A stretch of 64,000 bases of DNA from Methanolobus vulcani (GTDB lineage Archaea > Halobacteriota > Methanosarcinia > Methanosarcinales > Methanosarcinaceae): assembly GCF_006546655.1 (NCBI RefSeq), contig NZ_VIAQ01000015.1, positions 496,001 through 560,000 on the forward strand, written 5' to 3'. Under the pieces are notes generated by a model that saw only the letters and a list, made by a program, of their open reading frames with translations, made no database searches and was not told where the DNA came from. Of this stretch, positions 1 to 64,000 are shown piece by piece; position 1 is the stretch's first letter; each line of letters begins with the position of its first letter. Both the position numbers and the translations under genes were made by a program.

Positions 1-339
1 GTCAAGGAGAAGTCTGCTACAGTTGCGGCAGACTGAACGCAGTGTCTTGCGTATCGTCTTGTTAAAACCAACGTGAATTACGGGTGCTACAAGATCAATG
101 TGTCCAAAGTGTCCCGGACATTCTCCTGCACGGCTGCCACAGGTCTTACACTTAAGACCAGGGTCGATAACTCCGAGACGAAGGTCCATTAGACCCATGT
201 CAATAGGATAACCGTCATCGTCATAGGTGTCTGCGGTAATGATGGCGGTGACACTCATTTTCCTTACTTCACGTGGCGAGATAAGGCCGAATTTGATTGC
301 ACCTACTCTTTTTGGAATTGATGGAATATCATTGTTCAT
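1..339 (-). CDS. rpoA1: RNA polymerase subunit A' (Rpo1N), N-terminal part
   Basis: N-terminal 113 codons of the largest RNA polymerase subunit; the rest lies beyond the left edge. Translation starts [20 protein letters not shown] and contains the conserved zinc-binding stretch [20 protein letters not shown], diagnostic of the clamp core. The ATG at 339 follows a strong GGGGTGA Shine-Dalgarno and lies 13 nt after the rpoB' stop, so it is the fourth gene of an rpoH-B''-B'-A' operon, the usual archaeal order. The protein forms most of the catalytic cleft with B'. Identity is certain; only completeness is limited. Confidence 0.96.
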
Positions 340-352
340 TTTAAGTCACCCC

Positions 353-2167
353 TTATACGGCATCCTCTAGTTGCAGTCTTGGAGCTACACCAAGGGATTT
401 GATTTCATCAAGCAGAAGTTTGAATGCGTAACTCATCTCAACAGGGTGGATATCGGTTTCAGCTCCACAGTTGGAGCAGTATCTGACGTTCCTCTTCCTG
501 TCGAAAGTGGCTACCATTCCGCAGTGTCCGCACACAAGTTCTACTACTTTGTCAGACTCATCGAGCAGTCTTTCCTTCAGTGTCATTGCAGCACCGTGGC
601 CGATAAGCACATCACGCTCCATTTCTCCGAAACGCAGACCTCCTTCACGGGCACGACCTTCTGTTGGCTGCCTTGTAAGCACCTGTACAGGTCCACGAGA
701 CCTTGCATGCATCTTTGATGCTACCATGTGGTGCAGTTTCTGGTAAAGGATAACTCCTACAAACACATCAGCCTGGATCTTCTTTCCGGTAACACCATCA
801 AAGAAGACTTCCTTTCCTGTATGTGCAAATCCATGGGTCTTGAGAGCTGCACGGAGATCATCTTCATTTTCTCCGGAGAATGCAGTTGCGTTAACTCTCC
901 TTCCTTCCATTGATCCAACTTTTCCACCAATCATCTCAAGCACGTGACCGACAGTCATACGTGAAGGAATTGCGTGTGGGTTGATTACAAGGTCAGGTAC
1001 CATTCCTTTCTCTGTAAATGGCATGTCAGCAAATGGTACGATAAGTCCGATAACTCCTTTCTGTCCGTGTCTGGAAGCGAACTTGTCACCAATTTCAGGA
1101 ATCCTCTGGTCTCTTATCTTGACCTTTGCAAGACGTGTTCCGTTAATGGATTCTGTAAGAATGACTGTGTCAACGACTCCCTTCTCGTTGGAACGCATTG
1201 TTATTGCACTTTCTCTGCGCTGCTCAACGGTGATACCGAAGTCGGACTGTTCTTCAAGGAAACGTGGTGGACTGGTCTTTCCTATAAGTACGTCGTTTGG
1301 ACCTACTCTTGTTTCAGGGTTTACAAGACCGTCAATGTCAAGGTTTGCATATGCCTCAGGGCTACGTGCACCTCTGAATTCGGAGTCAGGAATCTCGAAT
1401 TTGTCTTCCTGTCCACCAGGGTAGCGTCTTTCTTCACCCTCGAATGTCCTGAGGAAGTGGCTTCTTCCAAGTCCTCTCTCGATTGAACCCTTGTTGAAAA
1501 CCAGTGCATCTTCAATATTGTGTCCTTCGTAGGACATGACCGCTACAACGAAGTTTTGGCCTGCTGGTCTGTCATCGAAATGAATTGATTCACAGGTTTG
1601 TGTCCTCACCATTGCACGCTGTGGATAATGCAAAAGGTGTGCACGTGTGTCTGGTCTGAGTTTGGTATTTGATGTTGAAACACCGATACACTGCTTGACC
1701 ATTGCCGCACCCATTGTGTTACGTGGGGATGCATTGTGTTCAGGATATGGTACCATTCCGGTACATATTCCGAGCATAAGTCCCGGGTTGATCTCAAGGT
1801 GAGTGTGGTTCTCTGTGATATCGTCCTTGTAAAGAGCAATGAATGCATTCTCTTCTTCTTCAGAGTCAAGGTACTCTATTTTTCCTGCCTTCGTAAGTTC
1901 GGAATATCCCATTTTGCCTTCTGCAAGGAGTTCAATCTCCTCATCACTGACAAGTGATTCTCCGTTCTTTACAATAATCAGTGGTCTCCTTGCACGACCC
2001 ATGTCGGTGTTGATCAGAACTTCACGTATGTCTTCATAATAAGTAACGTTGATCTGTCCTGACATCATTCCTGACCTGCGTTGCTCTCTGATATTCTCTA
2101 CCAGTTCAGCAGGGTCTGAGTGGGTTCCTACAAGTTCTCCGTTGAGGAAAACTTTAGTTTCATTCAT
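353..2167 (-). CDS. rpoB1: RNA polymerase subunit B' (Rpo2C)
   Basis: C-terminal half of the split second-largest RNA polymerase subunit, about 604 aa. Visible motifs are [18 protein letters not shown], the active-centre [11 protein letters not shown], and a C-terminal zinc site ([10 protein letters not shown]...RYCSNCG). I place the start at ATG 2167 ([12 protein letters not shown]) rather than seven codons upstream, because GGGAGG lies 8 nt before it and this gives an 8-nt ATGAATGA overlap with the rpoB'' stop, a typical translational coupling. The split of B into B' and B'' is normal in methanogens. It pairs with A' to form the catalytic centre. Confidence 0.97.
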
Positions 2168-3803
2168 CGAGAAGTCCTCCCATGTCATCTAATGATTCTG
2201 AATAGTTCGTGTACCCAATAGGTTCAGGTTTTTCTTCTTCTACTACGTTTTTGACTTCCAGATCTTCCAGATAGTCGTCAAGTTCCTCATCATATTCCGG
2301 AAGTGCTTTCAGGGATGAATTAAGAACCGTCTTCACTACGCCAAGGTCGTAAAGGATGTTCTTTATCTTCTTCTCTTCATCTGTACCTGTGGAAAGCTCT
2401 ACCATCTGTGCAAAGTTCTTCACAAGACCACAGTTAGGACCTTCTGGTGTCTCCGATGGACAAAGTCTGCCCCATTGTGTAGGGTGCAGATCACGAGCCT
2501 CGAAGTGCGGCTGAGCTCTTGAGAGTGGGGAAATAACACGTCTTAGGTGAGATAGTGTTGAGATATAATCAGTCCTGTCAAGCAGTTGTGATACACCAGT
2601 CCTTCCGCCTACCCAGTTACCTGTTGCAAGTGGGTGCTGGAGCCTGTCCGTAAGCACGTCTGCCCTCACAAGTGTGATAACGTTAAGCTCACGGTTTCTC
2701 ATGTTTGCTCTTTCAAGCTGGTATTTTATGTCTCTTGAGAGCCTGTTGAATGCAACCCTGAACAGGTCTTCCATAAGGTCACCAGTGAGCTTGAGTCTCT
2801 TGTTGGAGTAGTGGTCCTTATCATCCGGATTACGCCTTCCAAGTGCCAGCTCAAAACATGACTCCGCCATTCTTCCAAGGAAGTTTGCCTTTGCTGCCCT
2901 GTCATGTGGCTCATTTCCAAGGTGTGGTAAAAGATATCTGTCAATGACGTAGTTTGCACGTTTGATCTGGTAGTCCCTTGCCTGTCCGGAAGCGACCCTT
3001 GAACCGATCTTCTCCATTGCATCTTCAATGTTGTCGACTTCTGCTTCTTCAAGGTTCTCGAACATGAATTTCATGATCTCAGGATCAGTGGATACTGCCT
3101 TTACGAGTTCCTCGTCAGTCTCCACGCCAAGTGCTCTCATAAGTGTAATAAAGCTAAGACGGCCTGAAATAGATGGGAATGATACTTCCAGAAGTGATTT
3201 TCTTCCTCTCTCTACGACTACGAGTGCCCTGTAACCTCTTCTCTGTGAGAATACCTTTGAGACTTCGATGATGTCTCCGTACCTTTCTCCAAATTCAGTG
3301 AGGATCTTGTTAGGGGCAAGGTCTTCCAGTGTCATGACCACACGCTCGGTACCGTTGATGATGAAATATCCTCCCGGGTCAAGTGGATCTTCACCGTATT
3401 TGACCATCTCTTCCTCGCCAAGTTCAGTGAGGTTGCAGATGTCTGATTTAATCATGACTGGAAGCTGCCCGATCTTTGCTTCCTGTGGTTCTTTTTCCTC
3501 ATCGTTTTCCACAACACTCATCTGGAGGTAGAGTGGTGCGGAATAGGAAAGGTTTCTGAGCCTTGCTTCGTTAGGATAGAGGTTTTCGATAGCTCCGTCC
3601 GCTTCCTTTACAACGGGATTCTCAACGCGGATATTGCCCAGTTTGATGTATGTGTCTTCAAGGTCGGTCTCGATAATCTTCTGTTCATCAATGATTTTTT
3701 GAAGACCTGTCTCCAGAAACTTATTGTATGAATCTATGTGATGCTGTACGATCTTATCTTTCGTGAAAAACGAACGTGGGATCTGTCCTTTGGTTAACGC
3801 TAT
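2160..3803 (-). CDS. rpoB2: RNA polymerase subunit B'' (Rpo2N), apparent ATA start
   Basis: N-terminal half of the split B subunit, 547 aa if started at ATA 3803. The first ATG in frame (3521, MSVVEN) would delete about 94 residues of conserved N-terminal protrusion ([13 protein letters not shown], then PLYLQ just before MSVV). Between the in-frame TAA upstream and residue 1 there is no ATG, GTG or TTG. The only codon well spaced from a Shine-Dalgarno (AAGGTG, 5 nt) is ATA, giving [13 protein letters not shown]. Other motifs seen are [31 protein letters not shown] and [16 protein letters not shown]. Homology is certain; the ATA start is inferred from the sequence. A sequencing error is the main alternative. 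Confidence 0.9.
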
Positions 3804-3808
3804 GATAG

Positions 3809-3817
3809 CACCTTCTT
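3809..3817 (-). promoter_or_regulatory. Shine-Dalgarno that decides the rpoB'' start
   Basis: AAGAAGGTG on the minus strand, 5 nt before ATA 3803. The radical SAM gene at 24823 has the same AAGGTGCTAT context before a normal ATG. It supports initiation at ATA because no canonical start codon exists in this frame upstream of 3521. Confidence 0.6.
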
Positions 3818-3875
3818 TATGTGATTATTATGTTTATTGCAAAAAAGCCCTGTCTGAATAATGTGAATATCGCAT

Positions 3876-4112
3876 TCAAGCGATGACAAGTCGATAGTAG
3901 AATGCTTCGTCGGCGGTCTGGCTGATACGTGTAATCTTTACGACGTCCCCAACCTGTGCTCCAATTTCCTGAATTACAGGATCAACAACCTTTATCTTTG
4001 GTAGCTGTTCCTTCTCTATGGCATATTGCTTTAAAACAGATTTAAGTTCATCTTCCAACATAATCTCATGTTTAGGGATCAACTGATGGTCGAGCAGGCT
4101 AAATTTTCTCAA
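3876..4112 (-). CDS. rpoH: RNA polymerase subunit H (Rpo5)
   Basis: 78-aa archaeal RpoH, homologous to the C-terminal domain of eukaryotic RPB5, part of the lower jaw of RNA polymerase. The start MRKFSLLDHQLIPKHEIM and the end YYRLVIA match the family in length and sequence. The start codon is TTG at 4112, preceded by GAGGGAGGAG. It is the first protein gene of the rpo operon, 72 nt before rpoB'' and downstream of tRNA-Lys, so tRNA and operon may be co-transcribed. Confidence 0.96.
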   Translation of the reverse strand: MRKFSLLDHQLIPKHEIMLEDELKSVLKQYAIEKEQLPKIKVVDPVIQEIGAQVGDVVKITRISQTADEAFYYRLVIA

Positions 4113-4162
4113 TATATTACTCCTCCCTCAAAAATGTGAACGTGAACACTCTTGCAAAGTGA

Positions 4163-4239
4163 TGGCGGGCTCGTAGGGATTTGAACCCTAGGCCGTCTGG
4201 TTAAAAGCCAGACGCTCTGCCTGACTGAGCTACGAGCCC
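4163..4239 (-). tRNA. tRNA-Lys (UUU), CCA encoded
   Basis: Cloverleaf on the minus strand: acceptor GGGCTCG/CGAGCCC, D arm GCTC...GAGC, anticodon stem TCTGG/CCAGA around loop CTTTTAA (anticodon TTT), T arm TAGGG/CCCTA with TTCAAAT. Discriminator G is followed by genomic CCA. No intron. It lies about 50 nt upstream of rpoH on the same strand, behind a shared promoter. Confidence 0.95.
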
Positions 4240-4314
4240 AATATGTTGGGTGGATTTGCTGAGGCTGCTTCACGTTCATCGACTTCGGTGTAGCGGTGGA
4301 TAAAAGCACTTATA

Positions 4315-4330
4315 GGATATAAATGTTTCG
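4315..4330 (-). promoter_or_regulatory. BRE/TATA promoter for tRNA-Lys and the rpo operon
   Basis: On the minus strand CGAAACA (BRE-like) is followed by TTTATATCC (TATA box). A start about 25 nt downstream, near 4293, would precede tRNA-Lys (4239) and then rpoH. This is the best archaeal promoter match upstream of the operon. Confidence 0.6.
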
Positions 4331-4624
4331 TGCTTCCTCGTTGCGTTCGAACTTCTATGGCATCCTATTACTTACTATTACTTATATCTTATTTATTAAT
4401 GTATTCTTAATTAAATCTTAGACCGAATGTTTATATGCTATTATTCTTTCTTTTTACAAAGTAGCTAACTAATGCGGTTAATTTCTCCCTTGCCACAGGC
4501 AACTCCGGATACATTTATTGATATTACCAGTACTCAATGTAGCAACAAAATCTCGACACCTTCGGTTAGCATCTCTCTTCTTATGTGTTTTAGGGTTTAA
4601 TAAAGAAAAAAGTAAATGACAGGT
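4331..4624. other. Intergenic stretch with a plus-strand TATA box and a weak 42-aa reading frame
   Basis: No recognisable gene. A plus-strand TATA box (TTTATATGC, 4430-4438) is followed by ATG 4472 opening a 42-aa frame (MRLISPLPQATPDTF...) that ends at 4600. It has no Shine-Dalgarno and no family resemblance. On the minus strand, TACTTTTTTCTTT just after the ahcY stop (4600-4615) looks like an oligo-T terminator for the ahcY cluster. The plus-strand promoter could drive a small RNA or this peptide; neither is established. Confidence 0.3.
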
Positions 4625-5860
4625 TTATGTTCCGGTTTCCCAGCCTGCCATATATGCTTCCTGTTCATCAGAAAGCTTGTCAATGCTTATGCCCATTGAC
4701 ATGAGTTTCATTTCAGCAACGCCAACATCAAGTTCCTGTGGTACAGCATGTACTCCATTAGAAAGCTTGTTCTCTGCAATGTATCTGACACAGAGTGCCT
4801 GGTTTGCAAAGCTCATATCCATGACTTCTGCAGGGTGTCCGTCACCTGCTGCAAGGTTTACAAGTCTTCCGTCAGCAAGCACGTAAACACGTTTTTCACC
4901 AATCTTGTATTCCTTGATGTTATTTCTTACAGTTCTGACAGAACCTGCCATTGCCTTGAGGTCTTCAAGGTTAATCTCAACATTGAAGTGACCTGCATTT
5001 GCAAGGATTGCACCATCTTTTATAACCTCAAAGTCTTCTCTTTTCAGGATATCTCTGTTACCCGTGGTTGTAAGGACCATGTCAGCGATCTTTGCAGCTT
5101 CTTTCATAGGCATTACACTGTTACCATCCATGCGGGCTTCCAGTGCTCTTATAGGGTCTACCTCAGTTACAATTACGTTTGCTCCAAGACCCTTTGCGCG
5201 CATTGCCGCACCTTTTCCACACCAGCCGTATCCGCCGATAACAACATTCTTACCTGCTACAAGAAGGTTTGTTGTTCTCATGATACCGTCCCATGAGGAT
5301 TGTCCGGTTCCATATCGGTTGTCAAAGAGGAACTTTGTCATTGCATCATTTACTGCAATAACCGGCATCTTAAGTGCGCCATCACGTTCCATTGCCTTGA
5401 GTCTGTGAATACCTGTTGTAGTTTCCTCACAGCCGCCAAGAATCTCTGGCAGAAGGTCTGTACGTTCTGTGTGAAGCTTGAAAATAAGATCAGCACCGTC
5501 ATCAATTGTGATGTCAGGTTTAAAGTCAAGAACCTTGTCAATAGCCTCGTAATATTCCTCGTTGCAGCAGTCATATTTTGCAAAACACTGGATGTTGTCC
5601 TTGTTGTGTAAAGCCATGGACACATCATCCTGTGTACTCAGAGGATTGCATCCTGTAATTGCTACTTCAGCTCCTCCGATTGCAAGAGTTTCCACAAGAG
5701 CTGCTGTCTTTGCTTCGACGTGAAGTGCCATTGCAACTTTGTGACCTGCAAGAGGTTTTTCCTTTGCAAACTGTTCTCTGATGATGTTGAGAACAGGCAT
5801 GTGGTTAAGAACCCAGTCGATCTTCATATTTCCGGATTCTAACATTTCAGTATCAGTCAT
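4625..5860 (-). CDS. ahcY: S-adenosylhomocysteine / S-inosylhomocysteine hydrolase
   Basis: 411-aa NAD-dependent hydrolase of the SAHH family, of typical archaeal length. Visible are the substrate-domain segment ITGCNPLSTQDDVS, the stretch RYGTGQSSWDGI, and the Rossmann NAD site GGYGWCGKGAAMRAKGLGAN near residue 210. It splits the SAM by-product into homocysteine and a nucleoside. In Methanocaldococcus the corresponding enzyme prefers S-inosylhomocysteine, after deamination by DadD. The gene next door (5948) is DadD-like, so the inosine route is likely here (inference from context). The gap to dadD is 87 nt, same strand. Confidence 0.95.
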   Translation of the reverse strand: MTDTEMLESGNMKIDWVLNHMPVLNIIREQFAKEKPLAGHKVAMALHVEAKTAALVETLAIGGAEVAITGCNPLSTQDDVSMALHNKDNIQCFAKYDCCNEEYYEAIDKVLDFKPDITIDDGADLIFKLHTERTDLLPEILGGCEETTTGIHRLKAMERDGALKMPVIAVNDAMTKFLFDNRYGTGQSSWDGIMRTTNLLVAGKNVVIGGYGWCGKGAAMRAKGLGANVIVTEVDPIRALEARMDGNSVMPMKEAAKIADMVLTTTGNRDILKREDFEVIKDGAILANAGHFNVEINLEDLKAMAGSVRTVRNNIKEYKIGEKRVYVLADGRLVNLAAGDGHPAEVMDMSFANQALCVRYIAENKLSNGVHAVPQELDVGVAEMKLMSMGISIDKLSDEQEAYMAGWETGT

Positions 5861-5947
5861 CTTTTATCTCCAATTTGAAAATATAATTTGATAATAGGAT
5901 ATCTTCCTGATTATTATACATCTAATATAAGTATGAGCCTTTGTTTC

Positions 5948-7246
5948 TTAGTTTCCAATTCTTCCAAGGAGGTCTTTTGAACTCTTTATGGCTGTGTCAA
6001 TGACTTCCTGTTCATTCATAGAAAGGACTTTTCCATCTTCCATGAGCACCTTTCCATCAGCAATGGTAGCGCTGACATCCTTGCCACTTGCAGCATAGAC
6101 CAGATGTGAAGCAACATCATAGACTGGTGCAAGATGAGCTTTGTTCATGTCAACAATAATCATGTCGGCATTGTAACCTTCTTTCAACATTCCACTGTTA
6201 ATTCCAAGGGCCTTTGCACCGTTGATGGTTGCCATCTCAAGTACCTTACGTGCAGGAAGTGCGGTCGGGTCCATGGTGCTGACTTTCTGCAAAAGAGCTG
6301 CTGATCTCATTTCCTCAAACATGTCAAGGTTGTTGTTAGAAGCACAGCCATCGGTTCCAAGACATACATTTGCTCCTGCATCAATGAGTTTAGCCACAGG
6401 ACATATGCCGGAAGCGAGTTTCATGTTACTGTTAGGGTTATGGGAAATGTTCACGCCATATTCTGCAAGTATCTTTATGTCCCCATCAGAGAGCCATACA
6501 CAGTGTGCTGCAAGAACATCAGTTCCCCAGAAATCAATTCCCTTGAGGAAATGAATTGAGCACATGCCAAAGTTCTCTTTCATATAGTTGAGTTCGGCTT
6601 CGGTCTCAAGTACATGGATATGTAATTTCACATTGTCCTTTACAGCCTGCTCTTTAACTCTGATAAGGAAATCCCTTGAACAGGTGTTGGGTGCGTGCGG
6701 ACCATACATGGTGCTTATCCTGCCACTGGCTTTCCCGTTCCACTCTTTGACAAAAGCACTGCCAACTTCAAGTTCCCTGTCAGCCTTTTCCTTGTCTCCG
6801 AAATCTATCATCCCGTAGGAAAGTGCTGCACGGATTCCTGCTTCATCTACGGCCTGAGCAACCTTGTTCTCATGGATGTACATGTCAGCAAAAGCAATGG
6901 TTCCGGAACGTATCATTTCAAGACATGCCAGTTTTGTACCTGCATAGATATCTTCGTCAGTAAGTTTAGCTTCGGCAGGCCAGATGTGATTCTCAAGCCA
7001 GTCCTGAAGCTGCATGTCATCAGCGTAGCCTCTGAATATTGTCATTCCTGCATGACAGTGAGTGTTAACAAGTCCCGGCATAAGGACTGAGCCCTTTGCA
7101 TCGATGACTTTCTCAGCAGTGCATTCTGTGGAAGTCCCGACTTCCTTTATTTTACCGTCCTCTACAACAACGACTCCGTTCTCAATATCACCTGCTTCCG
7201 GGTCCATTGTGAGGATATAAGCATTCTTTATGATAAGATCCGCCAT
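5948..7246 (-). CDS. dadD: 5'-deoxyadenosine deaminase (DadD/MtaD-type amidohydrolase)
   Basis: 432-aa amidohydrolase that deaminates adenosine-type by-products of SAM (5'-deoxyadenosine, methylthioadenosine, SAH). Metal and active-site motifs are present in order: NTHCHAG near residue 60, HAPNTCS, HIHVLETEAE, HCVWLSD and GTDGCASNNNLDMFEE. It overlaps the HD gene stop by one base and is followed by the SAHH-type gene, which fits the methanogen pathway where deamination precedes hydrolysis. With at least two radical SAM enzymes and Mmp10 in this window, removal of 5'-deoxyadenosine is needed. Exact substrate preference cannot be read from sequence. Confidence 0.9.
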   Translation of the reverse strand: MADLIIKNAYILTMDPEAGDIENGVVVVEDGKIKEVGTSTECTAEKVIDAKGSVLMPGLVNTHCHAGMTIFRGYADDMQLQDWLENHIWPAEAKLTDEDIYAGTKLACLEMIRSGTIAFADMYIHENKVAQAVDEAGIRAALSYGMIDFGDKEKADRELEVGSAFVKEWNGKASGRISTMYGPHAPNTCSRDFLIRVKEQAVKDNVKLHIHVLETEAELNYMKENFGMCSIHFLKGIDFWGTDVLAAHCVWLSDGDIKILAEYGVNISHNPNSNMKLASGICPVAKLIDAGANVCLGTDGCASNNNLDMFEEMRSAALLQKVSTMDPTALPARKVLEMATINGAKALGINSGMLKEGYNADMIIVDMNKAHLAPVYDVASHLVYAASGKDVSATIADGKVLMEDGKVLSMNEQEVIDTAIKSSKDLLGRIGN

Positions 7247-7887
7247 TATCTCTCTCCTGATGTCTCTTCTTTAAGCTCTTCCAGATATTTGCGCATAATT
7301 GCCAGTCTCTGTTCTGCAATATCTTTAGCTGTTTGTGTATTAAGTCTTTCAGGTATTTTAAAAGGTTTTCTTTCCATGTAATCGTAGAACCCGTCAAAAG
7401 GATCTTCTGTGTAAGCATTCATGGAAGTTTCCTTTACTGTCCCGATTGTCTCTTTCAAAGCCCTTAAGGCTCCCATTGAAACTAATGACCTGAAAATTCC
7501 AACAGCACCCAGTGCATCAATCCTGTCTGCGTCCTGAAGGATTTGAGCCTCGACGGTCTCTGCCTTCATCCCACGGCTGAAGCGATGGGTCAGGATACAT
7601 GATGTCACATGGCTGATGAGTTCTGCTTCAGCATCATTCTCTGCAAGAAAATCACGTGCAATCTCAGCACTATATTCAGCGTGGTTGCCGCCTTCTTTGT
7701 GTTCTCTCACAATGCCTACATCATGAAGAAGTGCTGCAAGGCGGATGACCTGTAAGTCTCCACCTTCCTTCTGCTGAATTCTCATGCAGGTATTTTCAAC
7801 CCTTTCGATATGTGACATATCATGTGTACTTGGTTCATTTTCCAGTACCTGAGATACGAATTTCCTTGTGTTCTCAATTAGACACAT
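7246..7887 (-). CDS. HD-domain phosphohydrolase
   Basis: 213-aa HD-superfamily protein. The metal-binding series is visible: HDMSHIERV (first His), LLHDVGI (the HD pair) and a later GGNHAEYSAEIA with DADRIDALGAVG. This arrangement is that of small bacterial/archaeal nucleotide phosphohydrolases. It overlaps the phosphopantothenate synthetase gene by 10 nt upstream and dadD by 1 nt downstream, so it is translated from the same message. A role in nucleotide by-product clearance is plausible from position, but the substrate is unknown. Confidence 0.85.
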   Translation of the reverse strand: MCLIENTRKFVSQVLENEPSTHDMSHIERVENTCMRIQQKEGGDLQVIRLAALLHDVGIVREHKEGGNHAEYSAEIARDFLAENDAEAELISHVTSCILTHRFSRGMKAETVEAQILQDADRIDALGAVGIFRSLVSMGALRALKETIGTVKETSMNAYTEDPFDGFYDYMERKPFKIPERLNTQTAKDIAEQRLAIMRKYLEELKEETSGER

Positions 7888-8648
7888 GTAAGCCCTTTCT
7901 CCTCTGCTTTATTCTTCAGGTTTTCCTGCATGGTGTAAAGAGCATCGGAAATGGTAACATCGTTGTTGTATGAATCAACAACTTCCTGAAGCGCATCCTT
8001 GCTATGAGTTTTCATTTCTTTTGTGAACTGGATCATATTCCTGAGAGCTCTGGTAACATTATCCACTATGGTGATGTTTGCTGTTAGTGCAGTTCTGGAG
8101 AGTGGGTTCAGGTCAATGGTAATGACAGTCTTACCCATTTCCACGAGTTTCTGGCACCTGTCTCCATCTTCGAGAGGAACCAAAACAACATCCGCACTGA
8201 ATATGCCTTCCTCATCAACAATAGCCCTGTCGTGTGAAAGGTCAAGTCTCTTATCTCCTTTTCCTCCAAGGACAACACCAGCACCGTGTGCTTTCAGGTG
8301 GTCTATGATCTTATGCACTCTGGCATCACTTCTATGGAAAAGGTTCACTTCCAGTCTTGCTCCTGTTACGTCTGCAAGAGCTGCCATAAGATCCGGCACA
8401 AGCGCAGCGGTATTACCGTTCACAGATATGATTGCATTCTCTGCAAGAAGGAGATTGGCAACCGCTGCCCTTTCGGCAATGGCTGCTGACTTTGTGGTCT
8501 TTTCCCCTATAATGTAATCGAAGGCTTCACCGCGTCCCTGCGCCACAAGTCCCTGTTTGCTTGTGATTCCGATGTTTACGCCTTCAACTATTCTTTCCCT
8601 GGTGATGAGGGATTCATACCTGGGGTGATCTTTAGGGATGTCTGTCAT
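7878..8648 (-). CDS. 4-phosphopantoate--beta-alanine ligase (phosphopantothenate synthetase)
   Basis: 256-aa member of the archaeal DUF137 family that joins 4-phosphopantoate and beta-alanine, replacing bacterial PanC/CoaA steps. Recognised from the start IPKDHPRYESL, the phosphate-binding region VNGNTAALVPDL, NLFHRSDARV, VVLGGKGDKRLDLSHDRA and ITIDLNPLSRTA. Pantoate kinase (9691) and CoaBC (10584), the enzymes before and after it, are encoded just upstream on the same strand. Length is typical for the family. Confidence 0.93.
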   Translation of the reverse strand: MTDIPKDHPRYESLITRERIVEGVNIGITSKQGLVAQGRGEAFDYIIGEKTTKSAAIAERAAVANLLLAENAIISVNGNTAALVPDLMAALADVTGARLEVNLFHRSDARVHKIIDHLKAHGAGVVLGGKGDKRLDLSHDRAIVDEEGIFSADVVLVPLEDGDRCQKLVEMGKTVITIDLNPLSRTALTANITIVDNVTRALRNMIQFTKEMKTHSKDALQEVVDSYNNDVTISDALYTMQENLKNKAEEKGLTCV

Positions 8649-8680
8649 TCAGTCCGTTTTCTCCTTTATATTTAATTATT

Positions 8681-9625
8681 TTAGTTGCTTGCATCCAGTA
8701 TTATTCCCTGGTCAGTTGGCACAAGCATTGTCTGTATATCCTGTCCCTGCAACATCTGTATGTACTTATAGTTGATGAGGTCAGGGTTCTTTGCCAGTTG
8801 CTCGTTGATGATCCTTAGTGCTTCAGCTTCACCGTATGCCTGAGCGATAGTCGCATTGGCAATACCGTTTGCTTCAATAATCTTTCTTTCAGCTTCAAGC
8901 TGTTCTTTCTGCTTAACAAATACCATTCTCTGAGCGTCCTGGTCTGCCTGAAGTTTTGCTTCAATTGCTTCAGCAACTCTTGTAGGAAGTACTACATTTC
9001 TGACAAGTACTTCTTCCACGATTATGCCGTCACTTTCAAGGGCAGTTGCAATATTAGTGAGCATTTCACCTGCAACTACTTCTCTTTCCTCTCCATATAC
9101 CTGCAGTGCTGTCTTTGTGGAAACTACTTCCCTGATGGACGATCTTATAGTAGGGCGTATAATCTTCTCAGCATAATTTGTACCAAGGTTCTGGTGGATT
9201 TCACTTACTTCATCTGCCAGAAGTCTGTACCTGACTGTTATATCAAGTCCTACGGTAAGGCCCTCAACTGTGAGGGCTTTGATTTGGTCATCTCCTTCTA
9301 TCTGACCTTCATCTTCAACTCCACTCATGGTGTATGTTTCACTTCTTACAGAGTATTTCGTAACGCTGACCCATGGAGGTACAATATGCAATCCTTCACC
9401 GAGTTCATCTTCTTCCACGCCACCGAACTGGTTGAACTTCACGCCAACCTCTCCCGCTCCGATAGATACAAAGATTGAACCGAACAAAATTGAAAATACG
9501 ATCAATATAACGAATATAATTACTACTCCGCGTCCTATCTTGCCAAGAATAGGGGCTATTTCACTTATTGGGAATTCCGGTACCTTTTTAGGAGACTCGG
9601 GTTCCCATTCACCTTCAACGACCAT
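8681..9625 (-). CDS. SPFH/band-7 (stomatin/prohibitin-like) membrane protein
   Basis: About 314 aa. One transmembrane segment (GVVIIFVILIVFSILFGSIF, near residues 34-53) is followed by an SPFH domain with GLHIVPPWVSVTKYSVR and an alanine/glutamate-rich coiled coil (EAIEAKLQADQDAQRMVFVK). I chose ATG 9625 over the ATG nine codons upstream because GGAGATG lies 5 nt before it. Such proteins oligomerise into membrane scaffolds and often partner proteases. It sits between pantoate kinase (65-nt gap) and phosphopantothenate synthetase (32-nt gap), an odd insertion in a metabolic operon. Confidence 0.88.
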   Translation of the reverse strand: MVVEGEWEPESPKKVPEFPISEIAPILGKIGRGVVIIFVILIVFSILFGSIFVSIGAGEVGVKFNQFGGVEEDELGEGLHIVPPWVSVTKYSVRSETYTMSGVEDEGQIEGDDQIKALTVEGLTVGLDITVRYRLLADEVSEIHQNLGTNYAEKIIRPTIRSSIREVVSTKTALQVYGEEREVVAGEMLTNIATALESDGIIVEEVLVRNVVLPTRVAEAIEAKLQADQDAQRMVFVKQKEQLEAERKIIEANGIANATIAQAYGEAEALRIINEQLAKNPDLINYKYIQMLQGQDIQTMLVPTDQGIILDASN

Positions 9626-9690
9626 AAAAACATCTCCAATAACTAATTCCAAGTGTACAATATCAGGTGGAATTGATAATATATTTTCGC

Positions 9691-10584
9691 TCAGATTATT
9701 TTGACGCTTCCAGTTCTTATCCTGAAGCGCAGCACTTCCCCGAATTCAGAGAAAACATCAACAAGTTCAGAAACACATGTTGTTGAAGGTATTGAAAATA
9801 CTGCATTGCCAAGCATTGCCTGTGAAGCTACAACTCCTGCTTCATCAGCGGCTTCTATAACCTCTCTTACCTTTCCTCTGGCAAGTCCGCAATTAATGGC
9901 GAATTCCCTGGAGCAATGCATGAAATTGTCAATTGTAGGCTTTTCAATAAGCTTTTTCATAGCTTTTTCGCCTGCCATGTTGATATTCTTTGCCATTTCC
10001 GAATTTCCAAGCACAGAGCTGGTGGATAGTTCTCCAAGAACTACACAGCATACCTCATTTTCTACTGTCGGGATATGCTCAATTTGAGCTATTGAAGGTG
10101 CTCCCGGTGTTTTTCGGATTGGAATTCCGCCATGTACCTGCCCAATGACATCTCCCAGTCCACTTCCATTTTTGATTTCTGCAATGTGTGCAATATCATT
10201 GAGCTGGATGGGTGTATATTCCAGCGATAAAGCATGGTTCAGTGCATACGCCGTTCCAAGTGCTCCTGCTCCTGATGCTCCAAATCCGCATCCGATTGGT
10301 ATATCTGAAATACTTTCCACTTTTACAGGAACCTCTGTCATGAACTCAATAACTGTTCTGTTGGTGTCTCCGGCTACCTTTTCATCATTGAGGAATATCT
10401 CGGTTTTATCAATCTCTTTCCCTGCAGTAACAGTGGTATAAACTCCGCCATCAAGTACAACTCCACAACCTGTTGACCCTTTCTTCATAGGGTCTTTATG
10501 GTCGTGTATCTGAAAAAAACCTGTAATATGGGCCGGTGCAAAAGCTCTGGCTGTTAGAGTATCATCGACAGATTCGAATCGCAT
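9691..10584 (-). CDS. Pantoate kinase (GHMP family)
   Basis: 297-aa archaeal pantoate kinase, phosphorylating pantoate to 4-phosphopantoate. The GHMP ATP loop GCGFGASGAGALG is near residue 105, and the N-terminus ARAFAPAHITGFFQI is typical. Its ATG overlaps the TAA of coaBC by one base (TAATG), so the two are translationally coupled. With coaBC and the synthetase at 7878 it covers the archaeal route from pantoate towards 4'-phosphopantetheine. Confidence 0.92.
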   Translation of the reverse strand: MRFESVDDTLTARAFAPAHITGFFQIHDHKDPMKKGSTGCGVVLDGGVYTTVTAGKEIDKTEIFLNDEKVAGDTNRTVIEFMTEVPVKVESISDIPIGCGFGASGAGALGTAYALNHALSLEYTPIQLNDIAHIAEIKNGSGLGDVIGQVHGGIPIRKTPGAPSIAQIEHIPTVENEVCCVVLGELSTSSVLGNSEMAKNINMAGEKAMKKLIEKPTIDNFMHCSREFAINCGLARGKVREVIEAADEAGVVASQAMLGNAVFSIPSTTCVSELVDVFSEFGEVLRFRIRTGSVKII

Positions 10585-11831
10585 TATTTTTCGCCTTTTG
10601 ATGTCAGCATATCTGCAATCTCATCCATCAGGACATTTGCAATAAGACTTTTGGACCCTTCTATACTGATATTATCCTTGTTGCCGGAGTATAATATAGT
10701 AATACTATTGTTGTCCGTCCCCATACCCTCTTTGCTGACTTCGTTGGCAACAATCATATCAATCCCGGAGGTTTCAAGAGTTTGTCTTGCTCTTTTGAGC
10801 AGCTTTTCTGTATCCACGCCAGCTTCAGCCTTGAACCCGACTATCTTCACCTGCGGGTATGCCTGCCTTGCTTCTTTGATGAGCTTGCGTGTGTTCCTCA
10901 AAGAAAGTTTAAGTCCTTCTTCTCCGGATTTTATCTTCTGCTTACTTGCATCCAGTGTATAATCTGCAATAGCTGCAGAACTTATTAGCATATCATAACC
11001 CTTTGCAAGTTCGCCAAGTACTGCATCCGTCATCTGGTCTGCAGTTTCAGCATAGATCTCATTGATACCTGAAACTCCAAGTTTGTTCCTGTGAACTATG
11101 GTAACTTCGGCTCCTCTTCTATAAGCTTCAAGGGCCAGCTTGTCCCCGGTTTTCCCGGAAGCTCTGTTAGTAAGAATTCTTATCGGATCAATAGGTTCTG
11201 CCGTAGACCCGCTTGTGATGAGTATCTTTTTCCGGCAGAGTGTTCTTTTCCCGATTTCTCTTTCAACCTCAAGCACAATATCATCATTTCCGGCTATCTT
11301 TGCAATTCCTTCCTCAATCTTTGGTCCAATGAAGCTGATTCCCCAGCCTTTCATCTTCTCAATGTTCTCCATGACAGCTGGATGGTTGTACATATCCTCG
11401 TGCATTGCAGGCACTATCATTACAGGTTTACCTGCACCGATGGCAGTGGTTGCAAAGGTTGTCACAGGAGTATCATCTATCCCTGCTGCTATCTTTCCAA
11501 GTGTATTGGCTGTTGCAGGGGCGATAAGCAAAAGGTCTGCCCTGCCAAGATTTCCAAAGAACTCCACATGTTCCACCTTTCCGGTTATAGCTGTGATGAC
11601 CTCGTTTCCGGTTGCATAATGCAGGGCCATTGGGTTTATTATCCACCCGGCAGCCTCGCTCATTACTGCATAGACTTCTGCTCCCCTGCGGATGAATTCA
11701 CGTGCAAATTCCACTGTCCTTACAGCAGCAATACTACCAGTGACCGCAAGAACGATGGTCTTGCCTTTAAGCGATTCGGATTTTGTGGATTTTATCCAGA
11801 GTGTCGGGTGTTCGTTTGGAATTTGAGGCAT
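10584..11831 (-). CDS. coaBC: Bifunctional phosphopantothenoylcysteine decarboxylase/synthase CoaBC
   Basis: 415-aa bifunctional enzyme. The N-terminal flavin decarboxylase (CoaC) half shows VTGSIAAVRTVE, IAPATANTLGKIAAG and PAMHEDMYNHPAV. The C-terminal synthase (CoaB) half shows ITSGSTAEPIDPIRILTN and ASGKTGDKLALEA, with a late KIVGFKAEAG. It adds cysteine to phosphopantothenate and decarboxylates the product. It is first in a seven-gene minus-strand cluster; AAGGACAG precedes ATG 11831. Confidence 0.95.
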   Translation of the reverse strand: MPQIPNEHPTLWIKSTKSESLKGKTIVLAVTGSIAAVRTVEFAREFIRRGAEVYAVMSEAAGWIINPMALHYATGNEVITAITGKVEHVEFFGNLGRADLLLIAPATANTLGKIAAGIDDTPVTTFATTAIGAGKPVMIVPAMHEDMYNHPAVMENIEKMKGWGISFIGPKIEEGIAKIAGNDDIVLEVEREIGKRTLCRKKILITSGSTAEPIDPIRILTNRASGKTGDKLALEAYRRGAEVTIVHRNKLGVSGINEIYAETADQMTDAVLGELAKGYDMLISSAAIADYTLDASKQKIKSGEEGLKLSLRNTRKLIKEARQAYPQVKIVGFKAEAGVDTEKLLKRARQTLETSGIDMIVANEVSKEGMGTDNNSITILYSGNKDNISIEGSKSLIANVLMDEIADMLTSKGEK

Positions 11832-11934
11832 ATTCTGTCCTTATTTGATGAATAAGTGGATTTTAGTATTTAAAAGGGGTGGCAGTTATTCATACGTGGA
11901 AAATGCACTTTACACTACACGCAGAATAATAAAC

Positions 11935-11970
11935 AAAAGAACTAAAGCTTTTGTGGCTTTAGTTCGTTTT
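11935..11970. other. Perfect 10-bp hairpin between divergent genes
   Basis: GAACTAAAGC (11939-11948) and GCTTTAGTTC (11956-11965) form a perfect stem around a 7-nt loop, flanked by A-runs on the left and GTTTTT on the right. It would look like an intrinsic terminator on either strand, yet no gene ends here: coaBC starts leftwards at 11831 and the Vms1-like gene starts rightwards at 12072. It may end an unannotated short transcript or be an operator. Confidence 0.5.
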
Positions 11971-12037
11971 TGTAATTTGCGAAGTAATTTTCCTTAAATC
12001 AATGATTTTCGTATCAATCTCCTGAACAAATCGACAG

Positions 12038-12047
12038 GTTATTTATT
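12038..12047 (+). promoter_or_regulatory. TATA box for the Vms1-like gene, probably leaderless
   Basis: GTTATTTATT is centred about 29 nt before ATG 12072, and no Shine-Dalgarno is seen. This spacing places transcription start at or next to the start codon. Confidence 0.5.
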
Positions 12048-12071
12048 CGGTAAGTTTCTATTCCTCATGGA

Positions 12072-13097
12072 ATGATAGAAAAGGACAAAGTTGTTGGCAA
12101 TATCAGCTCCATTTTCAACAGGTATTCCGGAAAAGAGGACCTTGAAAATGAAATAAACCGGCTTCAATCACATATTGTTGAGCTTGAGCTGGATGTGAGG
12201 ACTGCCAACCTTAGATATGAGAAAAGTATCGAGTCTGAGAAAAAGGCAGTTGCAGCAAAACAGGAAGCTGAAGAAAAACTCAATGCTCTGGAAGTTAAAG
12301 TTAAAACCCTGGAGCATGAGGTGGATAAAGAAAGGGCTGATGTTCCTGCATCTATCTCATTCACATGTAATGACCAGTTCAGCAAACAGCGTACTGAAGA
12401 ATTTCTCAGGTCTTTGTCAACAATCAGGTATACTGATTCTTCACTTGTATCTTTATATGTAGCCGCAGGTGAAAGTCCTGAAAGCATAAAGGATTATGAA
12501 CTTTTAACGGAGCGAGTTGATAACGAAACCCTTGCACTAACGGAAAAAGTGGTGTCAACCACCGGTTTTGTTCTGTTCTATTCTCCTGATCACATGATAA
12601 ATGAGCTTATCGTGCCGCCATTGCCTCTGGATAAATCCTCATGGGGTACAGGTAACGTATTTGATATTTCCGCACTCTCTGAGTTACTGAACAAAGATGC
12701 CGGTGTTTGTGTTCTGGTGGCTCATGCGGGTGAATCATTCACTGGTTTTTCTCTAGATTCACAGGACTTTGATTCTTTCCAGATGATAAAAACAAGTGTC
12801 AAAGCCAAACATGCTAAAGGTGGTTTCAGTCAGAGACGATTTGAAAGATTGCGGGATGAGGATATAGATCACCATATCAACAAAGTAAAACTTGCCCTGA
12901 AAGACATTATTGATGAATTCGGAAACAGTATTGACTATATGATTTTGGCCGGTGATCTTCCGCTTGCAAAGGAAATAACATCAGATATGCTTCTTGATAT
13001 CACTCAGGTGTATTCATCATCAGATGTCCGTATCGAAAAGCATAATATCTCAGGTATAATGAAACAATTAATGACCTGTCGCAGGTACAGGCTATGA
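12072..13097 (+). CDS. Vms1/ANKZF1-type (archaeal eRF1-like) peptidyl-tRNA hydrolase
   Basis: 341 aa. An N-terminal coiled coil (about residues 18-90, rich in E/K heptads) precedes an eRF1-domain-2-like fold. The motif KGGFSQRRFERLRDEDIDHH near residue 255 matches the GGxSQxRF signature of Vms1/Ankzf1-type release factors, where the Gln acts like the GGQ glutamine in freeing nascent chains from tRNA on stalled ribosomes. Function is inferred from that family. The gene is followed at 16 nt by an unknown gene and then rRNA methylase rlmE, which supports a ribosome-related role. Confidence 0.8.
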   Translation: MIEKDKVVGNISSIFNRYSGKEDLENEINRLQSHIVELELDVRTANLRYEKSIESEKKAVAAKQEAEEKLNALEVKVKTLEHEVDKERADVPASISFTCNDQFSKQRTEEFLRSLSTIRYTDSSLVSLYVAAGESPESIKDYELLTERVDNETLALTEKVVSTTGFVLFYSPDHMINELIVPPLPLDKSSWGTGNVFDISALSELLNKDAGVCVLVAHAGESFTGFSLDSQDFDSFQMIKTSVKAKHAKGGFSQRRFERLRDEDIDHHINKVKLALKDIIDEFGNSIDYMILAGDLPLAKEITSDMLLDITQVYSSSDVRIEKHNISGIMKQLMTCRRYRL

Positions 13098-13112
13098 TAT
13101 GAGGTCGCTTCA

Positions 13113-13721
13113 ATGCTAAGTAAAGAAGAACTTTGTGGGATAATTGATGCTTTAGGTGCTCTTTCCCTTGATGAGATATATCATATAACAAAGGAGTTAT
13201 CTCTGCTCAAAGGAGCTATTCCTCCTGCCATGCCTTCTATAAAGGAATTATGTGTGGAAGCCGAAAAGGAACATCTCATTGTTGCTGTTTCAGCTGAAGA
13301 AATTACAGGTGCAGAAGAAAATAAGACAAATTCTGCTTCACAGGGTTCAGAAAGTGAGGATGGCATTCTTTTGTATTACATATCCGGGCCAAATGCTTTT
13401 CCAGAAGTTCCTTTTGAGTTAAGTGAGGTTATTGATATTCTGGAATTGCAAAAAAGAGAAGTGGACCTTAGCAGTGTGGCTGCGAGGCTTAGCAAGAATC
13501 TTCATCGCAGAATTAAGAACCTTGAGAACAAGATAGACTCTGTCAGTTCCACAAAGGTTCATGAAGAGGACCTTAAAAATCTGGAATTAAGGTACAGTGA
13601 TATACTGAACCAGTATTATGATTATACTTTCTGGATATCTGAGGATATGCCGGGTATTGAAGATGAGATACAGGAACTTAGCTCACGGATAGAAAGCCTG
13701 AAGTCGGCACAAGGTATTTGA
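13113..13721 (+). CDS. Conserved hypothetical protein with coiled coil
   Basis: 202 aa, not recognised. Residues 1-40 look helical (KEELCGIIDALGALSLDEIY), the middle is acidic and low in structure, residues 80-110 form a hydrophobic core segment (ILLYYISGPNAFPEVPFELS), and the C-terminal third is coiled coil (LSKNLHRRIKNLENKIDSV). No signal peptide or membrane segment. It lies 16 nt after the Vms1-like gene and ends 26 nt before rlmE, so it belongs to that operon and may be a helper in the same ribosome-related process (inference). Confidence 0.7.
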   Translation: MLSKEELCGIIDALGALSLDEIYHITKELSLLKGAIPPAMPSIKELCVEAEKEHLIVAVSAEEITGAEENKTNSASQGSESEDGILLYYISGPNAFPEVPFELSEVIDILELQKREVDLSSVAARLSKNLHRRIKNLENKIDSVSSTKVHEEDLKNLELRYSDILNQYYDYTFWISEDMPGIEDEIQELSSRIESLKSAQGI

Positions 13722-13747
13722 ATTTTAGGTATTATCAGGTACATATT

Positions 13748-14512
13748 ATGGCAAGAGACAGGCGTGATAAATATTACTGGAAAGCTAAAGAAGATGGTTT
13801 TCGCTCCAGGGCAGCCTATAAGCTTTTTCAGATTAACAACAAGCACCACGTTATAAAAGAAGGCGACATCGTTGTAGATCTGGGTGCTGCTCCCGGTGGC
13901 TGGTGCGAGGTTGCAAAAGAACTTTCAGGTGCCCGTGTTGTGGGCGTAGATCTCAGGAAGATAGCACCAATAGAGGGTGTAGAGACAATAGTTGGAGACA
14001 TAACTTCTGACAGGACAATTGCAAAAATATTTGATATGGTGGGCAAAGCCGGAGCAGATGTTGTTATATGTGATGCAGCGCCAAACCTGAGTGGAAACTG
14101 GAGTTATGATCACGCACGTTCTATTGATCTTACAAGATCAGCCCTTGGCTGTGCAAAAAAGATTCTCAAACCAGGGGGTCATTTTGTAGTAAAGGTCTTC
14201 CAGGGTGATATGTTCAAGGATTTCATGGATGAAGTACAGGATAATTTTACCTACACACGTTCTTATTCTCCTAAAGCTTCCAGGTCTCAGAGTGCTGAAA
14301 TTTATGTTATTGGCAAGAAGTTCCTTACAGCTCCTATCAGACGCGGGGACGAATTTGAAGTTGACATAACTGAACTTGGTTCCAGTGGCGATGGTGCAGT
14401 TTTAATTGATGATTTTGTTGTCTTTGTCAAGGGTGTGCAGCTTGGAGATCATGTAAAAATCAGAATAAATGATGTGAAGCCAAACTTTGCATTTGCAGAA
14501 GTTATTGAGTAA
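13748..14512 (+). CDS. rlmE: 23S rRNA 2'-O-methyltransferase RlmE with TRAM domain
   Basis: 254-aa FtsJ/RlmE family SAM-dependent methyltransferase that modifies a uridine ribose in the 23S A-loop. SAM motif VVDLGAAPGGWCEVAKEL, catalytic-tetrad regions RSRAAYKLFQI (Lys), CDAAPNLSGNW (Asp) and FVVKVFQG (Lys) are visible. A C-terminal TRAM RNA-binding domain (about residues 193-254, GDEFEVDITELGSSGDG) is the archaeal form. I use ATG 13748 (MARDRRDKYYWKAK), the conserved family start, rather than an ATG ten codons upstream that overlaps the preceding gene. Confidence 0.95.
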   Translation: MARDRRDKYYWKAKEDGFRSRAAYKLFQINNKHHVIKEGDIVVDLGAAPGGWCEVAKELSGARVVGVDLRKIAPIEGVETIVGDITSDRTIAKIFDMVGKAGADVVICDAAPNLSGNWSYDHARSIDLTRSALGCAKKILKPGGHFVVKVFQGDMFKDFMDEVQDNFTYTRSYSPKASRSQSAEIYVIGKKFLTAPIRRGDEFEVDITELGSSGDGAVLIDDFVVFVKGVQLGDHVKIRINDVKPNFAFAEVIE

Positions 14513-14543
14513 TTGGATATTTTAATATTTATATTCCTATTTA

Positions 14544-14563
14544 AGTGGCGACAAATTGCCACT
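14544..14563 (+). terminator. Short hairpin after rlmE
   Basis: AGTGGC and GCCACT form a 6-bp stem around GACAAATT, 31 nt after the rlmE stop. The T-tract behind it is poor, so termination is only possible. Confidence 0.3.
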
Positions 14564-14606
14564 ACGCCACTCTTTCATCAATTATATATTTATGTTCTAA
14601 AGTAAT

Positions 14607-14674
14607 GTAGTTTATATAGTGCATATGCAGTTATACTACTGTAGTTTATATAGTGCATATGCAGTTATACTACT
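14607..14674 (+). repeat. Perfect 34-bp tandem duplication carrying a TATA box
   Basis: Two identical 34-bp units (14607-14640 and 14641-14674) lie head to tail. Each begins GTAGTTTATATAGTGC, contains the palindrome GCATATGC, and ends GTTATACTACT. Each unit carries a TATA-like TTTATATAG and imperfect GTAGT/ACTAC ends. They sit 67 nt before the TPR gene at 14741, so this looks like a duplicated promoter or operator. Confidence 0.85.
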
Positions 14675-14740
14675 ATACTTGCAGTACTTTCTTGAACAGA
14701 AAAACTTGCATGGCATTGATGTAAATTCTGGAATATATCT

Positions 14741-15757
14741 ATGAACTGTGAACTCCCTGAACCGGAATCTCGCCCGCAAAAAAAACCATTTATTTATGCC
14801 GGCGTTGGTATTCTTATTATTCTTATCGCAGGATATGTTGTTTTTGGAGATTATATTCAGGAACAGAGGACACTAAGCAAGATTAATTCCTTATGGGAAG
14901 AAGCATCCGAATTACGCGATGAAGGTAATTATGACGGTGCACTTGAGGTGTATAATTCCGTTTTTAGCTTGATCTCTTCAAAGGATTTTCCACTGGAATA
15001 TGGAATGAATCACTATTATAGAGGAAAAACGTATGAGGAAATGTCATCTTCTGACACAGTAAATGCTTCAAGTCATCTTCAAAACAGTATTTATGCCTAT
15101 GATTATTCCCTGAAGTTCATTACCGAGGAAGAATATCCGGCAGAATATTTTAGGGTACATTACGGTCTGGGGGACGCTTATCTTAAACTATATGCATCCA
15201 GAGGAGATGTAAGTGACCTGGATACTGCAATAGATTATTACAACAATGCACTGGGATACTATTCCATTGCAGTTGATCCGATTTATTTTGCTTCCATTAA
15301 CAACAAGCTTGGTAATGCGTGGAGAAAAAAGGGCAATATTGAAAATAATGTGACCTGTCTTCAGACATCTTTATCATCGTACGAAGAATCACTCAGGGTA
15401 TTCAGGGAAGATGTATATTCCCTTGAATATGCAGGTGTTCAGAATAATCTGGGAAACCTCTACCTTGAGATGTTCTCATACGAAAACGAAAAAAGCAATA
15501 TTGAAAACGCTATCACTTCGTTTAATAATGCTCTCAGTGTATATACTATAGATAGCCGTCCAATAGAATATGCTACTGTGCAGAATAACATTGGAAATGC
15601 CTGGTTTAAACTATCCGAACTGGAAAATAAAGAAAGCAATGTGGAAAAGGCGGTTGCTGCTTACAATGAAGCTCTAAAGGTTTTTACTATCAGCCTTTTC
15701 CCGGTTGAGCACGATGGTGTTATTCACAACATTGCACGTGCATATAAAAGTCTTTAA
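14741..15757 (+). CDS. Membrane-anchored TPR-repeat protein
   Basis: 338 aa. A short N-terminal tail precedes one transmembrane segment (FIYAGVGILIILIAGYVVFG, about residues 19-38). The remainder is a series of about 45-residue TPR-like helical pairs with recurring AYNEAL, YNNALGYY and NLGNLYLEM patterns and repeated YAxVQNNLGNAW segments. No enzyme motif is visible; TPRs usually scaffold protein contacts, here probably outside or at the membrane face. It has a possible duplicated promoter upstream and a strong terminator directly downstream, so it is a single-gene unit. Confidence 0.85.
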   Translation: MNCELPEPESRPQKKPFIYAGVGILIILIAGYVVFGDYIQEQRTLSKINSLWEEASELRDEGNYDGALEVYNSVFSLISSKDFPLEYGMNHYYRGKTYEEMSSSDTVNASSHLQNSIYAYDYSLKFITEEEYPAEYFRVHYGLGDAYLKLYASRGDVSDLDTAIDYYNNALGYYSIAVDPIYFASINNKLGNAWRKKGNIENNVTCLQTSLSSYEESLRVFREDVYSLEYAGVQNNLGNLYLEMFSYENEKSNIENAITSFNNALSVYTIDSRPIEYATVQNNIGNAWFKLSELENKESNVEKAVAAYNEALKVFTISLFPVEHDGVIHNIARAYKSL

Positions 15758-15760
15758 TAG

Positions 15761-15781
15761 CTGTATCTTGTGAAGATACAG
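15761..15781 (+). terminator. Terminator hairpin of the TPR gene
   Basis: CTGTATCTT and AAGATACAG form a perfect 9-bp stem around GTG, beginning 4 nt after the TPR stop codon and followed by ATAATTTTA. It may also serve the converging DUF211 gene. Confidence 0.6.
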
Positions 15782-15802
15782 ATAATTTTACGAAGATTGG
15801 TC

Positions 15803-16093
15803 TTATCTTTCCTGCAAGGTCTGCACTTCTTCAACCAGACGCTTTCCTGCAGCTATTTCGTCAATACTGTGAACCACTGCACCCAGATTCTCTATTGCCT
15901 GTTTTATTTCCTCGTAATCCAGGTTCTCTCCCTCAACTGTGATCTTTACAGTTTCTGTCTGCTGGTCTACTTCATATAAACTCAAATTCACACCATGTAC
16001 TCCTGGAAGCACACTAAGTGTCTTGGACAATTCTACAATTGATGGATGATGGGGTTTAAGCACATCCAGAACCAATCTTCTAATTCCTGTCAA
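15803..16093 (-). CDS. DUF211 family protein
   Basis: 96-aa small protein of the archaeal DUF211 family, recognised by its start (M)[19 protein letters not shown] and the ferredoxin-like fold pattern [20 protein letters not shown] followed by [13 protein letters not shown]. Family structures suggest metal-ion-binding oligomers; the cellular role is unknown. Start is TTG 16093 after GGAAGGATAAAA, giving the family's usual N-terminus. Stand-alone gene. Confidence 0.88.
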
Positions 16094-16287
16094 ATTTTAT
16101 CCTTCCTGATTAGAAAGTCGTAATTCTGCAAATCTTGATAATTGATAGTCAAATATCTAAATCAGACTTATGAACATTGCCTATAAAGCATTATATTATT
16201 TTTGTTTTCCTATGAATGGCTTTATCTAACTTCAGTGCATAATAGGTTTCATTCTAAGATTGATTCCCGATCTTATGAGGTATTTTT

Positions 16288-16923
16288 ATGATTGACATGC
16301 ATACTCATTCTATTTTCAGTGATGGTGAATTGATTCCCAGTGAACTCGTACGAAGAGCCGTGGTTCACGGATACAGGGCAATCGGTATCACTGACCATGC
16401 AGACTTTACAAACGTAGAACACATTATCAAGAACGTGAGCAAGGCAAAGTATCTTGAAGATGAACTTGATATCAAGGTCAAGGTAGGTGTGGAAATAACC
16501 CATGCTCCACCACGTAAGATTGCTCCTCTTGCAAAGCTGGCAAAGGATCTGGGTGCAGAGATTGTGGTTGTTCACGGTGAGACAATAAACGAGCCTGTAA
16601 TGCCAGGAACAAATGCAGCATCAGTTGAACTTGCAGATGTTGATATACTTGCACATCCTGGTTTTATCACAATTGAAGAAGCTGAAACTGCCCGTGAGAA
16701 TGATGTCTGTCTGGAGATTACCGCAAGGAACGGTCACAACAGAACAAATGGTCATGTTGCAAGGATTGGAATGGAGGCCGGTGCAACTCTTGTTGTTGAT
16801 ACGGATGCACACAGCCCGGACAATCTGATCACCAGGGAATTTGCTCTGAAAGTTGCAATGGGTGCCGGATTAACTGAGAAACAGGCACAGGATGTGCTTA
16901 ATAACTCCATGCGCTTCCTGTAA
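16288..16923 (+). CDS. PHP-domain phosphohydrolase
   Basis: 211 aa of the PHP superfamily (histidinol-phosphatase-like). Metal ligands are visible in order: MIDMHTHSIFSDGE (HxH), GITDHADF, GVEITHAP, VVVHGET, ILAHPGF and DTDAHSPDN. The family hydrolyses phosphoesters with two or three metal ions. Archaeal members of this short form have no assigned substrate, so histidinol phosphatase activity is only one option. TGAGGT lies before ATG 16288. The cyclase-family gene follows after 22 nt. Confidence 0.85.
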   Translation: MIDMHTHSIFSDGELIPSELVRRAVVHGYRAIGITDHADFTNVEHIIKNVSKAKYLEDELDIKVKVGVEITHAPPRKIAPLAKLAKDLGAEIVVVHGETINEPVMPGTNAASVELADVDILAHPGFITIEEAETARENDVCLEITARNGHNRTNGHVARIGMEAGATLVVDTDAHSPDNLITREFALKVAMGAGLTEKQAQDVLNNSMRFL

Positions 16924-16945
16924 TTATTTTTCCTTTTTTTAGTCG

Positions 16946-17602
16946 ATGCATTTTAAAGTTATAGACATCACTACCGGAATATCCAAAAAGACTCCGGTTT
17001 ATGAAGGCGATCCGATTCCAGTATTTGAAAAAGTATCTTCAATTGAGAAAGATGGCTTTATGGTCACCCGACTAAATATTGGAACCCATACGGGCACTCA
17101 TGTTGATGCACCTTTACATTTGTATGAAGGTGGTCAGTCAGTTGCTGATATTGATTCAGGGTCATTAATGGGGAAAGCTGTTCTCCTTGACCTATCACTG
17201 GGTGAAGGTCCTGTTACTGATGTTGAACTTGAAACAGCTTACAGGCTGCATTCAGTGAAAGGTTCAGATGTTCTTCTGATAAAAACGAGGGACTATTCTA
17301 AGTGTCCTGCTGAAAGTCTGGAATCAGGCAGACTGCTTGCGGCAACTGCGGGAAAATGGATATTTGATAACGGTTTCAGGGTAGTTGGTGTTGACACACT
17401 TTCTGTTGATGAAGATGTATCCTTACCAAACCATCATCTTTTTTTGAGTAATAATGTCAATATTGTGGAATATTTGAACCTGAAGGATGTGAATGAGGGT
17501 GCTTATATTTTTATTTGCCTTCCTTTAAAGCTTGAAGGTTGTGACGGGGCTCCATCACGTGCAATTTTGATGGATGTTAATTCATTCGATATTCATGTGT
17601 AA
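16946..17602 (+). CDS. Cyclase-family metal-dependent hydrolase (kynurenine formamidase-like)
   Basis: 218 aa. The family metal-binding motif HxGTHxDxPxH is present as GTHTGTHVDAPLHLYEGG near residue 50. A later NHHLFLSNNVNIVEYLNL gives the usual C-terminal part. Family members include arylformamidase and isatin hydrolase; which reaction occurs here cannot be told. There is no tryptophan catabolic gene nearby. Probably co-transcribed with the PHP gene. Confidence 0.85.
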   Translation: MHFKVIDITTGISKKTPVYEGDPIPVFEKVSSIEKDGFMVTRLNIGTHTGTHVDAPLHLYEGGQSVADIDSGSLMGKAVLLDLSLGEGPVTDVELETAYRLHSVKGSDVLLIKTRDYSKCPAESLESGRLLAATAGKWIFDNGFRVVGVDTLSVDEDVSLPNHHLFLSNNVNIVEYLNLKDVNEGAYIFICLPLKLEGCDGAPSRAILMDVNSFDIHV

Positions 17603-17725
17603 CAATTGATTCTGTTCATTTTACAGGATGATTTAAATATAAGTATTATTATATTTGATAATGCAATTATGTTAGCAGAAATTACTAGCATTATATCTAT
17701 ATTAACTCATCAAAAATATTAAATA

Positions 17726-17763
17726 ACAGGATTAATATAGTATGAATCGCAATATAATCCTGT
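17726..17763. promoter_or_regulatory. 9-bp inverted repeat upstream of the archaellin gene
   Basis: ACAGGATTA (17726-17734) and TAATCCTGT (17755-17763) are perfect complements separated by 20 bp of AT-rich DNA that includes AATATAGTATG. It ends 59 bp before the archaellin ATG. It may be an operator or an early-leader stem. Confidence 0.4.
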
Positions 17764-17822
17764 AACACGATTGCTAAAACGTTTCATGAGGGAATCGCAC
17801 GAAAGCAAATCAGAGACATTTA

Positions 17823-18698
17823 ATGCACAGGGATGACCGTGCACAGGTAGGTATAGGTACCCTTATCATCTTTATCTCCATGGTACTTGTGGCAGCTGTA
17901 GCATCTGCCCTTTTGATCAAGACCTCAGGAGTGCTTCAGCAGAAAGCATCTCAAACCGGTCAGGAGACTACAAGAGAGGTTGCTTCCAACATGCGTATTG
18001 ACCGTGTAGAGGGTGAACGTGCGACATATACGACGGTCACTTATACTGATGGAACGTTATCATCTACGGATTTAAACTGTTCTAAAGGTGGAATGATCGA
18101 ATGGATTTCCTCTTCAGGAGCCTTTAATATTTCTGTGGATGGCGGCGATGAAACTGAAGTAGAAGATGGTTCTTATTTTGAATATCGTTTTTCTCGCGCA
18201 GGATCACATAATTATACTGTAACCGGTTCAAGTACGACAACAGGTACTGTAACTGTTAGCGATGCTGTGGATTATGGTGAGATCTCAAAACTGCATATTT
18301 CCGTATCACTCGGACCTGGTAGTGAAGATGTTGATCTGTCACAGCTTATTATTTACCTTTCAGATGGAAGCCATGTAGCTAATGTCAGGTATGATACTGC
18401 TGATGAAGACGATGATATCCATCTGCCCACAGCTGATTATTTCTCAGTCAGCTCAATACGTACTCGTGATCAGACTGTGTTCAAAGCTACACAGCCGGTA
18501 TTGAGAACAGGTGACATCATGGAAGTAGTGGTTGATATCAGAAGAGTTTTCCAGGGCGATGACGAGGAATACGAGGGACTGGCCCCAAGGACCGAAGTCT
18601 CATTCCAGGTAAGACCTGAAGCTGGTTCTCTGGTAGTTTTCGACTTCACAACTCCGGGTGCATACTTCGATGAAAAGTACATCCTGCTAAGGTACTAA
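17823..18698 (+). CDS. Archaellin (archaeal flagellin) family protein
   Basis: 291 aa. The N-terminus has a short class III signal, [10 protein letters not shown], followed by the hydrophobic filament helix [20 protein letters not shown] and [10 protein letters not shown], characteristic of archaellins; prepilin peptidase would cut around DRA/Q. The C-terminal part (residues 50-291) is beta-rich, acidic and of unusual sequence with a [16 protein letters not shown] insert. No archaellum motor genes (arlCDEFGHIJ) lie nearby, so it is either a minor filament subunit of a distant arl locus or a separate pseudopilin-like protein. No Shine-Dalgarno is evident. Confidence 0.8.
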
Positions 18699-18738
18699 AT
18701 ATTCTATATTTAACGGACTACTAGGAAAACAGAATGTT

Positions 18739-18804
18739 CAGGAGATTTAACATGGGCTTAATAGAAGCGTTATGCTAATCTTCCTGATATGATTTTTTAA
18801 TTTT
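18739..18804 (+). terminator. Terminator after the archaellin gene
   Basis: CAGGAGATT (18739-18747) pairs with AATCTTCCTG (18777-18786) with one bulge, followed by ATTTTTTAATTTT. It lies between convergent genes. Confidence 0.45.
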
Positions 18805-18807
18805 GCT

Positions 18808-20856
18808 TCACTTTCCTGAATATGAATCTTCAGCAGAGCGGGAGCTGATTGCCTTTTTACGCATGTAGTCCGGAATTACATCTTTTTCAACTACCAGTTT
18901 GGATGTACCGATGCCAACTACAATTACTTTTGTTTCTACGGGTTCCTCTCCTTCCCTCACCATGAGTTCCTTTTTGGTAACCTCAATATCTACTTCGTCC
19001 TTACCATAACCGGCAGCTTTCATATAATCCATTATTATTCCCTTGCCGGTGTTTCTGGCGTAATCGAAGGCCTGTATATAATCCGGGAAAATCTCCCTTC
19101 CTTCCGGTGTGAATACAAAGTAACTGATGATTTCTTTTGCGTTCTTCAGTTCTTCATCTGTTACATCTTCACCAGTGATCGGAGCAAAGTCTTTCTTGAT
19201 TAGAATCTCAACACGCTTGATACCCTTTCCAACGAGTGCACCTACAGCGTTTCCTACACTTGCGTGTTCAGGAACCACTATGTTTGCATCAATGAGTTTT
19301 TCCATTTCTTCCTTGTAAGCAACAACAGGACCACCCAGCAGGATAACTGGTGTTTCCACCTTAAAACGTGTGTAGTTATCACCTGAAAGCATCTGGTCAA
19401 TAACAGGCTGGGGAATTCCATCCACAAGATAAGATACAAGGTCTGATGCCATATTCCTGGCTACCTTTTTCTTAACCATAATGGCAACTTCTTTCTTAGT
19501 TATTCTTAGTTGCTTGGCAATCCTTTCAGCCCCTATAATAGAAGCTTCTGTTTCCCATTTATTAAACTCTCCAAGTACATGAAGTGCATCCGTGGGTGTG
19601 AAACCAATTGACTGCACAAGACGTTTCTGTATAAGTCCATCAAGTGCACGCACACTTGGTTGTTTCTTCAGGCGCTGGAAAATGTCTACATAGGATACCG
19701 GAGTTCCCTGAATTACATCGAATATTTCTTCCTCGGTCCTGGTAAGTTCCAGGGGCTTGAGGCCGGTACGCACAAAGAATTTTGTTGGCTGTACATTTTC
19801 ACAGAGCAGTTTTCTTGACGGTGATTTTGATTCCTTGAATTTTTCAAGAAAACCCTGGTAAAGGATTGCTGCACGGCAAAGCGGGATAACTCTCCTGGGG
19901 CCTATGTAGAATTTTTGGTCCTGAATCCATACATGACTGTCTCCTCCGGTTGCGGAAGTTTCCATTCTGATGGCTTTGACCATTGTTTTCCAGCCGCCAA
20001 CAACGGCTCCCTGGTCACTGAGTTCAGGGACACCATTTCTGATAAGAGCTACATCGGTACTTGTACCTCCTACATCAACCATTGCACATGTATCGTATTT
20101 TGTAAGGAAGGATGCACCTACAAGACTTGCAGCCGGTCCTGAGAATATTGATTCTATGGGGCGTTCAAGGGCTTCTTCCATTCCAACAACGGAACCATCA
20201 CATTTGAGCATGAGCAGGTTTGCATCCATGCCTCTTGATTTTATGTCCTGCATGATTGACTGGATGAACTTGTGTGTGATTGGCAGGAGCTGTGCGTTCA
20301 GATAAGCAGTTATAGCCCTGTCGTAGGCACCGACTTCCTGGGAAAGCTCGTGTCCGCAGACTACAGGAAGTCCGGTTAGCTCACGGATTATTTCCTTAAC
20401 CCGAAGCTCATGTTCAGAGTTACGGTTGCTGAAAAAGGATGAAACTGAAAATGCTGCAACATGGTCTTTTACTTCAAGGGCAAAGAGCTTGACTCCATCT
20501 TCATCAAGAGGGGCGGCTTCCACACCATTACTTGTGTGACCACCGGCAAGCTGGACATAGTATTTTGCCGGGAATCCTTCTTTTGGAATTACATAATCGC
20601 CTACAAGGATAACTCCTACAGGGAAACCGGTGTCTTCAAGGATTGTGTTTGTAGAGAGAGTGGTTGAGACTGAAACCAGCTTTACGTCCTGGACATATTC
20701 AGGATTCAGCGAATCTATTACTTTTTTAATTCCGCCTATTGGATCCGGATAAGTTGTAAGCACTTTTGTGGCATCCATTATCACACCATCTGAATCACGG
20801 ATAATTACACCGTCTGTAAAAGTTCCTCCGGCATCAATGCCCAGACTGTATTGCAT
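18808..20856 (-). CDS. Hydantoinase/oxoprolinase (HyuA-like) family protein
   Basis: 682 aa of the ASKHA-fold HyuA family. The N-terminal phosphate loop GIDAGGTFTDGVIIRDSDG, the second glycine region MVDVGGTSTDVALIRNG (near residue 260), and the pattern SVSTTLSTNTILEDTG are visible. Family members cleave 5-oxoproline or hydantoins with ATP, usually with a HyuB partner. No HyuB gene occurs in this window, and the C-terminal 200 residues (KKKVARNMASDL..., DEVDIEVTKKELMVREGEEP) are unlike classical oxoprolinases as far as I recall. Substrate unknown. GGAG precedes ATG 20856. Confidence 0.85.
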   Translation of the reverse strand: MQYSLGIDAGGTFTDGVIIRDSDGVIMDATKVLTTYPDPIGGIKKVIDSLNPEYVQDVKLVSVSTTLSTNTILEDTGFPVGVILVGDYVIPKEGFPAKYYVQLAGGHTSNGVEAAPLDEDGVKLFALEVKDHVAAFSVSSFFSNRNSEHELRVKEIIRELTGLPVVCGHELSQEVGAYDRAITAYLNAQLLPITHKFIQSIMQDIKSRGMDANLLMLKCDGSVVGMEEALERPIESIFSGPAASLVGASFLTKYDTCAMVDVGGTSTDVALIRNGVPELSDQGAVVGGWKTMVKAIRMETSATGGDSHVWIQDQKFYIGPRRVIPLCRAAILYQGFLEKFKESKSPSRKLLCENVQPTKFFVRTGLKPLELTRTEEEIFDVIQGTPVSYVDIFQRLKKQPSVRALDGLIQKRLVQSIGFTPTDALHVLGEFNKWETEASIIGAERIAKQLRITKKEVAIMVKKKVARNMASDLVSYLVDGIPQPVIDQMLSGDNYTRFKVETPVILLGGPVVAYKEEMEKLIDANIVVPEHASVGNAVGALVGKGIKRVEILIKKDFAPITGEDVTDEELKNAKEIISYFVFTPEGREIFPDYIQAFDYARNTGKGIIMDYMKAAGYGKDEVDIEVTKKELMVREGEEPVETKVIVVGIGTSKLVVEKDVIPDYMRKKAISSRSAEDSYSGK

Positions 20857-20921
20857 TTTGGTTCACTCCTTTCAAACAAAAATTAATTTCATAATTGATA
20901 ATGTAAAAAACAATGGTTTTG

Positions 20922-20934
20922 CAATATTTAAGCA
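20922..20934 (-). promoter_or_regulatory. Promoter of the HyuA-like gene
   Basis: On the minus strand GCTTAAATATTGC is a TATA-like element giving a start near 20900 and a leader of about 45 nt before the GGAG and ATG 20856. Confidence 0.4.
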
Positions 20935-20978
20935 TTACCGTTTATTCTCAAAGGTCATCTTATTGGATTTGATAGCGA

Positions 20979-21016
20979 AAAGTGCGTAACACTTTCTCAT
21001 AAATGTTATATAATAT
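20979..21016 (+). promoter_or_regulatory. Inverted repeat plus TATA box of the propeller gene
   Basis: AAAGTG-CGTAA-CACTTT (20979-20995) directly precedes a TATA box GTTATATAATATA (21004-21016). The small palindrome upstream of TATA may bind a regulator. Transcription would start near 21038. Confidence 0.4.
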
Positions 21017-21089
21017 ACATGAGCATAGTTGCACATCTATTTTCATCAATTTATATTATTATGGGGCGATTACCTTGGACCTGTCAAAA

Positions 21090-23603
21090 ATGACAAAACG
21101 ATCTATATTGCTTGCAATTCTTCTTCTTGCGATACTCGCATCTCCTGTAAGTGCAATGAACTGGCAGACAGAAACGGTGGATAACGGTTCCAGTTATATT
21201 AATCTCACTTGGGATCACCTTACTGGAAAGTATACTTCCCTTGCCTTCGATTCTTCAGGAAATCCGGCAATCAGTTACCAATATTATAATGCCCAGAACC
21301 TCAAATTCGCACACTACAATAACTCAAGCTGGGAAATAGAAACAGTGGACGATGTAGGACAGGTTGGATACTACACTTCCCTTGCCTTTGATCCTTCGGG
21401 CAATCCCACGATCAGTTATTTAGATTACAGAAATCGTACTGTCAAATTCGCAGACTACAATGGTGTAAACTGGGAATCAGAAACGGTAGAGAGCAGCTGG
21501 GGTGCTGGGCTCTATACTTCCCTTGCCTTTGATTCTTCAGGCAATCCTTCGATAAGTTATTACGACGAGTACTGGCGCAACACCAGCCTCAAATTCGCAT
21601 ATTACAATGGTGTAAGCTGGGAAACAGAAACAGTGGACAATATAGGAGATGTTGGAAAGTATACTTCCCTTGCCTTCGACTCTTCAGACAATCCAGCTAT
21701 CAGTTATTATGATTTCAATACCAGCTACGATCTCAAGTTCGCCCATTACAATGGGGCAAACTGGGAAATAGAAACAGTGGACAGTAGACTCAATGTTGGA
21801 ATGGGAACTTCTCTTTGCTATGATCCTTCCGGATATCCGGCGATAAGTTATCTCGATGTGACAAACAAAGACCTCAAATTTGCACATTACAATGGCGTAT
21901 ACTGGGAAATAGAAAAAGTGGACAGTGCGGCAGGTTTGAACACAGCCGGAGGAGAGTACACTTCCCTTTGCTTCGATGCTTCAGGCAATCCGGCAATCAG
22001 TTATAATGATGGTAATAACGACTACCTTAAATTTGCATATTACAATGGCGCAAACTGGGAAATAGAAACAGTCGACAGCGCAGGTGCTGCTGGAGAGTAT
22101 GCATCCCTTTGCTTCGACTCTTCAGGAAATGCAGGGATCAGTTATTACGATTACACTGACTACCGTAACACATACCTCAAATTTGCCTTTTGTATGACAG
22201 GTACGTTGCCTGTGAATTCCTCTGTACCGGATACCTGGGTATATGTTGATGGGATTAACCGATCAGTACAGGCCAATACAACCCTGTATCTCTGGCCGGG
22301 TACATACAATATCACTGTAGTAAAGCAGGATTATGAAACACCTTCAATTCAGACCGTAAACGTTACTGAAGGGGCAAACCCGGAAATTGATTTCATTCCG
22401 GAACCGGCAATACCTGTTGCCGGCTTTGTGGCCAACACAACATTAGAAACAGCAACACAGGATGTATCCTTCACCGACCAATCCACTGGTGTAATCAGCT
22501 CGTGGTTATGGGACTTCGGTGACGGAACAATTTCCACCGACCAGAATCCTATGCATAATTATACCACAACAGGAATCTATAACGTTAGTTTGATACTCAC
22601 AAACCCATCCGGCAGCAGTACACGTGTACAAACTTCATATATCACAGTCGTTGATTCCCCGGTTGCCGGCTTCAGTTCCAATGTGACCTCCGGTGTGGTT
22701 CCGCTTTCCGTAGGCTTTACTGATTCATCGATAAACAGCCCAGACTCATGGTTATGGGATTTCGGCGATGGGGATACTTCATCCTACCAGAACCCGAACC
22801 ACACTTATTCAACTGTGGGAACTTACAATGTGAGCCTCAATGCCAGCAATTCATTGGGAAGTAATATCAGCACAAGGACTGCTTATATTACTGTATCTTC
22901 AGTCAGCTCCGGAAGCCCAAGCAGTTCCAGTTCCGGTACCCGCGTATCTGTAAGTTCAAGCCAGGATCCTGATATTGTAATAAGCACCGACACATCCATA
23001 ATGCGTGTGACAGGAGGTACATCTATTGAGTTCGATCTTTCCGATGGTGAAGGTCCTGTGCTTGGAATCGGTTTTGATGCAGAAACTGATGAAGGTCTCG
23101 TTGTTACAAAGGTCCAGGTTCTTGGTGGCACACCAGCAGACGTACCAATCCCGGATGGTAATTTGTATTCCGTGATGAGCATCGACGTTGGAGCCGAGGG
23201 TATAATTTCAAGTGACAATGCTGAGAACATAATGATACGTTTCAAGGTCAGCAGGGAATGGATCGATGATAACAACATCGATATGGATACGATCTGTCTG
23301 ATGCATTTCTATGAAGGAAAATGGCAGGAGCTTCCGACAGACTTTGAAAGTGAAGATGAAAAAATCCTGTACTTCACTGCCGAGACACCTGGCTTCTCTA
23401 TATTCTCGATTGTAGCTGACGCTGCCAGCGAGGAAGTATCAGAAGAAAGCGTCCAGACGGAAGAAACTGTATCATTAACTTCTGAAGAGGGACAACAAGA
23501 AGAAACAGATACTGAAGATACAAAGAACACGCCCGGTTTCAGTGCACTGGCAGGAATTGTCTTTGTATCACTTACACTGATTGTGCTCAGGAAAAATAAA
23601 TAA
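21090..23603 (+). CDS. Secreted beta-propeller/PKD protein with PGF-CTERM anchor
   Basis: About 837 aa surface protein. Signal peptide (SILLAILLLAILASPVSA) is followed by seven repeats of about 46 residues with the core YTSLAFDSSGNPAISY and LKFAHYNGxxWExETVD, which predict a seven-bladed propeller closed by the N-terminal NWQTETVD. Then come a PEGA-like segment (WVYVDGINRSVQANTTLYLW), two PKD domains (each with SWLWDFGDG), a PGF-pre-PGF domain (about residues 625-775) and an acidic spacer ending TPGFSALAGIVFVSL and a basic tail, the archaeosortase A signal. ATG 21090 starts the signal peptide; TTG 21075, with GGGGCGAT before it, is an alternative. Confidence 0.88.
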   Translation: MTKRSILLAILLLAILASPVSAMNWQTETVDNGSSYINLTWDHLTGKYTSLAFDSSGNPAISYQYYNAQNLKFAHYNNSSWEIETVDDVGQVGYYTSLAFDPSGNPTISYLDYRNRTVKFADYNGVNWESETVESSWGAGLYTSLAFDSSGNPSISYYDEYWRNTSLKFAYYNGVSWETETVDNIGDVGKYTSLAFDSSDNPAISYYDFNTSYDLKFAHYNGANWEIETVDSRLNVGMGTSLCYDPSGYPAISYLDVTNKDLKFAHYNGVYWEIEKVDSAAGLNTAGGEYTSLCFDASGNPAISYNDGNNDYLKFAYYNGANWEIETVDSAGAAGEYASLCFDSSGNAGISYYDYTDYRNTYLKFAFCMTGTLPVNSSVPDTWVYVDGINRSVQANTTLYLWPGTYNITVVKQDYETPSIQTVNVTEGANPEIDFIPEPAIPVAGFVANTTLETATQDVSFTDQSTGVISSWLWDFGDGTISTDQNPMHNYTTTGIYNVSLILTNPSGSSTRVQTSYITVVDSPVAGFSSNVTSGVVPLSVGFTDSSINSPDSWLWDFGDGDTSSYQNPNHTYSTVGTYNVSLNASNSLGSNISTRTAYITVSSVSSGSPSSSSSGTRVSVSSSQDPDIVISTDTSIMRVTGGTSIEFDLSDGEGPVLGIGFDAETDEGLVVTKVQVLGGTPADVPIPDGNLYSVMSIDVGAEGIISSDNAENIMIRFKVSREWIDDNNIDMDTICLMHFYEGKWQELPTDFESEDEKILYFTAETPGFSIFSIVADAASEEVSEESVQTEETVSLTSEEGQQEETDTEDTKNTPGFSALAGIVFVSLTLIVLRKNK

Positions 23604-23613
23604 TAAAAATAAA

Positions 23614-23645
23614 TGACGGGACACCTGTCCTGTCAGTTTTTTTGA
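23614..23645 (+). terminator. Terminator of the propeller gene
   Basis: TGACGGGAC and GTCCTGTCA form a 9-bp stem (one G-T pair) around ACCT, followed by GTTTTTTTGATTTT, 10 nt after the stop codon. Confidence 0.7.
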
Positions 23646-23680
23646 TTTTAAGAATGGTACTTCATACCTATTCCCACCAC

Positions 23681-24823
23681 TTATGTTTTCTTGAACATCA
23701 GGGACATTATCCCTGGCTTTGAAGGTTTCATCGGGTTCTGGAAGAAATCCATTTCCATGCTTGGACCTCCGAACATCTCATTATTGACCCTCTCGGTTAT
23801 TTCGTCGAGTATCATCTTGTAGGATATACAGTGTGGATCGACATCCTTTATTTCTCCGCCTGTAGGGGTTATGGCATTGTATGGGCAGCCGCCTCTGCAG
23901 TATTTTATGTGAGCACAGTCCTTGCAGTTCTCATCCACATAATCTTTGTAATCGAACATGAGCTTCCATGCATCAGATTTTGAAAGTTCTTCAATATCAG
24001 GATTGTCACGAACATTACCCATTACATATTCTGGCATTCCTACAAAGCGGTAGCATGGGTATATGCCACCATCAGGTCCAATGGCTAATACATCTCCCAT
24101 ACAGTCTACGAAAGTGCAGACCGCACCTCTGCCACTAAATACTCCTTTACAGAGGTGGTCGATGTTCATAACCTCGATCTTGTCTGCGTTTTCCAGGTAT
24201 TTGTCCAGGAGGTAGATAAGAAGCCTGCCGTACTCTTCCGGATCAAGAGCCCATTTTTCGGGTTCATCGCCACGTAATGAAGGAAGAGCAGGGTGGAACT
24301 TAAGAGTCCAGCCGTTCTCCAGATAAAAATTGAAAATCTCTTCTCTGAACTTTTCGGAATGGGAGGTAAAAGTGGTGATAAATCTCACGGAAAGTCCATG
24401 TTTCTTTGCTATCTCGTAGCCACGCATGGTCTTTTCGAAATAGCCCTCACCTCTCTGGAAATCATTAAGCTCTTTCGGCCCGTCAAGGCTGGAACCAATG
24501 GGAATCTCATATTCCGCAAAGATCTCAGCTATCTCGTCAGTCATCCTCCAGAGGTTGGTCTGTATTGCAAAAGCCACTTTCTTCGGCTTTGCTCCCTCAA
24601 CAAGGAGTGGTAAAGCTTCCCTGTAAAAATCTGCACCGGCCAAGAGCGGTTCTCCTCCGTGGAATGTAAAAGTAACTGAATCCTCCTCGAAGTTTTTGAG
24701 CCATTCAACTACTTCCTTGATGGTTTCGATGCTCATTATGGGGGATTTTTCCTCGGAACTCCAGCAGTATTTACATTCTCCAGGACAGCCCAGAGTGGGG
24801 ATTAGCATCACGTGAAAAGACAT
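23681..24823 (-). CDS. Radical SAM/SPASM putative peptide-modifying enzyme
   Basis: 380 aa. The radical SAM cluster motif CPGECKYCW (CX3CX2C) is at residues 13-21, followed by FTFHGGEPLLAGADFY. The C-terminal SPASM region carries more cluster cysteines (CTFVDCMGD, GIYPCYRF, ENCKDCAHIKYCRGGCPYNA, DPHC). The layout resembles the methanogen peptide-modifying family typified by Mhun_1560 (family name from memory). SPASM proteins usually modify ribosomal peptides or activate partner enzymes. It lies 181 nt downstream of mcrA on the same strand but behind the mcr terminator, with its own AAGGTG Shine-Dalgarno. No small peptide gene was found on either side, so its target is open; McrA is a tempting candidate. 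Confidence 0.85.
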   Translation of the reverse strand: MSFHVMLIPTLGCPGECKYCWSSEEKSPIMSIETIKEVVEWLKNFEEDSVTFTFHGGEPLLAGADFYREALPLLVEGAKPKKVAFAIQTNLWRMTDEIAEIFAEYEIPIGSSLDGPKELNDFQRGEGYFEKTMRGYEIAKKHGLSVRFITTFTSHSEKFREEIFNFYLENGWTLKFHPALPSLRGDEPEKWALDPEEYGRLLIYLLDKYLENADKIEVMNIDHLCKGVFSGRGAVCTFVDCMGDVLAIGPDGGIYPCYRFVGMPEYVMGNVRDNPDIEELSKSDAWKLMFDYKDYVDENCKDCAHIKYCRGGCPYNAITPTGGEIKDVDPHCISYKMILDEITERVNNEMFGGPSMEMDFFQNPMKPSKPGIMSLMFKKT

Positions 24824-24837
24824 TTTAATAGCACCTT

Positions 24838-24850
24838 GTTTTTAAGTTTC
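24838..24850 (-). promoter_or_regulatory. Possible promoter of the radical SAM gene
   Basis: On the minus strand GAAACTTAAAAAC resembles BRE/TATA and lies about 20 nt before ATG 24823, so a separate, short-leader transcript is possible. Confidence 0.35.
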
Positions 24851-24970
24851 TTCAAGGTTTCAAATTATTAGTAGTTTTCTAAGAGCCATCTTTCAAGTAT
24901 TACTGGGCAAAGAAGAATAGAACAGGATAAAATCAAAAACAGAAGAATAAAACGAATTCAAAAAAGAGTA

Positions 24971-24996
24971 AGTAGCAGGCATTAAGCCTGCACTTG
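24971..24996 (-). terminator. Terminator of the mcr operon
   Basis: GCAGGC and GCCTGC form a 6-bp GC-rich stem around a 5-nt loop, extended by AAGT/ACTT past a bulge, 8-9 nt after the mcrA stop. On the minus strand it is followed by TACTTACTCTTTTTTG. Confidence 0.75.
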
Positions 24997-25004
24997 TTTT
25001 AAAA

Positions 25005-26723
25005 TTACTTTGCTGGAATGATGAGTGATCTCTCACCAGCAGGCTCGAACTCTCTGAGTGCGCCTCTTGCGAACTCCTTCCTTGGCTTTGTGAAGTCAAA
25101 TGGCAGGAGGTCGTCTGCGAAGCAGATCTTGACGAGTGGGTTGACTGCATATGCATCTCCACGTCCTGCGTGTGCAGCGGAAGTGATTGCAGCGTATCCA
25201 CCCTGGTGACCTACGTTCATTGCATAGTTTGGATAATTTGGTCCACGCAGTTCAAGAGCAAGACCTTCGTCGGACTGGTATGAGAGTACGTTTGTAGCAC
25301 CACACTGGTCCTGCAGGTCGAATCCGAAGAAACCGAGACGGCCGTGTGATTCCTTGTGGAGGTACATACAGAGGTACCATCCGGAAAGACCAGCGTTTCC
25401 GTTTCCTGTTGCAAGAGCTACAGCGGAACCAGCTGCTGCGGAAAGACTTGTTGCTCTCTGTGATCCACCGAAGTGGTCTTCGAGGGTTGTTGGGTATTTC
25501 TCGTAGTTCTCAAGACCGTAGATTGTGGACTCTGTTGCGATGTCCTTTACTACATCGAGGTTTGCCTTTATCTTGTTGTCTGTTCCCTTGGTTGCTGCAC
25601 CATCGTACTTGTCGTTGATGTAGTCAACATTGTAGTAGAGGTTGTCATCAAGGATGTTGTTACAGTATGCTGCTGTTGCGTACTGGGTGAAACCTACACC
25701 ACCGGACATGTATGATCCGAGCCAGATCTGGTCGTAAAGCATACATCCTCCACCGACTACTTCAAGAGCTACGTGTGCAGGGTCCTCTGCGTCTACACGG
25801 CTTGTCTGGATGATATCTGCCATGTGACCGAATGGAATTCCTCCTGGCTCATTTGGTGCACGTGCACGTCTTGCTGGAAGCATTTCTCCCATCTGGATAA
25901 CACCAGCGTGCTTTGCTGCGTATGAAAGGTCAGCTACTGCTGCTTCACCAGCACACATGCTGTATGCTGAAATGAATGACATACCGACCTGCATAGCCAT
26001 CCACCTGCTTGTCTGACCACCGTCTGTGGTTCTGCTGACAATTGTTGGGATGTGTGCTGCCTGGAATGAGTTCTTTCCGATTGCTGCCTTAAGCTGCTCT
26101 GCCTGCTCTTCTGGGAACTGCTTGTTGATGTCGATGAGGAACTGCTTGTCGATCTCATCTGCGAGTTCATCGTCACCGGTGAACATCTTGACGTAACAGT
26201 CATCTACAAGAGCTGGGTGTGTCTCGACCATGTGTTCCTGAACAACTGCTCCACCAGGAAGTGCGTGGTTGAGTGTCTCAAGGTAGTGGTTGATTGTTTC
26301 TGGTGTGACTTCGATACCGAGCCTCTTCTCGAGGGTCTCGTGTGCCATGTCCATACCGACAATTACTGTCCTTCTGATGTCGTCCCACATCTGCTGCATT
26401 GCAGCGTTGTTGACGTAGTGAAGGTCATCGATTTCTACCATGTCATCTGTTCCGGAAAGGAATGATGGGGTAAGTGCTCTCTGACCGAGTGGGATACCAC
26501 CACAGTGCATCATTGGGTTGTAACCGACAAGTCCTCTCTTCTTTGCGAGTTCCTGACCTGCCTTTTTCATTTCTAATTTACGTGGGTTCTGATCAACACC
26601 AAGTCTGTAGTATTCTACAGTCATGTCGGTGATCTTTCCACCTTCCATTTTGTTAGTACCGTGTTCTTTTGTGTACTTAATTTCCATGTGTTTTGCAAAC
26701 ATTCTCTTTCTGTCGTCTGCCAT
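25005..26723 (-). CDS. mcrA: Methyl-coenzyme M reductase subunit alpha
   Basis: 572-aa catalytic subunit of methyl-coenzyme M reductase, which makes methane from methyl-CoM and CoB using nickel F430. ATG 26723 ([17 protein letters not shown]) follows GAGGTGATTATA. Known active-site and modification regions are present: AAKHAGV (His272, methylhistidine in relatives), [14 protein letters not shown] (Arg286, the Mmp10 target in relatives), [16 protein letters not shown] with the F430-pocket Tyr, and [16 protein letters not shown] containing the thioglycine (Gly467) and S-methylcysteine (Cys474) positions. Modifications are inferred from relatives. Ala at RARAPN replaces the Gly I recall in homologues. 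Last gene of mcrBDCGA. Confidence 0.99.
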
Positions 26724-26733
26724 TATAATCACC

Positions 26734-27483
26734 TCAGTTCTCCGGCTTGAATCCGTATGTGGTTCTCTGGTCGAATACTCTGTGTACCCATTCGATGACC
26801 TCTGCGTCATCTCTGAATGCTACATTGTCGACACGGTAGATTGTGGTCCTCTTTGCTGCCTCTTCTGGGGACATTGGCTTGCCGAGGTTTACCTTCTTGT
26901 CGATTGGTCTTCCTACCTGGTCCTTGTGCATAATGATTACATCGCCTTCTTTTCTGCACCTGTCGAGCATGTCGAACATTACACCGTCTTCTGGAAGTCT
27001 GAGTGAGTGACCGTGTACTGTTGCACCTCTAAGACTTGCAAGTGCTGGGCAGGTCATTTCAGTTTCCATCTGGAACTTTGCGATCTCTTCCATGTCTCTC
27101 TCACGAGCTTCAACGACCTGACGACCGGAAAGTGTACCTGGGTCGACACCTCTGAAGTTGATTGCTGCACTGTATGATCTTACATATGGTACTGATGGAC
27201 CGTTGTACATTGAGTCAACGAACTGTACGTACCTTACCCTGTCACCAGCTTTTGCACCTGGTGTTGGTTCTACGAGTTCTCTGATTGAACACTCTGGCTC
27301 GCCCATTTCTGCGAGTGGTGGGTGGGTGCTTGGGTAGTCACTACCTGGTGCACGGTGTCCGAGAACAAGTGTCAGGTCATCGTCGGAAATTTCTCTGAGT
27401 TTCTCGACTTTACCAGACATGTGTTTTCTTCTGTTTTCAGCAACGGATGTTGCTCCTGGATAATATTGTGGTTCATATGCCAT
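26734..27483 (-). CDS. mcrG: Methyl-coenzyme M reductase subunit gamma
   Basis: 249-aa gamma subunit of the alpha2beta2gamma2 reductase; it lines part of the F430 pocket. Recognised by [20 protein letters not shown] at the start and [20 protein letters not shown] in the middle. It ends 10 nt before the mcrA ATG, and its own ATG follows an AGGAGTG-type site just after mcrC. The length is normal. Confidence 0.98.
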
Positions 27484-27495
27484 AATTATTCACTC

Positions 27496-28098
27496 CTAAT
27501 TCTCTAATGATCTCATTGTGGTTTTCACGGCTTTCACGAGTTCGTTCAGTTTTTCCCTGGAACATGATTCGCCTCGTGTAACTCCTGTCACAATTTCCAT
27601 TACCCTTCCCTTTGCTAAAATATCACTATCTTTGGGTTTAACAAGCCGTGTCTTAATTCCTGCCATTGCAAAATCCTCGAAATCAACGAGGGTCTGGCAA
27701 ACAACTACTGCTGGAACATCGGTCTGCTCAAGAATTGCCTTTACTTTACGGACCACATGGTCCCTGATGTTTCCTGTGTGGATCACAGCAACTTTGTGCC
27801 TGTTGATCTGTGCTATTTCTTCAGGACTAATTCCAAAAGACCCGGATCCCATATTTGTATCCGGAACACCTGAGCCGGTGTTAAGCACAAGCACACTAAC
27901 CTGGATTTCCTCACGGCGCATGCCATATGTGAGTTCACATACTGGTTTTGTGATATGTCTTCTTCCCGGGCTCATTGCAACTGCGATGACATCAGGTCTT
28001 CCTGTTTCAGAAAGAGTACCTCGCTGTGCAAGTCCTCCTCCGCGGCCAAGACCCATTCCGTGTCTGCAATCTACAACCTGTGTTTCCCGGTCAAACAT
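27496..28098 (-). CDS. mcrC: Methyl-coenzyme M reductase operon protein C
   Basis: 200 aa. McrC is not part of the mature enzyme; in methanogens it is linked to the complex that activates F430 nickel. The start MFDRETQVVDCRHGMGLGRG and the segment TLSETGRPDVIAVAMSPGRR are characteristic, and VCELTYGMRREEI follows. It lies 8 nt after mcrD and 12 nt before mcrG, with an AGTGATAAG site before ATG 28098. Confidence 0.96.
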   Translation of the reverse strand: MFDRETQVVDCRHGMGLGRGGGLAQRGTLSETGRPDVIAVAMSPGRRHITKPVCELTYGMRREEIQVSVLVLNTGSGVPDTNMGSGSFGISPEEIAQINRHKVAVIHTGNIRDHVVRKVKAILEQTDVPAVVVCQTLVDFEDFAMAGIKTRLVKPKDSDILAKGRVMEIVTGVTRGESCSREKLNELVKAVKTTMRSLEN

Positions 28099-28106
28099 CT
28101 TATCAC

Positions 28107-28601
28107 TTATTCCATATCATCAGGTCTTAGAATACATATTGACTGATTCTTCAGTTTACCTTTAGGATCTGTCATTCCAGTCATAAGAGGATCAGCATTC
28201 GGACCACGTCTTGCATAGTCGCTGACTGTCTGCCTCGTTGGAATGAAATGTCCTACTCTGAATTCGAATGGAACTGAAAGAACCTTTTCACAAACTTCCC
28301 TTACCTGCTCTTTTACATCCACATCTAAAACTTCCATACGGATGCTGCCTACGGATACAGCAAGTTCTATTGCCTGGCCTGCGACCTCGATTACAGCATT
28401 CCCTGAATGGTTCACAGGCAGTCCTGTGGCAGGTCCGTAAGGTACGGTCTGTGGAAGTCTTGGGCCATGGATGAACAGCCTTATTATTCCTTCAAGATCA
28501 GAGATCTCGTTAAGCAAGTTCTGGGCAGTTTCGGGTTTGAGCAGTCTTGATGGATAAATTTCAAGCTGCACATAGTTTGTGTCTGAAAAAGTATCTGACA
28601 T
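28107..28601 (-). CDS. mcrD: Methyl-coenzyme M reductase operon protein D
   Basis: 164 aa. McrD is a small accessory protein thought to act as a chaperone in McrA/F430 assembly. Recognised by VQLEIYPSRLLKPETAQNLL, the basic/hydrophobic core RLFIHGPRLPQTVPYGPATG and VGHFIPTRQTVSDYARRGPN. It is the second gene of the operon, 49 nt after mcrB. The C-terminus CILRPDDME ends just before the mcrC ribosome site. Confidence 0.96.
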   Translation of the reverse strand: MSDTFSDTNYVQLEIYPSRLLKPETAQNLLNEISDLEGIIRLFIHGPRLPQTVPYGPATGLPVNHSGNAVIEVAGQAIELAVSVGSIRMEVLDVDVKEQVREVCEKVLSVPFEFRVGHFIPTRQTVSDYARRGPNADPLMTGMTDPKGKLKNQSICILRPDDME

Positions 28602-28650
28602 TTTTGTTACCTTTGTGATTATCTGTGATATTTAAGGAGGGTGTTGTGTC

Positions 28651-29955
28651 TTAGAGTGCACCTGCTACTGCCTTGATTGGCTCCTTGAATTCTTCGATGG
28701 ATCCAAATACGTTTCCGACAAGTGCGGATGTCTTCTCGATTGAGAACATCTGTGTGCCTGCGTCAAGTGAACATGCAGCACATACACAAGGAATTGCGAA
28801 ACCTCTTGAGTGTCTGGTTACAACGTGGTTACCGTTGAAGATACCTGGTCCGCCACCACCATAGATGGAGTGACTGAAGAATGAGAATCCTACTGCAGTA
28901 CCCTGTGCTCTACCCATGTCGACACCTGGAAGACCTGTTTCCTTCTCAAGTATGTCGTTGTAGTAGAGGATGGTTGATGATACGTTCTGAGCTGCTCTGC
29001 CTGCTGCTACGTTTACCATAGTTGCTGCAAGCTGACCTGCTGCTGCACATGCGTTCCACATTGAAACATCGTTTGCTTTGTAGAAGTTGTATCCAGATGG
29101 AGCTGTCTTGTCGACTGAGATAATATCTGCTTCAATAGCTCTGTCTACTACAGACTGAATTACAGTACCGATTGTACCGTCCTTTCCGTTCTCCTTTACG
29201 ATGTCGTATACGAAGTTACCTGCGTTAAGACCCTGGTACGCAAGACCGAGTAACTGGTGTCTCTCGAATGGTCCTACAGCGTTACCCATTTCGTACATAC
29301 CTACCTGCTCGAAGATTGATGAGAGTGCTGCTGCATTCATTGCCTTCTTGCCGGTGATTGCTGCTACGTGGTTTGTTGTGATGTTCCTCAGGGAGTAACC
29401 AAGACCTTCGTTGTTCTGTGGAATGCTGAGAATTGATGCGATGTTTGCGCCCTTCATGTCCATTGTCTGTGGGTAGCTTCCCCATACAGCGGACTTTACG
29501 ATTGGTGCATCGAACATGTCAACGTTGAACATGTCAATGATTGTCTGGACCACTGCTGCACCTGTTACGGTACTTCCGGATACGTAGTCAGCACCGACCT
29601 GTGTCCTTATACTTGGGATCTGGACGAGGAGCTGCTTTCCGCCACCAAGTTCCTTTACGTTGGTGTCGTCATCATCGCTTACTTTTATGAGCTTCTCTAC
29701 GGAATCAAGGATAGCACCGGAGTTGCCTAAGATATCATACTCAAGGCCTCTTCCAAGGATCTGTTTTTTAGTTCCGCCCATGGCACCGGTTTTCAATGCT
29801 TTCTCGATACCAGCGAGGTTTACAGCAACTGTCCTCTTTGTATCTTTGATGATATTTTGAATCGCTGCGTTTCTTGTTGGCGCGATTTCCATAAGATCAA
29901 CGCCGCTTTCCAACAGTTTACCTCTGTCGTCGTAAATGTCTATTTTATCAGACAC
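28651..29955 (-). CDS. mcrB: Methyl-coenzyme M reductase subunit beta
   Basis: 434-aa beta subunit. The active-site segment [20 protein letters not shown] contains the conserved Tyr that faces the substrate pocket, and [20 protein letters not shown] follows. The start codon is GTG 29955 ([20 protein letters not shown]) behind a strong AGGAGG. It heads mcrBDCGA. Its leader holds a nested inverted repeat (29991-30077). Confidence 0.98.
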
Positions 29956-29990
29956 GTATATTTTCCTCCTATGTTTCTATTCAGAAATCA

Positions 29991-30077
29991 CCCATTTGGA
30001 AATGTACAGGTGAAAGAATGAAAGTCAATTACTTTGTACCACATAGTAATTTCCTGTACGAAAATTTTTCCAATGGG
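29991..30077 (-). promoter_or_regulatory. Three-tiered inverted repeat in the mcr leader
   Basis: On the minus strand, reading outside in: CCCATTGGAAA pairs with TTTCCAAATGGG (one bulge), GTACAGG pairs with CCTGTAC, and AATTACT pairs with AGTAATT. The stems are nested in one 87-nt element separated by internal loops. It ends about 20 nt before the mcrB AGGAGG, so it would fold in the mcr mRNA leader. Folding is read from complementarity, not calculated. It could stabilise the 5' end or regulate translation. Confidence 0.65.
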
Positions 30078-30105
30078 AATTCTCGAAATTATTAAGCAAC
30101 AATGA

Positions 30106-30226
30106 CGTTTAAACCTTTTGCATCATTCCACGACAATTTCGCAATCATCAACCGCAAGCAATATTCCTGTGCAAAAATAATTGATTATGTATCTGGTCAG
30201 AGCTTGTACAGAGAAAACTTAAATAA
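30106..30226 (-). promoter_or_regulatory. Candidate mcr promoters in the 398-bp mcrB-mmp10 gap
   Basis: Two minus-strand TATA candidates exist. One is TTATTTAAG (30218-30226), giving a leader near 240 nt. The other is GCAAAAGGTTTAAACG (about 30106-30121), giving a start near 30086, just before the hairpin element. No open reading frame is credible in 29956-30353. Which promoter is used cannot be decided here. Confidence 0.45.
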
Positions 30227-30318
30227 CAGTATTATTCTCAATACAAATCTTAATCTTTTAATACATTTGTAAAATGCAGTTCCACTGCGAATATGAATGT
30301 ATATTAAAAGAACCGCAA

Positions 30319-30331
30319 ACCTTTAAGTATC
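30319..30331 (+). promoter_or_regulatory. Promoter of mmp10, probably leaderless
   Basis: CGCAAACCTTTAAGTATC gives BRE and TATA with the TATA centre about 28 nt before ATG 30354; no Shine-Dalgarno is seen. Confidence 0.5.
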
Positions 30332-30353
30332 TATATAATATGTATCTCGTTTT

Positions 30354-31589
30354 ATGGAGATCACTGCTGACGTAGGAGGCAATCCCGGAATTGATTGCAA
30401 AGGCTTCTGCACATACTGTTATTTCAAGAAAGTAAAAGAGAACCCTCCATTTGGATGCAAATACTGTTTGCCTTTCAAAAAGGGCTGTGATTACTGTACA
30501 AGAGGTGTAAGGGAATCTTATTCCGGTTTCAAGCCGGGGCAATATGTGTTCCAGGAGCTCTACCAGCGTCTCATGATGGCAGGTGACAACATTGAAAAGA
30601 TCACCATAAGCGGTGGAGGTGATGTAAGCTGCTATCCTGACCTTATGGAACTGGTTGCTAACATTGCCCAGTTCGGACTTCCTATACATCTGGGTTACAC
30701 CAGTGGAAAAGGATTCAGTAATGGTGATGAAGCGGAGTTCTTCATTGAATACGGAGTCACAGAAGTTTCATTCACAGTATTTGCAACAGATCCCGAACTA
30801 CGAAGGAAATACATGCGTGACCCGGAACCAGAAGCCGCATTGAAAGTCCTGCGTCAGTTCTGCCAGCATTGTGATGTTTACGCAGCTATCGTTATCATTC
30901 CCGGAGTAAATGATGGTGAAGTACTTGACAAAACCCTTGCGGACCTTGAGGAAATGGGTGCTAAAGGAGCTATACTCATGCGCTTTGCCAATAAAACAGA
31001 GGAAGGTCTCATACTTAATAACGCTCCTGTTGTGGAAGGGGTTGAAACTCACAGCATTGAGGAATTCGTGAAAATTGTAAGGGATGCCGATGCAAAGTAC
31101 AATCTGCGTATAACCGGAACACCACTTGAAGATCCATTGATTGGCTGTCCTTACGCCATCAGGAATGAACCGGAGTCACTGGAAAAACTTCCTGTTATTA
31201 GAAAAGATGCAACAATACTTACCAGTCGTGCTTCAAAGGAAAGGCTTCAGGAGATATTCACAAAACTTGGCAGCGCTGTCAATGTTGTTGCCGTGGACAA
31301 GGATATAGGTTGTCTTATTACCATAGATGATCTCAAAAAGCTGGATCTGTCTGATGTAAAGGAAACTGTTGTTATTCCGGGAAGGGCATTCGTATATGAT
31401 CCGGAGGTAACAACTGTGCTTTCAGAAGATGGTGTTTCACGCTTTGTCCGCCGCGGACCTGATATGTTGACATACGATGGTGAAATGTCAATAGGTCTTA
31501 CAAAAGAAGAAGTCCTTGAATTTGAGGTAAAGCAGTTCACAGAACTCATTCATGAAATTAATGCAATCGGCCTGCCTGTTAACCAATAA
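30354..31589 (+). CDS. mmp10: Methanogenesis marker 10: McrA arginine C-methyltransferase
   Basis: 411-aa radical SAM enzyme known to methylate the delta-independent carbon (C5) of an McrA arginine. The cysteine-rich start [24 protein letters not shown] gives the CX3-type cluster pattern, followed by [15 protein letters not shown], a family-specific second set, then [15 protein letters not shown]. The whole sequence matches methanogenesis marker 10 in layout and length. It is divergent from mcrB, sharing the 398-bp gap, so modifier and target are neighbours. Its substrate arginine in McrA is Arg286 by alignment from memory. Confidence 0.93.
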
Positions 31590-31635
31590 AGCAGATATCG
31601 CCTGCATTAATCATTTTTATTACTCGCTAAATAAC

Positions 31636-34600
31636 TCACATAAACTCAAGAAGGCCGGTCTGCTTAGACTTGTCATTCTCAAAGAGTGATTGCATATCCA
31701 GGCCAAGCAGTTCTATTCTCTGCTTGGTGTAACTGGAAACGTTGTACTCATAAGCGACCTTCTTTGAGACCTTAAGATACTTTTTCACAGCACCTTCATG
31801 AACTGTAAGTATAACCCTGCCTCCGCATTTTGGACAAATTCCCGTAAGTGGAGGTCTGCGGAACTTCGCAGCACATTTCAGGCACCTTGTACCCTGCCTT
31901 GAAAACGCCCTGAGGTTACCGAACATATCAGGCAGGAAGTGTGAAATTAGTACCCTTTCAGCAACATCCGGTGCATCAACAGCTCTTATCTTGTCTGCAA
32001 GTGCAAGCTGTGCATCCATTTTCTCCACCATGCTGCCAAGTGTCTTGTATGCACTATTAAGTGGCCCTGCAGCAATATCGGTTGTATCGTGAGTGTACAT
32101 AAAGTGCTCATACTGGTCTGGAGTTCCAAGTCTTGAGCTTATAAGGTCAAATGTGGATTCCAGTTCTTTTGGATTAGTGTAACTCTGGGTAGCTTCGTAG
32201 AACTCCAGAGGATAGTGGTCACACACATCTATGTTGTGTGCTTCTTTGTCAACTTCACTGGGGTCAAGACGAGTTGTAAGCACAAGAGGAGCGTCCATCT
32301 TTCCTCCCCTTTTTTCAGGAAGATAATCTCTTGAGAAATTAATCAGACCATCCATCAGCAGCATGACACAGTCCTCATCACCGTCACAGTTTCTTCTTTT
32401 AGCTGCGTGGAAGAAAGGATGGGCATAACCCACTGATGCTTTTGTAAAACCTACAAGTCTTCCGAGTACTCCTGCTGATGTATGAGGTGCAAGTCCCATT
32501 AGCATCACGCCAACAAGATCTTCTATCTTCTCTGCCTTATAAAATGGCTCTTCTCCATAGTATTTCTCAAGCAGGTCATCGATATACTTCGTTATTCGCA
32601 GAAGGTACCGGCCACAATCATAGGAAACCACAAGGTCCTGTACTTTCAGGCAGACAACCTGGTCACCCCTTTCCAGTTTGTTTCCGTATATGTCCTCTGT
32701 ATACCCGATTCCGATTAATTTATCTACTTTGATTCCCAGCTCATCAGCACGAATATGAGTTAGCGGAATATCGGACATATCGTACCTGACAGTTCCATCC
32801 TTGAATGTATAAAGGTCATGTTTTGCGCGCAAAATTCCTTTTTCAAGAGGCTCAGGAGTCATGGTTCCTGACATCATTCTCTTGACGCCTTTAACCTCGA
32901 TGTTCTCACGCTCTCCAACATTTGCAAAGGCAGCCTGGTAAATCTCTTTGAAATTGATATTCTGCATTTTCACGCAAGTGGTCTTTGATCCGCATTTCGG
33001 ACATTCTCCTTTCTGCACTGCAATTCCGCATCTAGGACAGAAGAGCTTTGGTACGGTAAATTCTCCGCAGTCACAGCGATAAAGGAAAGTATCCTTTCCA
33101 CAGGCAGGACATACTCTGTTACCTATCTCAACACGTATCTGTCCAACCTTACTGTTCATTGATGATATGTAGCCAGCCGCTGCCTCCATTTTACGCGTAT
33201 TTCCCGCAGAATCTCCGATCGGGAACAATACATGAGGAGCAGGAGACATTTTTCTTTTATTTGATTTCTCTGGACGCCCCATTCTGGCTCCGATTCTGAT
33301 TGGTGCGCGCTCCCTGACAATAAGGCCGCTGAGTTCATTGACCACAGGCACTGTTTCTGTAAGTTCTTCCGGCAAAGCCGTCCATTTTTTCTTCAGGTCT
33401 GTGTCCAGCCCCAGACATTTGATGAATGGTAAAGGATTTTCGATGATTATCTTTCCATCATCCAGTCTGTGAAGGACAAGAAGATGTTCAAGGATTGTTT
33501 TAATTCCCGAATCTGTTGTTAGGGAAAGTGGAAGCTCAAGTATCTTTGAATCTGAAGAAAGAACTCCATTCTCTGATACAAATAATGCAAGTTTTTCGTA
33601 TTCTTGAACAGATATATCGTGCCACAGATGGGTATGAGCAGGATGAAGCGGAACATTGTATTTTTCGCATAGTTCCAGTGCAAGTTCCTGGGATGGATCT
33701 TTAAGTTCTTCTCTTGAGTAAGGTGAATTCTCTACTGCTTTTTCAAATTCCAGTATCCACCATTCAAAACAATAAGATGCAGGTACAAGAGGATGGTTGT
33801 TCTCAAGGAAGTCACCGAAATTGATGAGTATTTCACCAATATCAATTATGGCTTCAACCTCCGGGTGAATTTCGATAGCTTCCTGCTCGTCATCAACTCT
33901 TATTACATCGCCTGACTTCAATCTCACAGTAGGACCTTCCAGGCTGTCAACAGGTGCCATTCCTGCGGCTTTTCCAGGTCTTTCAACTTTAAGCTGCGTG
34001 CCTGAAACGATAAAACTGTCCATAATATACATGCTGGCAGGACTTATCCCTGCAGCAGCGAAAGATGTGTTTCTTGACCTGCCGTAGCGGAGTCTGAAAC
34101 CACCGGGTCTCATGGGGTGTGAGAATACAGGTCTTCCTGCTATCAGGTCACGCAGGTATTTATCCTTGGGCTTGACACCCACAAATCCGTCATCGTCGCC
34201 TGAGCTTTTTGTTCCGGCTATAAATGTGTTAAGCCAGTTCCATCCATCCATCTCAAGTTTATTTACGTGCTTCAGGACCTTTGGGGCTTTCAGTGCCAGA
34301 CCTTCTGCAAGGACCAGGCACATACCACCACGAATCCTGTTCGTCTCAATCCTGTCAAGGTTCCTGTAACCTTCAACTTCCTCGGCTTCAGTGGGTTCAC
34401 CGTCTATGCATATAGGGCAATTCTCAACGATAAGCCTGATTTCATCTTCAGATGGTGTATACTGTAAAGTTGCCACACGCCTGTAAAGCAGGATCTCTTC
34501 CACGTATCGTTCAACTTCTTCCTTTCGTGGTTTATACCTATCAATTCCTACTGCACGGCGGACATAATCTCCAACAAGAACGGACAATGCCTGGGCTGTA

Positions 34601-35058
34601 CCTCCTGCACTGCGTATCGGTCCAGAATAAAATATCCGGATGTATTCGCTTCCGTCATCGTTCTTTCCAAGTGTGACCTTGTCAATTCCCTCGATTGGTG
34701 CTGCTACCACACCTTCAGTAAGCATTGCAACGGATACACGGATGGCAGCTTCGATTGCCTCTTCCTTTGAATCAAATGTACCAACAGCACCTTCAGCAAC
34801 GGCTTTTCCGATAGCGAGAGCTCCTTCTTCACGTGACATTGTCTCGTCAAATATGCGGATCTGCTCCGCAACACCTTTTACGCCGATGAGATTCTCAACC
34901 CTGTCCGCAAGATCTTTAGCAAGAGGAATTTCTATATGGGGTTTAGGGTCTCCGCCTTTTGAACGTGCACGGTTGGCAATCTCTATCTCTTTATGGAGAT
35001 TGGCCTCAAGCCCTTCAAAATAGTCTCTCATGGCATCGCTTACTACTATCTCGCCCAT
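31636..35058 (-). CDS. polC: DNA polymerase II large subunit (PolD DP2)
   Basis: 1140-aa catalytic subunit of archaeal replicative polymerase D. ATG 35058 ([18 protein letters not shown]) is preceded by GGAAGGCGAT; the longer frame upstream is dismissed. The catalytic stretch [18 protein letters not shown] and the family motif [19 protein letters not shown] are present. Several zinc-binding pairs are visible ([25 protein letters not shown] and C-terminal CLKCAAKF...CPKCGG). The length is normal, so there is no intein, although polC is a common intein site. The small subunit is not in the window. Confidence 0.97.
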
Positions 35059-35204
35059 TAGAAATCGCCTTCCTGAAGATGCAATTATATTTATGTTCTT
35101 AAAACAGTTTTCCTGCAAAAAATTATTCTTTCATATCCGGTCACAGACAACTATAACTATAATTGAATCCAATATATAATTGGTACGATTAATAGGTGTT
35201 CTAC

Positions 35205-35270
35205 ATGGCTGGAAATATGGTCGTATACTGGTTTTTTTCCTGTTTTTCTATTATTCAGGAAATTTTGTGA
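35205..35270 (+). CDS. Possible 21-aa hydrophobic peptide
   Basis: ATG 35205 opens 21 codons, MAGNMVVYWFFSCFSIIQEI plus Leu, ending at TGA 35270. AGGTG lies 9 nt upstream, and a TATA-like AATATATAAT about 30 nt before that gives a reasonable promoter. It lies in the 274-bp gap between polC and the secreted protein at 35333. There is no known family, and short frames with a ribosome site occur by chance, so confidence is low. Confidence 0.25.
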   Translation: MAGNMVVYWFFSCFSIIQEIL

Positions 35271-35332
35271 TTTACCATGTTCATATTTACCTATCTGTCA
35301 ATTAGGACTTAATCATACACGGGAGGGCTTAT

Positions 35333-35791
35333 ATGAAAAAAATAATAATTATTTTAATGCTGCTGATGTTGTTCATGCCGGTGGCAAGTGCGGATATAGT
35401 CAGTGACCTTGAAATAAAAGTCAATGAATATAATGCAAATGCAGAGAACCTGTCTTCTTCTCTCAAAAGCCTGCTTGGGGATGAAGTAATAAAACTTGTC
35501 ATCGTAGATGATTCCGGTAATGAGATTTACATAAAGGCAGTTACTGAAGACGCATATGTAACTACCTTTGAAGAAGTATCAGAAGATGATGAGTTTGATG
35601 CCACCATGATCATTGGGGCCAGCGAGGCCACTGTAAGAAGCGTGATGGATTCGGAAACACCGCTCGAGACCTTCGTTGAAGCAAAGGATAATGGTGATAT
35701 TGTTATTGAACCTGTAGGCCTTGTGAACAATATAACTTACACTGTGGCAAATGTTGTCCTTAAGATTTCACAGTTACTGGGTCTCATCTGA
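35333..35791 (+). CDS. Secreted protein, possibly SCP2-like fold
   Basis: 152 aa with a clear signal peptide (MKKIIIILMLLMLFMPVASA). The mature part has a beta-rich segment (KLVIVDDSGNEIYIKAVTED) and then DATMIIGASEATVRSVMDSE-TPLETFVEAKDNGDIVIEPVG. That order (acidic strand, helix, charged loop, strand) resembles SCP2 sterol-carrier-type domains, but the match is from pattern reading only. No membrane anchor or PGF signal is present at the C-terminus. GGGAGG precedes ATG 35333. Not otherwise recognised. Confidence 0.75.
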   Translation: MKKIIIILMLLMLFMPVASADIVSDLEIKVNEYNANAENLSSSLKSLLGDEVIKLVIVDDSGNEIYIKAVTEDAYVTTFEEVSEDDEFDATMIIGASEATVRSVMDSETPLETFVEAKDNGDIVIEPVGLVNNITYTVANVVLKISQLLGLI

Positions 35792-35833
35792 AACAAGTAA
35801 GTCCAATAACATCAAAAATAACTAAAATCAATG

Positions 35834-36061
35834 TCAGCGAATATCTAATTCGCTGGCCATATCTTTATACATTTTTCCTTTATCCGTAGTAACAAATATA
35901 TTATCTTTTTGCATTATAAGCTGTTTTTCTTCCAGCCTCGTGAGATATTTATTTGCAATTGTTGAATTAAGGTTTGCTCCGTAAACTATCTGTGTCTTTT
36001 TTGCGCCATCCACTGCTATTTTCAGAATGGCTATTGTAATATCCAACCGACTCCGCCTAAT
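35834..36061 (-). CDS. Small winged-helix DNA-binding protein, apparent ATT start
   Basis: 75 aa if started at ATT 36061. The sequence RRSRLDITIAILKIAVDGAK followed by KTQIVYGANLNSTIANKYLT and LEEKQLI is a winged-helix domain of the archaeal Sso10a-like type, whose members normally begin M-R-R-S-x-L-D-I. ATT stands exactly in that first position, 6 nt after GGGGG. The only upstream ATGs in frame (from 36121) would add an unrelated 20 residues (starting at GTG or ATG without ribosome site); an internal TTG at 36037 is another option. Probably a transcriptional regulator. Confidence 0.75.
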   Translation of the reverse strand: MRRSRLDITIAILKIAVDGAKKTQIVYGANLNSTIANKYLTRLEEKQLIMQKDNIFVTTDKGKMYKDMASELDIR

Positions 36062-36316
36062 AGTATGCCCCCTGCATTCTATTCTTGTACTCCATAAACC
36101 AGTCATACAATACTGTACCACTGGTCTACCACTATACTCCTAATTTAAGTCCTCTTGTATATAATTCCTTTGATTAGTAGTAATAATAGGTATATATGTT
36201 ACTGAACTGACAGCATTTATTATTTGTTGCACACTTTCGCAAGTTTGGATTTATGTATTCAGCGACAGTTAAATTTATAATAAATACGGCAATAGAGGTA
36301 TCGTTATATCTCAGAT

Positions 36317-36402
36317 GCGGGAGTAACCAAGTGGCCAACGGTGGCAGACTCAAGATCTGCTCGCGCAGGCGTTCGGGGGTTCGAATCCCTTCTCCCGCAC
36401 CA
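36317..36402 (+). tRNA. tRNA-Leu (CAA), CCA encoded
   Basis: Type II tRNA. Acceptor GCGGGAG/CTCCCGC, anticodon stem GCAGA/TCTGC around loop CTCAAGA (anticodon CAA), long variable arm and T arm (GGGGGTTCGAATCCCTT). Discriminator A is followed by genomic CCA. A TATA box AATTTATAATAAATAC lies near 36273-36288. Confidence 0.94.
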
Positions 36403-36420
36403 CACCAAAGGTGATCTTTT

Positions 36421-37260
36421 TTGTCAAATTCCATTGATTATGATAGTGTCGTATCAGCCGTTGTTGATATTTTAGAAGAGGCTGAGACCGTACTGCCACA
36501 GGATGTTGTTGGCGCATTAGAAATAGCCGCATCAGAGGAAACATCCCCGGTTGCAAAAGAGCAACTTGAAGCCATTTTGAAGAATATAGGGATCGCATCC
36601 CGACAGAAAGTACCCATGTGCCAGGACACTGGCATACTGATTTTCTTTGTAGAGCTTGGCCGTGATTCCAGAATGGATTTCAGGCTGGAGGATGCTATTC
36701 TTGAAGGTGTGAGGAAAGCAACTCAGTCGATACCATTGCGTCCAAACGCTGTTGATCCTTTAACCCGCAGTAACAGTGGGAATAATACAGGAAACGGAAT
36801 TCCGGATATTAAATACGAACTTGTGGACGGCAGCAGTGTAAAAATAACCGTGGCACCGAAAGGTGCAGGTTCTGAGAATATGAGTTCCATTAAGATGCTT
36901 AATCCCACTGAAAAGGACAGTATTCGTAACTTTGTCCTTGAAACAGTTCTTAATGCAGGTGGAAAACCATGTCCTCCGGTTGTTGTAGGTGTGGGTATTG
37001 GTGGTTCATTTGACAAAGCTGCAAGACTTGCAAAGTCAGCTCTGCTTGAGAAAGTTGATGTGATGAACGAAGAAGAAAAAACTCTCCTCAAAGACATTAA
37101 TTCGCTGGGTATCGGACCAATGGGACTTGGAGGAAAAACTACCGCCCTGGCAGTTCACATTAAAAAAGCACACTGTCATACTGCATCACTTCCGGTTGCG
37201 GTGAACATACAATGCTGGGCAAATCGTCATGCATCAGTTGTTCTTGGTGGTGATGAATAA
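36421..37260 (+). CDS. Fumarate hydratase, alpha (N-terminal) subunit
   Basis: 279-aa N-terminal half of a class I (iron-sulfur) two-subunit fumarase/tartrate dehydratase. Cluster cysteine regions [34 protein letters not shown] and [12 protein letters not shown] are visible, with [13 protein letters not shown] binding the substrate side. Start is TTG 36421 with GGTGATC 5 nt before it. The gene starts only 18 nt after tRNA-Leu, so the leader is nearly absent or runs through the tRNA. The ATG of the beta subunit overlaps its stop by one base (TAATG). Confidence 0.93.
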
Positions 37261-37835
37261 TGGAATACAGGCTAAGTACGCCACTGAAAAAGGAAGATGT
37301 CGATAAGCTAAAAGCTGGTGACATTGTCTATCTCAGCGGGACTATTTACACTGCAAGGGATGAAGCCCATGCAAGAATTCTTGAAATGGCAGAGGAAAAG
37401 AAAGAACTTCCATTTGATCTTGAAGGTGCGGTAATATATCATTGCGGCCCTCTCATGAAGGGAAAAGATGATAGCTGGGAAGTAGTTGCTGCCGGACCTA
37501 CCACAAGTGCAAGAATGTCAAAAATGACACCCTCTCTTCTTGATATTCACCAGGTGCGTGCATTTGTAGGAAAAGGTGGCATGGATAACGTGACAGAATC
37601 CATGAAAGGAAAGTCAGTTTATCTGGCATTTACAGGAGGATGCGCAGCCCTTGCAGCCATGAGCATAGAAAAGGTAATTGCAGTTCACTGGCTGGACCTT
37701 GGGATGCCTGAAGCCGTTTGGGAACTTAAGGTGGAGAATTTTGGTCCTCTGGTCGTGGGAATTGATTCTCATGAAAATGATCTTTTCACAGATGTGAGAA
37801 AAAAAGCACTGGAAGCTTATTCTAAAATAGAATAA
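37260..37835 (+). CDS. Fumarate hydratase, beta (C-terminal) subunit
   Basis: 191-aa C-terminal half of the same enzyme, interconverting fumarate and malate in the partial citric acid cycle that methanogens use for biosynthesis. It carries the segment [20 protein letters not shown], then [20 protein letters not shown] and FVGKGGMDN, all typical of the swivelling beta domain. TAATG coupling with the alpha subunit supports an equimolar heteromer. Clear and of normal length. Confidence 0.94.
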
Positions 37836-37878
37836 GCCTTCCTTTGATTATTCTTATTTTTGTTTTATTTGACTGGTT

Positions 37879-38868
37879 TCAGATAACGAACGTGAATATT
37901 ATCCAGGCTATCAGAGTAAGGATTATTGAGTGTTTGAAACCCTGGAATACAGAACCTTCGCCCATCTGTCCAGCTACAAGTCCGCTCATAAATCCCTGGA
38001 TAACACCAGTATGCATCATGAGACGTGTGTACTTTGAAGGATCAAATGCACCAATGAACTGGCTTCCTGCACCAGCTGCACTTGCAGCTTTTCCGGCTTC
38101 TGCCATTGTTGGTACGAAAGTGGATGTAAGCATTCCAATCACAAAAAGGAACACAAAGAATGACATGTAACTGATGACTACATATACCATCATATTACCA
38201 CGTCTCTCACGTTCCAGCAATTTTACTTCTCTGGCATCTCTGGCAGCAGCTTCAAGAACAGAAACAACACGTCCTCCTGCCTTGCTTGCCTGTGTGATAA
38301 GTGCAACTGTCCTCGTGATAATTGGAGTTGGAACTCTTTTTGCAAAGTTCTCCAGTGACTCTTCAAAAGAAACACCCCAGGACATCGAAGCATCCATGGC
38401 CTGAACTTCTTTTGTAAGAGCTCCGTATTCTCCTCTTGCAACGGTGTTTACCGCTCTTGGAAGTGTAAGTCCTGCCCTGCTCATTTCGGAAATATCCCTG
38501 AGGAAAGTAGGCAGATATTCTTCGATGGTATTTGTCCTCTTGTATTTCTTATGGAAAGTAAATGCAGGAAGTGTAATAGTAATAAGCACTGAAAAGATAA
38601 TCACGTCATCTATAATAGGAGTGCCCCATGTAGCTATCATGCCAATTGCAAAAAAGACCATTGCAATAGGCACACTAATGGCAAATGCATATTCCGGATG
38701 TGTATATAGTGTATCTAAAGGATCCTTCAGGAATTCCTTTATCGCTACATTCTTCTTTGCTTCCTCCATTTTTGAATTGATCAGGTTGTCTTCCAGCTCT
38801 GTTAATTCTTCTTCCGTAAGCATGTCCTGATCTTCTGTTTTGAGATTCAAAAATTCAGCTAATTTCAT
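37879..38868 (-). CDS. Type II/IV pilus membrane platform protein (TadC-like), second copy
   Basis: 329-aa polytopic membrane protein of the TadC/GspF family. Cytoplasmic N-terminal segment (about 60 residues), two membrane segments, a central cytoplasmic domain (LPTFLRDISEMSRAGLTLPR, the family signature, near residue 126), and two or more C-terminal membrane segments (VYVVISYMSFFVFLFVIGML). It forms the membrane platform driven by the ATPase at 39786. It follows the first copy after 1 nt, so the two probably form a heteromer, as in the archaeal pilus and archaellum systems. Confidence 0.87.
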   Translation of the reverse strand: MKLAEFLNLKTEDQDMLTEEELTELEDNLINSKMEEAKKNVAIKEFLKDPLDTLYTHPEYAFAISVPIAMVFFAIGMIATWGTPIIDDVIIFSVLITITLPAFTFHKKYKRTNTIEEYLPTFLRDISEMSRAGLTLPRAVNTVARGEYGALTKEVQAMDASMSWGVSFEESLENFAKRVPTPIITRTVALITQASKAGGRVVSVLEAAARDAREVKLLERERRGNMMVYVVISYMSFFVFLFVIGMLTSTFVPTMAEAGKAASAAGAGSQFIGAFDPSKYTRLMMHTGVIQGFMSGLVAGQMGEGSVFQGFKHSIILTLIAWIIFTFVI

Positions 38869-38869
38869 A

Positions 38870-39793
38870 TTAGGCCTCCGGAGTCATCATGCTGATAAGA
38901 ACGACATACATAATACTGCCAATAGGTATCAGGGCATAGATTATGATATACAGGAAAACCATTTGTGCACTTCCCATTATTGACATAATAGAAATTACAA
39001 CCACAAGGAAAAGCGGACCGGCAACAAAAGCCGTCACATATGTTTCTCCCAGAAGGCCAAGAGTTTCCAGGAATTCCTTCTGGTTCTGGCGGTTCTCCAT
39101 AATATATTGTTCAGTCTTAATCTCGAAGTACGGCTCAAGTTGTCCTCCTGAAGCTACTACAGTGATGGCACCCTGCAGAAAATCCTGGAATGCCGTTGAT
39201 GGTGTTGTTACAGAAAGATTTTTCATAGCAGTTACAAGGTCATGACCCAGAATTTCCAGATCACGTACAAGATATCTGCATTCGACTGACATTTCTCCGT
39301 AAATATCATTGTTTGCAAGTGATCTGAAAAGATCAACCGGAAGAACTCCTGCACCTGACATAGCTGACATATAGTTAACAGCATATGGAAGCATGGTGTC
39401 AATTCTTCTTTTCCTGTCACCTGCCATTATAGACGGATACACAAGGAATATCTTATAAACGATTGCAAACACCAGAGCTGTGAAAAATATTTCGAAAAAC
39501 ACGCCAAGCACAATGGACTTGTATTGGAGGTATGGTGTCATCCATCCAGGGATCATAATTCTGGTTGGTTGTACATTGGGAACACCAAATATCAGAAAAA
39601 GGAAAGTAATAACAAGTAAAGCTACCAGTGCAGACAGGATCGAACTCAGGAGTGCAGAGGACATGTACACATCAAAAGACAGGTCTAACCTGTTCTTTAG
39701 AAGATTATGCCGCAGGCCGAAAAATTCAACCCTTTTTTTCTCATAGTATTTTCCAAAAAGGTTGTAAGCAAAGATAAAATACGGATTAGCCAT
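38870..39793 (-). CDS. Type II/IV pilus membrane platform protein (TadC-like), first copy
   Basis: 307 aa, same family. Two N-terminal membrane segments (LLSSILSALVALLVITFLFL; then VLGVFFEIFFTALVFAIVY), a cytoplasmic helical core with TMLPYAVNYMSAMSGAGVLP, and C-terminal membrane segments (FVAGPLFLVVVISIMSIMGS). It overlaps the ATPase stop by 8 nt. It differs from the second copy in sequence but not layout. It acts with it as the platform of a filament or secretion machine. Confidence 0.87.
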   Translation of the reverse strand: MANPYFIFAYNLFGKYYEKKRVEFFGLRHNLLKNRLDLSFDVYMSSALLSSILSALVALLVITFLFLIFGVPNVQPTRIMIPGWMTPYLQYKSIVLGVFFEIFFTALVFAIVYKIFLVYPSIMAGDRKRRIDTMLPYAVNYMSAMSGAGVLPVDLFRSLANNDIYGEMSVECRYLVRDLEILGHDLVTAMKNLSVTTPSTAFQDFLQGAITVVASGGQLEPYFEIKTEQYIMENRQNQKEFLETLGLLGETYVTAFVAGPLFLVVVISIMSIMGSAQMVFLYIIIYALIPIGSIMYVVLISMMTPEA

Positions 39794-41972
39794 ACAATTC
39801 CTGCCTTACGAGTTTCATTATCATTTCCGGTTCACGGTTGTATCCTATGACGACCTTTGCGAAGTCTCTGAAGTGAGTGACCTTTTTAACACGGGCCCAT
39901 TCAAGTATATCCTGCCGTCGTTTAAGTTCATCACGAACCTTTTCTTCAGCCCAACCGCGGCTTTCCATTACGCTTTCAATTATGTAGGATCGTCCTGAAT
40001 ACTGGAACATATCACGTGCAGCATCCCATACGAAAACATCATTTGTAAGCAATTCACCCGTTCTTGGGTCTACACCTACAATTTCAGTCAGGCTCTTGCA
40101 CCTTCTGACACGTTCATCACCAACCTTTACCTGCACCTGGATTGCCACAAGATCAAGTGCCTGTATCATGATTCTCGGCACGTTAATAGGTGGATTTTCT
40201 AGTCTGTGTACTACTGACTGTACGGAATCGGCATGCATTGTTGAGAATGTAGTGTGTCCTGTGGACATTGCCTGGAACAGTACATAGGCTTCAGCACCTC
40301 GCACCTCGCCCACAAGGATGTATTCAGGTCTTTGCCTGAGGGCTGCCCTGAGAAGTTCGTACATTTCAATGGAACCTTTGTCCTCTCCGGCAAATGCCTG
40401 TCTGGTAACACCAGGGATCCAGTTTGGATGTGAAAGGTTCAGCTCCCTTGTATCCTCAATGGAAACTATCTTCATTTCCGGCAGGATGAAAAGTGAAACC
40501 GCATTCATAGCAGTAGTTTTACCGGATGCGGTACCTCCTGCAAATACCAGGCTCTTATTTGATTCTACAGCCAGCCACATATAGGCCATCATAGCTGTTG
40601 AGAATGTGTGATATTCTATAAGGTTTGCAGGAGTGATCGGATTATCCTTGAATCTCCTGATGGTGAAAGTACTTCCACGTGTTGTGATTTCACGTCCAAG
40701 GGTCATCTGGATACGCGAACCATCAGGCATTGTAGCATCAAGTAGTGGATTTGCAATGGAAATATGTCTTCCACATATCTGTGCGATCCTTATGGCAAAA
40801 GAATCCAGAACATTATCGGAAGGGAACACAATGTCACTCGGAATCGAGTTGTATTCTTTATGGAAAATATACACAGGTGTGTTAGGTCCGTCACAGGAAA
40901 CATCTTCCAGGTTCGGATCTCTCATGAGAACATCAATCTCTCCATATCCTACATAGTCACGGACAATGTGGTACATTATTCTCTCACGTTTTCTCGGAGA
41001 GATGTCGATCTTGAATTCAATCAGATATTTAGCTACATTCTCTCTCAGGAATTCCTCTGCATTCTGGCGGGATATTTCCTTAAGATTCACATCCAGTGTC
41101 TCAATGAATTTGAGTTTGATAGTTTCAAGCAGTTCCTTCTCTTTTTCCGTTAGCACAGCTTCTATCACTTGATACTGATATTCATGAGATTCCGGGTCAT
41201 ATGCGATTCTGACATATGCATAGAGTGGATTAACTTCATACAGTTCAACTTCCCTGTAAGGGCTGTCTGCTGGCATTGTAAGGTCTACTAATGGTCCGTG
41301 CTCAATAACATTATATGGTTCCAGTTCGATCTTCGTTGTTGGTATTAACTTGTTGATACGGTCAAGAATAGATTCGCCTTTTTCCTCTTCTACAAACAGT
41401 TCTTCTTCGATGGGTTCTTCACTATATATCTCAGAAATAGTGTCTTTCCAGAAAGAATCCCTGTCTTCTTCAATATCATCCCTATATAATGGAATGTAAA
41501 CATCGTCAATCTTGCTTTTCAGGTCTTCAATATTTACTGGTTCTGCATCGGGAAGGATAAGGTCTGCAAGTTCGCTTATTGCATCATCCTCGTCAACTGT
41601 CAGAGACTCAGTCTCATCTTCCAGTATGTCATCTGCAACGATTTCATGACCAACGATATCCGATAATCCTGTTTCTTTATCTATTGTTTCCTCTTCAATG
41701 GGAATCTCTTCCGTTTCAGCGTCTTCTATCTTGTCGGTTACGCTATCTTCCAGGATTATATCTTCTGCAGGTTCTTCTATGGGAATGTCATCCAGAAGGA
41801 TGTCATTTTCTGTATTCTCTGCAGATAATTCGGTTTTTGCATCTGATTCTTTTATTTCCCGCAGGAAATCTTCAACTTCAGATGATTCACTTTCAGTCTG
41901 AAGGGATGTCTCAATCTCATCTGCATCTTCTGTTGCAGTTTTCCGGTCATCAGGATTATTATCTAAACTCAT
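39786..41972 (-). CDS. Type II/IV secretion or pilus assembly ATPase with acidic N-terminal extension
   Basis: About 728-aa GspE/TadA-family ATPase. Walker A FAGGTASGKTTAMNA is near residue 480, the Asp/Walker B region PEYILVGEVRGAEAYVLFQA follows, and FSTMHADSVQSVVHRLENP contains the His box. The first 200 residues are extremely rich in Asp/Glu (for example EIETSLQTESESSEVEDFLR) and look disordered, longer than the usual TadA N-terminus. ATG 41972 has GGGG 9 nt before it; a TTG three codons upstream is less well placed. Two TadC-like genes follow. Confidence 0.9.
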   Translation of the reverse strand: MSLDNNPDDRKTATEDADEIETSLQTESESSEVEDFLREIKESDAKTELSAENTENDILLDDIPIEEPAEDIILEDSVTDKIEDAETEEIPIEEETIDKETGLSDIVGHEIVADDILEDETESLTVDEDDAISELADLILPDAEPVNIEDLKSKIDDVYIPLYRDDIEEDRDSFWKDTISEIYSEEPIEEELFVEEEKGESILDRINKLIPTTKIELEPYNVIEHGPLVDLTMPADSPYREVELYEVNPLYAYVRIAYDPESHEYQYQVIEAVLTEKEKELLETIKLKFIETLDVNLKEISRQNAEEFLRENVAKYLIEFKIDISPRKRERIMYHIVRDYVGYGEIDVLMRDPNLEDVSCDGPNTPVYIFHKEYNSIPSDIVFPSDNVLDSFAIRIAQICGRHISIANPLLDATMPDGSRIQMTLGREITTRGSTFTIRRFKDNPITPANLIEYHTFSTAMMAYMWLAVESNKSLVFAGGTASGKTTAMNAVSLFILPEMKIVSIEDTRELNLSHPNWIPGVTRQAFAGEDKGSIEMYELLRAALRQRPEYILVGEVRGAEAYVLFQAMSTGHTTFSTMHADSVQSVVHRLENPPINVPRIMIQALDLVAIQVQVKVGDERVRRCKSLTEIVGVDPRTGELLTNDVFVWDAARDMFQYSGRSYIIESVMESRGWAEEKVRDELKRRQDILEWARVKKVTHFRDFAKVVIGYNREPEMIMKLVRQELYG

Positions 41973-42055
41973 AATTACCAACCCCGGTGACCACGGTCAT
42001 CCCATTAATTATCATAATAATCTTTTCCGGCATTATCTCCATATTCACACCCGGA

Positions 42056-42850
42056 TCACTTCTTGTTTTTTGCAAGGGAGAACTTTCTTGCTTTCTTTTT
42101 CTTTTCAGGCTTTTCGTGAGATAGTTCTTCTACTGGTGCTTTGATGCCTGCAATTTCAGCACCCAGACGGTTGAAGTTCACACTCACCTGGGAAGCTGGA
42201 TATTTTGTGATAATCGGAGCTTTGAATGCCAGTGAATTCTTCACATTCTTCTCTTCCGGTAATGTTGCCAGTACCTTGAGTCCAAGGGCAGTTTCTATCC
42301 GCTCCGAACTAATTTCGTTCTGGGTAACACCAGTCCTGTTAAGCAGTATTCCTCTGAACTGCTTGCCCATATTGTCAGAAATAGCTTTGATTTTCATTGC
42401 TCCGGCAAGAGATGCAATGTCCGGATTAATAAGCTGGATTATTTCATCAGCAAGAGATATTGCCAGTAGAGAATTCTTGTTAATCCCGGTAGCAGAATCA
42501 ATTATGATATATTCATATTTTTCTTTGACACTCTCCACAATGTCATCGAGTATCTCTGTGTTTGCGTTCACAAAACCTTGGAGTGAAATACTTCCCGGGA
42601 GAATGTGCATGTTATTTGGTCCGTCATAAATAGCTTCATTAAGTTCTACTTTGCCTGCAAGTACTTCGTGAATAGTTCCTTTTGAAGTTTCAAGTCCCAA
42701 CATCAGTCCAATGGTGGGCATTCCGATGTCAGCATCGATAAGAATTGTTTTTTTTGCAAACCCTGCCAGAGCGGCACCCAAATTTATAGCAGCGGTGCTT
42801 GTGCCCGCACCACCCTTCCCTGAGACGATTGTGAAAATTGTTGCTGTCAT
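42056..42850 (-). CDS. MinD/ParA-type ATPase of the pilus cluster
   Basis: 264 aa. Deviant Walker A SGKGGAGTSTAAINLGAALA at residues 9-28, with DADIGMPTIGLMLGL and YIIIDSATG. It ends in a basic KPEKKKKARKFSLAKNKK tail. ParA/MinD proteins position machines or partition DNA; here the neighbour genes (83-nt gap to the ATPase, same strand) point to placement or regulation of the pilus or secretion motor. The basic tail may bind membrane or nucleic acid (inference). Confidence 0.88.
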   Translation of the reverse strand: MTATIFTIVSGKGGAGTSTAAINLGAALAGFAKKTILIDADIGMPTIGLMLGLETSKGTIHEVLAGKVELNEAIYDGPNNMHILPGSISLQGFVNANTEILDDIVESVKEKYEYIIIDSATGINKNSLLAISLADEIIQLINPDIASLAGAMKIKAISDNMGKQFRGILLNRTGVTQNEISSERIETALGLKVLATLPEEKNVKNSLAFKAPIITKYPASQVSVNFNRLGAEIAGIKAPVEELSHEKPEKKKKARKFSLAKNKK

Positions 42851-42999
42851 AAAATGCCTCGATTAATGATCGCAGTTGATGTACCATTCAAATACCGATC
42901 AATTTTGTTAGCGTATATACTGTATAATCATCACTAAATACTACTTAAAATTATAAATACATATCTATATTATTTTTGTGTTAAAATGTTCACAGAACA

Positions 43000-43010
43000 A
43001 GAATTTATAG
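43000..43010 (+). promoter_or_regulatory. TATA box of tsr3, probably leaderless
   Basis: AGAATTTATAG is centred about 27 nt before ATG 43032, with no ribosome site. An ATG at 43015 is out of frame. Confidence 0.45.
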
Positions 43011-43031
43011 CATCATGACGCTTTTTCCCAC

Positions 43032-43553
43032 ATGATACAAGCTGATGAAAAAGACATTAAACTCTTCCTATATCATGCAAAACAATGTGATCCGAAAAAG
43101 TGTACCGGCAAGAAAATGGCAAAATTCGGGCTTGTAAATCTTTTTGAGAAAATAGATAGAATTCCTTCCCGGTCTATTTTGCTGGATCCTATGGCTGAAA
43201 AAGCCCTTTCACCAGAGGACAGCGCAAAAAAAGGTATTACTGTTCTGGATTGTTCCTGGGAGGAAGTTGAAAGGGTGTTCCCCCAGCTTCTCAGAATGAG
43301 GCTGGAACACCGTGCATTGCCTTACCTTGTGGCTGCAAACCCTGTAAACTTCGGAAGACCATTCAAACTTACATCGGTTGAGGCATTTGCCGCAGCTCTG
43401 TATATACTTGGTAACAAGCAGCAGGCAGAGAAGATAATGTCCAAGTTCAACTGGGGCCACACTTTTCTTGAGCTTAACCATGAGCCCCTGGAAGAATATT
43501 CTGAGGCTAAGGACAGTAAAGATGTTTTGCGGATACAGAGCGAGTACATGTGA
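43032..43553 (+). CDS. tsr3: Tsr3-type 16S rRNA aminocarboxypropyltransferase
   Basis: 173 aa (DUF367/Tsr3). It transfers the acp group from SAM to a hypermodified nucleotide of small-subunit rRNA. The motifs [36 protein letters not shown] and [19 protein letters not shown] are family signatures, and [19 protein letters not shown] closes the fold. It is followed by the LOG-like gene, with 26 nt between the stop and ATG 43580. Confidence 0.92.
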
Positions 43554-43579
43554 AATAGGTGATTAGGGGTTTGTGTTCT

Positions 43580-44038
43580 ATGATACAAATAGGAGTAATC
43601 GGTGCAGGCTCGTGTGACAGGGAAATGGAAATTCTGGCTGAAGAAGTAGGTGCTGAGATTGCCCGAAATGGTGCTCTTCTTATTTGCGGCGGACTTGGTG
43701 GGGTAATGGAAGCCTCTGCCAGGGGTGCAAAAAAAGAATCCGGTACAACTGTTGGTCTTCTTCCGGGTGACAGCCGAAAAAGTGCCAATCCTTATATTGA
43801 CATTGCTATTGTTACTGAAATGGGACATGCAAGGAATGTTATCATTGCACGCTCTTCTGATGCTTTAATAGCTGTAGGCGGGGAATATGGTACACTCTCA
43901 GAGATTGCGCACTCTCTTAAGATGGGTAAAACAGTGGTGACCCTGAATTCAAAATGGGATATAGAGGGTACCATTAGGGCAAGTGACCCAAAAGATGCTG
44001 TCAGGATTGCCCTGAACAGCATAAGTGAAAAACAATAA
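43580..44038 (+). CDS. LOG/DprA-fold nucleotide-binding protein (TIGR00725-like)
   Basis: 152 aa. Rossmann-like protein with MIQIGVIGAGSCDREMEILA, GALLICGGLGGVMEASARGA and IAVGGEYGTLSEIAHSLKMG, the last resembling the PGGxGTxxE motif of cytokinin-activating LOG phosphoribohydrolases, in a variant form. The annotated family TIGR00725 has no proven role. ATG 43580 chosen over GTG 43559 because AGGGG lies before it. Likely in one transcript with tsr3. Confidence 0.82.
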   Translation: MIQIGVIGAGSCDREMEILAEEVGAEIARNGALLICGGLGGVMEASARGAKKESGTTVGLLPGDSRKSANPYIDIAIVTEMGHARNVIIARSSDALIAVGGEYGTLSEIAHSLKMGKTVVTLNSKWDIEGTIRASDPKDAVRIALNSISEKQ

Positions 44039-44060
44039 ATTCTTTTTTCGTTTTTGGAAA

Positions 44061-44834
44061 TCAGAACTCAACATCAATCCCAATAGGGCAGTGATCCGAA
44101 CCCATTACATCAGCCAGTATGAACGCATCTTTGATGTTGTCTTTTACATTGTCACTTGCAAAAAAGTAATCAATTCTCCAGCCAACGTTTCTTTCCCGGG
44201 CTTTAGTTCTCATGCTCCACCAGGTATAGTTTTCAGGTTCTTCGTTGAACATTCTAAGAGTATCCACATAACCGTTGTCAAGTAGCTTATCTATCCAGGC
44301 GCGTTCTTCAGGAAGGAAGCCTGACACAGTTTCATTTTCCTTTGGTCTGGCAAGGTCGATTTCCTTGTGTGCTGTGTTCACATCACCGCAGACAATTATT
44401 TTCTTACCTCTGGACTTGAGAGTATTAGCATATTCAAGGAAAGCATCGTAGAATTCCATTTTGTATGCAAGTCTTTCGGCTGATGCTTTGCCGTTGGGGA
44501 AGTATATATTAAAGAGCACAAAATCTCCAAAATCTGCAATTTGTGTGCGTCCTTCACTATCGAATTTCTCTATTCCAAAACCGCACTTTATATCTACGGG
44601 CTCTTTTTTGGTGTAAAGTGCAACTCCGCTGTAGCCTTTTTTCTCTGCAGAGGCGAAGTAATTGTAATAACCATTTGTTTCAAGAAGCTCGGCAGGAAGC
44701 TGTTCCCTGCGTGCTTTTGTTTCCTGGATACAGAGTATATCTGGTTTCTCTTCATTGAACCAGTCAAGGAACCCTTTCTTGTGAACTGCCCTTATGCCAT
44801 TTACATTCCATGAAATTATCCTGGTCTTACTCAT
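44061..44834 (-). CDS. xthA: Exodeoxyribonuclease III (AP endonuclease)
   Basis: 257 aa. Apurinic-site endonuclease/3'-5' exonuclease of the ExoIII family for base-excision repair. Motifs [29 protein letters not shown] (catalytic Glu), [20 protein letters not shown] and [13 protein letters not shown] (catalytic Asp-His) are all intact. It stands alone, opposite to and 22 nt from the LOG-like gene. Confidence 0.96.
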
Positions 44835-44996
44835 TTTATTTCTCCGGGATTTTGATGATTATTTGCTACTAATCTGCTAATTATCTTTTAAGTAACTTGC
44901 TCAAATGAATTTCATTTTGTTTGCTGGCCTGGTTTTTTAACATTATTTATTCAAATATATAGTTCTAAATAGGTCTAAATACTAAATAGGAACAAA

Positions 44997-45020
44997 GCTT
45001 AAATAATAATAATTATTATT
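44997..45020. promoter_or_regulatory. perR promoter with overlapping palindromic operator
   Basis: BRE AACAAA and TATA GCTTAAATAAT (44997-45007) are overlapped by a perfect 16-bp palindrome AATAATAATTATTATT (45005-45020). The AT-rich palindrome resembles Fur/PerR boxes and lies where bound protein would block TBP. Three CTAAATA copies stand upstream (44966-44985). It fits autorepression by PerR. Confidence 0.6.
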
Positions 45021-45080
45021 TAGAATTCGTTCTTACATAAGATATGTTAGAAACCTGAAAAAACAAAAAGTTGGTCAGAT

Positions 45081-45476
45081 ATGAAACAAGCAGACATCAA
45101 ATATACAAACCAGCGGATTGAGATCCTGGATTTCCTCAAGGAATTTGATGGTCATCCAACTGTAGATGATGTCTATGAGGGAGTAAGGCAAAAACTGACA
45201 CGTATCAGCAAAGCTACAGTTTATAATAACCTGAAGTTCCTGGCTGAAAAGGGACTGATAAAGGAGGTGAATGTTAAGGGGGTTTCAAGGTTCGAAGCGA
45301 ATCTGGTGCCTCATCATCACACAATATGCCTTGAGTGTGGAGAAATCACAGACTATGAATCAGAAGAACTTAGCGAGTATGCTATGAAAATAGCAGAAGA
45401 GATAGATGACTTCAAAATAGAATCAGCAGACACTAACTTTTACGGAATTTGTAAGAAATGTATGGAGATGGAGTAA
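45081..45476 (+). CDS. perR: Fur-family regulator, PerR-like
   Basis: 131 aa. Winged-helix N-terminal half (KYTNQRIEILDFLKEFDGHP, then ISKATVYNNLKFLAEKGLI recognition helix) and a C-terminal dimer domain with the metal site PHHHTICLECGEI and a closing CKKC (two CxxC pairs for structural zinc). In PerR regulators histidines coordinate iron and become oxidised by peroxide. The peroxiredoxin gene begins 1 nt after its stop and a ferritin-like gene follows, so it most likely regulates this cluster by peroxide or iron sensing. Confidence 0.9.
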   Translation: MKQADIKYTNQRIEILDFLKEFDGHPTVDDVYEGVRQKLTRISKATVYNNLKFLAEKGLIKEVNVKGVSRFEANLVPHHHTICLECGEITDYESEELSEYAMKIAEEIDDFKIESADTNFYGICKKCMEME

Positions 45477-45477
45477 T

Positions 45478-46152
45478 ATGGAAGAAGAAATAGTAACAAT
45501 GCCACTTATCGGAGACGACGCACCAAGTTTTAAAGCGGTGACAACTATGGGTGAGATCAATTTCCCTAAAGATTACAAGGGGAAGTGGGTAATTCTTTTC
45601 AGTCACCCTGCAGACTTTACACCTGTATGTACAACTGAATTTATGACATTCGCAACTATGCAGGAAGAATTCAGGGAACTTAACACAGAACTTATTGGAC
45701 TTTCCATTGACAGTATCTATGCTCACATTGCATGGCTGCGCACCATTAAAGAGAAGATCGTTTACAAGGGAATGAAGGATGTTGAAGTGAACTTCCCTGT
45801 AATTGAAGACCTTAAGATGGATGTTGCAAAGAAGTTCGGAATGGTACAGCCAAATGCCTCCACAACACAGGCTGTCAGAGCAGTTTTCATCATGGACCCA
45901 AAAGCAAAGGTTAGAGCAATCCTCTACTATCCATTGTCTAACGGCAGGAACATGGATGAGATCAAGAGAATTATACTTGCAATGCAGAAGTCCGATGCAG
46001 AAAACATTGCAACCCCTGCAAACTGGCAACCAGGAGATGACGTAATAATTCCACCACCCGGATCATGCGGAACTGCAAAGGAAAGGGTCGAGACCGAAGA
46101 AGAAGGAAAGTATTGCCTCGACTGGTTCATGTGCCTGAAGAAACAGTCTTAA
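45478..46152 (+). CDS. Peroxiredoxin (archaeal AhpC/TSA, Prx6-like)
   Basis: 224 aa. Peroxidatic Cys51 lies in SHPADFTPVCTTEFMTFA. The C-terminal extension carries further cysteines (PPPGSCGTA and YCLDWFMCLKK), as in the 2-Cys archaeal Prx6-like enzymes. It reduces hydrogen peroxide and organic peroxides with a thiol donor. It begins 1 nt after perR (TAATATG) and is thus co-transcribed. Confidence 0.95.
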   Translation: MEEEIVTMPLIGDDAPSFKAVTTMGEINFPKDYKGKWVILFSHPADFTPVCTTEFMTFATMQEEFRELNTELIGLSIDSIYAHIAWLRTIKEKIVYKGMKDVEVNFPVIEDLKMDVAKKFGMVQPNASTTQAVRAVFIMDPKAKVRAILYYPLSNGRNMDEIKRIILAMQKSDAENIATPANWQPGDDVIIPPPGSCGTAKERVETEEEGKYCLDWFMCLKKQS

Positions 46153-46189
46153 ATACGTATTCTAAGATATAATTCATAGGTGACCTATC

Positions 46190-46687
46190 ATGGGAACAAA
46201 AGGTGTGGAAATACTAGGGTTAGATGTCAATGAACTGATTGACTTATTGAATAGAGCACTTGCGGACGAGTGGTTAGCATACTACCAGTACTGGATTGGT
46301 GCAAAAGTTATCAAAGGCCCAATGAGGGAAGCTGCAACAGCTGAACTCATAGAGCATGCAAACGATGAACTGCGCCATGCAGACATGGTTTCTAACAGGA
46401 TAGTACAGCTTGGAGGAACTCCAGTTCTTTCTCCACAGGAATGGTACGATATCACAAACTGTGGATATGAAGCTCCAGAGGATTCTTTTGTAAAGAAAAT
46501 CCTTGAGCAGAACATCAAAGGAGAGCAGTGTGCTATTCAGGTCTACAGCAATATTCTTGAGAAAGTCAAGGACAAAGACCCTGTTACCTACGAGATTGTA
46601 TTGCAGATTCTCACCGATGAGATCGAGCATGAGGATGATCTGCAGGCAGTTATGGAAGATATCGAACTTATGCAGAGAAGGGACTAA
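46190..46687 (+). CDS. Ferritin-like/DPS-type iron-binding protein
   Basis: 165 aa four-helix bundle. Metal ligands ADEWLAYYQYW, EHANDELRHADMV, GEQCAIQVYS and EIEHEDDLQAV fit the two ExxH iron sites of archaeal Dps-like/bacterioferritin proteins. It stores or oxidises iron and limits hydroxyl radicals. AGGTG is placed 8 nt before ATG 46190. It is the third gene of the PerR-peroxiredoxin group; a weak TATA (CTTAAATACG) just upstream could allow separate expression. Confidence 0.92.
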   Translation: MGTKGVEILGLDVNELIDLLNRALADEWLAYYQYWIGAKVIKGPMREAATAELIEHANDELRHADMVSNRIVQLGGTPVLSPQEWYDITNCGYEAPEDSFVKKILEQNIKGEQCAIQVYSNILEKVKDKDPVTYEIVLQILTDEIEHEDDLQAVMEDIELMQRRD

Positions 46688-47011
46688 CCTTCTTCTGCGG
46701 ATGGAAGGATTAGACATTTCCTGTTCAGTTAAATTGAGCAGGAAACGTATTATCTTACATTAATTATTGTTTTTGTGCACCCGTGCACATATTTTTATTT
46801 ATTAGACTGCATCGCATGATGCTACTTTTCTCAAAGTGCTGTTTTGTTTTATTTGTTATGTATTTGCGATAGGTATATTTAGAAGAATGTTTGTTAGATT
46901 TAATCATTAAATAACACTGTAAAAATAAAGATTTCCTGTCAAAAGTATCGGATCAGATAAACATTCAATTATTTAGTTACTATCACACATTTCAAGATAC
47001 ACGGAGATAAC
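46688..47011. other. 324-bp gap with two hairpins, no gene
   Basis: Hairpin 1 (46717-46745) is TTTCCTGTTCA/TGAGCAGGAAA with loop GTTAAAT, an 11-bp stem with one G-T pair. Hairpin 2 (46774-46789) is the palindrome TGTGCAC-CC-GTGCACA, followed by TATTTTTATTT. The first or both may terminate the ferritin gene. The remainder to 47011 is AT-rich leader of topA with no plausible coding frame. Confidence 0.55.
46717..46745 (+). terminator. Terminator hairpin after the ferritin-like gene
   Basis: An 11-bp stem with 7-nt loop begins 30 nt after the ferritin stop. The T-run behind it is weak, but a second hairpin at 46774 has TATTTTTATTT behind it. Confidence 0.5.
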
Positions 47012-49255
47012 ATGCATCTCATCATAGCAGAAAAACACATTGCAGCAAAAAGAATAGCCGCAATCCTGGCGCCACAGAAAGTGAAACAGGTTCGTGTAAG
47101 TGGTGTAGACACTTATGAATATGAGTTAGATGAGGAAAGAAAAGTGTTCATTGGCCTCAGCGGTCATATTGTGAAACTGGATTTCCCCAAAGCATATAAT
47201 AACTGGCAGAAAGTGGAAGCGAATGAACTCGTTGGTGCAGAGATTATTACAGCTTCAACTCAGGTAAAGATAGTATCCGCACTTAAAAAGCTTGGAAAGG
47301 AAGCTACAAAAGTCACCATTGCAACTGACTACGACAGGGAAGGAGAACTCATTGGGGTTGAGGCTCTTGATATCATCAAGCAGGTGAATGAAAATGTAGT
47401 CTTTGACCGTGTTCACTACAGTGCCATCACTCCAAAAGCTATTGATAATGCATTTTCCAATCCTTCAGATGTGGATTTCAACCTCGCAGATGCCGGACAT
47501 TCCCGTCAGGTTATTGACCTTGTATGGGGTGCATCACTGACACGTTATATCTCACTTGCAGCCGGACGTTTGGGAAAGATGTTCCTGTCGGTTGGTAGGG
47601 TTCAGTCTCCTACACTTGCACTTATCGTTGAACGTGAAAAAGAACGTGAAGCCTTTATCCCCAAACCATACTGGGAACTCTCGGCGATGCTTAAGAGCAA
47701 AAATGGTGAAGAATTCAAGGTTGAGCACCGTACAAAGAGGTTCTGGGAGAAGGCAGAGGTCGATGCCGCAATGGCGAAGATCTCCATTGGTGATGACGCT
47801 CAGGTGATCGAACTCAAAACATCTGAAAAAACAGACAAACCTCCAACACCTTTTAACACTACTGAATTTATCAGTGCGGCAAGTTCTATTGGCTTTACTG
47901 CAGCAAATGCTATGAGAATTGCTGAGACGCTTTACACTAACGGTTTTATATCATATCCAAGGACAGACAACACTGTTTATCCTGATACTCTTGACCTGAG
48001 GGCACAGATCGAGATATTTAAGACAGGTACATTTAAAGAGTATGCTCTGAAGCTGCTGGAAAAGAAAGAGCTTGTACCAACAAAGGGTAAGAAAGAGACA
48101 ACGGACCACCCGCCAATTTTCCCTGCATCTCTTGCCAAGAAATCCGAGATGAACGAACAGGAATGGAAACTTTACGAGATGGTTGTCAGGAGATTCTTCG
48201 CAACCTTTGCCGACCCTGCAAAATGGGAAACTATCAGGTCAAGGTATGACATTAAGGGTGAGGAATTCAAGGCAAATGGTGCAAGACTTGTGGAACCTGG
48301 ATGGAGATGGTACTATCATTATAATGCACCTGAGGACAGGCTGCTTCCAAAAATGGAAGAAGGCGACATACATTCCGTACTTAAGATCGATGTTGAGGCA
48401 AAAGAGACACAGCCTCCCGGAAGATATGGGCAGGGTCGTCTTATAAAGATCATGGAAGAGATGGGTCTTGGTACAAAGGCTACACGTCACGACATTATCA
48501 GTAAACTTTATTCAAGAGCTTATGTTCATGGGAATCCACTTCAACCTACTAAAACTGCTGTTGCAGTTGTAGATGCGCTTGAAAAATTCGCACCTACCAT
48601 TTCAAAGCCTGATATGACCAGCAAACTTGAAGCTGATATGGACAGGATTGCAGAAGGTGGTATTCCGGAAGATAATGTTCTGAACGAGTCCAGGGAAATG
48701 CTTGAAGAGGTATTTACTGATCTTGAAAAGAACAAGGATGACATTAGTGAGTCTCTTCGTGCAGGTCTGCGAGAGGATAAGATCATAGGTACATGTGTAG
48801 AATGCGGATCAAACCTCATGGTAATGCGTTCAAAGCGTGGAGGTCGTTTCATCGGATGTGAGGGTTATCCTGATTGTACATTCTCACTACCGCTTCCAAG
48901 GTCCGGTCAGATTATTGTAACGGACAAACAATGTGAAGAACACGGTTTGTATCATATACGAATTATCAATGCAGGCAAAAGGCCATGGAACCTTGGATGT
49001 CCTGAGTGTAATTTCATTGAATGGCAGAAAACACAGGAAGAGGAGAAGAAAAAGAAAAAGGAAGAATCTCCTGATAAGGAAAAGCCAAAGACCCTGAATG
49101 ATATATCAGGAATTGGCAAGGTCACCGCAGAGAAACTTGCTGATGCAGGAATCTGTAGTGTTGATGAATTATGTGAGGCTGACGCACTGGAACTTGCAAA
49201 AGCTACAAGTATACCTGTTAAGAAAATTAAAACATGGCAATCTGATATTGTCTGA
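47012..49255 (+). CDS. topA: DNA topoisomerase I (type IA)
   Basis: 747 aa. TOPRIM start MHLIIAEKHIAAKRIAAILA, metal region TIATDYDREGELIGVEALD, and catalytic tyrosine in GFISYPRTDNTVYP near residue 315. C-terminal four-cysteine zinc ribbons (CVECGSNLMV...CEGYPDC; a second CPECNFIEW) precede a charged linker and a helix-hairpin-helix pair (DISGIGKVTAEKLADAGI). It relaxes negative supercoils. Followed 28 nt later by a beta-CASP nuclease. ATG after ACGGAG is well supported. Confidence 0.96.
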   Translation: MHLIIAEKHIAAKRIAAILAPQKVKQVRVSGVDTYEYELDEERKVFIGLSGHIVKLDFPKAYNNWQKVEANELVGAEIITASTQVKIVSALKKLGKEATKVTIATDYDREGELIGVEALDIIKQVNENVVFDRVHYSAITPKAIDNAFSNPSDVDFNLADAGHSRQVIDLVWGASLTRYISLAAGRLGKMFLSVGRVQSPTLALIVEREKEREAFIPKPYWELSAMLKSKNGEEFKVEHRTKRFWEKAEVDAAMAKISIGDDAQVIELKTSEKTDKPPTPFNTTEFISAASSIGFTAANAMRIAETLYTNGFISYPRTDNTVYPDTLDLRAQIEIFKTGTFKEYALKLLEKKELVPTKGKKETTDHPPIFPASLAKKSEMNEQEWKLYEMVVRRFFATFADPAKWETIRSRYDIKGEEFKANGARLVEPGWRWYYHYNAPEDRLLPKMEEGDIHSVLKIDVEAKETQPPGRYGQGRLIKIMEEMGLGTKATRHDIISKLYSRAYVHGNPLQPTKTAVAVVDALEKFAPTISKPDMTSKLEADMDRIAEGGIPEDNVLNESREMLEEVFTDLEKNKDDISESLRAGLREDKIIGTCVECGSNLMVMRSKRGGRFIGCEGYPDCTFSLPLPRSGQIIVTDKQCEEHGLYHIRIINAGKRPWNLGCPECNFIEWQKTQEEEKKKKKEESPDKEKPKTLNDISGIGKVTAEKLADAGICSVDELCEADALELAKATSIPVKKIKTWQSDIV

Positions 49256-49283
49256 AGGATTGCCTGAAAGGAGGCAGGTTAAA

Positions 49284-50522
49284 ATGGAACTGGAATTCAA
49301 GGGTGCATGCAGGGAAGTCGGCAGATCGGCGGTACTGGTTGATGAAAAGATCATGATGGATTACGGAGTTTCTCCAGGAGAACATATCAAGTATCCATTG
49401 AACGGTTCAAGGCCACAGGCTGTTCTTTTATCGCATGCTCACATTGACCATTCAGGTGCAGTTCCTAATCTCATGGACCTTGATCCTGATGTATTCATGA
49501 CGCCACCTACTTTTGATCTTTCAAATATGCTGGCACAGGATACTCTTAGAATCGCTGAAAGAGAAGGCCAGATGCCTGCTTTTGATTCCATTGACCTTAC
49601 AAGGTTTGCACACAGAACCAAACAGATAGATAATGGTGTACCATTCCATACTCATGGATATGATGTTGAGTTTTTTGATGCAGGACACATACCTGGTGCG
49701 TCCTCGATATTCCTTAAGGATAAAGATGCTAAGAGTCTGTACTATACAGGTGACATCAATACCTCGGATACAAGACTTGTCTCCGGTGCAGTTGAATTCC
49801 CGGATACTGATGTCCTCATAACAGAAAGCACGTATTTTGGTGATGAACATCCACCTCGCAGGGAAGTTGAAAGCCAGTTCATAGATTCCGTGATGGACAC
49901 TCTGGATATAGGTGGTACGGTTATTATTCCTGCATTTGCAATCGGAAGAACACAGGAAATACTGATGCTTCTGGATGCACATGGAATCAGGGCTTACGTT
50001 GATGGTATGGGAGTCCATGCATACAAAGTGATGTCAAAGCATATGGATTACATCAGAAATCCAACACATCTTAAGAAGGCATTTGATAACGCAACCACAG
50101 TCTCTGGAAGAAAAAGAGATTCGGTACATCTTGAATCTTCTGTTATTGTTACAACAGCCGGAATGCTGAATGGTGGTCCTGTATTATATTATCTCAATAA
50201 GAAGTACAAAGACCCCAAATCAAAGATTCTACTTACTGGTTATCAGGTAGAAGGCACCAATGGTAGAATGGCTATGGATACTGGTATCATTGAAAATGAC
50301 GGATTTATCCAGCATCTGAAACCAAAGATAGAGCAATATGATTTCTCCGCTCATTCAGGTGATAAAGAACTTAAGGAAATGGTAAAAGATTTCTGTGACA
50401 GGGGAACTGAGCATGTATTTACCATGCACGGTGACAACTGTGAAGGTTTTGCAGACTGGATTACTGAGGAGGTTGGTGTGAAAGCCTACGCTCCTGAGAT
50501 TGGGGAACGTTTCACTGTATAA
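49284..50522 (+). CDS. Beta-CASP metallo-beta-lactamase RNase (aCPSF2-like)
   Basis: 412 aa. MBL motif LSHAHIDHSGAVPNL, further ligands AGHIPGASS, TGDINTSD, the beta-CASP motif A (VLITESTYFGDEHPP) and C-terminal YDFSAHSGDKELKEM with MHGDNCEG. Without N-terminal KH domains it matches archaeal aCPSF2 rather than aCPSF1. Such enzymes cleave or trim RNA, in mRNA decay or 3' processing. ATG 49284 (MELEFKGACREVGRSAV) follows AAAGGAGG, so a frame starting inside topA at 49098 is dismissed. Confidence 0.9.
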   Translation: MELEFKGACREVGRSAVLVDEKIMMDYGVSPGEHIKYPLNGSRPQAVLLSHAHIDHSGAVPNLMDLDPDVFMTPPTFDLSNMLAQDTLRIAEREGQMPAFDSIDLTRFAHRTKQIDNGVPFHTHGYDVEFFDAGHIPGASSIFLKDKDAKSLYYTGDINTSDTRLVSGAVEFPDTDVLITESTYFGDEHPPRREVESQFIDSVMDTLDIGGTVIIPAFAIGRTQEILMLLDAHGIRAYVDGMGVHAYKVMSKHMDYIRNPTHLKKAFDNATTVSGRKRDSVHLESSVIVTTAGMLNGGPVLYYLNKKYKDPKSKILLTGYQVEGTNGRMAMDTGIIENDGFIQHLKPKIEQYDFSAHSGDKELKEMVKDFCDRGTEHVFTMHGDNCEGFADWITEEVGVKAYAPEIGERFTV

Positions 50523-50559
50523 TCAATATATGAAAAGTATTATTTGTAGATATCAAATG

Positions 50560-51207
50560 TTACATTTTACAGGCCGAGGGGTTTGAGAGTCTAATCTCCT
50601 CGTTGATCTGTTTTGCTTTTGACATTGCAGCTTTAAGGTTCTCTATTGCATCAATATGTTCGGGATCAATTTTAAGAACCCTGTTAAAACATTTGATTGC
50701 ATCTTCGTATTTTCCAAGACCAAAATAAGCAAGACCCTTTTTATTCCACACAATTGCAAACTTATTGTCAAGCTCGATCTCCTTATGGACCTTGCTGTAA
50801 CATTCAATGGCTTCATTGTGCATTCCCTGCACTCTAAGAATATCACCTTTTTTTACCCAGGCATTTTCATTTGAAGGGTCAAGTCTTAGTATGCGGTTAT
50901 AACATTTGATTGCATCTTCGTAGTTACCGGTGCTGAAAAGAATAACTCCCATGTTGCACCAGACATCAACATCACTTTTGTTAAGTCGGACAGAGTTCTT
51001 GAAGCATTCAAGAGCTTCTTCATCATGTCCAAGAAAAGAAAGCGCTATACCTTTATTGTTCCAGACCAGCGCAAGCGCTTCATTACTCCATAGCTCTGGG
51101 TCAAGATTCTCATATTCAAGGATAAGTGAGAAATATTCGATTTTTTCTTCCGGATCTTCAGCATCAAATGCTAATTTGAACCATTCTTCCGGTGTATCAG
51201 AATCCAT
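50560..51207 (-). CDS. Soluble TPR-repeat protein
   Basis: 215 aa, soluble, no signal peptide. Five TPR-type units are visible, with recurrent cores such as ALVWNNKGIALSFLGHDEEA, DVWCNMGVILFSTGNYEDAI, NAWVKKGDILRVQGMHNEAI and VWNKKGLAYFGLGKYEDAIK. The repeats are classical 34-residue TPRs, unlike the divergent ones of the protein at 14741. Likely a protein-binding scaffold; partner unknown. Converges with the beta-CASP gene. Confidence 0.88.
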   Translation of the reverse strand: MDSDTPEEWFKLAFDAEDPEEKIEYFSLILEYENLDPELWSNEALALVWNNKGIALSFLGHDEEALECFKNSVRLNKSDVDVWCNMGVILFSTGNYEDAIKCYNRILRLDPSNENAWVKKGDILRVQGMHNEAIECYSKVHKEIELDNKFAIVWNKKGLAYFGLGKYEDAIKCFNRVLKIDPEHIDAIENLKAAMSKAKQINEEIRLSNPSACKM

Positions 51208-51427
51208 TCAACCAACCAACTCCAGAACTTGTAATAAGATACTAAACAACATGATATTTACAGTAATCTTATTCTCTTCTTCCTTTTCCTTAATGCACAT
51301 AACATATTTATTAAGTTATCGAAATTATTCGGAGTTAAGGGATGCATATATTAACAAAATAATAAAAAAAATAACGTAATATTAACATGAAGTATAAACA
51401 GTGATTAGTTTATTCTCCATAGGTATA

Positions 51428-51961
51428 TTATGAGCAACTTGCCGGTGCTTTGCGAATCTCATCAATATGCATTAGTTTGTTGGCATCAATTCCCACAAGA
51501 CACATACCTTTTTTGTCCATTGCCCACACATCACATTTCTCTTTGATGTCATCCGGTATTTTTTCACCTGGCAGGTCTTTCGGGTCAATGCTGCATTTCT
51601 GAAGACCAGGATATTCATCAGGATTGAGTTCCATGATAGTGATTACCTTCTTCAGTTCTGATAATAATACTTCAATATCTTCATGGTCCCAATTGCGTAT
51701 ACGTTCACAGATCAAAGGAATTAATCTCTTAGCAACACCTGCATTGGCAAGTATTTTGTTAGAAAGGCACAGGGCTGCATTACCATATTTTACATCCTCG
51801 TTTGGTCCCCTGAAACAGAAAATTCCTTCGCTGACCATTTTTTCAAGGTCCAGCGGGACTTCTGATGTGTTAATGGCATTTTCTACAGTTTCAATATCAA
51901 AACCGTATTCATCGGCAATTCTTCTGATAGCTTTTTCAATAACAATACCGTTATCTATCAT
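51428..51961 (-). CDS. Conserved hypothetical protein in mobA operon
   Basis: 177 aa, not recognised. It begins MIDNGIVIEKAIRRIADEYG, an alpha-helical segment, and has seven cysteines (for example GIFCFRGP, AALCLSNK, LICERIRNW, GLQKCSID, KEKCDVW, GMCLVGID, APASCS) spread along the chain. No signal peptide or membrane segment. It lies 58 nt after mobA, same strand. The cysteines may bind metal or a cluster, but no motif is regular enough to say. Confidence 0.65.
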   Translation of the reverse strand: MIDNGIVIEKAIRRIADEYGFDIETVENAINTSEVPLDLEKMVSEGIFCFRGPNEDVKYGNAALCLSNKILANAGVAKRLIPLICERIRNWDHEDIEVLLSELKKVITIMELNPDEYPGLQKCSIDPKDLPGEKIPDDIKEKCDVWAMDKKGMCLVGIDANKLMHIDEIRKAPASCS

Positions 51962-52019
51962 TCTGACACATCCTGCCGGAACATCAGATACATGATCTTT
52001 CGCGTAATTTGTATGGCGA

Positions 52020-52622
52020 TCATCTTTCCAGTTTCAGCATATCTTCCGGCGTATTAACGTTAACAAAACTCTTAAAGTCTTTGTCTATTGTCCTTATAAC
52101 TTCGGCATCAAGATAAATCACATCATCAAGGAATGATACCGGGGAAAGTATACTTCTGCTGCCTTCATCAAGGGCATTTTCAATTGCCTCAAGCATACTA
52201 TCTCTATGATATACCGCATGTAGCGGTTCTTTTGTACCATATTCACTGATAGGTATGAGCGCTTCATGCTCACCAACCATGTCGAACATCATGTCAATTA
52301 GTGTCCTGTTCAGGTACGGCATATCGCATGCAACAGTAAAAACATAGTCTCCGCCTGCTCTCTCAAAACCAGATAACATTCCGGCAAGTGGACCTGCATT
52401 TCTGATCCTGTCTGTTACGATAATTCTGTCATGAAGATATGGTGAGAATTCCTGACCCTGTTCCTCATCCCGCAGGGAAACGATCACTTCATCTGAAACA
52501 TCATCAAGAACTGAAAGTGAACGCTCCAGCAGAGTACTATCTTCAAACATCATCAGGGCTTTTTCCCTGCCATTCATGCGGGTGCCAAGTCCGCCGGCAA
52601 GCAGGAGCGATGAGCGTATCAT
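52020..52622 (-). CDS. mobA: Molybdenum cofactor guanylyltransferase (MobA-like)
   Basis: 200 aa. Nucleotidyltransferase fold with the GTP-binding loop LLLAGGLGTRMNGREKALMM, then GPLAGMLSGFERAG and FTVACDMPYLN, the MobA signature. It attaches GMP to molybdopterin (or tungstopterin), making the guanine dinucleotide cofactor for formylmethanofuran dehydrogenase-type enzymes. Its ATG overlaps the DUF460 stop by 4 nt (ATGA), so the two are translationally coupled. Confidence 0.9.
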   Translation of the reverse strand: MIRSSLLLAGGLGTRMNGREKALMMFEDSTLLERSLSVLDDVSDEVIVSLRDEEQGQEFSPYLHDRIIVTDRIRNAGPLAGMLSGFERAGGDYVFTVACDMPYLNRTLIDMMFDMVGEHEALIPISEYGTKEPLHAVYHRDSMLEAIENALDEGSRSILSPVSFLDDVIYLDAEVIRTIDKDFKSFVNVNTPEDMLKLER

Positions 52623-54598
52623 GCAAGACCTCTTCTGCGTTCACTCCTGTATTCATCAAGAATGGACTGGAATTGTTCCTGCTCTTTTTCACGACGGCGC
52701 TTTTCAGCTCCTTCCTCCCAACGTTCAATTGCTTCTTCAAGAATATCAGGGTCAACGGAAGCCAGATCTCCTACACGGTGTATCTGAATATCTTTCAAAA
52801 CCGGCACGTCCTTATCATAAAATGCTTCAAGTGCAGCATGTGGCATATCTTCAGTTATAATCACAGCTTTTACTTTTGATTCGGCAAGCAGCGATGCTGT
52901 GATAGGTCCGCCTCCGCTTGGGTCTTTGAGGAAGATGACATCATTCTCTTTGATTCCATAGAGTTCTTTTGTATGCTGTATCGCTTCCCTTGTAAAAGCA
53001 GATATAACTTTGACAGGAAGTCCTTCACCCTTGATTTCCTTCTTACGTATCTGCTTCAGGCGTTTGTTCTGCCTGCGCTGATTCTTAAGGTTTTTCCGGG
53101 TTTTTGCAAGCTCTTTATTGAGACGCTCAATTTCAGCATCCCTAATCTGTATCTCCCTTTCCTTCTTTACCTGCTTGTAAATGGAATTCTTGAATTTACT
53201 GATACGCATCTCAAGTTTTTCGATATTCTTCTCTTTCTGTCCGGATTCGTACTTTATTTCAGAAACATATTCCTTGAGCTGCTTTATCTGGGAATTCTTC
53301 TGACGGATTTCCTCACGGAGTTTCTTCACAAGTTCATCAGTGTCTGTAAGTTCTTCTTTTTCCGGTTCCGGTTCAGGCTTAACACGTACTTGTATCTTAG
53401 ACTCAGAAGCTACTTTCTCAATGGCTTCTTCTATAGAATCCCCGTTAATAACATGGAATTTGATGCTATCTACATTGAGGTATTTAGGTGCCCTTTTCTC
53501 AACTCTGGAAAAAACATTCTTGTAAGATTTATAGGTTGCAATTGCTGCTGTAAGTGAATCACGCTCGTGATCATTGGAATATCCGTATGTCCGTGCAAGA
53601 GCAATTTTTTCCTCTGCCCTGATTTCTCCCCCCGGACTCCATGCAACTGCATTGAAACTGCGGCGAATCTTCTCCACGGCTGAAGGCGTAGGATAAACAT
53701 CTGTGGCAACGATGGCAGGCTTTCCGTATTCCGCTATCATCCTGACAACTTCATCATGGGAAATCCCGCGAATGCTTTCTGAGAGCAGGAGTTCCCCGTC
53801 AAGTGAAAGGATTGCAATTCCCACGGTTGTTCCGGGGTCAATACCAACTATAGTATATTTTCTTCCGGCTTTCTTCAGGGGTATGTATTGTATCTTGTCT
53901 CTTTCCACACTTTTGACAGTGACCTGCACATCAGCATTGGATGATGGTTTAATCGGTACTCTGTCCCTACGTGTTTTTACCGTAAATTCAGCTCTGACAT
54001 AACCTCCAAACCCTTCGGTAAAACGTTCATCATAACTGTATCCGGTGTCCCGGGAGAATTTGCGCAGGATGTTCTCAATTTCCCTGCTTTTTTCCTTGAC
54101 TGCACCATGAACCTTTCTTCTATAGCGGTTCTGACTCCAGCCACCTCTTCCAAGGGAGCGGGCACGGCTGACCTTGATACGTGTGATATCTTCAAAAAGG
54201 GATACTTCTTCTCCCACACCAAGACTTGCAAGTATGGCACAGGTTTCAGCTTCCTGTATGGGGTCAAACTGGTTCATGGAAAGTCCGTGTTCCTGTGCAA
54301 GTCTTAGAAGTGGTTTCTGGTGTATCCTGCCTGTGACCTGTACAAGTCTGGTGTTATCCGGGAGCTTTTCAAGTAAATGAATAAGTGCTTTTTTGTTTGG
54401 TGCAAGCTCAAAAATGTTGTCAACTGCAATGTAATCTGGCCTGTCCTTGTTCAGCATCCGCAGTATCCTGTGAAGCCTGACCATTGTATAATGGCTGATT
54501 TCTCCGTCCCTGAGTACGGCAACGGCATATTTGGGTACTTCCTGTGCACGGGATGAACCCTTTGCTATGTCGATACCGTAAATTACCCCGTTTTGCAT
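52619..54598 (-). CDS. DUF460 protein: RNase H-like fold with coiled coil
   Basis: 659 aa. N-terminal GVIYGIDIAKGSSRAQEVPK and a central YTIVGIDPGTTVGIAILSLD (near residue 255) suggest two RNase H-like (actin-like/RuvC-like) segments, typical of the archaeal DUF460 family. A long charged coiled coil (about residues 425-545, KKLREEIRQKNSQIKQLKEY) follows, with a C-terminal domain PSGGGPITASLLAESKVKAV. The function is unproven; a nuclease role is possible from the GIDPG start. Coupled to mobA. Confidence 0.82.
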   Translation of the reverse strand: MQNGVIYGIDIAKGSSRAQEVPKYAVAVLRDGEISHYTMVRLHRILRMLNKDRPDYIAVDNIFELAPNKKALIHLLEKLPDNTRLVQVTGRIHQKPLLRLAQEHGLSMNQFDPIQEAETCAILASLGVGEEVSLFEDITRIKVSRARSLGRGGWSQNRYRRKVHGAVKEKSREIENILRKFSRDTGYSYDERFTEGFGGYVRAEFTVKTRRDRVPIKPSSNADVQVTVKSVERDKIQYIPLKKAGRKYTIVGIDPGTTVGIAILSLDGELLLSESIRGISHDEVVRMIAEYGKPAIVATDVYPTPSAVEKIRRSFNAVAWSPGGEIRAEEKIALARTYGYSNDHERDSLTAAIATYKSYKNVFSRVEKRAPKYLNVDSIKFHVINGDSIEEAIEKVASESKIQVRVKPEPEPEKEELTDTDELVKKLREEIRQKNSQIKQLKEYVSEIKYESGQKEKNIEKLEMRISKFKNSIYKQVKKEREIQIRDAEIERLNKELAKTRKNLKNQRRQNKRLKQIRKKEIKGEGLPVKVISAFTREAIQHTKELYGIKENDVIFLKDPSGGGPITASLLAESKVKAVIITEDMPHAALEAFYDKDVPVLKDIQIHRVGDLASVDPDILEEAIERWEEGAEKRRREKEQEQFQSILDEYRSERRRGLA

Positions 54599-54655
54599 AC
54601 GGTTTATTTTATGTTACTACTAAGATATATGAATGACCACAGGCGATTTTCAGTT

Positions 54656-55543
54656 TCAGCTATTCATTATTTCTGAAACTATTTCTTTTGCATTTCTATC
54701 TATCCTGTACTTTCGTTTGAAGTGCTTCAGGACATTGGCTACATCTCTTTCTAGCAGTTCCTCAGCATGTGGATGGCTGATCTCAACGTACTGCGGCCAG
54801 TCAATGAACTGAACTCCGTTCTCGTTCACAAAAATGTTGTATTCGCTGAGGTCTGAATGGATGTAACCTTTTTCATAAACGAGTGCTACCTGACTGAGTA
54901 TTTCATTGAGGAACCACTCCGGGTCTTCCAGTTTTGTTTTATAGAGAAGTGTTCCCTTTGCCACATCCATGACAAGCGCATGACGATTGTTGTCCAGTAG
55001 TTTTGGAACAGATACATCAGGGTAGAGTTCTTTTATGATTGCAGCTTCCCTTTTTGCTGCAAGCCTGGCTGCATAAATCCATGAAAAATGTTCTTTCCCT
55101 TCAAGGTGGGATCGGGTTCTTTTGACGCTTTTAAAACTGGTCCTTCCTTCCCTGTGGAATTTGAGTATAACTCCCTGAGCTTCGCCAAAGGCAAGTTCAG
55201 GTTCTTTTACAGCTTCATGAACAACGGATTCTTTCCCAACGCCAATCTCGTCGCCAATAGCACTGATTGTCCCTCTTTTTACGAGTGTGTTAAGAGCAAG
55301 TGTATCGTAACCATCAAAGTATATCTGGTAACCCTCGTATGGCTGATAGGTAGCGATTACCATGTTATTCTTGATGAGTGTTTTAAGTTTGAACTCAAGG
55401 GCTGAGTATGAAAGGCGTGTGTATTTCATTATATCTTCAACAGGCACCCATTCAAAGTGCTTCATGCCTATCTCAATACCTGCAAGTATACGCAGGTCCT
55501 TGCTGTCCAGTTCCTTAAATAACTTCACAACGTCGTCTATCAT
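54656..55543 (-). CDS. rio2: RIO2 serine/threonine kinase
   Basis: 295 aa. An N-terminal winged-helix domain (residues 1-90, LSYSALEFKLKTLIKNNMVI) precedes the kinase: the RIO nucleotide loop GKESVVHEA, catalytic HSDLSEYNIFV and metal-binding FIDWPQYVEISHP. These are the diagnostic Rio2 features. In archaea and eukaryotes it acts in late small-subunit ribosome maturation. No other ribosome gene adjoins it. Gene stands alone, divergent from the PGF-CTERM gene. Confidence 0.95.
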   Translation of the reverse strand: MIDDVVKLFKELDSKDLRILAGIEIGMKHFEWVPVEDIMKYTRLSYSALEFKLKTLIKNNMVIATYQPYEGYQIYFDGYDTLALNTLVKRGTISAIGDEIGVGKESVVHEAVKEPELAFGEAQGVILKFHREGRTSFKSVKRTRSHLEGKEHFSWIYAARLAAKREAAIIKELYPDVSVPKLLDNNRHALVMDVAKGTLLYKTKLEDPEWFLNEILSQVALVYEKGYIHSDLSEYNIFVNENGVQFIDWPQYVEISHPHAEELLERDVANVLKHFKRKYRIDRNAKEIVSEIMNS

Positions 55544-55725
55544 CTGAATTCCTAATTGCCGGGATGGTTTAGATTGTTTGTGGTAGGCGGCACTTTAACA
55601 TTAGTTTCCCTAATTAAAAGTCTAGGCTTCATCGGTTATTTTCTTTCTATATATTTTAAAAAATGTATAGATTATACAAAGAAATAAATATTCTCCGAAA
55701 AGTTTTATTAAAATGGGGTTAGAAC

Positions 55726-56394
55726 ATTAAACTTTGTACACCACTAATATTATTTGTTTTTTTGTTAGCAAACATAAGCATAGTTACTGCAGTAGACAAC
55801 AACAGTTCAGATTCCAATGAAACATTTGACAAACTCATGGCTATGTATGTAGCTCGTGAAGAATCTAAACAACAGATGGAGTTCAATGAGTCGGTAGATA
55901 TGAAGTCTCTGGATATAACAAGGACTCATCCCGGTGTATTTGAGGTAAGAGGTAAGGTTCCTGTTACCAATTCAGATTTAGAGCGCGAAGCTTTGTCTGA
56001 AAGGTACCAACAAATATTGGAAAATACAAAAGAAGAAATAATTAATAAGTACTTAAGTCCAAACGGACCAGTAATTGCTTGGGGTCTTAGTGTCGATAAT
56101 TATCTAATTGTTTCAATTTTGGCTGGGTCTGAAATTGATAATGAAACCCTGGATTCATTGTATCAAATTCTCGAAGAGGAAGCCATAAAAGTAGGTATTG
56201 AAAATGTACCTGTTGCTTTTGAGTATGAAGAAATGCCTCGCGATGATGAAGGACTTCCATCCGAAGAAAGTGATATAGAAATCGCTACAGGTGAATCTGA
56301 AAATGAGACTAAAAGTGAAAATAGCAACTCAACACCCGGCTTCTCAGCTTTGACACTATTGATGGTGTTCTCAATACTAATGTGGTTAAGATGA
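55726..56394 (+). CDS. Secreted PGF-CTERM protein, apparent ATT start
   Basis: 222 aa if started at ATT 55726. The signal peptide (M)KLCTPLILFVFLLANISIVTA begins exactly at ATT, 7 nt after GGGG, and an in-frame TAG lies 1 codon plus upstream. The first canonical start, TTG 55762, would remove most of the signal peptide and has no ribosome site. The mature part is acidic, with an unrecognised alpha/beta domain (GPVIAWGLSVDNYLIVSILAG). A serine/asparagine-rich spacer ends STPGFSALTLLMVFSILM with a basic tail, the PGF-CTERM archaeosortase signal. No family known. Confidence 0.8.
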   Translation: MKLCTPLILFVFLLANISIVTAVDNNSSDSNETFDKLMAMYVAREESKQQMEFNESVDMKSLDITRTHPGVFEVRGKVPVTNSDLEREALSERYQQILENTKEEIINKYLSPNGPVIAWGLSVDNYLIVSILAGSEIDNETLDSLYQILEEEAIKVGIENVPVAFEYEEMPRDDEGLPSEESDIEIATGESENETKSENSNSTPGFSALTLLMVFSILMWLR

Positions 56395-56398
56395 GAAT

Positions 56399-56420
56399 AG
56401 GTGCTTTTAGCACCTTTTTT
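56399..56420 (+). terminator. Terminator of the PGF-CTERM gene
   Basis: AGGTGCT and AGCACCT form a perfect 7-bp stem around TTT, followed by TTTTT; it begins 5 nt after the stop and touches the end of larC. Confidence 0.75.
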
Positions 56421-57624
56421 AAATTAGCTGGTGGTAGTTATAATCCAAACTTCCCCACGCTTCTTCTTCAACCCTGCGAATCACTTCTTTAAGTGGCAGC
56501 CCAACTTTATCAGCAATCTTCCGGCAGTCCTCATACTCAGCAGAAATATGCAGGACTTCTCCGGTTTTATCCTGTGCAATTTTCACTGCACTGGCAAATT
56601 CCTCACCTTTAAGCTGGATGCTTACTTCATCCATCCTGCGGTCAGCCACAAAACGATGTACGGTTGGAATAACCCTGATACCCAATGTGCCGGTTTCTTT
56701 CATGATTTCCCTGGCGACACGTTCGCTATTCTGGGATTTAGTGATAACTTTGATTATATGGCCTGACCTGCCTTTTTTCATGATTGTAGGTGTGATGGCA
56801 ACATCGCGGGCACCCGCTGCAAGTAGTTTGTCGAACAGGTTTCCAAGAACTTCTCCGGTAACATCGTCAACATTAGTTTCCAGGACTTCGATTTTGTCTT
56901 TAGTAAGGATATCATCCATCTCAACCAACATGCTTCTGAGAACGTTAGGGTCTTCGGTATCAGCATCACCTGCTCCGTAGCCAACTGAAAAAACTTTTCC
57001 CTTTGGCAGATTATCAATGGGCTTTGCAAAATATGATAGTAAAGCGGCACCGGTTGGTGTGAGAAGTTCTCTTTTACCGTTTCCGTAAGATAAGAGTTCT
57101 CCTGAACGCAGGATTTCCAGTGTTGCTGGTGCAGGTACAGCCATAAGTCCGTGTGCAGCCTTTACCTTTCCGCCGCCAACGTTGACAGGTGTGCAGAATA
57201 TCGCTTCAGAACCAATCTCATGGATTGCTGCACAGGAACCAATAACATCTGCCAGAGCATCATTCTGTCCAACTTCATGGAAATGAATTGTTTCCAGAGA
57301 TTCACCGTGAACCTTTGATTCGGCTTCAGCCATGATGGCAAAAACATCGAGTGCACTTTTTTCAACCTGTGGATGAAGTCCTGCTGACTTGATTATATCT
57401 ACAAGTTCATGGTAATGTCTGGAATGTTCCTCGTGTGCGACATGAATCTTAACATCGGTGGCTGATATGCCTCTCTTATTGGCCTTGTCAACAGATACTT
57501 TCACATCAACTGCGGATTCGATTACTTCGCATATCTTTGCAGCATCTGCTCCAAGATCAATGAGACTTCCCAGTATCATATCACCGGCAGCACCGGAGAA
57601 TGGGTCAAATATTAGGGATTTCAT
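56419..57624 (-). CDS. larC: Nickel-pincer nucleotide synthesis protein LarC
   Basis: 401 aa. LarC inserts nickel into the pincer nucleotide cofactor, using CTP. N-terminal FDPFSGAAGDMILGSLIDLG and the His-rich VAHEEHSRHYHEL and IHFHEVGQNDALADVIGS (metal region) are typical, followed by the C-terminal LETNVDDVTGEVLGNLFDKL, TIMKKGRSGHIIKV and KETGTLGIRVIPTVHRF. It is the last gene of a four-gene unit after LarB. LarE and LarA are not in the window. Confidence 0.93.
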   Translation of the reverse strand: MKSLIFDPFSGAAGDMILGSLIDLGADAAKICEVIESAVDVKVSVDKANKRGISATDVKIHVAHEEHSRHYHELVDIIKSAGLHPQVEKSALDVFAIMAEAESKVHGESLETIHFHEVGQNDALADVIGSCAAIHEIGSEAIFCTPVNVGGGKVKAAHGLMAVPAPATLEILRSGELLSYGNGKRELLTPTGAALLSYFAKPIDNLPKGKVFSVGYGAGDADTEDPNVLRSMLVEMDDILTKDKIEVLETNVDDVTGEVLGNLFDKLLAAGARDVAITPTIMKKGRSGHIIKVITKSQNSERVAREIMKETGTLGIRVIPTVHRFVADRRMDEVSIQLKGEEFASAVKIAQDKTGEVLHISAEYEDCRKIADKVGLPLKEVIRRVEEEAWGSLDYNYHQLI

Positions 57625-57706
57625 TTAATTCATTCCAGATAATAATTTTAAATTTCAAACTTCAAATAAGGACCTTTCAATTTGTAACATTGAAATGGTG
57701 TACTTC

Positions 57707-58483
57707 TCATTCATTCTTCCTTGCTTCTGAAACCCTGTTTGCAATTCTTGCTGCAAAGGAACCTGCTACAAATCCTGCATCGATATTGACAACCGAAAGC
57801 ACGGAACATGACTGTAACATGGAAAGCAGTGCAGCCTCGCCCTTTGCACCGGCTCCGTAACCAGTTGAAACCGGAAGACCAATTACCGGAACATCCATAA
57901 GACTTGAAACTACTGTTGGCAGAGTTCCTTCCCTTCCTGCTGCAACTACTATGGAATCAGGTTTTTTGTCTTTAAGCCTCTGCATTTCGGATACCAGCCT
58001 GTGGAATCCTGCAACTCCAACATCATAGATTGCAATGGTCTCGCAGCCCATTTCATGAGCTACCATCCTTGCTTCCTCAGCGACATCAATATCAGCGGTT
58101 CCGGCTGTGATTATTGCTACAACTCCTCCGGTTCTTGGAGCAGGAGTGCCGTTGTGGACAACAACACCTTTTGAATGCAGATCCCACTCAAGTTCATCTG
58201 AATTGAACATGGCCTCAATCATTTCCCGGTGATTTTCGTTGAGTCTTGTGATGAGAACTCTTCCACTCGCAGCAACCTGTGCTTTTGCGATTTCCACAAC
58301 ATCGGCAGGGTCCTTGCCTTCAGCAAGGATAGCTTCCATTATGCCCGTGCGGTGCTTTCGGAAAACATCAATCTTTGCAATGTCTGTAACAGGTACATAA
58401 CCCATGGAGCGAATATTTGATTCTGCAGTTTCAAGATCAAGTTCACCGTTTTTCAGCTTATTTAATAAGTTTTTGAGATCCAT
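57707..58483 (-). CDS. larB: Nickel-pincer nucleotide synthesis protein LarB
   Basis: 258 aa. LarB carboxylates and hydrolyses nicotinic acid adenine dinucleotide, the first step of pincer synthesis. AIR-carboxylase-like motifs VAIITAGTADIDVAEEARMV, YDVGVAGFHRL, VVAAGREGTLPTVVSSL and LPVSTGYGAGAKGEAAL are clear. 82 nt before larC and 81 nt after the LarC-like gene, same strand. Confidence 0.94.
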   Translation of the reverse strand: MDLKNLLNKLKNGELDLETAESNIRSMGYVPVTDIAKIDVFRKHRTGIMEAILAEGKDPADVVEIAKAQVAASGRVLITRLNENHREMIEAMFNSDELEWDLHSKGVVVHNGTPAPRTGGVVAIITAGTADIDVAEEARMVAHEMGCETIAIYDVGVAGFHRLVSEMQRLKDKKPDSIVVAAGREGTLPTVVSSLMDVPVIGLPVSTGYGAGAKGEAALLSMLQSCSVLSVVNIDAGFVAGSFAARIANRVSEARKNE

Positions 58484-58564
58484 TTATTCTCCTGCTTTTT
58501 TATTATAACTATTATTAACGTTAATTATTATTTGTCCTCATGAGAGAAAGTTAAGATAAATATT

Positions 58565-59122
58565 TTATTTCACATAAATGGATTTGTCAACTGAGAAGCG
58601 AAGCATAGGAGTTTCTAAGTCCAGATCATTTCCTTTGCAGTTAAGGAACACATCCTTGAATTGCTCCAGTGCTCGCTGCTCCAGCATCTCTTTCATTTCA
58701 TAGAGGGAAATATTTAAGCCGGTATTTCTCAGACATTCCGTCAGATCCTTAATCTCTTCGTATTCAGCTCTTATAGATATGTTTTCACCCTTCCTATTGC
58801 AGACTATTTTGAAATTAACGACTCCTTCCCATAGGACCTCATTATTACCGCTTTCAAATGAAAGTTCCATCTTTTTGAACATGTAATCAAAAGGATAATG
58901 CTTGTTTTGAAGAATCCGGACACCCAGAGTTCCTGTCTCCATTGCCATGAACTCTGCAAAGTCTTCTATCTGTTCTTCTTTGCAATCAATAAGAAAAATG
59001 TATTCATTCCTTCCCTTTTTAGTAATGGCCGGAACTACATGGACATTTTTTGCGTCCCTTTTCATTAATTCATCAATTAGATAGGGTATATGATCGCAAT
59101 TAATGTTGTCAACATTGGTCAT
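58565..59122 (-). CDS. Stand-alone paralogue of the LarC C-terminal domain
   Basis: About 186 aa. It aligns by eye with the last third of LarC: MTNVDNINCDHIPYLIDELM against LETNVDDVTGEVLGNLFDKL, PAITKKGRNEYIFLI against TPTIMKKGRSGHIIKV, and METGTLGVRI against KETGTLGIRV. It lacks the N-terminal His-rich nickel-insertion part. The start is uncertain: ATG 59122 and TTG 59125 stand 13-16 nt after AAAAGGAGG, whereas CTG 59131, giving an in-frame GFALLLMTN strand start, is at 7 nt. Second gene of the unit headed by the 593-aa protein. Confidence 0.75.
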   Translation of the reverse strand: MTNVDNINCDHIPYLIDELMKRDAKNVHVVPAITKKGRNEYIFLIDCKEEQIEDFAEFMAMETGTLGVRILQNKHYPFDYMFKKMELSFESGNNEVLWEGVVNFKIVCNRKGENISIRAEYEEIKDLTECLRNTGLNISLYEMKEMLEQRALEQFKDVFLNCKGNDLDLETPMLRFSVDKSIYVK

Positions 59123-59172
59123 CAATAGCAGGGCAAACCCTCCTTTTGGAAAAGTAATTCCGGATTATGGAA

Positions 59173-60954
59173 TTACTTCAATTCATCCATAATCCTTACT
59201 GCCAGTTTGGAGACACGCTTTGCTTTATCCTTTGCACCTGGAATTGCAGCACTGCAGTATTTTCCACCGGCTTCGCATTTCTTTGCTGCATCCTTTGGTT
59301 CCTCAATCTTCATTGCTGCTGCAACTGCTGCAGGAACAGTGATGTTTATAATTGAATGACCGGAGAGTTGTAATTCTGATACCGGGATTGCGGCAAATGG
59401 AATAATATCCAAAACATCTTTGTCATCATTAAACACCGCATCAGGTATGACCTTCTGTGCAACTCCTCTCAGTTCATACTTTGTGCCATCCAACGTGATA
59501 TCGACATCAACATCCGTGTCAAAACCATAGTACGCATTTGTGAACGGATGTGATCTTCTGGCTCCACCAGCTATTTTCACGATTTTGATATCAACTTCGT
59601 GACCGGTCATCATTCCAAGCATAGCAGAGGCGTTCTTCTCTACCGTTTCTTTTCTCTCAGCATCAAGTTCTTTGACAACCTCATCAACCGATTTACCAGC
59701 TTTAAGATCATAATATGCTTTTTGTGCACGATAGAATATTGCTGCTGATCTTACGGGTTCCGTACCTGCTATAATGGTTTTAGTAATAGGACCACGCCTA
59801 ACCTGCTCAGCTTTTCTTGCAATCGTATTTGCTCCTACGGCAGCCATGACAGGGTCAAGCCATTCTGTCTTTTTAATCTGTGCTATCATTTCTGCAGCTT
59901 TATCAATATCCTTCTCTACTGAGATAAGGCATCTTAATGTGACAATTGCATCAGATGACATATGACCAAGTGGAGGCATGATAGGACCGCCGGAGAAACC
60001 TGCTCCTATCTGAACTGATTCCTGGAATGAGCAAAGCATCTCACCAAAAGCCATCATTCCTACAACAGTTGGAGCACCAATGTCCTTTATGATTACTCCC
60101 AGGTCACCGATGACCCTTGCAGAATCATATTCTTCATTGGTTCCTCTCATATGCAGTTTCTCAGGAATACCGGCAACTTCACATGCTGCTTTTCCTGCCA
60201 GGTATGCACTATTGACATCGAAGAAACCGCCATATTCTTCTCCTACAAATGAATCAGGATGAACGATTTCAAGGGTTGCTGCCACACCCATGATGGCACT
60301 TATGACCGGGCTGGGAGATACACCGGCACCACTGTATGCATCCATCATTGCCTGCGTACCTATCTTTGCTCCGTTTACGGCAACTTCAACAAATCCGACA
60401 TCCTCTCCAAGTGTGTTGTGTCCGTAAAGCGGACCGCCTGCAACTCCAAGAGGTAGTTTTTTACCTACAACTTTTGTCAGCTTTCCTTCCCTGAGGGCTT
60501 CATAGAGTGCCTGTACGGCAGCAAAACCTGATACTTTGTTGTTAGATTTTGGTGTTGGAACTGCAGCTACTCCGCTACGTGGTACACCTGCAATCATTCT
60601 GGCAAGAGCACCAAGCTTCCTGTTACCCGCAGGTACTCCAGCCTGTGCATTAGTTCCCGCAAAATAGCAAACTGTTGCTGCAAATAGTGCTGCATTAGTA
60701 GGATCAGCACCTGCTTCCTTAGCAGCTTCAATTCCTTTTCTCAGGACATCATCTATCTGAAGGCTCCCTGTATCCTCATCTGTAAGAAGGATGTTCACTC
60801 CGCGGAATACTTCAGTTGCAATTGCATTTGCCGCACAAATAGCAGCAATGTTTGTCATTCCATGTCCTTTTGTTAAGGCTTCGATTCTGTCATTGGTTAT
60901 GTTCTCGATCTCTGAGACCACAGCCATGGCTCCGGCGTATATTTCGTTCTCCAC
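59173..60954 (-). CDS. Unrecognised 593-aa protein heading a LarC-like/LarB/LarC operon
   Basis: 593 aa, soluble. I do not recognise the family. Its conserved-looking segments are KGHGMTNIAAICAANAIATE, GTNAQAGVPAGNRKLGALAR, PLGVAGGPLYGHNTLGEDVG, YGGFFDVNSAYLAGKA, GGPIMPPLGHMSSDAIVTL and GGARRSHPFTNAYYGFDTDV. Histidines at 31, 179, 232, 268, 331, 452 and 469 and a C-terminal CEAGGKYC could bind metal. Start is GTG 60954 behind GGAAGG. It is transcribed with a LarC-like protein, LarB and LarC, so it may be the enzyme that uses the nickel-pincer cofactor (inference). Confidence 0.8.
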   Translation of the reverse strand: MENEIYAGAMAVVSEIENITNDRIEALTKGHGMTNIAAICAANAIATEVFRGVNILLTDEDTGSLQIDDVLRKGIEAAKEAGADPTNAALFAATVCYFAGTNAQAGVPAGNRKLGALARMIAGVPRSGVAAVPTPKSNNKVSGFAAVQALYEALREGKLTKVVGKKLPLGVAGGPLYGHNTLGEDVGFVEVAVNGAKIGTQAMMDAYSGAGVSPSPVISAIMGVAATLEIVHPDSFVGEEYGGFFDVNSAYLAGKAACEVAGIPEKLHMRGTNEEYDSARVIGDLGVIIKDIGAPTVVGMMAFGEMLCSFQESVQIGAGFSGGPIMPPLGHMSSDAIVTLRCLISVEKDIDKAAEMIAQIKKTEWLDPVMAAVGANTIARKAEQVRRGPITKTIIAGTEPVRSAAIFYRAQKAYYDLKAGKSVDEVVKELDAERKETVEKNASAMLGMMTGHEVDIKIVKIAGGARRSHPFTNAYYGFDTDVDVDITLDGTKYELRGVAQKVIPDAVFNDDKDVLDIIPFAAIPVSELQLSGHSIINITVPAAVAAAMKIEEPKDAAKKCEAGGKYCSAAIPGAKDKAKRVSKLAVRIMDELK

Positions 60955-60999
60955 ACATATTCCTTCCTTAAAATTTAATAATTAAAGTCTCATAACAAA

Positions 61000-61008
61000 G
61001 GATATAAG
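61000..61008 (-). promoter_or_regulatory. TATA box of the 593-aa/Lar operon
   Basis: CTTATATCC on the minus strand, giving a start near 60980 and about 25 nt of leader before GTG 60954. Confidence 0.5.
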
Positions 61009-61068
61009 ACTGCCGGTATTTGTTAACACTGTTACATCAGAAGGCCGATTCCTTGTTTATTTGCACAA

Positions 61069-61725
61069 CTAAATTACCTTAGGCTTTTCAGCGAATCTGG
61101 CCCCCATCTCAAAGGCTTTAGCACAATCATTCGGGAATTCCTCTTCTCGTTTCCTGGCTTTTTCTTCAGCATTGAAAGCTGTTGAAACGTATTTGGAGTA
61201 ATCATCGAACTGATACGTGTCGAATGCACATAGTGATTCCGTATATCCGAAAAACCTCTGTAGCTGCGTTTCCATGTTGCTGAAAATAGAAGAATCATAA
61301 CCCAGCATTTTCATCTGCTGCTCGTCAACATTCATGGTGTACATAAAAGCAGTAGCTGTCTTTTTCTGACAACTTGCAGAGTAGTTTTCATCATATACAA
61401 GGTACTGGAAAAACAATCTTTCCAGAAAAGACCTCATCTCTCCGGTCACATCCCCGAAGTAAATAGGGGAACCAAAAATAAGAACATCAGCTTCTTCTAT
61501 TTTCTCAAGGACATTTTTCAGGTCATCCTTCATGGTACAAATACCATTTTGAGCGTCTACCCTCTTGCAGGCAAAGCAACTGATGCATCCTTTATAATCC
61601 AGATCGTATAGGTGGATGAGTTCTGTTTTCGCACCCCTGGATTCAGCTCCTTTAAGCGCATGCTCAAGAAGAGTTGCAGTGTTCCAGTTCTTTCTAGGAC
61701 TTCCGTTTATTGCTATAACTTTCAT
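61069..61725 (-). CDS. Flavodoxin-family NAD(P)H-dependent oxidoreductase
   Basis: 218 aa. FMN-binding IAINGSPRKNWNTATLLEHA at residues 4-23, and a mid-chain GCISCFACKRVDAQNGICTM whose cysteines resemble the iron-sulfur flavoprotein cluster motif, followed by LIFGSPIYFGDVTGEMRSFL. It likely carries FMN and perhaps a [4Fe-4S] cluster and shuttles electrons. It follows the aldo/keto reductase by 51 nt on the same strand, so it may be its redox partner (inference). Confidence 0.88.
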   Translation of the reverse strand: MKVIAINGSPRKNWNTATLLEHALKGAESRGAKTELIHLYDLDYKGCISCFACKRVDAQNGICTMKDDLKNVLEKIEEADVLIFGSPIYFGDVTGEMRSFLERLFFQYLVYDENYSASCQKKTATAFMYTMNVDEQQMKMLGYDSSIFSNMETQLQRFFGYTESLCAFDTYQFDDYSKYVSTAFNAEEKARKREEEFPNDCAKAFEMGARFAEKPKVI

Positions 61726-61776
61726 GTGATCATCTCAAGATCTATAACGGGATTCTTTTTCCTTATTTTTCTCTTT

Positions 61777-62976
61777 TTATACCTGCTTGAACATCTCCTT
61801 TGCCATTGCAATTCTCTGTTCTATTTCAGGACCTTCCATTTCTTCCACAATTGTACCAAGGACAGTTGGTATATCAATATGCTGAGGGCATTTCTCAAGG
61901 CATTTTCCACACTGGACACACTGGGATGCAAGTGCAGGATTTCCACAGTCGACAAGACCTCCCAGTCTTACAGCATACTGGAACTTTTCGCCTTCCGGAT
62001 CATCGACTAAGTACATGTTGTTGTACTCCTCAAAACAGAGAGGAATATTCACACCTGCAGGACATGGCATACAATACTGGCAGGCAGTACAGCCTACTTT
62101 CATCACTTCGCGATATTTGGCAGTTACTCTGTTTACCAGTTGCAATTCCACATCTGTCAGAGAATCAGGATGCGCTTCACCTGCAATCTTAAGATTCTCT
62201 TCGATATGTGCTTCCTCATTCATACCGGAAAGTACTACTGTGATCTCCGGGTGGTCCCATATCCAGCGCAGAGCCCATTCTACAGGTGATCTTTTTGTCG
62301 GAGCTTCGTCCCATATATCCTGTACAGCCCGAGGCACGTTCTTTACAAGGTTTCCTCCACGCAGAGGTTCCATTATAATGACACCAAGACCTTTGGAAGC
62401 AGCATATTCCATGCCAGCAGTACCTGCCTGGTTTGTTTGATCAAGGAAGTTGTACTGAATCTGGCAGAAGTCCCAGTCATAAGCATCCACTATACGGTTG
62501 AAATCCTCGCTTGCTCCGTGGAAGGAGAAACCAGCGTTGATGATGCGACCATCAGCTTTGGCCTGTTCAAGAAACTCGATCGCACCAAGCTTCTCAATAT
62601 CATCCCACAGGTCACCGACAATATAGTGGAGAAGATAATAATCAATATGATCAGTGTTCAATTTCTCAAGCTGGGCATTGAGGAACTTGTCCATATCTTC
62701 CCTTGTTTCTAAAAGGAATGAAGGGAGTTTTGTTGCAAGCTTCACTTTTTCACGGTAGCCGTCAGCAAGGGCACGACCAAGGAAAGGTTCACTCTCACCC
62801 ATATGATATGGCCAGGCGGTGTCAATATAGTTCACACCATGATCAATTGAGTCGCGAATTTGCCTGGTGGCTCTTTCTTCATCTATGCTGCCGTTTTCTT
62901 TTGAGGCAAGACGCATGCATCCGAATCCAAGGATTGAAAGCTCATCCCCATTTTTTGGCATTTTTCTGTATAACAT
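61777..62976 (-). CDS. Aldo/keto reductase with ferredoxin-like C-terminus
   Basis: 399 aa. N-terminal TIM-barrel AKR domain with GFGCMRLASKENG, YIDTAWPYHMGESEPFLGRA (catalytic Asp/Tyr) and IDYYLLHYIVGD. The C-terminal part carries two cysteine clusters, GCTACQYCMPCPAGVNIP and QCVQCGKCLEKCPQHIDIP, as in the iron-sulfur AKR branch. Substrate unknown. Two 14-bp palindromes surround its promoter, so it is probably under a dedicated regulator. First gene of a two-gene unit with the flavoprotein. Confidence 0.92.
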   Translation of the reverse strand: MLYRKMPKNGDELSILGFGCMRLASKENGSIDEERATRQIRDSIDHGVNYIDTAWPYHMGESEPFLGRALADGYREKVKLATKLPSFLLETREDMDKFLNAQLEKLNTDHIDYYLLHYIVGDLWDDIEKLGAIEFLEQAKADGRIINAGFSFHGASEDFNRIVDAYDWDFCQIQYNFLDQTNQAGTAGMEYAASKGLGVIIMEPLRGGNLVKNVPRAVQDIWDEAPTKRSPVEWALRWIWDHPEITVVLSGMNEEAHIEENLKIAGEAHPDSLTDVELQLVNRVTAKYREVMKVGCTACQYCMPCPAGVNIPLCFEEYNNMYLVDDPEGEKFQYAVRLGGLVDCGNPALASQCVQCGKCLEKCPQHIDIPTVLGTIVEEMEGPEIEQRIAMAKEMFKQV

Positions 62977-63025
62977 TTGAGTTCTCCTTTTGTTTTGAAT
63001 TGAATAAGATTAGATCATCGCATAT

Positions 63026-63086
63026 TGACTGAACAGTCAGTCATAGAGGGATTTGTTAATATATATTTGCTTTGATTGACCAATCA
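63026..63086 (-). promoter_or_regulatory. Aldo/keto reductase promoter flanked by twin palindromes
   Basis: Palindrome 1 TGACTG-AA-CAGTCA (63026-63039) and palindrome 2 TGATTG-AC-CAATCA (63073-63086) share the form TGAYTG-N2-CARTCA with centres 47 bp apart. A minus-strand BRE/TATA (AGCAAATATATATTAAC, about 63056-63070) lies between, placing the start near palindrome 1. One site covers the start and one lies upstream of BRE. This suits a dimeric repressor such as a TetR-type protein; the regulator is not in the window. Confidence 0.65.
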
Positions 63087-63145
63087 CTCCTTAAAAAGTT
63101 GAAAAAAATTAACTTTCAGTTAGATTCATTTGGATATTTGTCAGA

Positions 63146-63460
63146 TCACAGGAATTCCATACTGATACTTCCTGTATCTTTGGCAAGTGTACCCGACATG
63201 AAACCTGATTCTATACAACATACATGCATCACTGCACAGGGCACAAGGCATGTGGAAGTGCATCTTGCCACTTTAGCATTTTCCATTACAAGATTATCTT
63301 TTATATCGAACAGATCCATCATATCGACTTCCAGATGAGACATCTTTTTAATCTTCTCACATGGAGTGTCGATATCAACAATTATCTTTTGACCATCCTT
63401 TCTACCCCTGACAACATGAGTGAACCCACAAATATTGGAATTTACCTTTACTTCTGTCAT
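63146..63460 (-). CDS. DUF6951-type small cysteine-rich protein
   Basis: 104 aa. ATG 63460 (MTEVKVNSNICGFTHVV) follows GGAGG and overlaps the stop of the upstream ferredoxin gene by 4 nt (ATGA). The sequence has a cysteine-rich segment CTSTCLVPCAVMHVCCIESG near residue 75, which could bind metal or a cluster, and an early ICGF. I recognise it as a methanogen DUF6951-like protein from memory; no function is known. Translationally coupled to the partial gene upstream. Confidence 0.75.
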   Translation of the reverse strand: MTEVKVNSNICGFTHVVRGRKDGQKIIVDIDTPCEKIKKMSHLEVDMMDLFDIKDNLVMENAKVARCTSTCLVPCAVMHVCCIESGFMSGTLAKDTGSISMEFL

Positions 63461-64000
63461 TGAAATCCTCCTGCAGCCCATGTAGGAAGAACTGAAAGTG
63501 AATAATCATGCATGAGCTTTATTTCCTTGTAGTCAAGGGCATGTATCGGACACACGCTCACACATCTTTTGCATGCCGTCCCCAAACATTTAAGGGTATT
63601 ATACTCTGCAATGAAGCTACCGTCTACATTTTTAATGGATATTGCGTTCTCAGGACATTCATTTTCACATTTGTGGCACATTATGCATCCCACTGCCAGT
63701 TCTTCAAGGGTGATACCGATATCATCTATCACTTCTACACGGCCTGTGCCGGTTTCACTGATATCTTCCGTGGCCCTTTTCTCAAGTACAGGATCGGCAA
63801 TAGGAGCTGGTAGTTCAGGCAATTTAGACATCTTCAAAAGTTTCCGGTACATCTCCATGGACATGCCCTCTGTCCAGTATCCCAATTCACAGGCGTAGAG
63901 CTTCTTGAAGGTTTCACTGGTAGCCATCATAAGATGATCGGCCTTTATGTTTCCTGCCAATTCGATCAGCACATCAAGTTTCACATTTTCAAGAACGATG
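63457..64000 (-). CDS. Dicluster ferredoxin-domain protein, C-terminal part, cut by the edge
   Basis: Open frame entering from the right edge; at least 181 codons. A GTG at 63984 is in frame but has no ribosome site, and the frame stays open to 63999 (IVLENVKLDVLIEL), so the gene probably continues beyond the window. The C-terminal third has two [4Fe-4S] motifs, CIMCHKCENECP and CLGTACKRCVSVCP. The N-terminal part (DHLMMATSETFKKLYACELG) is not recognised. It is coupled to the DUF6951-type gene. Confidence 0.8.
   Translation of the reverse strand, partial: IVLENVKLDVLIELAGNIKADHLMMATSETFKKLYACELGYWTEGMSMEMYRKLLKMSKLPELPAPIADPVLEKRATEDISETGTGRVEVIDDIGITLEELAVGCIMCHKCENECPENAISIKNVDGSFIAEYNTLKCLGTACKRCVSVCPIHALDYKEIKLMHDYSLSVLPTWAAGGFQ

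Follow-up and report, generated by a model that had tools for sequence, protein, structure and literature searches.

A predicted closed 5′ leader of the mcr operon in Methanolobus vulcani and other Methanosarcinaceae

Organization of the mcr leader and its promoter

The window analysed here, a stretch of 64,000 nt of Methanolobus vulcani DNA (contig NZ_VIAQ01000015.1, positions 496,001 to 560,000), carries mcrBDCGA, and the features in front of mcrB, the first gene of this operon, are listed in Table 1. The BRE and TATA box together read CAAAAGGTTTAAA (30120-30108), and BRE/TATA elements with the same spacing were observed in the great majority of the mcr leaders of the family. The start of transcription is a predicted position, placed by the Methanosarcina rule of ~23 nt between TATA box and start (PMC11409679). 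Counted from this +1, the leader contains a hairpin from about +8 to 20 nt before the Shine-Dalgarno (SD) sequence AGGAGG (29970-29965). A preliminary description of this DNA had placed the element just upstream of the mcrB ribosome site and downstream of the likely start, and both statements agree with this arrangement, in which the hairpin begins just downstream of the BRE/TATA-based +1 at ~30084.

The mcr operon and mmp10, the gene for the MCR arginine methyltransferase (TIGR03278), are divergently oriented (window 28651-31589). Between the two, at 30254-30311, there is a perfect 10-bp inverted repeat, TCTTTTAATA/TATTAAAAGA, with GCAGT/ACTGC inside; it was absent from relatives and was rejected as a conserved element. 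At the place corresponding to window 30098-30130, many Methanolobus have an inverted repeat AACGATG...CATCGTT (GATG..CATC core) around the mcr BRE/TATA, possibly an operator or a promoter-context signal, and the sequence between TATA and start shows strong conservation in many Methanolobus mcr promoters. Within Methanolobus (L001-L026), the mmp10 tree conflicts with the mcrB and mcrD trees, and this disagreement suggests that the mcr operon has recombined between species.

Table 1. Features of the mcr leader in the window
Feature	Position	Strand	Support or conservation
mcrB, first gene of mcrBDCGA	28651..29955	-	TIGR03257, 747 bits; GTG start at 29955
SD AGGAGG of mcrB	29965..29970	-	unpaired in predicted fold
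Conserved spacer TGATTTCTGAATAGAAACAT, hairpin to SD	29971..29990	-	0.75 substitutions per column
Entire nested leader hairpin	29991..30077	-	homologues in 26/26 Methanolobus genomes with a match
Stem 1, 3′ arm TTTCCAAATGGG	29991..30002	-	same 25-sequence Methanolobus alignment as its 5′ arm
Stem 2, 3′ arm CCTGTAC	30004..30010	-	same 25-sequence Methanolobus alignment
Stem 3, 3′ arm AGTAATT	30027..30033	-	clade-specific, not conserved
Apical motif TGTGGTACAAAG	30032..30043	-	0.42 substitutions per column; GTACA can pair with stem-2 3′ arm (fold B)
Stem 3, 5′ arm AATTACT	30045..30051	-	clade-specific, not conserved
Stem 2, 5′ arm GTACAGG	30053..30059	-	five core pairs in 25/25, some G-U
Stem 1, 5′ arm CCCATTGGAAA	30067..30077	-	94-95% of cells paired, 25 Methanolobus sequences
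Predicted +1	30084, +/- few nt	-	inferred, ~23 nt 3′ of TATA box
mcr promoter: BRE CAAAA (30120-30116) and TATA GGTTTAAA (30115-30108)	30108..30120	-	sequence

Predicted fold of the leader

All three of the nested complementary pairs described earlier within 87 nt were present on the minus strand at 29991-30077, with stem 1 (CCCATTGGAAA/TTTCCAAATGGG) consisting of 11 pairs and one bulge. Folding of the 87 nt with RNAfold, a check proposed at the time, recovered exactly the same three-stem nest at -21.9 kcal/mol (z -2.75), an energy equalled by 2 of 200 shuffles, and in the predicted fold of the window the SD was unpaired at 37°C. The former claim that such nesting is very improbable by chance was overstated for one sequence, because the whole 116-nt leader gave only z -1.9 (p 0.05) and the stretch had been selected after the fact. 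Pairing of the first 35 nt of the leader with the 50 nt that immediately precede the SD gave z -4.1 (p 0.001). No terminator or attenuator was found in the leader. By itself, this leader sequence has a fold that is only moderately unusual, and it is the comparison with relatives that convinces.

Variation within Methanolobus and Methanosarcina

Among 25 distinct Methanolobus sequences, the two outer stems kept their pairing, whereas the innermost stem 3 (7 bp) was lost or replaced in L009, L013, L018 and L020-L026. Changes in these sequences were mostly to or from G-U, with a few double changes, and stem 2 showed single-pair changes from U-A to C-G, C-G to U-A and G-C to U-A. The covariation that had been suggested as a check was not significant within Methanolobus: 5 of the 25 pairs had changed on both sides, shuffles gave marginal values, and a tree-aware null on the mmp10 tree gave P ~0.10. 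A run on the mcrB tree, with P 0.002 for stem 3, was discarded because that tree conflicts with the mmp10 tree and lacked one sequence. A facing A-A/G-G change in the apical hairpin was likewise rejected as covariation, since it amounts to one or two events on the mmp10 tree. In Methanosarcina and near genera the apical hairpin had compensatory changes (U-A to A-U, C-G to U-A and G-C to A-U), while the outer stems were nearly invariant.

Copy number and specificity

A covariance model built for Methanolobus located the element exactly once in each of the 26 Methanolobus genomes that matched, every time within the mcr leader; in the genome of the window no second copy was found even at E 10. 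Weak matches in four Methanomethylovorans genomes (E 0.005-0.08) also fell at the mcr leader. The Methanosarcina model likewise gave one copy per genome, at the mcr leader, in its own group, and two additional weak matches (E 0.03 and 0.08) are probably due to chance. No Rfam model matched the leader at the gathering or a relaxed threshold, and no description of the element was found in the open-access literature, to which the search was confined.

Predicted closed leaders in thirteen genera

Upstream regions of mcrB were collected from 105 of the 112 Methanosarcinaceae genomes searched, those that gave a match, and named contigs were added. The distance from TATA to SD was nearly constant in the family, with leaders of ~96-146 nt. 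In all 13 genera, the predicted 5′ end of the leader pairs with a segment ~5-20 nt before the SD, the closing helix begins at +1 to +14 relative to the predicted +1, and each leader is predicted to form one long hairpin, the whole-leader z being negative in 13/13 (means from -1.0 to -6.5). The closing helices use different sequences in different genera: TTGGGA..TGG.CAC/GTG.CCA..TCCCAA in Methanosarcina versus CCCATTGGAAA/TTTCCAAATGGG in the window, CTTATTAGG/CCTAATAAG in genus g6 and GAAATAACTTCAGGATT/AATCCTGAGATAGTTATTTC in genus g5. When one median member per genus was tested, with Methanosarcina genome G108 removed, the z of the closing helix was negative in all 13. The combined Fisher value of 1e-9 is optimistic because the mean z of control leaders is itself slightly below zero; a safer figure is the Mann-Whitney P of 0.0008 for the mcr closing helix against 22 other leaders in the window. 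On these sequence comparisons, the genera share the closed-leader architecture although its sequence is replaced from one to another.

By the same test, most mcr leaders of ANME-2 show an equivalent closure. Those of L073-L081, L087, L088 and L091 mostly pair CCAAGAAA, close to the predicted 5′ end, with TTTCTTGG, which immediately precedes the SD; the leaders so closed, e.g. by CCAAGAAA/TTTCTTGG in L073 and L074, enclose further hairpins and constitute a separate closed leader.

The single copy at mcr and the closed shape kept across genera support a functional leader element there. The part of the preliminary description that proposed such an element is supported, and the part that proposed a ligand sensor is not.

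A slowly evolving loop motif and alternative readings

The apical motif TGTGGTACARAG (30043-30032) was the slowest part of the leader outside the SD. On the mmp10 tree it had 0.42 changes per column, the corresponding values being 3.87 for the adjoining loop, 4.20 for the spacer and 6.22 for third positions of mmp10; the motif evolves about nine times more slowly than the neighbouring loop. Almost every Methanosarcina leader has a similar GCGGTAC (GCGGUAC in the RNA) at a comparable place within a hairpin of like kind, GYGGUAC being common only to Methanolobus, Methanosarcina and near genera. Most other genera (g3, g4, g5, g8, g9 and g10 among them) lack the motif, and in L004 and L021 it is disrupted. 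Such slow change requires something more than a passive stabiliser, and what keeps the motif constant may be an apical UGU-GGU-ACA turn, a protein or the ability of GTACA to replace the 5′ arm of stem 2 (fold B).

Because the motif evolves slowly, a protein (ribosomal, MCR-assembly or other RNA-binding) that would bind UGUGGUACARAG and adjust the decay or translation of mcr mRNA retains some, if rather low, probability. The rate contrast with the adjoining loop, the Methanosarcina counterpart within a like hairpin, and a single copy per genome at mcr alone, which fits dedicated control, favour such binding, but the restricted occurrence of the motif and its broken forms speak against it. In a bistable exchange, UGUG-GUACA would pair with either outer arm (UACA or UGUAC), and the leader would alternate between nested fold A and fold B with its two hairpins. 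The middle strand is complementary to the 3′ arm of stem 2 in nearly all 25 Methanolobus sequences, the RNAalifold consensus is fold B, and in Methanomethylovorans, where the Methanolobus model matches the mcr leaders, the minimum-energy fold is of the B type. However, fold B was never the minimum-energy fold in Methanolobus, being 0.4-13 kcal/mol worse than fold A or another fold, the middle-strand pairing is without covariation support, and neither fold obviously frees or hides the SD, so that an exchange of this kind is improbable. It is doubtful, too, that the leader is a dedicated regulatory RNA in which a protein or an A/B switch acting on UGUGGUACA sets MCR expression post-transcriptionally in Methanosarcinaceae and also, by means of other sequences, in ANME-2.

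Sensing of F430, nickel or coenzyme M, as envisaged in the preliminary description, is very unlikely: the element does sit in the leader of an operon that uses all three and its loop is conserved within Methanolobus, but no Rfam riboswitch matched at either threshold, an aptamer-like core is not shared across genera, and there is neither a terminator nor sequestration of the SD, which lies outside the structure. Still less credible is a short leader peptide read from the motif, (A/G)UG UGG UAC ..., that would control mcr through its own translation. A frame beginning M/V-W-Y-K/R and 9-34 codons long is found in 23/25 Methanolobus leaders, but no SD precedes it, its length and frame vary, with frameshifts, L004 has a stop after one codon and L021 has lost the start, and the changes fall at codon positions 1-2 while third positions are spared. 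The modest significance of the single sequence and the non-significant covariation in Methanolobus would suit a long AT-rich leader that folds by chance and in which only promoter and ribosome-site sequences are conserved; a closed shape in 13/13 genera with unrelated helices, exceeding that of the other leaders in the window, makes this explanation a poor one.

The leader as a proposed structural 5′ element

The reading that best accounts for the data, with a probability of about 0.5, is that of a structural 5′ leader, which would close the 5′ end of the mRNA against 5′-to-3′ decay and keep the SD single-stranded. According to this model, the mcrBDCGA mRNA would begin with one long hairpin of roughly 90 nt, whose closing helix would start no more than ~15 nt from the predicted 5′ end and stop roughly 5-20 nt before the SD. 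A 5′ end buried in this helix would be a poor start for a 5′-to-3′ exonuclease of the RNase J type, giving a longer-lived abundant mRNA; the leader, being paired with itself, would leave the SD single-stranded and translation initiation high. Selection would act mainly on shape, with an additional constraint on the sequence of the loop motif, and the helices would therefore be replaceable between genera. We infer the transcript start, the longer half-life and the effect on translation, and stabilisation of the mRNA appears to be the best-fitting role.

The predicted accessibility of the SD was higher in real than in shuffled leaders in six genera (g1, g3, g4, g6, g24 and g25), for example 0.40 vs 0.13 in g1, 0.45 vs 0.10 in g3, 0.88 vs 0.09 in g4 and 0.76 vs 0.16 in g6, with a combined P of ~1e-5 for a set that includes G108; in Methanohalophilus (g8), g9, g10 and g11, the SD was not clearly more accessible than in shuffled leaders. 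A homologue of RNase J is encoded in the genome of the window (G000:C15:609989-611320; 477 bits, above the cut-off). In M. acetivorans, mcr transcripts are among those stabilised during methylotrophic growth (PMC5112694). Reporters in this organism showed that a “minimal PmcrB”, said to hold the core promoter region only, is still strong; a construct with the full M. mazei leader was reported to be stronger (150%) and that of M. barkeri comparable (PMC11409679), so the effect of the leader may be modest or host-dependent.

Relation to known leaders

Several known systems resemble the mcr leader in part. In the same family, the long 5′ UTRs of the methanogenesis genes mtaA and mtaC are reported to help stabilise the transcripts of a methanogen adapted to cold (PMC5378194), but these belong to other operons, and with the mcr covariance models no further copy of the element turned up in these genomes. 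RNA thermometers and SD-sequestering riboswitches also form structured leaders directly 5′ of the SD, whereas the SD of mcr is predicted to lie outside the structure. The flpD RNA (RF01737) of Euryarchaeota and other cis-elements in Rfam include archaeal structured RNAs, but no Rfam model matches the mcr leader. Bacterial mRNAs may carry 5′-terminal stabilising hairpins, such as those of E. coli ompA and of the B. subtilis aprE/gsiB/ermC type. Common to these and to the mcr leader are a very abundant mRNA, a downstream SD that for mcr is predicted to be single-stranded, and shape outweighing sequence, and by the predicted +1 the mcr hairpin would also begin near the 5′ end, at about +8; the mcr element differs in being archaeal, in its far longer nested hairpin that fills most of the leader, and in its conserved loop motif. 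The element is a further case of a structured 5′ leader, here in front of a central operon and bearing a conserved loop motif.

MCR carries out the step that forms methane and, in ANME, the one that activates it, and few mRNAs in these cells are as abundant as its own. Discussion of mcr expression usually centres on a strong promoter; if the present reading is true, a conserved structured leader would make part of this strength post-transcriptional. An effect of the leader would matter in practice as well, PmcrB being the standard expression promoter in Methanosarcina, with constructs that retain differing lengths of the leader. The idea lends itself to a direct test, since the element is present in Methanosarcina leaders and genetic tools exist for M. 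acetivorans.

The leader of Methanosarcina G108 was at one stage regarded as unrelated, but the Methanosarcina model finds a normal element intact, followed by an inserted repeat. The insert, 196 bp long (L137:116-311; G108:C1:109060-109255), lies between the leader hairpin and the mcrB SD; it carries inverted repeats of 12 bp (GTAACTATTCAG) at its ends and comes with a target duplication of 8 bp. Five more near-full-length copies with 94-100% identity are present in the G108 genome, and by these sequence features the insert looks like a MITE. It constitutes a natural experiment on the spacing of the mcr leader.
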